A stretch of DNA of 36,620 nt, taken from IMG/VR virus record IMGVR_UViG_3300023096_000012, positions 1 through 36,620 of that record; one strand, written 5' to 3'. Positions 1 through 36,620 of the stretch are shown here, piece by piece. Numbering within the stretch: the stretch's first letter is position 1; each line of letters starts with the position of its first letter. The position numbers and the translations under genes were made by a program. This DNA comes from a virus. The notes beneath the pieces are model-generated. The model saw nothing but the letters and a program-made list of their open reading frames with translations, was not told the origin of the DNA and ran no database searches.

Positions 1-3000
1 CTTATTTTATTTATAAATTGATTTACATCTATTTTTATTGTAGAAGTTACTTGACCATTTTCAATAAATCCTTGACCTACTACATTTTGTAAACTTTCTT
101 TTGTGAAAGGATTGTTTTTAGTAATTGTCTCTTCTCCTGATTTTTGTAAAGTAATTTGAGGAGCCCCTATAAAAGTGATTTTTGCAGTCATTTTTTGAGG
201 TAGCTTTATAAGGCCTTTTTTACCTTTTGTAAACTCGGCCGCAGACTGTCTTAACTCACTTAAAGGTATACCAATTCCTTCCGTACTTTCCTTATCATAA
301 GGCGCAGGAAGTGATCCTAAAAGCTTTCCGTTCTTCATTACATAAATATGAATCTGTTTAGCTAATTCTTTACTTGTCAAACTATCATTGAAAGCATCTG
401 TTGAACTTACAAATAAATCTAATGTGTCCCCATTCTTAACTACATTTACAGCCTCTTCATCTACAGAATAATTAGTTCCGTCAGTTTGTCTGTAATCAAA
501 ATCAGATGGTACATTTTGATATATTTCATTTCCTTGAGAATCTAATCCTAGTAATTGTGAAATGGCCGAAGAATTAGTTCCGAAGTTTTTAATAAGTACA
601 TTTGATTGAGGCGCAACAGCAAGCCATTCTTTTAATGGAATATCTTGTCCCCCTTTGTCATTTATTCTTCCTGTAAGTCTTTGTGCGTTATTTAAATCAA
701 TTTCAAAGGTATTATTTGAATTAACAATCATATTGGAGCCAGGGAAAAAACTTGCTAAAGTTTCTACTCTGATATGACTAAATCTTATATTTTGATTTTT
801 AATTGTAGCTAAAGCATTTGTAGGGGTTTGTAAACCTCTCACAGAAGATCCTAAAGAATTTGCTTGTTCATCTATAGCGTCAACAACAGATTTATAATCT
901 TTATCTAGTAATTCAGTTTTAGTTGTATCTCTGACAGCTTGTGTTTGAAGACTGTCAATTAAATCTAACATTTCCGCAACACTTTGCTCATCATTTGAAA
1001 CTGTTCCTTCTAGTGTTAGCCAGTCATTAAGTCTTGTCTGAAGTATTTTAAGTTGATCTATCTCAGGTATTGTTAATCCTAAATTTTTATAGAAATTTGA
1101 TGGTCTGCTTATAATTCTATCTGTATTAGGCTCTACTCTTCTGTCGATTTTAGAAAGTAGATTTTCGTATGTTTTTATATCTGATTCCGAAGGTTTTGTT
1201 TTTCCCTGCTCGGCCAGATCTGTTCCAAAATATTGAGTTAGATAATCATTTGAACCAATTATTTCAGACACTTTATTTTGTAACTGTTGTAAAGTAGTTA
1301 AATTTTGATTAGGTAACTGTTTTTTTAATTCGTTTATTCTTTGTTGGTACTGATCTCTTAAGTTTGGTTGCGCTGTTTCTCCTAATATATTTAATTGTCC
1401 ATTACTGAATGTTGCTATATTGTATTGTGCGGGAATTCTTTTTCCAAAATCTGTTGGATGATTTTCTACTATATAATTTTCAACAGCATCAACATAGTCC
1501 ATTTTTCTTGCTCCTTCTGGAAGTATATTTTTAGGAAAGGCTATGATAGCTAAATTAGATGCATTAGCATGTCTTACTTTACCATCTATTATTGCAGAGA
1601 TAGTGTCATTTAATGCGTTTTTACTTGTAGATACATTTGTAGTTCCAGCTATATTACTTGCATTAAGACCATTAGCTATAATACCTTCTAAATTGGTGGT
1701 GGTCTGTGTTAAATGTGTAAGAAAAAAGACATCCTCTGGTAATTTATCAATTTGTGATTTAACTCTGTCTTTTAATTCTTGTTTTTGTTGTTCTGTTAAA
1801 TTATCTAAATCTTCCAGTCTATTAATTGTCGGCGCTAAATTAGAAATTAAATTTTGTAAATTATCTATTTCAGTTCTTATGTTTTCTTCCTCTGTTCTAA
1901 CTTCAATTGTAGCCACTGCATTATCTTCTATTTCTTTTTGGTATGCATCATAAATAGCTTGGTCAGCTGAGGGCAATTGAATTCCTTTTCTTACTTCTTC
2001 ACCTAATTGTTGTTTATAAGCTTCTGAAACAGGTTCTCCATTCTCAAATGCTCTTCTTTCTATTAGATTCTGATTTTCCTGAAAAACTACCACTGTATCT
2101 GTTTTCCACTTTTCTAAAATATCTGTGAAATATGAAGCAGTTGATTCATTAAGTTTAGTATTTTTATTCAGTAATTTACTAACCCATCCATTAATAACTT
2201 TTACTCTGGTGTTTGGATTTACAACGGCTTGGGTAGTTTTCTGATAATTTTTAATGTGGTCTACAGCTTTTGATTGTGCCTGTAAAGCTTTTTGAATTTC
2301 AAAGAATTTTTCTGGATCTGATAATTTTATATCTGCTAAAGTTGCTCTTAATTTATCTAAATTTTCATTTTGAGTAGTGAACATGTCAACAGTTATACTT
2401 GCATCTGTATAATTTTTTATGCCTATTGCATCTAAAGCTAATTGTTTTTCCGTTTGTGCTTGTGTTCTTTCTTCTTGTATCGCCGTAATCTCCTTATTTA
2501 TGTCAATTAAAGCGTTTGCACGTACTTTATTATCTTCTGTGTCTGTTAACTTACTTGCTTCAAATTGTCTGTTTAAAACTTCTTTTTCGCGACGATCTAA
2601 TGACTGTAAATGTAAATCTAATTGAGATATTTTTAGAGTTTTTTCTTTTGGCGCTAAATCTAGAACTTGTTGTACATCTAAAGCTTCTGTGATGCTTTCT
2701 ACATTAACTGAATCAGCAACTAAAGATTTAACGTGAGAAATTAAATTTTGATTTATACGCATAGCCGTTTCTCCCATAGTCATACTATAGGCCATTGCTC
2801 TTACTACTTCTCTTGTAGAAGTTTTATCTAATCCTGCGATTTCTGTTTCACCTAATAAAGCTTGAGAATAATTTAAATTCTTTTGATGTTTATCTGAAAT
2901 TTCTTTATACTCAGCTATTTTTTCTTCTTTAAATAGCTGAGCTTGTTCTTCCGCTTCTTGCCCTGTACCTAATCCTAATTCTTTAGCTAATTCGTCATTT

Positions 3001-4829
3001 TTAACAGCATTTATTTGACGTTGGAAATCGAAAAAGCCTTCCTGTACGCTACTTATAGCTTGATTACGTTCTATGTGAGCTATGGCCGATTCCGCATCAG
3101 CTAGTAATTCTCCTGTTAAATCACCTCTTTGTATTGCTTGTTGTTTTGATTCTTGAGAAGCTTGTATTTTATTATTTGCAATTACATTATTTATATGGTT
3201 ATCTGCTGTAAATGCATTAGCGTAATCAACTGTTCTTTGTGTTTCTTCTCTCTCAGCCGTAACATCTCCAAATTTAAATCTTGAATGCACTCCTGCACCT
3301 AATACCCCAACAATAGCTCCTACAAGTCCTTCTGAAAGGCCTTCTTTTGTGCCATAAGTGTCTTGAAGTGCTTCTGTAAATGCATCGGCCACACCATAAG
3401 TTGTTTTTGTTTTTTCGGGGTCAAAAGCATTTAGCATGTATTTTTCGGCAGTTTGTGAAACAACTCTTTGTCCCATTTCTTCTTGTGCTTCTGGAATTGC
3501 TGCACCTAATACTCCCCAAACTTTACCTGCTATTCTCTGTCCTTTAGTTGCCTCTAAAGCTTTATACAATATTTTACCTTCTTCTGTAATTGTTTTATCA
3601 AATCCAATACCTAGTAGACTTCTTTTTAGAAAACTATTACCTACATTTGGATTCACTGTTTTTCCTATTAATGCATTTCCAAATTGGGCTAAATTAGAGG
3701 TTCCTACAATAATCATATTAGCCCCAAAAACATAATTTCCTGTTGTGGTTAATTGATCTTTGAAAGCAGAATATTCTTCAGGTGTCGGGTCAACTCCATT
3801 TACTTTTTGATAATTTTCAAGCCAGTCATGTTCTGTGGAATTCATATATTGGCGTGCTTCCATTCCAGCCTCATAACCTGCTGAACGTGTTGCTACCAAA
3901 GCTACATCCGCTATTTTTCTTATTTTATATGCATTTATAGAAGTAGTTTTATTTATCTCTCCTATCTTACCTAATACCTGATCACTTACTTTTCTACCTA
4001 ACGCTGTAGTTTCTGCTTCTAGTAAGGCTGTAGATGATCCTTTAGACAATATTTTTGCCGCGTTTAAAGCTTCTAAAGTTTTTGCTTCCCCTCCAGCTCC
4101 TTTAATTGTCCACTTTGCTAATTTTGCTAATTGACTTTCTTGCGCTAATAACCCTACTCCTCCTGTTGCCGCTGTCCATATTCCCTCTGAAATAAGTAAT
4201 CCCGCTGTAAATGACAGTCCTCCAAATACTTTATCTGCCCAGAAATTAGTTGTAGCTACCTGACCAAATAAACTTGCATTATTTTCTTGTTCTGTATAAT
4301 AATTTGGTAATTTGTAGTCAAGTTTAACATTCAAATCATCAAGATAATTGTTGAAATCTGTATTATATGCTTCAGATAAACTTCCTTTAGATATCCCTTC
4401 AACTAAACTATCAACAACTCCTAAAGTCCCTCCTAATACAGCAACACCTGTTTTACCAAGTAACTTACCAAATCCGTTTGTCCATTTTTCAGATGTTGTT
4501 TGTTGTTGTGCCAGTCTTTCTTGGTTATTTGTGCCTGGGATAAAATTCTCATACCTTCCTATATATTCTCCATTAGAAAGAGGCGTGTAAGCTTCATTGT
4601 AAGACTCATTAGCATATCCCTTCAATGCTCTTGGCTCTTCTTTAAATTGACTTCCAAATAAAGAGGGTGCTTGTGCAAATGGATTTGAAGATAAGTCAGG
4701 CTGAACTTCTTTTTTCCTTACATCTTGTGCAATAAAAGTGGTAGGTGTAGTAATAACAGGAGCCACTGTTGCATCTGCTAGTAATTGAGTATCTATTGGA
4801 TTATAACCTGCTGTAGTTGGTTCTGCCAT
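1..4829 (-). CDS. Giant virion/ejected protein, 3' end outside window
   Basis: The reading frame opens at an ATG at 4829 (MAEPTTAGYNPIDTQ...) and stays open for 1609 codons to the left edge, so the C-terminus is missing. It starts 4 nt after the stop of the 886-aa gene. The N-terminal quarter is Gln/Pro-rich, followed by Gly/Ala-rich hydrophobic stretches around residues 115-145 and 195-220 that could insert into a membrane. The middle (about residues 480-1000) is largely charged and helical with coiled-coil character. Near residues 1028-1135 a segment reading FFLTHLTQTTTNLEGIIANGL, followed later by IPAQYNIATF, recalls ADP-ribosyltransferase-like folds, but weakly. Position at the end of the tail genes and size fit proteins that are packaged and ejected with the DNA (crAss-like cargo or virion RNA polymerase neighbours). 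I do not recognise polymerase motifs in the visible part. Coding status is certain; function is inferred. Confidence 0.85.
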   Translation of the reverse strand, partial: MAEPTTAGYNPIDTQLLADATVAPVITTPTTFIAQDVRKKEVQPDLSSNPFAQAPSLFGSQFKEEPRALKGYANESYNEAYTPLSNGEYIGRYENFIPGTNNQERLAQQQTTSEKWTNGFGKLLGKTGVAVLGGTLGVVDSLVEGISKGSLSEAYNTDFNNYLDDLNVKLDYKLPNYYTEQENNASLFGQVATTNFWADKVFGGLSFTAGLLISEGIWTAATGGVGLLAQESQLAKLAKWTIKGAGGEAKTLEALNAAKILSKGSSTALLEAETTALGRKVSDQVLGKIGEINKTTSINAYKIRKIADVALVATRSAGYEAGMEARQYMNSTEHDWLENYQKVNGVDPTPEEYSAFKDQLTTTGNYVFGANMIIVGTSNLAQFGNALIGKTVNPNVGNSFLKRSLLGIGFDKTITEEGKILYKALEATKGQRIAGKVWGVLGAAIPEAQEEMGQRVVSQTAEKYMLNAFDPEKTKTTYGVADAFTEALQDTYGTKEGLSEGLVGAIVGVLGAGVHSRFKFGDVTAEREETQRTVDYANAFTADNHINNVIANNKIQASQESKQQAIQRGDLTGELLADAESAIAHIERNQAISSVQEGFFDFQRQINAVKNDELAKELGLGTGQEAEEQAQLFKEEKIAEYKEISDKHQKNLNYSQALLGETEIAGLDKTSTREVVRAMAYSMTMGETAMRINQNLISHVKSLVADSVNVESITEALDVQQVLDLAPKEKTLKISQLDLHLQSLDRREKEVLNRQFEASKLTDTEDNKVRANALIDINKEITAIQEERTQAQTEKQLALDAIGIKNYTDASITVDMFTTQNENLDKLRATLADIKLSDPEKFFEIQKALQAQSKAVDHIKNYQKTTQAVVNPNTRVKVINGWVSKLLNKNTKLNESTASYFTDILEKWKTDTVVVFQENQNLIERRAFENGEPVSEAYKQQLGEEVRKGIQLPSADQAIYDAYQKEIEDNAVATIEVRTEEENIRTEIDNLQNLISNLAPTINRLEDLDNLTEQQKQELKDRVKSQIDKLPEDVFFLTHLTQTTTNLEGIIANGLNASNIAGTTNVSTSKNALNDTISAIIDGKVRHANASNLAIIAFPKNILPEGARKMDYVDAVENYIVENHPTDFGKRIPAQYNIATFSNGQLNILGETAQPNLRDQYQQRINELKKQLPNQNLTTLQQLQNKVSEIIGSNDYLTQYFGTDLAEQGKTKPSESDIKTYENLLSKIDRRVEPNTDRIISRPSNFYKNLGLTIPEIDQLKILQTRLNDWLTLEGTVSNDEQSVAEMLDLIDSLQTQAVRDTTKTELLDKDYKSVVDAIDEQANSLGSSVRGLQTPTNALATIKNQNIRFSHIRVETLASFFPGSNMIVNSNNTFEIDLNNAQRLTGRINDKGGQDIPLKEWLAVAPQSNVLIKNFGTNSSAISQLLGLDSQGNEIYQNVPSDFDYRQTDGTNYSVDEEAVNVVKNGDTLDLFVSSTDAFNDSLTSKELAKQIHIYVMKNGKLLGSLPAPYDKESTEGIGIPLSELRQSAAEFTKGKKGLIKLPQKMTAKITFIGAPQITLQKSGEETITKNNPFTKESLQNVVGQGFIENGQVTSTIKIDVNQFINKI

Positions 4830-4833
4830 GTTC

Positions 4834-7494
4834 TTATTTTAGTCTGTTTAAAACTGTGTCTATTTCTTTAGGGTTTTGCTGTAGGTATTCTAATACTGCT
4901 TCTCCAACTAATATTTGTGGATATTGTTTAATAAATAAAAGAAGTTGTTTATCCATTACTTGTTTACCTGTCTCTGTTTCACTTAGAAGTAATGGCGCTC
5001 CTCCTTTTTTAAGAGATACAGAAGTTGTCCATTGTCCTTGAACTGGAGTGGCACTAACTGTAAATTTATTGTAAGCATCTTTTGACATTAATGCTGTTAA
5101 AGCTTCAATTTTTTCTGCGGGAATTAACGCTTGTAATTTTTGTTTATATACTTGGTCTGTTGTTGGTTGAGTTAAAAAATAACTTGGATTAACTTTAGAA
5201 CCCATTTGAAAATTCGCTCCTAATGTACCTGAAATAAAATTACTTGCTTTGTTTAAGGCTGATTTTTGTTGTATATCTAAAAATTGAATATTTTCATTAT
5301 TTATAGGAGTTGTGTAATTACCTGCTGTAACTTGTCTGGATTGCGCTTCATTTAAAGCCTGTGCATTTAAAACATTATATAAATCATCTCCTCTTTTAAC
5401 TGTGTATGTTCTGGCACTTCCAAATATTCCTTTGACACCTTCTTTTAGACCTGATTGTATAACTTCAAAACTTCCATCATCTGTTCTTCTAAAACTAAGT
5501 CCTTTTTTGGGATCAAAAGCTACTTCTCCTTCCATTTGAGGAATTGCGTTAATTATCTGTTCTTTTACTTTATCATTAGTAACTGTTGCTAACTTATTTG
5601 TTGTTACAATTCCTTTTCCTTTATCGGCCACTATTTTATTTCTTCCTGACAAAGAGTCTTCTCTTAAACTGACAGATCCGAATGGATTTAAAGTTGTTCT
5701 CACTCCCGCTCTATCTGCTAGGGTCTCTAAGCCATTTAATACATTTTCAAAAACTGGTATTTTTGTAGGATCTGCCAATAATGTTTTTTGAAGATTATCC
5801 CACCCTCCGTTTTTATTTACAAAGTCTTGTGCTTGCCTTACTTCAGGAGAATCTGCTGTTTTACTCATTATAGGTATACCATAAGCCCCTGTTGTCTCCA
5901 CTCTTCCTAAAGAATTTAGTTTTTGTCTAAGAGAGCTTACATATTTCGCAGGATCTTGTTTGAACACATTTACTGTTTGTGTATTAGATTCTTTTAAAAC
6001 TGAGGCCATATCGTTTCTTCTAACATAAGCTTCTAACATTTGAGAATACTGTTCTGGAAATAAGTTAGATAAACCTGATTTGCTAAATGCTGTCTTTGCA
6101 GCAGTTGCTGGAGCATATCCGCTCTTTATAGCTTCTGCATAATTTGCTTGATATGATTTTTTAGTATTATCATCTATTCCTCCTCCTTGTAGTGTATTAT
6201 TCGCCAAAGAAACAATTCCAACACTTTCTGTAGCAAAATCTTTTACTAATGTAGTATATGGATTAGTTTCATCTACATTTTCCACAGGTAAGTTTGAAAG
6301 AGAAACTCCTGTACCTGACCCAACTGCACCTACGGCTTTTTTACTTATTTCTTGTTGTAGTTTTGTCATTTCTAAAGAATGCTTTTGTACCGCTCTTGAT
6401 TCGGCAGAATACTTAAGTTCTAAATCTTTAGCGTCATAAAAAGCAGCATCCGTATCATAAGTAACAGAGGTTTTAGCTCCTGCCATTTTTGCAAAAGTAG
6501 TTTTCCAATTTGTAGTTTCTAAAAATCCCCCTATAGAAGCAGAATTATTAGGGTCAATGCTTTTAAAACTTTGTAAATATTGTGATTTTCTGTCTTCTTC
6601 TGCTGTTTTATTTCTAAATGCTTGGTTTCTTTGTTCCTGTGTTAAGTTTTTATTATTGTAATCTACATTATATTTTTCAATATTTGCATTTAAGTTTTCT
6701 TCTACGTTTTTTGTATATAATTTAAATGCTTCTTGAGCAACTGCTAATCCATTTTCTCCTTGGTATTTAGCCCAACCATTTATCTGTAATTGTTTTCCTT
6801 CTTGTGGGGATAGTATTTGAGGCATGTAAGCCAATATTTCAGATTCTGTAAGTCCTTTAACAGAAGTTGTTTTTGTTCTTCTTACACCATCACTATCAGT
6901 AAACGGAATTTCAACTGTTTCTTCTCCTTTTAGTTCTTTAAATGCCTTTGCTTTTTCTAAGGCCGATTTATTTACATCAATGTAGTTTGTATATTGAAGT
7001 GCTCCAATTTTATCAACCTTATTACCCTGAGCATCTCTACCTTGAAGATAGTTAGCAATTCCTGCTTGCTCTTGGGCAAATGCATAATTTACATCCGAAT
7101 AACTACCATCGTTTTTCTCTCTTTTTTTCTTTATTTCCGTGTCAAAATTACGAATAGACTGTGAAATACCAATTTGATCTAAAGTATAATCATCAATGGC
7201 CATATTGGTATAGGCATTGATTTTATTTGTTAACCCACTTTTTGCCCAATTTATTTTACCACTTTTATTTACTTCATCAATAAGTCCTTGTACATTTTGA
7301 GCAAATCTATCTTTGTCTTCTTGTCGCAATAATAGATTTTCCTGCACTTTTAATTGAGCAAGATTATTATTATACTTTTGTAATCCGTTATCGTACTTAC
7401 CCTGATTAACAGAAAGTGCCTGATTAAGTAAATTTAGATTTATTGGACTTTGATATTCTTGTGGAGTATCAGGAGTGGATAAATAAGATGCCAT
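4834..7494 (-). CDS. Large coiled-coil internal virion (cargo) protein
   Basis: The product is 886 aa when started at the ATG at 7494 (MASYLSTPDTPQEYQ). The frame extends 8 codons upstream to a TTG at 7518, but the ATG is preferred. The N-terminal 150 residues are helical and Gln/Asn/Lys-rich, and further helical stretches cover much of residues 250-400; no transmembrane segment or catalytic motif is evident. It lies between two other very large proteins at the end of the tail gene run, the position of ejected internal proteins in podoviruses. An 85-nt gap with a candidate promoter (7550-7581) precedes it, so it may be transcribed together with the giant gene downstream, independently of the lysozyme operon. 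No family name can be given with confidence. Confidence 0.85.
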   Translation of the reverse strand: MASYLSTPDTPQEYQSPINLNLLNQALSVNQGKYDNGLQKYNNNLAQLKVQENLLLRQEDKDRFAQNVQGLIDEVNKSGKINWAKSGLTNKINAYTNMAIDDYTLDQIGISQSIRNFDTEIKKKREKNDGSYSDVNYAFAQEQAGIANYLQGRDAQGNKVDKIGALQYTNYIDVNKSALEKAKAFKELKGEETVEIPFTDSDGVRRTKTTSVKGLTESEILAYMPQILSPQEGKQLQINGWAKYQGENGLAVAQEAFKLYTKNVEENLNANIEKYNVDYNNKNLTQEQRNQAFRNKTAEEDRKSQYLQSFKSIDPNNSASIGGFLETTNWKTTFAKMAGAKTSVTYDTDAAFYDAKDLELKYSAESRAVQKHSLEMTKLQQEISKKAVGAVGSGTGVSLSNLPVENVDETNPYTTLVKDFATESVGIVSLANNTLQGGGIDDNTKKSYQANYAEAIKSGYAPATAAKTAFSKSGLSNLFPEQYSQMLEAYVRRNDMASVLKESNTQTVNVFKQDPAKYVSSLRQKLNSLGRVETTGAYGIPIMSKTADSPEVRQAQDFVNKNGGWDNLQKTLLADPTKIPVFENVLNGLETLADRAGVRTTLNPFGSVSLREDSLSGRNKIVADKGKGIVTTNKLATVTNDKVKEQIINAIPQMEGEVAFDPKKGLSFRRTDDGSFEVIQSGLKEGVKGIFGSARTYTVKRGDDLYNVLNAQALNEAQSRQVTAGNYTTPINNENIQFLDIQQKSALNKASNFISGTLGANFQMGSKVNPSYFLTQPTTDQVYKQKLQALIPAEKIEALTALMSKDAYNKFTVSATPVQGQWTTSVSLKKGGAPLLLSETETGKQVMDKQLLLFIKQYPQILVGEAVLEYLQQNPKEIDTVLNRLK

Positions 7495-7549
7495 ATATTG
7501 TTGTTTATTAAAACGCAAAATCCCACCCTATTTATATAAGATGGAATTG

Positions 7550-7581
7550 CGAAATTACGTTATTTATTTGAGATTTGCAAA
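7550..7581 (-). promoter_or_regulatory. Candidate Bacteroidota-type promoter
   Basis: Read on the minus strand, TTTG (7578-7581) is followed after exactly 20 nt by TAATTTCG (7550-7557), one mismatch from the Bacteroidota -7 element TAnnTTTG. It sits in the 85-nt gap between the 1109-aa and 886-aa genes, one of the few real intergenic gaps here. Initiation near 7543-7545 would give a leader of about 50 nt before the ATG at 7494. It has the same spacing as the two better promoters at 14191 and 24195, which supports it. Confidence 0.5.
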
Positions 7582-7603
7582 TTAATTATTTTTTGCACTA
7601 CGT

Positions 7604-10600
7604 TTAAGCTCTTTGAGCGCCTCCAAAACGTTTCTTTTTAGCTTGGACATTGAATTTTTGTAAAGTTTTCTTTGCATCTAATAATCTTTGATACTCGTCT
7701 TGTGGACTTGCGCTGTAATTAGTAGCTAAATCTAAATTAGTCATAGCAACTCCATCAGGGGTATATCTAGCATTATCATACATGGAGTTTATTAGGTTTA
7801 CAGAGTTTACAGTGTTATAATTACCTAAATTCACTTTTTGAGCAGTATTATAATAATTTCTAAGATTCTGTTGAGTTATTGCATCGGCTTTTAATATTCT
7901 ACCTTCATAACTTAATAAATCACTAGCTCTTGCGTCTTCCTCTCTGGCTTGTATTTGTGCATTTGCTGCATTGGCCTGAAATGTAGAAGCTTGATTTTGT
8001 CCTGCAACTTGACCCATTACATTATTTAATTGAGCTTGTGTATTAGCCTGTACTTGTGCTATTGCCGAGGCTCTTTGCGCGTCTGGCAAACTATTTAAAC
8101 TCTCTATTGTTGAAGCTTCTTGTCTTCTGATTTCATTAACTTGCGCATCAGGTGAAACTAATGGCGCTTCAATTCTATCATATCTTCTATTTATTTTTAA
8201 AGCTCCTTGTAAACTATCTGGTAATAAAGGACTTTGATCAGGTAAATTTAGTAGTCCCTGTGTATTTATTTCCTGATTGTTTGCTGTAAATGATGGAAGT
8301 TTATTGGTTGGAGAAGGCTTGGTTGCCAGAGGTCTTGAATCACGCGTTACTTCTGCAATTCCATAATCAGCTGATGTATCTCCAATAAGTCCTTCAATGT
8401 TATCTAAATTCTTAATACTTGGAGCAGAAAGTTTAGCTCTTAAAGGTGAGTTTTTTAGTTGTTTAACTGTTAGTATTCCATTGTCGGCCAACAACTGTTT
8501 TTCTTCTGGTGTTACTAGGTTGATTTGCATTGAATATCTTCCAGAAGTAAAATTACCTAATTTTTCATCATACCCTCTAATAGCTCTAGACTGATCTGTT
8601 TCTCCTGTTGTATCTGGTAAAAAAGTCTCTTCTGTTAAATATCTTTGAGCTTCTTTAACTGCATCTGAATTAAAGTTATTAGGGTTATTTATGATAGTTT
8701 GAGCCGAGTCTTTCATATTCTCATCTATCAATCTTTGTACATTCCCTACAATTTCAGATTGTTTGTTTAAAGGCACATTCCCTTTTAACTTTACATTTCC
8801 TTTTGAGTCAACTGTTATCAATTGTTTAAATCCAGGATCAGAGTTAATAATATTTGGAAAATTATTATACAGATTTTGAAGAGCTTCTTGTGTTTTAACA
8901 ACTCCATAAGCTTCTGTATTAGCTGATTGCTGTTCTCGAATATTCTTACTGTAAGGATTTAAGTTACTAGTTACATTGGCTGTTCTATTTCCTCCGTTTT
9001 GGAATTCATAAAGTAATTCTTTTACTTTTTCTTGCGGAAGATTATATTTTTTAGAATATTCTATAATCATATCCCCATTATAAAGGCCTCCGTTTTGCAT
9101 AATGGGTTTTGTAATTTCCTCTGCATTATGGCCTACTTTAGAATATTCTTGTAAATTAAATACTTCATCAAAAAAGCTTTTACGCGCTTCTATTATAGGT
9201 AATTTCTCTTGCTCTAATTCTTGAAATTCTTCAGTTAGGAAGTTTACATTAATTCTAATTGTATCTTCTAAATTAGGATTATGTAATAGTTTATCTGCTT
9301 GTTTTTGAAGTTTTGAAGCTATATCTTCTTGTTCTTTAAGAATTTTATCAAGTCCTGTTTTTCTATTGAATTTGTCAATTACATCTGCATAAGTGTTTGT
9401 AGACTTAACCCCTAAATCATATTCTTCATTAAATTTTTTAGCGCCGTCTTTACCTATTTTTAAATGGTCGGAAATAATTTGAGAGTCTTCTGGTAATTGT
9501 TCTGCTGTAAGCTCGACACCCCCTCTCTCGTGGGTATTACCTAAAACTTTTTGAACTGTTCCATCTGGTTTTTTAATTATTTCATTGACTTCAAGCTCGG
9601 CAACTTTTTCTCCTTCTGGAGTTTCAGCTACATATTCCCCTGTCGCTACCTTATTTTCGTCTTTTTTTTTTAATCTCCCCCCGTCTTTCATAAATGCTTG
9701 AGGCTCTTGAACAGGTGGTGCTTGACTTTGTTGTAAGGTAGAAACCATTTCTTGAAGTGCAGCTTGCTGTTGGTCTGGTGGTAATTGTTGTAGTTCAGCC
9801 ATTATTGCTTGTGGGTCTTGGCCTGTAGATTCTGCAAAAGCTATTACAATATCTTCTGGGCTAGGAGTTGATTGTTGCCCGCCTTCCTGAAAATATCCAC
9901 CTATTTGTAAAGACTGAGTTGCAGGTACAGAAGCTTGTCTTGCTTTCTGTTGATACTCATTTAAAATATTTTGTCTTCTATTGGCTGTACCTAATCCTGA
10001 AACAAGATTTCTTCCTAATCCTGTTGCTAATTTAGTTGCTGAGACTCCGATATCAAAAGCATTTCCTGTTCCTATACCTTGGCCTAATTTATAAGCTGCG
10101 CTAGGAATATCGAAGCCTCCATATGGGTTAAAATAAGAAAAATTTTCTGTTACATTTGGTGTTTGAGTAGGCGTTTGTAGTGGGTTTCCATTCATGTCGT
10201 ATTGATCTCTTTGATCTACAACACCATCTCCATTATTATCCCCTTGAATATATTCTGATCCTGTATCTTGGACTCCATAAGTATTAGGAGTTGTAATTTG
10301 AGGTGGAGTAGAATATGGTGATAGTTCATTAGGATTATAAGTAAATCCATTATTTGTAGTATTTGGCAGAGGATATTGTTGAGCTAATTGACTAGAATAA
10401 GTGCCAAATTCATTAGTGTCAAACTGATTTGTTGTTGGTGGTTGCAGTGTTATTGGTTGGGGGGTATAACCTAGATTACTAGGCGCTGTAAAGTTACCTC
10501 CTATTTGCATAGAAGCCATACCTGTTGCAGTAGTGCCTTGACGGTTTTGATATTGTTGGTAAGCAGGGGAAGTTTGGTATGTTTTCCATTGACTGTAAGG

Positions 10601-10933
10601 TACTCTTTGATAATCTTTACCCTCTACTGCTGGCGCTTTTCCTAAGAAATTCTCTGCTCTGTCTGTATACCAAATTTTTCTGTCTGTAAATAAACCGTCC
10701 GAGGTCACGTCTTTTACAGGGATTGTAGTAAAATCAATTTGTGCTTGTTGTACAGGTGCTGGAGGATTGTTTTGGCTAGAGAAATATGCTTCACTAAACT
10801 CGGGCGTAAATTGGATTCCTGTAGCTTGATTTATATTTGCCACATCATTAACAGTAATATTTTTATTGCCTGTTTTTTGATAGTTGTACAGATTTCCTCC
10901 GCTTTGATATCTATTATTTTTAACTCTCTTCAT
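7604..10933 (-). CDS. Large cargo/internal virion protein (1109 aa)
   Basis: The ATG at 10933 overlaps the stop of the lysozyme-peptidase gene by one base (TAATG), implying translational coupling. The first 350 residues are low-complexity and rich in Gln, Asn, Pro and Gly. A loop at about residues 231-243 (DNNGDGVVDQRD) matches a dockerin or EF-hand-like calcium-binding pattern. Residues about 415-500 form a compact domain with the phrase NTHERGGVEL, a type of segment I associate with large virion proteins of Bacteroidota phages. Residues about 510-610 are helical and Lys/Glu-rich. The C-terminal 250 residues are Gln/Ala-rich helices resembling scaffold-like packaged proteins. Enzymatic motifs were not found. 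A role as a protein ejected with the genome is inferred from size and position. Confidence 0.85.
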   Translation of the reverse strand: MKRVKNNRYQSGGNLYNYQKTGNKNITVNDVANINQATGIQFTPEFSEAYFSSQNNPPAPVQQAQIDFTTIPVKDVTSDGLFTDRKIWYTDRAENFLGKAPAVEGKDYQRVPYSQWKTYQTSPAYQQYQNRQGTTATGMASMQIGGNFTAPSNLGYTPQPITLQPPTTNQFDTNEFGTYSSQLAQQYPLPNTTNNGFTYNPNELSPYSTPPQITTPNTYGVQDTGSEYIQGDNNGDGVVDQRDQYDMNGNPLQTPTQTPNVTENFSYFNPYGGFDIPSAAYKLGQGIGTGNAFDIGVSATKLATGLGRNLVSGLGTANRRQNILNEYQQKARQASVPATQSLQIGGYFQEGGQQSTPSPEDIVIAFAESTGQDPQAIMAELQQLPPDQQQAALQEMVSTLQQSQAPPVQEPQAFMKDGGRLKKKDENKVATGEYVAETPEGEKVAELEVNEIIKKPDGTVQKVLGNTHERGGVELTAEQLPEDSQIISDHLKIGKDGAKKFNEEYDLGVKSTNTYADVIDKFNRKTGLDKILKEQEDIASKLQKQADKLLHNPNLEDTIRINVNFLTEEFQELEQEKLPIIEARKSFFDEVFNLQEYSKVGHNAEEITKPIMQNGGLYNGDMIIEYSKKYNLPQEKVKELLYEFQNGGNRTANVTSNLNPYSKNIREQQSANTEAYGVVKTQEALQNLYNNFPNIINSDPGFKQLITVDSKGNVKLKGNVPLNKQSEIVGNVQRLIDENMKDSAQTIINNPNNFNSDAVKEAQRYLTEETFLPDTTGETDQSRAIRGYDEKLGNFTSGRYSMQINLVTPEEKQLLADNGILTVKQLKNSPLRAKLSAPSIKNLDNIEGLIGDTSADYGIAEVTRDSRPLATKPSPTNKLPSFTANNQEINTQGLLNLPDQSPLLPDSLQGALKINRRYDRIEAPLVSPDAQVNEIRRQEASTIESLNSLPDAQRASAIAQVQANTQAQLNNVMGQVAGQNQASTFQANAANAQIQAREEDARASDLLSYEGRILKADAITQQNLRNYYNTAQKVNLGNYNTVNSVNLINSMYDNARYTPDGVAMTNLDLATNYSASPQDEYQRLLDAKKTLQKFNVQAKKKRFGGAQRA

Positions 10934-12642
10934 TATGAAAATCTTTTGTTTTTATTTCTTTTTGTAGGGTATTCAGTGACTTTATTCGTATTTTCGAAAA
11001 TATAATTTTTCCCAGGAATCATTAACTTACTTTCTCCTGTTTCATTTGATACGCCAATGAGGGGTTGATTTACATTTTGCATTGAAATATTATTTGAATT
11101 TATTTCTACAACCTTACCCCAATTATCTGGATTCCAATAACCTTGATCATCATTAATAACTCCTCCATTTTTTCCATAAATTAAATTATTATCTTCATTT
11201 TGCGCTACATTATTCATTAAGTATATAATAGCCTCATCTGAATAAACACTTTGTAATCTATCTTTAGTGGCAGATTTTTTAGTTCTTTTAAACATCTCTG
11301 GAGTAAAATCTTGCTTTCCTGCATCATAAACACCTTCTCTTTTTAGTAGGTATCTGAATGCATCTAAATCTGCTTTGTTTTCTCCTGGGATTAAATCATG
11401 TTCAGGGATATTTTTATCTTTTTTATGATAATTAGTAAGCCTTCTTATATCTGTCTTATTAAACCTGTCTTCTGGAAATAAACTAGTAGTGGCATGTGAT
11501 CTCTCGTGAGTCTCTATTTCCTCAGATGTTGGTTGAGTTGCATTTGGATAAACATCTCTATGAGTATCAATATTATATTTAGAATCTAATTGTATTTTTT
11601 TCGTCCAAGGACTGTAGTAACTGCCTCTTTCACCTTCTTCTTGTTTATTACCTAATAATGATTGTATTACATTTGGTGCTGGGGGAGCTTTATATGGAAA
11701 AACTTCAGGGTTTGTTCCTGCTAATCTTCTTTTTATTTCACCATCAACATCTTCATATCCGCTGTTTTTTAACCGTTCTCTATATTTAGGTGAATTAAGG
11801 TATTCTAGAGTAAATTGCTTTGGTGTTATTGGATTAGCGTTATTCATAGGAAGATCGTAAATACCCCCTCTTTGAAAGTACTGCTCTTGATTATAGATGT
11901 CTTCTTGTTGTACTTGGTTAGGATCTACATACTGTACTTGTGAAGCTACTAATAAATCTTGTATAAATCTTTGCTGATTAATTTTTTGCTGTTGTTTACT
12001 GTTTAATTCTTCTTTGGCCTTTTGTACAGCTTCTGTTTCATTTTCTGGCGCTAAGTTAGGTATATTAATTGGTTCTACAAAACTACTTACTTCTGGTGTG
12101 TATGTAATAGGTACTTCGTTAGTAGGTGGCGTATAACTGTCTATAGCTCTTTGTGCTGTTCCTTTTAAAAACTGTTGTTGGTCTGAGTCTGTGAGGGAAC
12201 TACCTGATAATTTTTTATAAGTGTTTAATACTAATTTTTGTCTTTTAGTATCAGCATGAAATTTTACTTTAGGTCTTTCATAATCATCTGAAACAATTCT
12301 ACCTGTATTATAAACACCTTGTGCTGTTCTTAACTTATCGCCTGCTTTTTTATGAGTGTTATTTAACTCCCAATTTACAAAATCTAATTGGTTGTCTAAA
12401 TCTGTCCAATTTGATCCGTATTTATTTTGTAAGGCCTCTAATCTTCCACTGTGCCACTGCGCGATCCCTTTTGATCCTTTTGTATCCGCTGTTCCTAATA
12501 TAGTAGTATTCAGATTACTTTCTCTTATCAAATTACCCACAATACCTGCTGCTTGGTCAGGAGTCCATCCATAACTAAGCATTTTCTTATAGGCGTATTC
12601 TTCTTTGTTTTGTTGCTTTATTTTATCTTTTATCAAGGCCAT
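10933..12642 (-). CDS. Tail lysozyme fused to HExxH metallopeptidase-like domain
   Basis: The product is 569 aa and starts at the ATG at 12642, one base after the previous stop. Residues about 15-100 match the phage tail lysozyme family (Phage_lysozyme2 type): YAYKKMLSYGWTPDQAAGI, then GNLIRESNLN with a likely catalytic Glu41, and SKGIAQWHSGR. This domain would cut peptidoglycan during DNA entry. A Gln-rich linker (about 190-260) follows. Residues about 270-435 contain THERSHATT, an HExxH zinc-peptidase motif (H379, E380, H383), and a downstream ENKADLDAF whose E421 could be the third zinc ligand, as in gluzincins. The second activity could cut peptide cross-links or mature virion proteins. 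It lies among tail and cargo genes rather than in the lysis cassette, which suggests a virion-borne entry enzyme. The lysozyme call is strong; the peptidase call is inferred from the motif alone. Confidence 0.85.
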   Translation of the reverse strand: MALIKDKIKQQNKEEYAYKKMLSYGWTPDQAAGIVGNLIRESNLNTTILGTADTKGSKGIAQWHSGRLEALQNKYGSNWTDLDNQLDFVNWELNNTHKKAGDKLRTAQGVYNTGRIVSDDYERPKVKFHADTKRQKLVLNTYKKLSGSSLTDSDQQQFLKGTAQRAIDSYTPPTNEVPITYTPEVSSFVEPINIPNLAPENETEAVQKAKEELNSKQQQKINQQRFIQDLLVASQVQYVDPNQVQQEDIYNQEQYFQRGGIYDLPMNNANPITPKQFTLEYLNSPKYRERLKNSGYEDVDGEIKRRLAGTNPEVFPYKAPPAPNVIQSLLGNKQEEGERGSYYSPWTKKIQLDSKYNIDTHRDVYPNATQPTSEEIETHERSHATTSLFPEDRFNKTDIRRLTNYHKKDKNIPEHDLIPGENKADLDAFRYLLKREGVYDAGKQDFTPEMFKRTKKSATKDRLQSVYSDEAIIYLMNNVAQNEDNNLIYGKNGGVINDDQGYWNPDNWGKVVEINSNNISMQNVNQPLIGVSNETGESKLMIPGKNYIFENTNKVTEYPTKRNKNKRFS

Positions 12643-12643
12643 A

Positions 12644-13585
12644 TTATAATTCTAGATTTACTTTTGAACTCAAAAGATTAATTGCGTACCTTAGTCTGCT
12701 TTCTATAGATTGTTCTAGTCTAACTGTGAATACATTAGATCTCATTTGTTCAAGAACATTTTTACCAGTAAATTTTACGATATCTGTATTAATTGTTTTA
12801 TTTATTTGATTTTTGTCCCAAATCCAGGTAGGTTGGTTAGCCTTGTGAGAGAGCATTCTATTATAAAAATAATTTGTTGTGTATTCATTATGTACTTTAG
12901 TTGTTAGTACCTCCTGATAAGAACCATCTTTTGCTGTAATAGGATATTTAGAAATCAAAGAAAGTTGCCCTGTATTTGGTACAAGTCTAAGTTCTCCCGA
13001 ATTAGTAAACGGTGAATAAATCCACATCTTGTTAAATGGCTTATCATCTATTTGTGCTGCGTCATACTCATTATGATATCTACTCACTTCCATCTCAAAA
13101 CCAACCGTTTTTAACAGTATTTCTCCATATTCTCGTTTCAACATATACTCAACTAAGAAAGGATACTTTTTACCGTAGAATACTTGATAACTTCTATTAG
13201 TTAGTAAGTGTGACCACAATCCTAATTCTGTTGAATCTGTGCTTTGATTTATTCCTGTTTGGAAATAATTTTGGTGCGGAATGTAATAATTTGGAGCGTA
13301 GCTATAAAATCCTATCCATTTTTGCTCTATAGGGGAAAATGCAATTGTCCAACTAACATCCTGAAAATAATTAGGGTCTGTTACTGAAACAGGTGTTTTT
13401 ACTTTTTCTATGGTCGGTTCAACACTCTCAGTGCAAGAACATTGAGAATTTCCATTTGGGAGTATTATTGTTGTGCAACCATCATCGCATACAATATCAT
13501 TTATAACCACTGTGCAGTTACAATATACTACTCCTTCTATTGTTTGTTGAGAGCATGTCTCATTTGGGCAATTACATATTGGCAT
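12644..13585 (-). CDS. Tail protein resembling detached C-terminal part of nozzle/muzzle
   Basis: The product is 313 aa from the ATG at 13585 (MPICNCPNETCSQ). A longer frame to 13633 exists, but it would overlap the endonuclease gene, whose stop lies only 2 nt upstream of 13585. The first 55 residues hold nine cysteines, suggesting disulfides or metal binding. The remaining part (DPNYFQDVSWTIAFSP, KWIGFYSYAPNYYIPHQNY, YQVFYGKKYPFLVEY, then FNKMWIYSPFTNSGELRL) has the pattern I recall from the C-terminal part of the large tail nozzle/muzzle proteins of crAss-like phages. In this phage that part is a separate gene, separated from the 2233-aa nozzle-like gene by a homing endonuclease. It may assemble with that protein at the tail tip. 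Family assignment is from memory and should be treated as tentative. Confidence 0.8.
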   Translation of the reverse strand: MPICNCPNETCSQQTIEGVVYCNCTVVINDIVCDDGCTTIILPNGNSQCSCTESVEPTIEKVKTPVSVTDPNYFQDVSWTIAFSPIEQKWIGFYSYAPNYYIPHQNYFQTGINQSTDSTELGLWSHLLTNRSYQVFYGKKYPFLVEYMLKREYGEILLKTVGFEMEVSRYHNEYDAAQIDDKPFNKMWIYSPFTNSGELRLVPNTGQLSLISKYPITAKDGSYQEVLTTKVHNEYTTNYFYNRMLSHKANQPTWIWDKNQINKTINTDIVKFTGKNVLEQMRSNVFTVRLEQSIESRLRYAINLLSSKVNLEL

Positions 13586-13587
13586 AA

Positions 13588-14172
13588 TTAATCGGTTATT
13601 TCTACTTGGTAGTTTATTAATGCTGAATAGCATGCTTCTGTAATCTTACTGCGCCATTTATATGCAATCTCTTTAATATAAATTTCTTTGGCGATCTTGT
13701 ATACTTGGAAAGCTTCTTCAGGAGTATTAAATATTCCTAAATGATCTCTATCTTTACCAAATCTGGCTCTAAATTTTTTACCTGATTTTGTAACACCTAT
13801 TGGATATTTTCCTCTTGATTTTCCGCTTTTTATAAATAAACTATTAATTTCAAGTGGAACTAGACAACATGCTTCGGGAGAGTAAATTCTATTACCTTTT
13901 ATTAAAATATCTTTATCTAAAGCCCAACCCAACATTTTTTCAACTGTATACCTTTTTTCAAACCATTTTGCGAAGTTTTGAAAATTGTGCCATTCTTGAT
14001 GTACTTCACATTTAATATAAGAAGGTTTCGTTTTATGGTATTTGGGGTCATAACACCTTTGTAACATACTTTGCCATATCTTGTAAGACTTATTAGAACT
14101 ACTATACTTACCTATCCCTCTATATCCAACACCATATACAGAAGGTTTTAATCTGTGATCAATCTCAATCAT
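13588..14172 (-). CDS. AP2-domain HNH-type homing endonuclease
   Basis: The product is 194 aa with an ATG at 14172. The first 115 residues have the layout of a common free-standing phage endonuclease family: YKIWQSMLQRCYDPKYH, a Cys-bearing W-x-F-x-x-F segment (EWHNFQNFAKWF), then LDKDILIKGNRIYSPEACC and LVPLEIN. Residues about 126-172 (IGVTKSGKKFRARF...LGIFNTPEEAF) form an AP2 DNA-binding domain, usual in these mobile genes. A complete His-Asn-His triad cannot be assigned by eye. The gene stands between two tail genes, has its own promoter-like sequence at 14191-14222, and ends 2 nt before the next start codon. These are all signs of a mobile gene inserted with little disturbance to downstream expression. 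Confidence 0.88.
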   Translation of the reverse strand: MIEIDHRLKPSVYGVGYRGIGKYSSSNKSYKIWQSMLQRCYDPKYHKTKPSYIKCEVHQEWHNFQNFAKWFEKRYTVEKMLGWALDKDILIKGNRIYSPEACCLVPLEINSLFIKSGKSRGKYPIGVTKSGKKFRARFGKDRDHLGIFNTPEEAFQVYKIAKEIYIKEIAYKWRSKITEACYSALINYQVEITD

Positions 14173-14187
14173 TTTATTTTTAATTTT

Positions 14188-14247
14188 TTACAAATATAGT
14201 AATAATATTGTTAATACACAAATTTCACTCAGACAATTACAAGCCAT
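14188..14247 (-). pseudogene. Possible 5' remnant of the downstream tail gene (19 codons)
   Basis: Just downstream of the nozzle stop codon, an ATG at 14247 opens a 19-codon frame beginning MACNCLSEIC. Its start resembles the Cys-rich start of the 313-aa tail gene beyond the endonuclease (MPICNCPNETC). Over the shared 24 nt from TGTAATTG there are 16 identities, and seven of the eight differences are transitions. The likeliest reading is that the endonuclease gene inserted at the old start of that tail gene and left this fragment. The frame overlaps the promoter at 14191-14222, so it may not be translated. Chance similarity cannot be excluded for so short a stretch. Confidence 0.4.
14191..14222 (-). 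promoter_or_regulatory. Bacteroidota-type promoter before the AP2/HNH gene
   Basis: On the minus strand, TTTG (14219-14222) is followed after 20 nt by TATATTTG (14191-14198), a perfect match to TAnnTTTG. A start near 14185 leaves a short A-rich leader of about 13 nt before the ATG at 14172. It could drive the endonuclease, the 313-aa tail protein, the lysozyme-peptidase and the 1109-aa gene as one transcript. Confidence 0.65.
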
Positions 14248-14258
14248 ATTTTAATTTT

Positions 14259-17200
14259 TTAAGGTATTATAGTCCATCCTTTAGCTAAAAGTAATGTCTC
14301 TGTATTTGTTCCTGTAATACCTAGTGCAGGTATATTACTTGATGCTTCTAGTATTCCATTATTTCCAGCTAACGTTATCCAACTTGTTTCCGTGTCCCAA
14401 GATGTAACAGTAATTTTATTATTATTTAAATATAGTCGCTGAAGGTTGTTTGGTAAAGCTAAAGTTGGATTAAATATTACAATATCATTAGCATTTAAGA
14501 ATAGTTGCTGAAGGCTACTTGGTAAAGGAATTGTGGGATTAAATGTGACAATCTCATTAACTTGTAATCCTAAATCTAATAGCCCACTTGGTAAAGCTAA
14601 AGTTGGATTAAATATTACAATATCATTAGTAGCCAGATTTAAATTTTTTAAACTAGTTGGCAAAGGAATTGTAGGATTGAAAGTTACGATTTTATTAGCT
14701 TGTAAATTCAAAGTTTCAAGTCCATTTGGTAAAGGGGTTGTAGGATTAAATGTGACAATATCATTACTAACTAAATTTAAATTTTTTAAACTAGTTGGTA
14801 ACGGGATTGTAGGATTGAAATTCACTATATCATTATTTTGTAAACTTAAATTTAACAACCCATTTGATAAAGCTTCAATAGGGTCAAAAATTACAATAGA
14901 ATTAGTAACAAAATTTAAACCTGTAAGACTTGGTATTTTTACAATATTAACTGTAGTTACATTTTTACTGTCTATTATTAAACTTGTCATATTAGTATTA
15001 ACTCTAAATCTCACTCTTCCTCCAACTAATGAAAAATTAGTTATTGTTGCAAAAGTTGTTCCAGACTGCGTTAAGAAAAATGATTCCCAAGCACTCACTG
15101 TAGACAATGTCCCCCAATTTGTCGAAGCAACATCAAAATTTATGGCTGGAGGTTGAACTGTCACTGTAACAACTGTTGTAATTGAAATACATCCATCAAT
15201 TGTAGGTGTAATCGTATAAATAGCCGTACCTGAAGTAATTCCGTCATTAATTAATAAGTCAGTTATTGATGTTCCTGATCCGCTTGTTGCTCCTGTAACT
15301 CCACTTTGAACCACTGTCCATGTGAATAGGGCTCCTGGTTCTCCACTTAAAGTGATGTTTGTTGTTTGGCCACTATTTATATTTTGAGAAGGCGGTGTTG
15401 CAACTACTGTAGCTTCACAATCACAATCTGCGGGTACTGTTGTTGAAAGGGTGCACGTTTGTGTATCTTCATCATAAATATAACCATTTGGGCACAAAGT
15501 TCCTGATAATGTTGTTTTTTCACATAACTCTGTTGTTGGATTATATTCGTACCCTATCGGACAAGTTATCTCACTTTCTCCACAATCTGTGTAAAAACCA
15601 ATATTCTTGTCAAATTTTAGACATGGATCAACTTTAGGTATATAGTCTTTTTTAGTTATAAATACGCGTCTGAATCGACTATCGTAACCCATAGCTATAC
15701 CAACTCCATTTATTGCATTATCTGTATCTAAATCACTTATATTAGCTATTTGGGATTTTAGTATTTTAAATGGTAGATGTTCTTTAAACCAGTTTCTCAT
15801 TCCGCTTGGTTTACCGTTTATAAGACTCGATATCTCGTTCATTCCTTGACCACCACTTGGGATCTCAATAACTTGACCTCTTTTAGCATCTACATGATAA
15901 TGTCCAAATTCACAGCTTACTGATTCTGAACTTCCTGTTCCTCCAAATCCAAGATCTGTTTCTGAATAGGTCATTGGTCTTCTTGCAAAAGCTGAAGATA
16001 AATTTCTTGAATCCGCTCTTTTACCATCATCTACGGCCACATCAATAGCATTGAATAGAGAAGTTGCATTTTCTTGTCTAATTAGAATTTGCTCTCTTTC
16101 AATTGTGCGTATATCTTTTAGTTTTCCGTATTTACTATCAAACTCGTAAAAGTCTAATGGTTTATAATTTAAGTAAGGGTCATTATAATTGTTTTCACTG
16201 TTATCTGGTTGCGACCACATTATACCATTAGGCTTATCATTTCTACAATCACTTTCTAACTGATCAAAATTATCTGACAATGTTCTATATGCTGTAGTGG
16301 TTACAGGTTTAGAATATATTTGATTATAAAAGAAAAATTCTCCTTTTTTAATTGATACATTTTTTTCTTGTGTCCATTCAGATGTATCTCCTGTATTTGG
16401 GTAAAAGTTCCTTTCTAATGTTGGTTCGGCGGTTCTATTCCAGGTATTTATTCTAGTTTCAGTTAAGAAATTAGGTACTCCATAATAATATAGATAAAAT
16501 TTACTTGGTGGTCTATAGTAATTAGTTTGTTTAGTTTCACAATCAAATTTTAAATCATAATCTATGTCTGGGAATAAAGCAGACTGTCTTCTGTAGTCTG
16601 TCATTACTTCATAATCTACATAAAATCTAGGTTCTCTCCCTATATTAGAATAAAATTTATAATTAAATGGTGTTAAACTTGCTAAACCAAATGCTGTATC
16701 TGTAAACAACGGCATTTTTCTTTTAAGTGTATGTCTGGAAATAAAAGTGTCTCCTCCAAAAATAGACAAACAGGTTGTTTTAGGATTTTTTAAATCTCCT
16801 CTGTATCCTGTTGACAACCATTTTATAGAATTAACTGTACCGTATTGTGAAGGTAAGTAGTTTTTTAAAGCTACGTATGGATTGGCCACATTTTTCTTTA
16901 TTACTTTACTTATCCCTGTAGTACAAGCATTATTTTGACTTGCTATAGTTAAAGACGAGGTATTTGTATCTATCTTATTATTATCAAAAGATACATATTC
17001 TGTGGGGTAATTTAATGTATTAGAAACTCCTAAAGTTAATAAAACAGATTTTTCTCTGTCTAAGTTATTTATACTTATTTTTTCTCCTGTGACATCATCT
17101 ACTTGTGAAAAATTACCTTCTTTTAAATACTTTGCGGAATATAGAGACCTGATTTGATTTCCATTTTCTTGTAGTAATTGCATGTAATTATACTTAGCAC

Positions 17201-20200
17201 TAGAATGAAAATATGAAGAGAAGTTTTCAGGTTGCCCTAAATCTCTAAATGCTTTTATCCAATCTAATCTGTGTCGGCCATAATTTACAACTACAGAACT
17301 AATTGCCGATAAGGCTCCTGCTATAATAGAAAGTACAATACCTGCTGGATTCACAGACACTACAAATCCTGCTGCAACTCTATAATTCTCTCCTGCATTT
17401 GCCAATTGTACTGCAACTTCTGTAGCTACTTCTAGTCCTGCTAATAATCCTGCCAGATCTTTTGCTTTTCTTGTTAAGATTACAAATTTCGGATGATCTT
17501 TTACTTCATTAAAATAACTGTTATCTGTTTGGCCGAATACATATCCCTGAACAGATAATTCTGTTGGTAATGTGTATCTATAATAATCTGTTTCTGGGCT
17601 ATGGTACGTGAATTTATCATTTTTCAATCCATTGTAAGGATGTGGGATAAATGTTGTTCTGCTTCTATCTGAATAATTTAAAATATCACTACCTAGATCA
17701 TTGTAAGGGTAATTAGAATAATAAATAGACTGTGTTTTGTCATTATCATCTATGTACTTTCTCATATCAAATATAAGCCCTGAAGACATTATACTTCTAT
17801 CTTGCGCTATATCTCCTCTGAATATTTCATATCCTGATATTTGATTTCTTTTTTCTTCGCTTAATAATCCGTTATTTACCGCAATATCTAAAAATGAATT
17901 AATTGTAGTTTCATCTATTGTTATCCCTAATGGATATATCACTGAATCACTTTGAGTCAATTGAGGATTTTCATACATAAAAGGACTAACCTTATTATCA
18001 GGAAATTTAAAATGTCTTATATTTCTACAAGTAAAATTTACTAAAGGTTTTTCAACACTGTCTTTCTTCCACTGGTAATTGCCTTCTGAATCTAAAATAG
18101 GTATAAACACCTCTGAAATAGTTGTACCCTCTACAAATTCTAATTCAAATTTTTCTCTTTGAAATATGTTTATATCCGAAGGTTTTATTTTTAAGGTGCT
18201 AGAATCATATAAAGAAGTATTATCGGGATAAATCTCTTGACTTTCCCAATAAGCAAAATCTCCTTTTTTATATGGAGTGGCCATACATGAATTTGCAACA
18301 GGTTTATTGAATGTACAAGTTGCCGTGTAAGTTTGTTTTTTATCTATTCTTATAGATTCATACGTTACATCTATTCTGGAATATTCTCTGCTTCTAATAA
18401 CTACAGCAAAACATCCGCTTAAAGGTGCTGTTCTATACACTAAGTCTTCTGCACAGTTTTCTTGACTTACTATTTTAGCATCAATAGCGACATAAAAGTT
18501 TTGACCTGAAATTTGACCTATATTTGTAGAAGTTCCTGCTTCATTAGTAATAGTCCAGTCTAAAGAGTTATCTGCTTTTTGAAAAAACAACATCTCTCCT
18601 TGTCCTGCATCTACTATTTTAGAATACAAAGGTGTTGTTGAATTACATTTATTATAAATAGAAACTCTTATGTCAGTTCCCACTGAAATATTATCTGTCT
18701 GTTGTAATTCTTTTATTTTAGATACTTCTAATACGAATCTATCTCTACTTAATATATCTCCCTTAAACCATAAAACTCCTTTGTGTAATTTATTTGTCCA
18801 TTCTGCTCCTGAAGCAACTGTATCTTTTGTTGTTTGCAATTCTGCTACAGTTACTGCCCCATAATAATCATGAAAATATCCTTGATTAAAACTACTTGTA
18901 GGCGTAATTTCTGCAATTGCATCAGCATATGTGCATTCTAAATTTTCAAATTGAAGAGTTCTGTAAAAAGCAGTTCTTGGTTGAGGGGGGAATCCTCCTC
19001 TACATTGCATAAAAGCAGTTTCAAAATCTGTATTTCTTTTTGGATTCCCTGTACTTGTATCTAATTCATAGATTGTACAAGTTTGTGGAGGTTTTGTTTT
19101 AATATACTCTGTTGGGAAAACAGCATCCACCATAGTAGCAGATTCTCCGACAATGGCTCCTACAATTAATTCTTCATCATCTAATATGGGCGCTTCACAA
19201 TTATTATAATTTGGTGTGCAATTTAAATTAGTATAACAGTCTATATCAAAATAATTACAAAAAGGGTAAGAATTTGGATCAGAAGGAGATGGACAATTTG
19301 CATATGTTAGGCAATCGCCATTAGTAATAGTATCAGTTATAAAAGTTGTTAAATCTACGTAATTCTGAGTTGTTTCTATACTGAACGTTGCGCCTGGAGT
19401 AGTAATAACATTTTGATAAACACAGTTTTTTTGAATGTCTTCCTGTACTTCAACTATTTCCAAAGAGTCAGAAGAACAAAAATCTTCATCTTCAGTTGCT
19501 GTATTATAATATTGCCAATATTTAGTTCTGTCTGTTGAATTACAAGCACTTTTATTTGACTCTATAGAAACTCTATCTTTGTTGGTGATAGGTACTTCTA
19601 TTAAGTCACTTTCTTTTGCATTACGGTTAATTAAAGGAAATAAAGATGTTTTATACCCGCCTTCTAATAAAAATCTTATAGAATAAGGGACTACTTCATC
19701 TCTATTAATAGATAAATATAATGAATCTTTTACTCCATCTTTATATAAGTCTTCTTTAGCTATATGTGTTTGCCACTTTAAAAAGGAACCTAATAAATTA
19801 ACTACAGGTTGTAGATTTATTTCTTTTTCAGTTGTTATTCCCGCGCCTATTAATGAATTATTACTCTCAGTTAAAAATTCCCAACGTTGAATATATAAAT
19901 TCTCTCTAATTAAATCAGATAATTCAATTGTTTGTTTATTTTGTTCCCCTCCATAAATAACTGTAGTGTCGTTTATATTGTGGATTCCTTCTACGAAAAA
20001 TCGTGTCACTCCAACATCCTCTAAAGTTGTTTGAATAACTGCAATTTTATAATGTGTAAATCTTTTATCTAAATTCCCTACTTGAAGTTTAATTGAAAAA
20101 TTGGTAGGTGTTCCTAATTCTGCTTGAGTTAAAGTAACATTATTTCTGTCAAATATTTGAATAGGGTTAGTTATAGAAGTATATTCTGATATTTCATTAC

Positions 20201-20960
20201 CTAATTGATCTGTATAAGCAATTAAGAATTCGTATGTTCCTAATTTAAGTCTTCCTCCTAATTCAATTGAAACTGGAGTTAGTTCTGGTAAGTTATACCT
20301 TTTAAAAATAAGAAGTTTATCTGCGTCTAAACATGTAGGAATTATTTCATCTACTCCGCAATTAATATCTCCTGTTTGTTTATATTGTTGTAAATTATCT
20401 AATACTATATATCTAGGAGGTGTATTATCATCAGTGAAGTATATTGTTTTACCACACTTCTCATTTTTTATAACTGTTTTTTTTATCGGCGAATTAATAG
20501 AAAATTGAAATCCTTTTTCTGGTTCTCCAGCTAATATATGACACTCATCATTAAGTAATGTTTCATATATATTTAATTCTGTCTGCGTAATATTTTCTAA
20601 TGGTTCCGCTAAATCAAAGTATTTTACACATCCTTCGCAATCATTCTGTAAGTCATCAATATTTTGAATTTGCTGCACATTTTTTATCTGTCCAAATTCT
20701 CCCACACCTGTTGTAGGGTTTACTAGAAAGAAATAGGTTGAATTGGAATAAATATCATTTGTACCATTAATTACTTTAAATCCTGCTTTAAATCTAGAGG
20801 AAAGTAAATTAGACATTTCATTGGTTAAAGTGAAGCTTCCTCCATCTATTCCATCAAAAATTCCATTTAAAAGAGTTGAGTAATCAGCTTCTCCTAAATT
20901 ATATTGATCTCTATTTAATCCTCTTTGAGGTTGATTGAATTTTATATCTGGTTTAGCCAA
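14259..20960 (-). CDS. Giant tail nozzle/muzzle-like protein with PKD-like and LRR C-terminus
   Basis: The product is 2233 aa. The start is TTG at 20960; an in-frame TAA lies four codons upstream and no ATG is suitably placed. The N-terminus (KFNQPQRGLNRDQYNLGEAD, then LLNGIFDGIDGGSFTLTNE) has the pattern of tail nozzle proteins of crAss-like podoviruses, which continue the tail tube below the ring proteins. A hydrophobic, Ala/Gly-rich segment lies at about residues 1165-1225. Residues about 1795-1840 carry two Cys-rich units (CPIGYEYN..., CPNGYIYD...). Residues about 1845-1932 form a PKD-like Ig fold (TNITLSGEPGALFTWTVV). Residues about 2008-2185 hold seven to eight leucine-rich repeats of 23 aa. 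The C-terminal domains look like an added adhesion module that may contact the cell surface. It follows the two ring-like genes with a 22-nt gap. Nozzle identity rests on pattern and context. Confidence 0.85.
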   Translation of the reverse strand: MAKPDIKFNQPQRGLNRDQYNLGEADYSTLLNGIFDGIDGGSFTLTNEMSNLLSSRFKAGFKVINGTNDIYSNSTYFFLVNPTTGVGEFGQIKNVQQIQNIDDLQNDCEGCVKYFDLAEPLENITQTELNIYETLLNDECHILAGEPEKGFQFSINSPIKKTVIKNEKCGKTIYFTDDNTPPRYIVLDNLQQYKQTGDINCGVDEIIPTCLDADKLLIFKRYNLPELTPVSIELGGRLKLGTYEFLIAYTDQLGNEISEYTSITNPIQIFDRNNVTLTQAELGTPTNFSIKLQVGNLDKRFTHYKIAVIQTTLEDVGVTRFFVEGIHNINDTTVIYGGEQNKQTIELSDLIRENLYIQRWEFLTESNNSLIGAGITTEKEINLQPVVNLLGSFLKWQTHIAKEDLYKDGVKDSLYLSINRDEVVPYSIRFLLEGGYKTSLFPLINRNAKESDLIEVPITNKDRVSIESNKSACNSTDRTKYWQYYNTATEDEDFCSSDSLEIVEVQEDIQKNCVYQNVITTPGATFSIETTQNYVDLTTFITDTITNGDCLTYANCPSPSDPNSYPFCNYFDIDCYTNLNCTPNYNNCEAPILDDEELIVGAIVGESATMVDAVFPTEYIKTKPPQTCTIYELDTSTGNPKRNTDFETAFMQCRGGFPPQPRTAFYRTLQFENLECTYADAIAEITPTSSFNQGYFHDYYGAVTVAELQTTKDTVASGAEWTNKLHKGVLWFKGDILSRDRFVLEVSKIKELQQTDNISVGTDIRVSIYNKCNSTTPLYSKIVDAGQGEMLFFQKADNSLDWTITNEAGTSTNIGQISGQNFYVAIDAKIVSQENCAEDLVYRTAPLSGCFAVVIRSREYSRIDVTYESIRIDKKQTYTATCTFNKPVANSCMATPYKKGDFAYWESQEIYPDNTSLYDSSTLKIKPSDINIFQREKFELEFVEGTTISEVFIPILDSEGNYQWKKDSVEKPLVNFTCRNIRHFKFPDNKVSPFMYENPQLTQSDSVIYPLGITIDETTINSFLDIAVNNGLLSEEKRNQISGYEIFRGDIAQDRSIMSSGLIFDMRKYIDDNDKTQSIYYSNYPYNDLGSDILNYSDRSRTTFIPHPYNGLKNDKFTYHSPETDYYRYTLPTELSVQGYVFGQTDNSYFNEVKDHPKFVILTRKAKDLAGLLAGLEVATEVAVQLANAGENYRVAAGFVVSVNPAGIVLSIIAGALSAISSVVVNYGRHRLDWIKAFRDLGQPENFSSYFHSSAKYNYMQLLQENGNQIRSLYSAKYLKEGNFSQVDDVTGEKISINNLDREKSVLLTLGVSNTLNYPTEYVSFDNNKIDTNTSSLTIASQNNACTTGISKVIKKNVANPYVALKNYLPSQYGTVNSIKWLSTGYRGDLKNPKTTCLSIFGGDTFISRHTLKRKMPLFTDTAFGLASLTPFNYKFYSNIGREPRFYVDYEVMTDYRRQSALFPDIDYDLKFDCETKQTNYYRPPSKFYLYYYGVPNFLTETRINTWNRTAEPTLERNFYPNTGDTSEWTQEKNVSIKKGEFFFYNQIYSKPVTTTAYRTLSDNFDQLESDCRNDKPNGIMWSQPDNSENNYNDPYLNYKPLDFYEFDSKYGKLKDIRTIEREQILIRQENATSLFNAIDVAVDDGKRADSRNLSSAFARRPMTYSETDLGFGGTGSSESVSCEFGHYHVDAKRGQVIEIPSGGQGMNEISSLINGKPSGMRNWFKEHLPFKILKSQIANISDLDTDNAINGVGIAMGYDSRFRRVFITKKDYIPKVDPCLKFDKNIGFYTDCGESEITCPIGYEYNPTTELCEKTTLSGTLCPNGYIYDEDTQTCTLSTTVPADCDCEATVVATPPSQNINSGQTTNITLSGEPGALFTWTVVQSGVTGATSGSGTSITDLLINDGITSGTAIYTITPTIDGCISITTVVTVTVQPPAINFDVASTNWGTLSTVSAWESFFLTQSGTTFATITNFSLVGGRVRFRVNTNMTSLIIDSKNVTTVNIVKIPSLTGLNFVTNSIVIFDPIEALSNGLLNLSLQNNDIVNFNPTIPLPTSLKNLNLVSNDIVTFNPTTPLPNGLETLNLQANKIVTFNPTIPLPTSLKNLNLATNDIVIFNPTLALPSGLLDLGLQVNEIVTFNPTIPLPSSLQQLFLNANDIVIFNPTLALPNNLQRLYLNNNKITVTSWDTETSWITLAGNNGILEASSNIPALGITGTNTETLLLAKGWTIIP
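14390..14935 (-). repeat. Leucine-rich repeats, 69-bp units, within the nozzle-like gene
   Basis: Six regular 69-bp units (about 14451-14864) plus one degenerate unit at each side encode 23-aa leucine-rich repeats of the form LxxLxLxxNDIVxFNPTxPLP. Alternate units are more alike (TSLKNLNL versus NGLxxLxL starts), so a two-unit, 138-bp block seems to have been copied. The units are near-identical enough for recombination to change the copy number. They are coding and in frame throughout, so this is a protein repeat and not a CRISPR array. Confidence 0.9.
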
Positions 20961-20982
20961 AACTGTACTTTATTTTTAATTG

Positions 20983-21852
20983 TTAACCTCTGCCGAAATT
21001 ATTGAATTTTCTAAATCTCTTATCTCTTCTTTGTTTTAACCCTTCATCCCAATTTTCTCCTGTGATAGAATTAAACCTTACTTGTGCTAAAGCAGCTGTT
21101 TTATCTTTTTGTGATTCTCCTTTGTAAAACTGTAATTTAGTTAGTACGTTAGCATCATCGTCATTTGCCCAAACCAATTCAAATACTTTGGCTTTCCCTG
21201 ATGAAATAAGGTACTTATAGATATTTTTATTTGGATCTTCGGGTAAAATAATTTCTTCCTCTTCATCAACTAATAGTCCTTGATACCAGATACATATAAA
21301 CCCATTTGAGAAATTTGTTTGTAAAGTATTATTTATAATATTTATATGATAAGGTGATGATTTAACATATACATTTTCACATTTTAAATCTAATTTACTT
21401 TTATCAAATCCAGGAACTAATTTTAAAATAGTGTTATTTCCATAGTAAAAATTAGCTTTTAAATCTCTATTAAAAAAATAAGTTTTCTCTTCTACATACT
21501 TATAGTCTCCTTCTAATATTTTTGAACCGTTGTCCCAAATTTCAGAGGCTTCTTTTCTAACTCTATAAAAATAACTGTTTATTAATTCTGGCTCGTTGCA
21601 GTCTGCTTCTGGAACACATCCTATCGGACTTGTTTTTACAGCTTTAGTGAGAGAAAAAAAGTTATCAGGTAAAGTAGCTTGCCCGTTTTTAATTTGTAAT
21701 ACATGAGGGTATATCTCCATGACATTACCGCCAAAACCCTTTAGTTCATTTAATAAAAATAATTTTAATGAGATATCGTCAATCAATCCCATTTCATCGT
21801 ACATTTTTAAATCTGATGTTATGTCGGCCAGTACATTTTTTAATGTTGTCAT
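20983..21852 (-). CDS. Second ring/adaptor (gp4-like) tail connector protein
   Basis: The product is 289 aa. Its ATG overlaps the stop of the IHF-like gene by 4 nt (ATGA). The N-terminal 40 residues are helical (TTLKNVLADITSDLKMYDEM), followed by mixed beta structure with segments such as QATLPDNFFSLTKAV and FICIWYQGLLVDEEEE, and an Arg/Lys/Phe-rich tail ending in NNFGRG. This is the layout of head-tail adaptor proteins that form rings between portal and nozzle in podoviruses (P22 gp4-like; ring proteins in crAss-like phages). The following gene is the nozzle-like giant. The connector role is inferred; no catalytic function is expected. Confidence 0.75.
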   Translation of the reverse strand: MTTLKNVLADITSDLKMYDEMGLIDDISLKLFLLNELKGFGGNVMEIYPHVLQIKNGQATLPDNFFSLTKAVKTSPIGCVPEADCNEPELINSYFYRVRKEASEIWDNGSKILEGDYKYVEEKTYFFNRDLKANFYYGNNTILKLVPGFDKSKLDLKCENVYVKSSPYHINIINNTLQTNFSNGFICIWYQGLLVDEEEEIILPEDPNKNIYKYLISSGKAKVFELVWANDDDANVLTKLQFYKGESQKDKTAALAQVRFNSITGENWDEGLKQRRDKRFRKFNNFGRG

Positions 21853-22445
21853 TTCAATATTGGGGGATCAATTTTAGAATTTTCTCGGCCATATAAATTA
21901 TTCAATAACATAAATGACATTCTATATTTTTTACTTTTTTTTCTAAGCCTGTATTTCAAACTATTGATTAGTCGTTGATCAAAAGCTTTATCCATTGTCC
22001 ATTGTTGCATGGAACTATCTTTTCTTATTGGCATAAATACTGGACTATACATGCAACCCATAGTTTGTAAATACTTTCCTTTAACTAAATAGCCATCAAT
22101 ATAGAAATTTCTTATTTTTCTTTCAGGGTGGCGCATCATACAGAAATATCCAAAACCTTCTATAAAGACACCTGCCTCATTTTCTAACATACGTTTCTTA
22201 ATTTCTTTAAGGCATTCTCGCATTAGAAAAAATAATTTTTGTTTAGCTATCCGTTTCTTATACTTTGTCCTTTGTCTGTAAAACTTATGTGCTCGAGGAG
22301 AAAATATTAATTCGGACTTTAAAAATTTAGTACTTTCTTCATATAAAGGTTCGGGAAGCTGTTTTGTGGGAGGTATTTGTTTTTTATGATTAGTACATCT
22401 AAACACCCTTTTTACAGCATCTCTTTTTAAATATTTCTTAGCCAT
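21849..22445 (-). CDS. IHF-like small basic protein of the virion cassette
   Basis: The product is 198 aa, strongly basic (many Lys and Arg), with an ATG at 22445 overlapping the previous gene by 8 nt. Residues about 75-110 (LFFLMRECLKEIKKRMLENEA, then VFIEGFGYFCMMRHPERK) follow the pattern of a helix, a short turn and a GFGxF strand, as in IHF/HU-family DNA-binding proteins. IHF-like proteins encoded next to the ring proteins are a feature of crAss-like phages. The rest of the chain is longer than classical IHF (about 95 aa). A role in DNA binding in the connector or capsid is inferred from the family pattern; direct evidence is limited to the motif and the position. Confidence 0.65.
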   Translation of the reverse strand: MAKKYLKRDAVKRVFRCTNHKKQIPPTKQLPEPLYEESTKFLKSELIFSPRAHKFYRQRTKYKKRIAKQKLFFLMRECLKEIKKRMLENEAGVFIEGFGYFCMMRHPERKIRNFYIDGYLVKGKYLQTMGCMYSPVFMPIRKDSSMQQWTMDKAFDQRLINSLKYRLRKKSKKYRMSFMLLNNLYGRENSKIDPPILK

Positions 22446-23103
22446 TAGGATTTAAATTCGGATTTGTATCTTCTTGAATTTGCTTAGTTAAAGATAACTG
22501 TTTTAATGTTTCCTGAATTACAACTTCTTCTAATTTATTAGGGCAGACAAATTCAAAATCCCACACAGAGTCACATTTATTTTTACTGCATTCAGATATT
22601 TGCTCTAACTCATATAAGTCCTGAGAAATTAAATATAAGTTTCCCGTATAAAATTCATAATCTGGGATGTAAATATAATTATCTTTAATGTAAAAATACT
22701 TTTTATTTGTTTTTCCCGTTCTTTCTTTATTTTTTCTATATTGTGTGGCTGTTATAGGATCAAATGCATAACTTCCATCTATACTTGTAACTTCTTTTAA
22801 GGTATGTCCGTATTTTGACCAAATAAGCTCTGGAATTTTTTTCTTACTTCTCATTAAAGTCTTACAAGTTTTAAACTCCACTATTGGGCAATCTATAATA
22901 TCAATGTTTTTAAACTCCGTACAAGGTATTTCTTTATATATATTAGCTTCTCTATATAAACTCTTATCATTCAATTTCTGACTAATATAAAATTTGGCTT
23001 TACTCTCTAAAGTACTTAATACAAGCCTTCTACTAATTCTACTATCTTTTGAATTAGCTTTTAAAACATTCAAAATAATATCTGTGATCTCGTTATTGCT
23101 CAT
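22438..23103 (-). CDS. Ring/connector structural protein
   Basis: The product is 221 aa and starts at the ATG at 23103, overlapping the endonuclease gene by 11 nt. The N-terminal segment (ITDIILNVLKANSKDSRISRRL) with the following AKFYISQKLND is the typical opening of the ring proteins of crAss-like phages. It is followed by EIPCTEFKNIDIIDCP, a strand-rich middle (FYIKDNYIYIPD) and a C-terminal helix (KLEEVVIQETLKQLSL). It probably forms one of the dodecameric rings under the portal. It is the first tail-connector gene after the promoter at 24195, with a mobile endonuclease gene wedged between them. Assignment is from recalled family patterns, with moderate confidence. Confidence 0.75.
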   Translation of the reverse strand: MSNNEITDIILNVLKANSKDSRISRRLVLSTLESKAKFYISQKLNDKSLYREANIYKEIPCTEFKNIDIIDCPIVEFKTCKTLMRSKKKIPELIWSKYGHTLKEVTSIDGSYAFDPITATQYRKNKERTGKTNKKYFYIKDNYIYIPDYEFYTGNLYLISQDLYELEQISECSKNKCDSVWDFEFVCPNKLEEVVIQETLKQLSLTKQIQEDTNPNLNPNG

Positions 23104-24190
23104 CTAGTGTTATTTTAAATTGTGTAAAACATTCCGTTTTAGATCCGCAAAAATTAATTTTCGGTTTATACTGAAAGTTTTTTAATTTTCTTTTTTCATC
23201 TCTTTCAATATCCCAAATACTACCTGCTTCTCCATATATACAAGAGATTATTTCGTAATTATATGGCATATCTACTTTACTCTTATACCTTTTTTTAATA
23301 GTCCCCATTGTTATTCCAATCTTATAAAATTCCTCTTGGTCATTAAAACACCTTATTATATAAAAAATACATTTTCTTCCGTTTGCTTTTCTAACATAGT
23401 CAGAACGTCTCCAATGCGACTCTTTACTACATCTTGTACAGCCTCCTCCTCTTATGTGTACATCGGGGCGTTGTTCAAACTCTCCGTGTTGTTTGCAAAT
23501 TATAATGACATTGGAAGTATTACCTTTATAATCTACTAAACTGTAGTCGTATTTATCATTATGTACTAAAATAGATTTTGATATAAAATGATCATTTGTT
23601 GACAGAAGAGCAAGTCTACTTGTCTCACGTGCGCATTTTTGACAACCTTGCCCTTTTAAATATACTAGTGGAGACTTTTCAAAAATTCCGTGCTTAGGGC
23701 AAATTATTTTTACAGAAGTATTATGATCGATATAATCTACTAAATCATAATCATGTTTTTCTCCGTAGACTTTTTTAGCTTTTTCAATAAATTGCTCCGT
23801 TGAAGATCTTATTTGTTCAATATAACATTTTTTACAACCGCTTCCATTTTGATGGTGAGATGGGTTTTGTTTAAAATCCCCATGAATTGGGCAAGTGATG
23901 AGTAGTTTAGATGTGCTATTTATGTATTCGGTTTTTGTGTAATCATAAAAATTACCATGTATAACTTTTACTTTATCTATATACTCCTTAGTTGTATAAC
24001 TATATTTACCTGAGCACTTAGAACATCCTGCTCCTCTTGTATGAGAGGCTGGTTCTTGTAAAAAACTGCCATGTATTTCACAGAGTATTATAACCTTAGT
24101 TACACTATCTTTATAGTCTACTTGTGAGTAGTTATATTTATTCTTGTGTTTAAGTGTAGATTTTTTTATAAACTCATCTTTTCTATTCAT
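23093..24190 (-). CDS. Homing endonuclease-like protein: zinc-ribbon repeats plus GIY-YIG-like domain
   Basis: The product is 365 aa with an ATG at 24190. Four repeats of about 57-70 residues each contain Cx2HGxFxxxPxxHxxGxGCxxC (for example CEIHGSFLQEPASH and CPIHGDFKQNPSHH), a pattern expected to bind zinc and DNA. In the third repeat a Tyr replaces the second His. Residues about 275-365 (CIFYIIRCFNDQEEFYKIGI followed by a conserved Arg and a late Glu/Arg helix) resemble the T5orf172/Mug113 branch of GIY-YIG nucleases. Its position between a terminator-promoter pair and the ring gene, and its lack of any structural role, point to a free-standing homing endonuclease. It is a different class from the AP2 gene at 13588. 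Its stop codon lies inside the start of the ring gene (ATGAGCAATAA). Confidence 0.85.
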   Translation of the reverse strand: MNRKDEFIKKSTLKHKNKYNYSQVDYKDSVTKVIILCEIHGSFLQEPASHTRGAGCSKCSGKYSYTTKEYIDKVKVIHGNFYDYTKTEYINSTSKLLITCPIHGDFKQNPSHHQNGSGCKKCYIEQIRSSTEQFIEKAKKVYGEKHDYDLVDYIDHNTSVKIICPKHGIFEKSPLVYLKGQGCQKCARETSRLALLSTNDHFISKSILVHNDKYDYSLVDYKGNTSNVIIICKQHGEFEQRPDVHIRGGGCTRCSKESHWRRSDYVRKANGRKCIFYIIRCFNDQEEFYKIGITMGTIKKRYKSKVDMPYNYEIISCIYGEAGSIWDIERDEKRKLKNFQYKPKINFCGSKTECFTQFKITLDEQ

Positions 24191-24194
24191 ATGG

Positions 24195-24226
24195 CAAATT
24201 TAGTGATATTTAATTACTTTAACAAA
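24195..24226 (-). promoter_or_regulatory. Bacteroidota-type promoter before the ring/nozzle operon
   Basis: On the minus strand, TTTG (24223-24226) is followed after 20 nt by TAAATTTG (24195-24202), a perfect TAnnTTTG element. It lies just downstream of two tandem terminator-like hairpins. Expected initiation (about 24188-24191) coincides with the ATG at 24190. The endonuclease message would therefore be almost leaderless, and the promoter may chiefly serve the ring, IHF-like and nozzle genes downstream. Confidence 0.7.
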
Positions 24227-24242
24227 TTACTTAATTTTAAAC

Positions 24243-24268
24243 AAAAAGGAGAGCATTTCTACTCTCCT
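24243..24268 (-). terminator. Rho-independent terminator
   Basis: On the minus strand, AGGAGAG (24262-24268) pairs with CTCTCCT (24247-24253) around an 8-nt loop, and a T-rich tract (TTTTTGTTT) follows. It ends the tail-fibre transcript and insulates it from the promoter at 24195. The stem core GGAGAG recurs in the terminator at 32883. Confidence 0.85.
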
Positions 24269-24273
24269 CGTTG

Positions 24274-24300
24274 AATATAGGATGACCAAAAACCTATATT
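24274..24300 (-). terminator. Hairpin directly after the 107-aa gene
   Basis: AATATAGG and CCTATATT form a perfect 8-bp stem with an 11-nt loop, starting one base after the stop codon at 24302. It lacks its own T-tract and precedes the stronger terminator by a few bases. It may act as the first half of a double terminator or protect the 3' end of the message. Confidence 0.6.
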
Positions 24301-24301
24301 T

Positions 24302-24625
24302 TTAACATGGATCTCCTTCGGCTTCATTTAGAACTACTTCTCCTGTAGTGGTAGTGACTGTTAAGAAATGCCTAGGCGTACTTTCAACTCGTATATAAGT
24401 GTAAGGTATTGGTATAGTTAATGCAGCGTCACTAAAAACTGCTGTAACTGAAAAAGGTACATTCAGATCCCCTACATAGTATATGCTACCTCTGAGAACT
24501 GGAGAATTTATGTTTACAAATCCTCCAATACAGGCATATGTACCAGAATAATAAGTACCTGTAGTTACAGGTGGTGAACTTAATTCTGTCTGAGTTTTAA
24601 ATATCAATTTTTTTATATTGTTCAT
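24302..24625 (-). CDS. Small tail-fibre-associated protein of unknown function
   Basis: The product is 107 aa with an ATG at 24625, three bases after the fibre gene stop. It is beta-rich (TYACIGGFVNINSPVLRGSI, FSVTAVFSDAALTIPIPYTY) with no charged helices, no signal peptide and two cysteines (C32 and the C-terminal residue). It closes the host-recognition operon, since two terminator hairpins follow immediately. It could be a fibre-tip domain or chaperone encoded as a separate chain. I do not recognise the family. Confidence 0.75.
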   Translation of the reverse strand: MNNIKKLIFKTQTELSSPPVTTGTYYSGTYACIGGFVNINSPVLRGSIYYVGDLNVPFSVTAVFSDAALTIPIPYTYIRVESTPRHFLTVTTTTGEVVLNEAEGDPC

Positions 24626-24628
24626 ATC

Positions 24629-26074
24629 TTAAGCTTTAGTATCTGCAAGTATATCGAAAGAATTACTTGTACCTATTTGTTCAAGACCTACAGCATAACC
24701 CTGACCTTTAATTTTTAAACCTATAGGATTTGTTAGAGTTGTTCCAGATCCTGTAAATGTTACATCTGCTGTCCCTTTTTGAGTAAATCCTACAAAGAAG
24801 TTTGAAGGTAATCCCGATGGAACTGTAATTGTGATTGGGGTTGCTCCATTATTAATTTTAATGCTATAATTGTTATCTGCCGCCAATAAAGTGTAGTCAG
24901 CAGTTATTGCTTTTTGTAAGTTAACTGTTTCTACAGTATACGGTGTTGCAGTAGTTCCGTTTCCTGTCACTACTGTAGTTACTCCACTATTTAGTTTAGT
25001 TTCAGACCCATCTATAACTTGTGTGTTACTTATTACAAATGGTGATCCCGATGTTCCCGCACCTGTTACTGATATATTTGTCCCTGCATTTATTACTGTA
25101 GAAGACCCTGTGGCAGTGGAATTAATTGTGTAAGGAGTGGCAGTTGTTCCGTTTCCAGTAACTGTTACATTAGTTCCCGAATTTATTTTGGTTTCAGAAC
25201 CATTAACTGCAATTTGGTATGGTGTTGTTACAGTTCCATTTCCTGTAACGGTTGTGTTTGTTCCATTGACTATTTTAGTCTCACTTCCATCTATAGTAGG
25301 TATCATGTCTTCTGTTGCTAGCACATAATCACCATCTATTAGTTTAGCTGGAAATAATAACCTTGTTTGTTTTGTAATTCCTTCTTGAAATTCAACTCTT
25401 GTTGTTTGTAAAAAATTACCATTAAATGTTTGTTGTAAAGACATTACTCCTGCATCAATAGACAATGCCGCAGCTACAAAATTTGCACTATTATTCTGAT
25501 AATAAGTACCATTTAATAATAATCTATTTGCGCTTAAACTTAATTGTTGCTGTTCTTTTCCAAATGTTGGAAATCCGTATTGAACTTCCATTAAAGCACT
25601 AAAATCAGTAGAACTCATTTTATACGAACTAAAACCTTTAGTTGCTGTATCACCTACGTTTAATACACTCTGTAATCCTTGTAAAGATCCTGTAGGTACA
25701 GATAATTCTATATCATTTTCATTTTCTGTTATTGTTACAGATCCATCACTAGTAATTGTTTTTAATTCTTTTCGTCCGATTCCATCAACTCCTTTGTATA
25801 TCTGAGCACCTGACCCTACATTCACTAAATTAATAGATGCAATTAGTTCTGCAATAGCTGTACAAATATACTCATCAAATTGTTGCATTGCTTCTGTAAA
25901 AATCGTTCCTGCTGAGACACCCGAGCATTCTAAATCCTGCGCCAAAACAATACAATCTGTAGAAAGGTCAGAAACTGGGCATGTACAAGGTTCTGGAGGA
26001 CATAGTGGATTACAAAGACTAAATTGAGGCTCTGATTGACATCCACAATTATTTTGTTGGCAATTAGTGCACAT
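24629..26074 (-). CDS. Tail fibre protein with Cys-rich N-terminus and beta repeats
   Basis: The product is 481 aa with an ATG at 26074. The first 50 residues contain ten cysteines (MCTNCQQNNCGCQ, CNPLCPPEPCTC). A helical piece follows (FTEAMQQFDEYICTAIAELI), then a section ending at about residue 255 that reads like a shaft. Residues about 262-385 carry four repeats of GSETKxNSGTNxTVTGNGTxATPYTI. The C-terminal 100 residues (ITADYTLLAADNNYSIKINN, ITITVPSGLPSNFFVGFTQK) match a beta-sandwich type often seen at the tips of phage fibres. It lies with other small conserved tail genes. Role as a receptor-contacting fibre is inferred from the repeats and context. Confidence 0.82.
   Translation of the reverse strand: MCTNCQQNNCGCQSEPQFSLCNPLCPPEPCTCPVSDLSTDCIVLAQDLECSGVSAGTIFTEAMQQFDEYICTAIAELIASINLVNVGSGAQIYKGVDGIGRKELKTITSDGSVTITENENDIELSVPTGSLQGLQSVLNVGDTATKGFSSYKMSSTDFSALMEVQYGFPTFGKEQQQLSLSANRLLLNGTYYQNNSANFVAAALSIDAGVMSLQQTFNGNFLQTTRVEFQEGITKQTRLLFPAKLIDGDYVLATEDMIPTIDGSETKIVNGTNTTVTGNGTVTTPYQIAVNGSETKINSGTNVTVTGNGTTATPYTINSTATGSSTVINAGTNISVTGAGTSGSPFVISNTQVIDGSETKLNSGVTTVVTGNGTTATPYTVETVNLQKAITADYTLLAADNNYSIKINNGATPITITVPSGLPSNFFVGFTQKGTADVTFTGSGTTLTNPIGLKIKGQGYAVGLEQIGTSNSFDILADTKA
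24920..25288 (-). repeat. In-frame repeats in the tail fibre gene
   Basis: Four units of about 90-96 bp encode variants of GSETKxNSGTNxTVTGNGTxATPYTI. The third unit is the most diverged (SSTVINAGTNISVTGAGTSG). Copy-number change by recombination would lengthen or shorten the fibre without breaking the frame. Confidence 0.8.
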
Positions 26075-26085
26075 AAATTTTATTG

Positions 26086-26331
26086 TTATGCGTTCTCTAA
26101 CGCGGTTATTCTTGTTTCAAAGTTTGCTCCTTGCGCTTCTAAAACTAATATTCTACTTCTTGCGTCTACTAATGAAAGTAAATAAGCATTTAGAATTTCT
26201 GTTAATGTTGAATTTGGAGGTAATGATAAGTATGTTATAGCCGCGGATTTGATTACACATGTTGTGTCTATATGTTCTCCGCGGCATTCATCTTCTGTAA
26301 TTATGGGTGTAATTGAGGGTTGGCAAGCCAT
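26086..26331 (-). CDS. Small conserved tail protein
   Basis: The product is 81 aa with an ATG at 26331. It starts with a Cys-bearing segment (ITEDECRGEHIDTTCVIKS) and continues into two helices (LTEILNAYLLSLVDARSRIL, then FETRITALENA) able to form a coiled coil. Small proteins of this layout next to tail-fibre genes are familiar to me from Bacteroidota phages, but no function is known to me. It probably attaches or trimerises the fibre. Spacing is 11-12 nt on both sides. Confidence 0.75.
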   Translation of the reverse strand: MACQPSITPIITEDECRGEHIDTTCVIKSAAITYLSLPPNSTLTEILNAYLLSLVDARSRILVLEAQGANFETRITALENA

Positions 26332-26343
26332 TTTATTATATTT

Positions 26344-26790
26344 TTAAGGTGTTGTACAAATTTTTTCTGTTACTGCTTTCATCCAATCTCCTAAAGTTAA
26401 TATTGAATTATCACAAGGGTCTACTAAACATCCTATGACATCTTGACATTCTCCAATAGGTTTTGAGCAAATAGGTTCTGTTTCCAGTTCGACTATTCTT
26501 TCTTGTAGATCACAAATAACTTGCTCAAATTTAGCTAAAACATTTTTTACAATTACTTTTCCTGATTCAAGTGTATATTCCAAACATAACTCTCCTAAAG
26601 CTGATAAATCTATTTCGGTCTTTATTTCTCCTACTTGATTATATAAATCCTGAGTTACCTGTTCTTGATCTAAACATGTTTCTTCTACTAATTCAGATTG
26701 TGAGTTAGGAGTTCCTTCGAAGTCTATACACGCTGAATTTTTTCTTGATCCGCATGTATTACTTATTTTATTTCCGCAATTTTTTGCCAT
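26344..26790 (-). CDS. Cys-rich small tail protein
   Basis: The product is 148 aa with an ATG at 26790. It carries about 12 cysteines spread over the chain (KNCGNKISNTCGSRKNSACI at the start; CSKPIGECQDVIGC, then CDNSILTL near the end). A central helical part (IDLSALGELCLEYTLESGKV, then VLAKFEQVICDLQERIVELE) looks like a coiled coil. It belongs to the same cluster of small fibre-linked genes as 26086 and 24629. The function is unknown; structural disulfides or metal binding are plausible given the cysteines. Confidence 0.75.
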   Translation of the reverse strand: MAKNCGNKISNTCGSRKNSACIDFEGTPNSQSELVEETCLDQEQVTQDLYNQVGEIKTEIDLSALGELCLEYTLESGKVIVKNVLAKFEQVICDLQERIVELETEPICSKPIGECQDVIGCLVDPCDNSILTLGDWMKAVTEKICTTP

Positions 26791-26806
26791 TTTTTTAATT
26801 TTACTA

Positions 26807-27136
26807 CTACATACTTTTCCAGTCGTAGTTGTTGTATATATTTGTTACGTTTTTTGGACAACACTCTCTAAAAGGTTTTATTTTATCTATATTACACCTC
26901 TTCGGGTTTCCTAAAGTGCCATTTATTTTTTTCCAAACCCATTCTGATAATTCGCAATTTTTCATTGAAAAGATTTTTATATATAACCTATAAAATGATA
27001 GTTTATCTTTATCCGCACCTTCTCCTAACATAAAATGATCATATAAGTATTGCTTTCCCATCTCCTCTGAAAATCCTTGTTTCCATTGTGACATGTACTT
27101 TTCTATACTTAATTTCTCTAAACTTTCTTGTCCCAT
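26807..27136 (-). CDS. Small helical tail-cluster protein
   Basis: The product is 109 aa. The ATG at 27136 overlaps the upstream stop by one base (TAATG). It is mostly helical with aromatic and charged residues (QWKQGFSEEMGKQYLYDHFM) and has several cysteines in its second half. It ends at TAG TAG TAA, three stops in a row, one of the few TAG stops in the window. Genes of this size and place occur in crAss-like and related phages, but the role is not known to me. Confidence 0.75.
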   Translation of the reverse strand: MGQESLEKLSIEKYMSQWKQGFSEEMGKQYLYDHFMLGEGADKDKLSFYRLYIKIFSMKNCELSEWVWKKINGTLGNPKRCNIDKIKPFRECCPKNVTNIYNNYDWKSM

Positions 27137-27447
27137 TACACTACTGTTTTTAAGTCACCCGCTGGGGTTTTATACCACCTACTTGTTTCTAAACCTCCTA
27201 ATATTGCTGAAGCATTATCTGTGAAAGTAGGTAAGCTAATACTTGTTCCATTTAATATATTATAAACTTCGCTAATAGTTGCAAACGGATTTATATCACT
27301 TGGAGAATTTGAATTATTCAGAGCATCTATTTCATCTTGTGTTAAGTTAGACTGTTGTGATCTATTATATAAATCTAAAAGAATTGGTTTTAGTTTTTCA
27401 GGTTGATTAAACCAAATTAAATTTTTTATTTTTTGCAGAGTTGTCAT
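27136..27447 (-). CDS. Small tail-cluster protein, unknown function
   Basis: The product is 103 aa from the ATG at 27447 (MTTLQKIKNLIWFNQ). The frame is open 40 codons further upstream, but that part lies wholly inside the preceding gene, and 27447 is one base from that gene's stop, the usual junction here. The first half is helical (PILLDLYNRSQQSNLTQDEI). The second half (PFATISEVYNILNGTSISLP) is mixed, and the chain ends in GDLKTVV. No known domain was recognised. Confidence 0.75.
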   Translation of the reverse strand: MTTLQKIKNLIWFNQPEKLKPILLDLYNRSQQSNLTQDEIDALNNSNSPSDINPFATISEVYNILNGTSISLPTFTDNASAILGGLETSRWYKTPAGDLKTVV

Positions 27448-27448
27448 A

Positions 27449-27982
27449 TTAATATTTTTGTTTATCGAATAGGGAACTAGCTTCTTGAAAATATCTATCA
27501 GCCTTAACAAAATCTCCTTTTTTTGTTTCATCTTTAGATGCTTGTAACCAATCTTTAATTTTTTCAAAAGGTTTTATTTGCTTGGCTGTTTGATCTGTAA
27601 AATCCATACCTATTAAACTGAGTGCTTTTGCTATTTCTAAGTCAATTTCATCTGTTTTAAGATAATATCTTTCTTTTTCTATATCTTCATACCCACTAAG
27701 TAATTTAATGGTGTAAATACCATCAGGTAAGTTTACATAAGTTTCTTTTGTACAATCACCTTTTAAACAAGATATTCCTAAATTATGAGAGTTAAAATTA
27801 TTTACAGCCCACTTTTTAAAAGAAACTGTTTTATATTTTGAAGACCCTGGAATCTTTATTGATATATAGCTAGGTTTATTTTCCGCATATAGCCAATCAC
27901 TAGTATCAGCTACGGAGAGTATTTTTGGATTACCTGTTTCAAAAACTTCAAAATCTATTTTTATTTGGCCAACTATTTCCAT
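27449..27982 (-). CDS. Conserved-type tail structural protein
   Basis: The product is 177 aa from the ATG at 27982 (MEIVGQIKIDFEVFE). A GTG three codons upstream (27991) is the alternative. The N-terminal 110 residues are beta-rich (YISIKIPGSSKYKTVSFKKW, then LPDGIYTIKLLSGYEDIEKE). The phrase LPDGIYTI is a pattern I recall in tail proteins of crAss-like phages. The C-terminal 60 residues are helical with a possible TPR-like end (KGDFVKADRYFQEASSLFDK). It follows the micro-ORF at 28001 and begins the run of small tail genes. Confidence 0.78.
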   Translation of the reverse strand: MEIVGQIKIDFEVFETGNPKILSVADTSDWLYAENKPSYISIKIPGSSKYKTVSFKKWAVNNFNSHNLGISCLKGDCTKETYVNLPDGIYTIKLLSGYEDIEKERYYLKTDEIDLEIAKALSLIGMDFTDQTAKQIKPFEKIKDWLQASKDETKKGDFVKADRYFQEASSLFDKQKY

Positions 27983-28000
27983 ATTATACACGAATTAAAT

Positions 28001-28048
28001 CTATTTCTTTTTTATTGACAAGTAATCGGCTAAAGTGCCTGACTTCAT
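28001..28048 (-). CDS. Micro-ORF (15 aa) with an in-frame A-AAA-AAG slippery site
   Basis: An ATG at 28048, in the 79-nt gap after the spike gene, opens MKSGTLADYLSIKKK and stops at TAG (28001). The heptamer A AAA AAG (28007-28013 on the plus strand as CTTTTTT) sits in the correct phase for a -1 slip. After slipping the product would end KKEIDLIRV at a TAA one base before the ATG at 27982. Either a coupling leader peptide or a chance reading frame is possible; its coding status is uncertain. Confidence 0.3.
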   Translation of the reverse strand: MKSGTLADYLSIKKK

Positions 28049-28061
28049 ATTTATATATTTA

Positions 28062-30926
28062 TTAAAATGGATAGGATTTACCTATACCTAAGTTATATAA
28101 TTCTTGTATTTCTGAATTAATTATTTGTCTATTCCAAACACCAAGTTCATCAATTTTACCTGAAAAAAAGTATAAGGGGATAATTCCAGCTTCTGCACCT
28201 AATCTAAATCTATTCCCTGTATTATTTCCTATTAAAGTATTAGACATGGTTTGAGTTTTAACTAAAATTCCATTAATATAGGCTAATAAAATTCCTGAAT
28301 TAAAAGTAACAGTAAACATATACCAAACATTCATATTTAATACTTGATCTATAGTTATATCTGTATGTGTACTACCATTACCTATAGAAAGTATTAATTT
28401 ATTACCTACTACGCTTCCATTGGTATATAAAGAAATTCCATATTTATTATCAACCCTTTCTTCATTAGATAATATCATTTGTATTCCTGAAAAAGAATTT
28501 ATATTTACCCAAGTATTTATACTTATTTTTTCTCCTGTAACTGGAACTATTCCTGTTAAATAATTAGACCCCGTAAATTCTGCACTATTATTTATTTTAC
28601 CAGTACTATATAAAACAGATCCAGTATTAGTTAGTGTGTAGTTATTACCTGTAGAATCAATAGAATTACCAGAGTTTTCATCTTCTTTCCAATATCCAAA
28701 TAAGTCTAATAATAAATTACTAGGTGGAACATTTGGTAAATCATCTAAGAATCCATCTCCTCTCGTTTTTGTAAAAGTACCTTCTATTCTATTGAATCCG
28801 TAATAGTTAGATAAAACTATATCATCTATTGTTGTTGTTGTTTTAAAAGTAGGTGTTATATCATTTGAAGCTACATGATGTACTCCTATTGCTCTAATAT
28901 ACTTTAATGATGCACTGTTATTTAATAAGTTATCCGATCCTAAAATAGTAACTCCATTAATTAATAACTTATCAACTTTAGCTAAATTTAAAATCTCAAC
29001 TAATGGAGAATCATTAGGTATTGTATTTCTTTCAACATATGCTGAAATATTTAATATACCCACTGTTGCGCCATCTATAACAAAATGACTTATTGTACTT
29101 GTCGTGTAAGGATCATTTGAGTAATAATTTTCAATATTTAATGTTTTTAAAACAGTATTAACTCCTTTCACCATAAATGATGGATTATTATTAACCGAGA
29201 AATCATTTCTCATATAATTTCTTAAAGTTATTCTTTCAGCATTACAATTTAATGAGGCTTTTGCGAAATTACCTCCATAAGCCGTTCCGCTTAAATTAGT
29301 AACGTTTATATTTTCAATTAACACTTTCCCTACATTACCAGGTCCTGCATCTTCTAATCCTGCTGGATTTTGTAAATAATTATCAATTACTAACCAATAA
29401 GCTTGACAAATTCCTTCTACATTTCTAATTGAAACATTATCTATTAATTTATTTCCACTTAATAATCTAATTCCCATTTGTGAATTATCAAAATATAGGT
29501 TTTGAAAATCTACGTTTGTTGCTGAACCAGATTTGCCAAAATAGACTGTGTAATCTCCAGGGTCAACTCCATTTTTAAGCAATGAAGTATTCAGTGTAAT
29601 TGCGTCATCACCACATTTTGCTCTAAGTCCATTTACTTTAATATTATTTTGATATCCGTCAAAATCTAAACCATCTTGGTTAACGTATACTGTTTCTCCT
29701 TGATATATATTCATATTTTCGACTACTACATTTTCATTTGTATGAAATAAACATGCATAAGTTCTAGTATTAATTAAGTTAATATCTTTTAACTGTATAT
29801 TTTTAACACCATACATTCTAATCCCTGTAACAAATCCATAAGTTGAACTGGAGTGCATTTGTTTAGATAGCCCCTCTCTATATCCATTACCATTCCATAT
29901 ACCACCTGTTATAGATATATTAGTATCTGGAAAAACACCTGGTGATGATACAGGTAATGCATTATAATTAGATAGTATAGCTTTGTCTGAATTATCTCTA
30001 AGAATTGCCCCACACCCTTCTAACGCAATAATTGTAGTATAACTTTTTATATTTAATCCTGTAACAGAATATTTACCATCCCAATATACTAGTAAGGGAT
30101 TGTCAAATGATGCTTCATCTAAAATATATTGAATTATTGAAGTATTATCAGTTCCAAAAGTTGAACTATTTAGTGATATATCAGCATCTGATATACACCC
30201 TTTATCTGATAAAAAAATAATTCTATTTTCGCTTCCTGCCCCTTTGTTAGCTAAAAACCATTGTTTATTTACAGCATCCAAATCTTCAATAGGGTCTTGA
30301 ACAGGTAATGTCCCTCCTCCTGTTCCTATTGTACCTGCTTGATATATTGGTATATTATTTGGTCTTGCTACACTATCTGGACTATCTATTCCTAATTCTA
30401 AAAATGCAAATGTTGCACTTCCATCAGGTTGAAAAGCAGTTCCTGTATAAATTCCATTAGAAAATGTTGGTGGAGATGGTAAATCAGATAATTGTTTCCA
30501 TCCTATTGTTACAGCTTCTGCATTTCCACTTCCATCAAATCCTACAACTTGTCTATCTGTACCTGTTGGTAATATTCCGCCTCCCGTAATAACTGGATTT
30601 AATGGATCTGAATTATCTACTCCAACACCTGTAACTGACTGAACTCCTGGGGCTGACCCGCCCCCATTAAAATTTCCAGTATTCTGTCTATAGAATTCTT
30701 CAAAATCAATCTGACTATAAGGACTTCCGTCTTCTTCTAAAAGTTGTGTAATTAATAAAGGTGTATCACTATCCCAATCTTTAATATTAAAGAATCTATA
30801 ATGCGGTTTATTTAAGTTAGACTTATCTACCAGAACTTCTTTTACAAATCCATAGAAAGTTTCTTTAGTAGCGTCATTTGAAAGAACTATGTAATTGTCT
30901 TTTCTATAAAATTTATAATTGTCCAT
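28062..30926 (-). CDS. Tail spike: GH28-like beta-helix depolymerase with LamG-like C-terminus
   Basis: The product is 954 aa with an ATG at 30926. Residues 1-90 (NYKFYRKDNYIVLSNDATKE) form a virion-attachment domain of a type common at fibre N-termini in Bacteroidota phages. A Gly-rich linker with SVTGVGVDNSDPLNPVI follows. Residues about 235-690 are a right-handed beta-helix. Within it NQDGLDFDGYQNNIKVNG and CGDDAITLN correspond to the NTD and DD catalytic boxes of GH28 polygalacturonase-like enzymes, with Gln replacing Thr in the first. Residues about 737-950 (ISINTWVNINSFSGIQMILS, then GKIDELGVWNR) are a LamG/concanavalin-like jelly roll. The protein probably binds and cleaves surface polysaccharide. 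Substrate cannot be told from sequence. Confidence 0.88.
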   Translation of the reverse strand: MDNYKFYRKDNYIVLSNDATKETFYGFVKEVLVDKSNLNKPHYRFFNIKDWDSDTPLLITQLLEEDGSPYSQIDFEEFYRQNTGNFNGGGSAPGVQSVTGVGVDNSDPLNPVITGGGILPTGTDRQVVGFDGSGNAEAVTIGWKQLSDLPSPPTFSNGIYTGTAFQPDGSATFAFLELGIDSPDSVARPNNIPIYQAGTIGTGGGTLPVQDPIEDLDAVNKQWFLANKGAGSENRIIFLSDKGCISDADISLNSSTFGTDNTSIIQYILDEASFDNPLLVYWDGKYSVTGLNIKSYTTIIALEGCGAILRDNSDKAILSNYNALPVSSPGVFPDTNISITGGIWNGNGYREGLSKQMHSSSTYGFVTGIRMYGVKNIQLKDINLINTRTYACLFHTNENVVVENMNIYQGETVYVNQDGLDFDGYQNNIKVNGLRAKCGDDAITLNTSLLKNGVDPGDYTVYFGKSGSATNVDFQNLYFDNSQMGIRLLSGNKLIDNVSIRNVEGICQAYWLVIDNYLQNPAGLEDAGPGNVGKVLIENINVTNLSGTAYGGNFAKASLNCNAERITLRNYMRNDFSVNNNPSFMVKGVNTVLKTLNIENYYSNDPYTTSTISHFVIDGATVGILNISAYVERNTIPNDSPLVEILNLAKVDKLLINGVTILGSDNLLNNSASLKYIRAIGVHHVASNDITPTFKTTTTIDDIVLSNYYGFNRIEGTFTKTRGDGFLDDLPNVPPSNLLLDLFGYWKEDENSGNSIDSTGNNYTLTNTGSVLYSTGKINNSAEFTGSNYLTGIVPVTGEKISINTWVNINSFSGIQMILSNEERVDNKYGISLYTNGSVVGNKLILSIGNGSTHTDITIDQVLNMNVWYMFTVTFNSGILLAYINGILVKTQTMSNTLIGNNTGNRFRLGAEAGIIPLYFFSGKIDELGVWNRQIINSEIQELYNLGIGKSYPF

Positions 30927-30928
30927 GT

Positions 30929-31219
30929 TTATTCTGAAATTGTGCCAGAAGCTTTTAATTTTGTATTGTATTCATCTATTTTTGCTTCAATTGCATCAAG
31001 TCTTGCTTCAACAGCTGTTCTTTGAGCATCCACTGATGTTCTTGCCGCCGCTAAATCTGCATATGTTGCCGCTACTGCTGGAAGATTAGTTGTTGGTGTA
31101 ATTTTAGCTATTGTAGCTGAAGGTTTTGGAACACTATTATATAAAGCAGTAAACAGTTTTTTTAGTTTGCTTGCCGAATTATAATTGTATAATTTCTTTA
31201 TTTGTTCTGGTATTGTCAT
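30929..31219 (-). CDS. Small helical structural protein
   Basis: The product is 96 aa with an ATG at 31219, overlapping the 3' end of the membrane-protein gene by 41 nt. The first 30 residues are basic and helical (EQIKKLYNYNSASKLKKLFT). A Pro/Thr-rich hinge follows (PSATIAKITPTTNLPAVAAT), then an Ala-rich coiled coil (VDAQRTAVEARLDAIEAKID). It stops 2 nt before the spike start codon. It may be a spike-attachment or trimerisation factor, or a small head-fibre-like protein. The family was not recognised. Confidence 0.75.
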   Translation of the reverse strand: MTIPEQIKKLYNYNSASKLKKLFTALYNSVPKPSATIAKITPTTNLPAVAATYADLAAARTSVDAQRTAVEARLDAIEAKIDEYNTKLKASGTISE

Positions 31220-31604
31220 TGTGTTTATTTTTAAATTTTATTATTGCTATTATAATTAATATTCCTATAGTTATGTAATCATTTAAATTAATTTCTCTTG
31301 TATTGAAATATAATCTGTCTATAATGTCCTGTATTAAAAAACATTTTATAAATTCTGTACCAATCCAAGATATTTTTTCTGCATGTTTTGTAAAACTTAT
31401 TAGTAAAATTAGTGTAGCTAATCTCTCCACTACAACAAAATATTCATACCAGATGTCTTCATTATATTTACACAAATATCCACTTATCTGACTACAGAAA
31501 ATAAATAAAATTATAGTTAATATTATACAACTACTTTGGAATTTCACCCTTAGGTGGCTTTGGTGGCGTTGGAAGTATTGTATCAGCCGATTTAGGTTTA
31601 TCAT
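31179..31604 (-). CDS. Multi-span membrane protein of the lysis cassette
   Basis: The open frame gives 141 aa from the ATG at 31604. A GTG at 31547 would give a 122-aa product beginning at the first membrane segment, and it would largely remove the overlap with the 52-aa gene; the true start is unresolved. Three hydrophobic stretches are visible (SSCIILTIILFIFC, FVVVERLATLILLISF, YITIGILIIIAIIKF), followed by a charged tail. Its place directly after the endolysin and a small membrane protein suggests a second holin, antiholin or lysis accessory. No signature motif confirms this. Confidence 0.6.
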   Translation of the reverse strand: MINLNRLIQYFQRHQSHLRVKFQSSCIILTIILFIFCSQISGYLCKYNEDIWYEYFVVVERLATLILLISFTKHAEKISWIGTEFIKCFLIQDIIDRLYFNTREINLNDYITIGILIIIAIIKFKNKHNDNTRTNKEIIQL

Positions 31605-31689
31605 TATCTTTAACTTTTTTCTTTTTAAATTTGATTATTCCTGCGATAATAACTACTAATATAATTCCTGCTACTATGTATTCTTTCAT
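31531..31689 (-). CDS. 52-aa membrane protein with Pro-rich tail (spanin-like?)
   Basis: The ATG at 31689 lies 11 nt after the endolysin stop, and the frame ends at TAG (31531). The sequence starts MKEYIVAGIILVVIIAGIIK, a single N-terminal membrane helix, then a Lys-rich stretch and a Pro-rich tail (TILPTPPKPPKGEIPK). Size, topology and position in the lysis cassette fit a small spanin-like or holin-accessory protein. It has no lipobox Cys, so it is not an obvious outer-membrane spanin. The gene overlaps the N-terminus of the downstream frame by 74 nt in another phase. Confidence 0.6.
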   Translation of the reverse strand: MKEYIVAGIILVVIIAGIIKFKKKKVKDNDKPKSADTILPTPPKPPKGEIPK

Positions 31690-31700
31690 TGTTTTATTTT

Positions 31701-32222
31701 TTATGCTTTTGCTAATCTTTTTGCGTAATCGAATTTTTTGTATTGTGCTCCATTATAATAAAAAGCAAATGTGTCCCAGTCGCTTAATTTTAAAGCTTTG
31801 TACATTTTTTGATTTGATTTTATAAACCTAAGACCTAATCTTAATTGGTTTAACTCGGATTCTTTTGCGTAATCCCACATATCACCAACTGTTTTAAACC
31901 CTAATAATTTATAATGAAATCCCATCACTTGCATCAACCCTACAGAAGTTGATTCCATTGCCGCTTCTTTGTTTTTAGAAAAAGCATCATTAAATGCAAT
32001 CCACTCAGCTGTTTGTTTTTCTACTTTATTTAAACTCCATAATCCGCTTGGTGTATAAGGTGCCTTTCTCTTAAACCAAGATGGTTCGAATTGAATAATG
32101 ATCTTTCCTGTTTCTTTTGAAAATCCTTGCCCTCCTGATTCTACTTTAACAACTTTTTTAATGTTATTAGCAGGGACATCAAATTCTACTGCTAATTTTT
32201 TATAATCTTCTTCTGTTATCAT
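31701..32222 (-). CDS. Endolysin, N-acetylmuramidase (DUF3380-type)
   Basis: The product is 173 aa with an ATG at 32222 overlapping the holin stop (ATGA). The segment KVVKVESGGQGF, with the probable catalytic Glu, followed by IIIQFEPSWFKR, is typical of the N-acetylmuramidase family (PF11860, formerly DUF3380). STSVGLMQVMGFHYKLLGF and FAFYYNGAQYKKFDYAKRL complete the domain. It cleaves the glycan strands of peptidoglycan. There is no signal peptide or wall-binding domain, so it should depend on the adjacent holin for access to the wall. This is the most secure enzymatic call in the window. Confidence 0.92.
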   Translation of the reverse strand: MITEEDYKKLAVEFDVPANNIKKVVKVESGGQGFSKETGKIIIQFEPSWFKRKAPYTPSGLWSLNKVEKQTAEWIAFNDAFSKNKEAAMESTSVGLMQVMGFHYKLLGFKTVGDMWDYAKESELNQLRLGLRFIKSNQKMYKALKLSDWDTFAFYYNGAQYKKFDYAKRLAKA

Positions 32223-32473
32223 TCTTCTGGTGGTATTTCCTTATTTAATATCTTCTTACTAACTTCCGTTATTCCTAATAATGCTGTTAAAAATAAAAGT
32301 AAAGAATTAAAGACATCTATTGCGTAGTGATTCACTTCTTTCTGTAAAATTTTATCTGAAATTACAATGAAAGTCCCTAACAATAATACAAAAATAAAAG
32401 TGACTAGGATGGTTAGGCTTTTTCTAGACCAAATCCCATCTTTATTTTTTAGAGTGTCATCTATTAGTTTCAT
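32219..32473 (-). CDS. Holin candidate
   Basis: The product is 84 aa with an ATG at 32473, overlapping its neighbours by 4 nt on both sides (ATGA). Two membrane helices are visible (KSLTILVTFIFVLLLGTFIV and AIDVFNSLLLFLTALLGI), separated by a short charged loop, with a charged N-terminus and an acidic C-terminus (NKEIPPEE). A two-helix protein just before an endolysin is a class II-like holin by position and topology. Holin families are too diverse to name this one by sequence alone. Confidence 0.8.
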   Translation of the reverse strand: MKLIDDTLKNKDGIWSRKSLTILVTFIFVLLLGTFIVISDKILQKEVNHYAIDVFNSLLLFLTALLGITEVSKKILNKEIPPEE

Positions 32474-32868
32474 ATATTCCCGTTTTTAATCTCTTCTAAT
32501 TCTTTTCTGATTTCTTTATTTTCTTTGTGGAGTTTATCGTGATCAGATTTTAATTTTGTATAATCCTTCTCAAGAGTTTTATATTTAGCTTCATAGGATT
32601 CTGCTCTTTCTTCAAGTATTGCATTCCTTAAAAGCATTTCACCATACTTGTGAGTTAGATCGGCATTAGACTTTTCTAGACTTTCAACTCTCTTAGTAAC
32701 ATCATCAATCATCTTTTTGTAAATATCTACAACTTGAGATGCTAAACTCACTTCATCTGTTTTTTCTTTAATGACTCTAGACTTTTTTGCTGTGAACCAC
32801 GCGGCCACTGGTAATGCAACTAAAGAGAAATCCTTCCAATAAAGTACTATATTTTCTATCCAATTCAT
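32470..32868 (-). CDS. Membrane-anchored coiled-coil lysis protein
   Basis: The product is 132 aa with an ATG at 32868. A single N-terminal membrane helix (VLYWKDFSLVALPVAAWFTA) precedes about 95 residues of almost continuous coiled coil (VESLEKSNADLTHKYGEMLL, KDYTKLKSDHDKLHKENKEI). This is the topology of an inner-membrane spanin (Rz-like), which fits its place as the first gene of the lysis cassette after a strong terminator. No matching outer-membrane lipoprotein was found. A holin-associated regulator is the alternative. Confidence 0.75.
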   Translation of the reverse strand: MNWIENIVLYWKDFSLVALPVAAWFTAKKSRVIKEKTDEVSLASQVVDIYKKMIDDVTKRVESLEKSNADLTHKYGEMLLRNAILEERAESYEAKYKTLEKDYTKLKSDHDKLHKENKEIRKELEEIKNGNI

Positions 32869-32882
32869 TGAGTAGGTTTTAT

Positions 32883-32917
32883 AAAAAAGGAGAGAAAATT
32901 TTAGCCTTCTCTCCTTT
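32883..32917 (-). terminator. Strong Rho-independent terminator after the major structural gene
   Basis: On the minus strand an 11-bp perfect stem, AAAGGAGAGAA with TTCTCTCCTTT (arms 32907-32917 and 32886-32896, loop 10 nt), runs into TTTTTT. It lies about 20 nt after the stop codon at 32938 and separates the abundant structural gene from the lysis genes. Some read-through or a promoter hidden upstream must supply the lysis transcript, since no promoter motif was seen in the remaining gap to 32868. Confidence 0.88.
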
Positions 32918-32937
32918 GATCATTAATTGGACATTAT

Positions 32938-34776
32938 TTATTTTGCAAATGCTTGTACCACAGGTAATCCAGCTGCACTAGCTAATTGCGCTAAAAGTGT
33001 TTCTACTGCGGTTTGACGGCCAACTTCAACAATAATATTAAGATTTGTTTTAATTGAAGAATGTGGTAACAATTTGTAATAGAACTGAGGTCGAATTGTA
33101 ATTGTATATTGAATATACTGAGCTAAACCTCTAAGTCTTGATTCTTGTCCCCATAACCATTTACCATAGTTATTACCTACAAATCTTTCAACACCATCTA
33201 AATTGTATCTGGCCTGATCTTCTCTGTTATATAAGTAACCTCCTAGTGCTTCTGGATCTGCGGCGATTGACAACACTTTAACTTTGAAAGGAAATTTACT
33301 TGATTCCCAGTTCTCTGCAATGTATGTTGCTTGACCGCCTGCTACAGAAATACGAGTAGAAGTTGCGTAAAATGGCATATCATCTCTATACTCTTCTGAT
33401 CCAGACATTGTGAAAGGTTTACCTCTGAAACGGATACCCATTTTTGCTGCTGCATCGTACTCATCAATAGCTGTTTCCCAAACATTTAAACCGTAGTTTT
33501 TAGGTGCTTCTGCTGTAAATAAAGCTCTGAACTCGTCTGAACACTCTTCACAAACAATATTTGTTGGGACGTTAGTTCTGTAAGTTGTTTGACATAAAGA
33601 AGAAATTTGTGCTCCTGATCCCACTGCTGCTGCAACTGTACCTGCCAATGTGCCTGTAGCTGTTGCGATAGAGAATCCTGGATATGTTGCTGATGGCGCT
33701 ACTAAAATAATTGTTGCTCCACTAGACGTTATCGTTCCACCTGTTGCTAATTCAATTGCGGCTTTATTAGCTGTAATAAAGTTAGTAGCTGTAGTAGCTA
33801 AATCTGTAGCAAATGTAGCTGTATAGGGAATGCCACCAATTGTAATTGTAGCTGTTCCTGAAGTACCTGTTAGTGTTACTGTTCTTGATAAATTAACTGT
33901 ATCTATTGCAATTGTTAAATCAGGATAAGCTTCTTGTAACTCTGCTAGAATATCTCCACCACACTCATCATCTGCAATTGTGATTGTATATGCTTTAGTA
34001 GTTGATTGACAAATATCTCCTAATACCCATGCAGTAGAAACTGTGGTTGCATTAGAACAAACTGCTTGAACTTCTCCTGCTAAATCAAATACCGCTGTTG
34101 AAGCTGGTGCAGAAATAGCTCTGAATGTTGTAATTTGTGCATCTGTTAACTCTGCTGTTACCACCACTGTGTATGTTCCTACACCCGCAACTGAACCACC
34201 AATTTTAACTGCTGTTCCTGTTACAAATCCTGGTAAATCATCAATTGTAGTTACTAAACTTGCTCCATCATCTTCTAAAGCAATAGAGTAAACAAATCCT
34301 GCTGCAATTTCTGTATATCCTGCTGGGCAAGTATCACATCCTTTAATTTTAGAAGCTAAACTTGTTGTATAAGCAGGAATTGATGTCCCCACTGGTGCTT
34401 GTAAAGTATAAACTGTTTGGTTTCCTGAAACTTCGTCTGTTCTTACAACTTTGTAAAGTGGGTATTGTGCTTGTACTCTGGCCAAGGCTGTTGAATCTCC
34501 ATTATCAAATAAAGTTAAATTGTAATACTGATAATCAACTGTATCTTCTAATGCTCCGTTTAAACTATTAACAACTAATGCGTCAACATAGTCTGTTACA
34601 GGTACACCACCCAATAATTTTGTAGCGTTAAATTCAGCCACAGCTTTTTCAACTAGTTCTTGCATTGTAACCACACCATTAGCGCAATCAATACATACTC
34701 CGTCATCGTCAAGATAAGGATATTGTAGGTCTAATCTAATAGTTGTTTCTCCTTCTTTATAACCTAAATTATACAT
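32938..34776 (-). CDS. Major virion structural protein, C-terminal part of a split gene
   Basis: The frame from the ATG at 34776 encodes 612 aa (MYNLGYKEGETTIRL). The same frame is open and protein-like for about 45 more codons upstream (IRVEVPNRTGIEVDDF, GYNGKPGTEIIVGER), but no start codon is there. It becomes continuous with the 96-aa frame at 34905 if one 8-bp repeat copy is removed. The chain is beta-rich with several Ig-like stretches rich in Thr, Ala and Ile (residues about 160-400), Cys pairs (CIDC, CDTCPAGY, CEECSDE), and a conserved-looking C-terminus (IRFRGKPFTMSGSEEYRDDM and NIIVEVGRQTAVETLLAQLA). Its size and terminator suggest an abundant capsid, decoration or tail protein. I could not identify it as an HK97-fold major capsid protein. 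Confidence 0.8.
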   Translation of the reverse strand: MYNLGYKEGETTIRLDLQYPYLDDDGVCIDCANGVVTMQELVEKAVAEFNATKLLGGVPVTDYVDALVVNSLNGALEDTVDYQYYNLTLFDNGDSTALARVQAQYPLYKVVRTDEVSGNQTVYTLQAPVGTSIPAYTTSLASKIKGCDTCPAGYTEIAAGFVYSIALEDDGASLVTTIDDLPGFVTGTAVKIGGSVAGVGTYTVVVTAELTDAQITTFRAISAPASTAVFDLAGEVQAVCSNATTVSTAWVLGDICQSTTKAYTITIADDECGGDILAELQEAYPDLTIAIDTVNLSRTVTLTGTSGTATITIGGIPYTATFATDLATTATNFITANKAAIELATGGTITSSGATIILVAPSATYPGFSIATATGTLAGTVAAAVGSGAQISSLCQTTYRTNVPTNIVCEECSDEFRALFTAEAPKNYGLNVWETAIDEYDAAAKMGIRFRGKPFTMSGSEEYRDDMPFYATSTRISVAGGQATYIAENWESSKFPFKVKVLSIAADPEALGGYLYNREDQARYNLDGVERFVGNNYGKWLWGQESRLRGLAQYIQYTITIRPQFYYKLLPHSSIKTNLNIIVEVGRQTAVETLLAQLASAAGLPVVQAFAK

Positions 34777-34904
34777 TGGATCTCCGCAAAGAGTAATGTC
34801 AATTCCTGTAGAAGTTCTTTCTCCTACTATAATTTCTGTTCCTGGCTTACCATTGTATCCGATAATAAAATCATCTACTTCGATACCTGTTCTATTTGGA
34901 ACCT

Positions 34905-35195
34905 CTACTCTAATATCCTAATATCTGCAATTCTGAAAGTCTGGCTCTCATATGCTTTATTTGTAGTGTATTGAGACACTGGTTTGTCGAACGCTCCTAC
35001 AAGCAAATCGAATGATTTATCTTTTGATTGTCCTGTGAAAGTTGAGTAAACTTTTCTTCCGTTTTGTGTAAGCTCTTTATTATCGTTACTAACAATGGCT
35101 AGTACGCCGTTAGTTACATTTAAAGAACCACCTGTTGTTAGAGTCTTACCATCTATGATGAAAAAGTCTCTCTCTAATGCTCCCGCTGTTGCCAT
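34905..35195 (-). CDS. N-terminal part of the split major structural protein
   Basis: The ATG at 35195 starts a 96-aa frame (MATAGALERDFFIIDGKTLT) that ends at TAG just past a tandem duplication. Up to ADIR (residue 93) the sequence is beta-rich and protein-like; the last three residues (ILE) come from the duplicated bases. Deleting 8 bp joins ADIR to VEVPNRTGIEVDD and continues without a stop to 32938, giving 749 aa. As the sequence stands, this is a truncated product. It could still fold as a small independent domain, but the natural reading is that it is the N-terminus of the larger protein. Confidence 0.75.
   Translation of the reverse strand: MATAGALERDFFIIDGKTLTTGGSLNVTNGVLAIVSNDNKELTQNGRKVYSTFTGQSKDKSFDLLVGAFDKPVSQYTTNKAYESQTFRIADIRILE
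34910..34925. repeat. Perfect 8-bp tandem duplication that shifts the frame
   Basis: CTAATATC occurs twice in a row on the plus strand (34910-34917 and 34918-34925), that is GATATTAG twice in the coding direction. Eight bases change the phase by one and bring a TAG into frame at 34905-34907. No slippery heptamer in the needed phase is present, so ordinary programmed frameshifting does not explain it. Confidence 0.95.
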
Positions 35196-35215
35196 TCTAT
35201 TGTTTTTTGTTTAAA

Positions 35216-35881
35216 TTAATTTTTTGTTATTGCGTTTTGTTTTTCTGCTTGATATTTTGGATCGTCTGTATTCAACAAGAATTCTGCTGCTAATAAATCT
35301 ATTACTCTGTTCATAAATTTATCGTCGAATTCTGGATTATTTGAATTAAACTCACTCTCTGGATTTTCTGGGTCTTTAAGACCAACTTGGATTGGATAAC
35401 GATAGTAGGAAAGATTTGCTCTATCGATGGTAAAGTCATCTGAAGTGTAGATAATAATTTTATCAGATGCTAAATGAAAAGGTGTTTCTCTGTGCTTGAA
35501 AGATGGATTATTATTAGAATCTCTTAGTATTCCATTAGTATCATCATCTTTAATTTCGAAGCAATCTACTTTTTTTCTTTCACAGGTATCTTTAGTGGCC
35601 GTGCAAAATAAGTTAGAGAAATCAAAATAGTCTTTAGGTAGACTAAATTCTGTGAAGTCTTTTAGTTTTTTTGAAGATGGTATAGATAAATCATGAACTA
35701 ATATTTTCTGAATATACCTTATATCATCTTCAAATTTCCTGTCTAGAAACACTTCTATAAGCCTGTTAGTTACATTATTAGCTAAAACGCAAAACCTTCC
35801 TTTATCTAAACTGATTTTATCGGTGGTGGCGTTCTCATTAAGCTTTATAATTGTACTCTGGTAGAACTGTTCTGTTGTCAT
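35216..35881 (-). CDS. Head or connector structural protein, unknown family
   Basis: The product is 221 aa with an ATG at 35881. The N-terminal half is helical (RFCVLANNVTNRLIEVFLDR). The middle contains three cysteines (FCTATKDTCERKKVDCFEIK) and strands. The C-terminal part (NLSYYRYPIQVGLKDPENPE, then FMNRVIDLLAAEFLLNTDD) is a pattern I associate with small structural genes near capsid genes in Bacteroidota phages. It lies directly upstream of the major structural gene, with a 20-nt gap. A head-completion or stabilising role is likely; the exact function is unknown. Confidence 0.78.
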   Translation of the reverse strand: MTTEQFYQSTIIKLNENATTDKISLDKGRFCVLANNVTNRLIEVFLDRKFEDDIRYIQKILVHDLSIPSSKKLKDFTEFSLPKDYFDFSNLFCTATKDTCERKKVDCFEIKDDDTNGILRDSNNNPSFKHRETPFHLASDKIIIYTSDDFTIDRANLSYYRYPIQVGLKDPENPESEFNSNNPEFDDKFMNRVIDLLAAEFLLNTDDPKYQAEKQNAITKN

Positions 35882-35885
35882 GTTT

Positions 35886-36620
35886 TTATCCTAATGCGGC
35901 ATATACTAATTCTAATAAACTATTGTCTTTTAAAATATTTTTAACCGAGTCTTTTAAATCTTTTCCTAATAAATGGTCATTTAAGTAGAATCCATTCATA
36001 CCTTTGATAACTTTCTTTTGTCTTTGTAGATGTTTTAAGTCTTTAAACATTACAAGCTCTTTTTTACCTGAATCTGATTCGTAGTAATTAGCATAAGTTT
36101 CTAAGAAAGCTTTTGGATTTTGATTGTCATCTTTAGAAAGCCATGTAGTAAAGATATCGTTAAGAAGTGCATCTTCACTGTCAACAACTCCTGTAATTCC
36201 CATCCACTCCAGAATAGCTGTTAAACCTTCTTTATCTGTGGATAGTAATGTAATAAATTTAGTAGTTGCCTGGCTAATTTCTAATTTTCTTTTTTGACTT
36301 ACATCTACTACAGAGTCTTTATTTTCTACAGCATATTGTGCCGATCCTTTGTAGTAAGACTCACTTTCAAATTCAATTGGACATAAATCACCTTTAGAAA
36401 TAAGGCAGTATAATTTGAATAATTGAAGTGGGTCAGAAGTATTGTAACTATTATCTAGCTCAATGTTTTCTGTAAAATTATCCCAAAATTCAAAATTTTT
36501 AAAATCTAAAATTTGATCTTTAGTATAAAAATCTAAAAGTGGGTTAATAATAAGCTTTGTAATATTTTGTAAAGCTATTTTTCTTAAACTTTCGTCTGGA
36601 TATAGTTTAGTAAGAATTTT
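35886..36620 (-). CDS. Virion-region protein, 5' end outside window
   Basis: The frame is open from the right edge (KILTKLYPDESLRKIALQN) to TAA at 35886, giving 244 visible residues; the start codon lies upstream of the window. An internal ATG at 36203 is not the start, because coding-like sequence continues through it. The chain is helical and acidic (DLCPIEFESESYYKGSAQYA, LEWMGITGVVDSEDALLNDI) and ends in SLLELVYAALG. No known domain was recognised. It ends 4 nt before the next gene, so it belongs to the same structural operon. Confidence 0.82.
   Translation of the reverse strand, partial: KILTKLYPDESLRKIALQNITKLIINPLLDFYTKDQILDFKNFEFWDNFTENIELDNSYNTSDPLQLFKLYCLISKGDLCPIEFESESYYKGSAQYAVENKDSVVDVSQKRKLEISQATTKFITLLSTDKEGLTAILEWMGITGVVDSEDALLNDIFTTWLSKDDNQNPKAFLETYANYYESDSGKKELVMFKDLKHLQRQKKVIKGMNGFYLNDHLLGKDLKDSVKNILKDNSLLELVYAALG

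Follow-up and report, generated by a model that had tools for sequence, protein, structure and literature searches.

The window, by which we mean the whole 36,620-nucleotide stretch of DNA analyzed here, is a 36.6-kb fragment of a crAss-like phage and is related to Cellulophaga phage phi17:2, a member of the Epsilon group of crAss-like phages (PMC7886860). A virion structural gene on its minus strand is divided between two open reading frames (ORFs) with the following features.

35216..35881, minus strand: intact upstream gene, a virion structural protein of PHROG 29507 by profile match
35195-34905, minus strand: ORF of 96 aa, the N-terminal fragment, ending at the TAG at 34905-34907
34925-34910, minus strand: perfect 8-bp tandem GATATTAG GATATTAG, evaluated by alignment of five relatives and against chance expectation
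34918..34920, minus strand: site of the 1-nt deletion, where the GAG codon of residue 93 is cut to AG relative to all relatives
34905..34907, minus strand: premature TAG stop, in frame solely through the deletion
32938..34917, minus strand: rest of the gene, corresponding to residues 94-752 of intact homologues, in a shifted frame
34776-32938, minus strand: ORF of 612 aa from the ATG at 34776, in a different frame from the 96-aa ORF
34774..34776, minus strand: internal ATG, proposed as an independent start, which is ATT (Ile) in relatives L004 and L005

The minus strand reads ATT GCA GAT ATT AGG ATA TTA GAG TAG at the junction, with GATATTAGGATATTAG read directly from the sequence at 34925-34910, so the tandem and the TAG terminating the 96-aa ORF, both pointed out in an earlier sequence-only reading, are present as described. 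Residues 1-92 of the 96-aa ORF match intact 752-aa homologues, and its last four residues (RILE) are out of frame. The 47 codons between the two ORFs contain no ATG, GTG, or TTG yet continue the protein, as that reading had proposed, and the 32938..34917 stretch shares 97-98% identity with three of the full-length relatives. Both ORFs match PHROG 32037, a structural-protein family of phi17:2-type Epsilon crAss-like phages, and they are thus one gene split by a frame error, bearing out the earlier view of two halves of one protein in different frames. The 96-aa part matches the profile at E 7e-8 over family positions 4-89, and the 612-aa part at E 8.5e-96 with its best stretch at positions 424-647; the intact homologue in L003 scores E 2.6e-118.

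Five viral contigs carry close relatives of the split gene (91-98% protein identity), and their intact protein is 752 aa long. Aligned at the junction, all five have GAT ATT GAG GAT ATT AGA GTA, coding for D-I-E-D-I-R-V, with synonymous variants in L002 and L005, and all encode A-D-I-E-D-I-R-V-E-V across it. The same alignment gives GATATT-AGGATATTAG for the window, one base fewer than in 5/5 close relatives, and because the relatives carry GATATTGAGGATATTAG, which is longer by that one base, the window is read as having a 1-nt deletion. The ancestral sequence, as judged from these alignments, is an in-frame 9-nt near-repeat, GATATTGAG GATATTAGA, composed of codons for DIE DIR. Loss of one base from its GAG codon would leave two identical 8-nt units, and a deletion inside the near-repeat would in this way mimic an 8-bp duplication. 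We are confident that the lesion, at residue 93 of a virion structural gene of 752 codons, is a private single-nucleotide deletion and not a duplication. An 8-bp tandem on its own is unremarkable, with three in the window compared to a mean of 1.3 expected under a first-order dinucleotide random model.

To determine how isolated the break is, the window was compared with the matching regions of four relatives of 139-143 kb and their ORFs of at least 80 aa. Between 21 and 25 ORFs per relative match the window, and the split gene alone matches in two frames, with a single 752-aa ORF in each of the four matching as residues 1-92 plus 94-752. No internal stop occurs in any matched ORF of at least 80 aa from the four relatives across the 36.6-kb window, and this gene is the sole frame break among the matched genes. 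A profile search recovers 21 homologous loci, including the five close relatives and some that are near-identical to each other, and in 21/21, with identities as low as about 30%, a single ORF spans the junction; the alignment with homologous phages that the sequence-only reading had suggested thus returns a two-gene layout with the same junction in none of them. A 16-mer of the junction is present in 0/4 relatives, and the mutant 30-mer is absent from the viral contigs scanned, a set from which the window's own record was possibly left out; a DNA search of a phage collection gave no match. These comparisons mark the break as isolated, either a mutation or an error in the sequence, rather than a switch.

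The finding is most likely an ordinary private one-base deletion, arising either from faulty assembly or sequencing or from a recent mutation that inactivates the gene, and weighing the two is a matter of judgment and not of measurement. We favor, with some reserve, a consensus or assembly error of a strain mixture, because databases contain close strains and which relative is nearest to the window varies from one part of it to another. A real and recent inactivating mutation in the sequenced genome is a serious but less probable alternative, and anything functional behind the deletion is, by the same judgment, very improbable. If real, the deletion would truncate the protein after 96 aa and the genome would be defective. 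A strict filter finds two more private small indels in the window, at 26079 and 26796, both outside ORFs, compared to none in three of the four relatives and three in the most divergent; these lean weakly toward sequence error. The filter missed the site at 34919, probably through a flank that is too divergent in G003, although the site is seen directly otherwise. A contig of low quality throughout was considered and rejected: one genic frame break in 36.6 kb plus two private intergenic indels indicates that the sequence is not grossly bad.

The codons beyond the stop remain, by their substitution pattern, under purifying selection, as does the rest of the gene. Pairwise dN/dS with the individual relatives is 0.04-0.13 for the whole gene, and for the 46 codons that follow the stop it is 0-0.11. 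These codons have 6 synonymous and 0 nonsynonymous differences from L002, and 18 and 3, respectively, from L005; the whole gene has 11 to 28 nonsynonymous and 67 to 93 synonymous differences from L002, L003, and L006. True, older decay to a pseudogene in a surviving lineage would account for the broken reading frame, but there is no second lesion and the differences in the gene are mostly synonymous, so any real mutation must be very recent, and older decay is very unlikely. Assembly error and a decaying gene were both rightly among the options listed in the sequence-only reading; the slipped-strand duplication and the switch listed beside them do not hold up, as set out below.

Ribosomes could instead recover the full protein by a programmed -1 frameshift at the junction or by bypassing it, and we assign this similarly little probability. 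A -1 shift would bring the frame back, and take-off and landing sites are conceivable in the identical GAT/ATT codons, which are spaced 8 nt apart. Recoding is not unthinkable in this order of phages, given that frameshifted RNA polymerase subunit genes, their expression unexplained, are reported from Zeta-group crAss-like phages (PMC7886860), but the present locus gives no hint of it. A TAG directly before the junction closes the target frame, confining a -1 shift to about four codons, and no slippery heptamer (X XXY YYZ) lies between that TAG and the TAG at 34905, in agreement with the earlier statement that no slippery site fits programmed frameshifting. The only slippery heptamer in frame, TTTAAAT at 35124, is far upstream with the target frame closed after it, and the relatives are in one frame, with none that needs or shows recoding. 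A real deletion fixed in a replicating population, with hopping between GAT or ATT codons or noncanonical -1 slippage, is no more probable, but if it were true, both the 96-aa form and the full capsid protein would be made. Readthrough of the TAG was also rejected, as frame 0 past it soon hits more stops and its translation is unlike the homologues.

Two separate genes, with the second starting at the ATG at 34776, are highly improbable: the 612-aa ORF does open with an ATG, but this start is not conserved, being ATT in L004 and L005, purifying selection acts in the same frame on the 46 codons ahead of it, and every homologue is one ORF.

Equally improbable is the slipped-strand 8-bp duplication of the sequence-only reading, possibly a reversible phase-variation switch for a short N-terminal form. 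As in slipped-strand phase variation at short tandem repeats, there are tandem units in a coding region and a frame shift, and the perfect 8-bp tandem exists and shifts the frame. Here, however, one nucleotide has changed and not a repeat unit, and the unit number is constant among close relatives: 5/5 have a pair of in-frame near-copies at a spacing of 9 nt, and none has a single copy. Removal of one copy does yield 749 aa, so the earlier arithmetic is right, but the intact protein is 752 aa, the resulting junction is found in none of the five relatives, and the product would lack three residues that all five have. There is no sign of reversible switching, with the same near-repeat in all close relatives, no length variation among close genomes, two units only, and a tandem that falls within the chance number. 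A one-base deletion in an in-frame near-repeat can thus leave a perfect short tandem where the frame breaks, and relatives should be consulted before slippage or switching is inferred. In annotation, the two ORFs of the window are best merged into a single capsid gene that carries a frame error.

The closest annotated homologues of the gene product are designated structural proteins, in Cellulophaga phages phi17:2 and phi4:1 (about 39% identity) and in csAssE-Sib (about 30% identity). The phi17:2 protein (ALO80466.1 / R9ZWX4, 650 aa) is homologous over both fragments at about 39% identity, has the same PHROG 29507 upstream neighbor, and matches in fold (TM 0.68/0.78), but it is coded by one intact ORF and lacks about 100 residues, including an inserted domain at residues about 434-526 here. 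Pfam has no match for the split gene, and searches of PDB sequences with a profile and with a single sequence identify no relative, gp36 included.

For the fold, the intact homologue L035, which is also the L003 protein, was modeled from a 20-sequence alignment, with a mean pLDDT of 79.8 and a pTM of 0.58. The best structural match of the model is 7qof_a, a phicrAss001 capsid entry (VIA-align; Z 15.2, 4.8 A), aligned over 310/333 residues and model range 5-749 at 7% sequence identity; Foldseek alone ranks 7qof_a second (E 1.9e-3). FliD/FliC entries are in the same match list, and FliD/flagellin-like matches recur in the middle part. Judging by its chain length, 7QOF chain a would be gp36, and phicrAss001 gp36 (residues 1-333) is described as having a FliD-like domain in the middle and a PH-like domain to which both termini contribute (PMC10172136). 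The model has this gp36-like two-domain fold at its pTM of 0.58, in which the two ends of the protein would come together as a PH-like domain, with further domains lying between them. In crassviruses, the capsid auxiliary protein is located on the capsid surface, with nine copies per asymmetric unit. The protein here is not the major capsid protein; it is probably, on the basis of the model, a gp36-like capsid auxiliary protein decorating the head. The "major structural gene" of the sequence-only reading is therefore loosely right, in that this is a virion structural protein. Although the predicted fold aligns with 310 of the 333 aa of phicrAss001 gp36 (PDB 7QOF chain a), there is no detectable sequence similarity between the two, and the protein here is more than twice the length of gp36, with extra domains, its virion location being a prediction. 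Recognizing that the phi17:2 lineage likely has a capsid auxiliary protein of the gp36 type would aid in annotating those phages. The break falls in a predicted beta-strand of the model (residues 92-98), and the 96-aa product would thus hold little beyond the N-terminal part of the terminal domain.

In L003 (4581-6839), the domain at residues about 434-526 resembles one (Z up to 11) that occurs in tail sheath proteins and in tail proteins of the T7 type, and local matches to these make up many of the entries after 7qof_a; the phi17:2 and csAssE-Sib homologues both lack about 100 residues at this tail-sheath-like domain.

The genes around the split gene can be compared in part with those of annotated phages. 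In csAssE-Sib, the gene in the same place as the PHROG 29507 gene is annotated as a ring/adaptor protein; the homologue of the split gene comes after it, with the major capsid protein further upstream, and phi17:2 is organized alike. Of the order major capsid protein, hypothetical protein, ring/adaptor protein, and this gene, the window covers the PHROG 29507 gene directly upstream, as in phi17:2; a major capsid protein gene would fall beyond the window end, at the place matching its annotation in csAssE-Sib.

Several other features of the window are of note. A second 8-bp tandem, ATAAATAT ATAAATAT on the coding strand, is intergenic at 28047-28062 and exists only through one base missing relative to the nearest relative, G001 (ATAAATAATATAAATAT); it has the same signature as the split gene, in that a near-repeat unit of 9 nt has been shortened and now equals its neighbor. 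At 28062-30926 is a gene for a 954-aa protein that has about 98-99% nucleotide identity in G001 and is not aligned at this place in G002, G003, or G004, and it probably reflects a recent exchange of a large gene. Inside a 1,609-aa ORF, the segment at 1306-1904 aligns to G002 and not to the other three relatives, and is possibly a swapped module. A 2,233-aa ORF at 14259-20960 has a PKD-like domain and weak leucine-rich-repeat matches, and its 14400-14900 part is internally repetitive, with repeats that can be aligned with one another in several registers.
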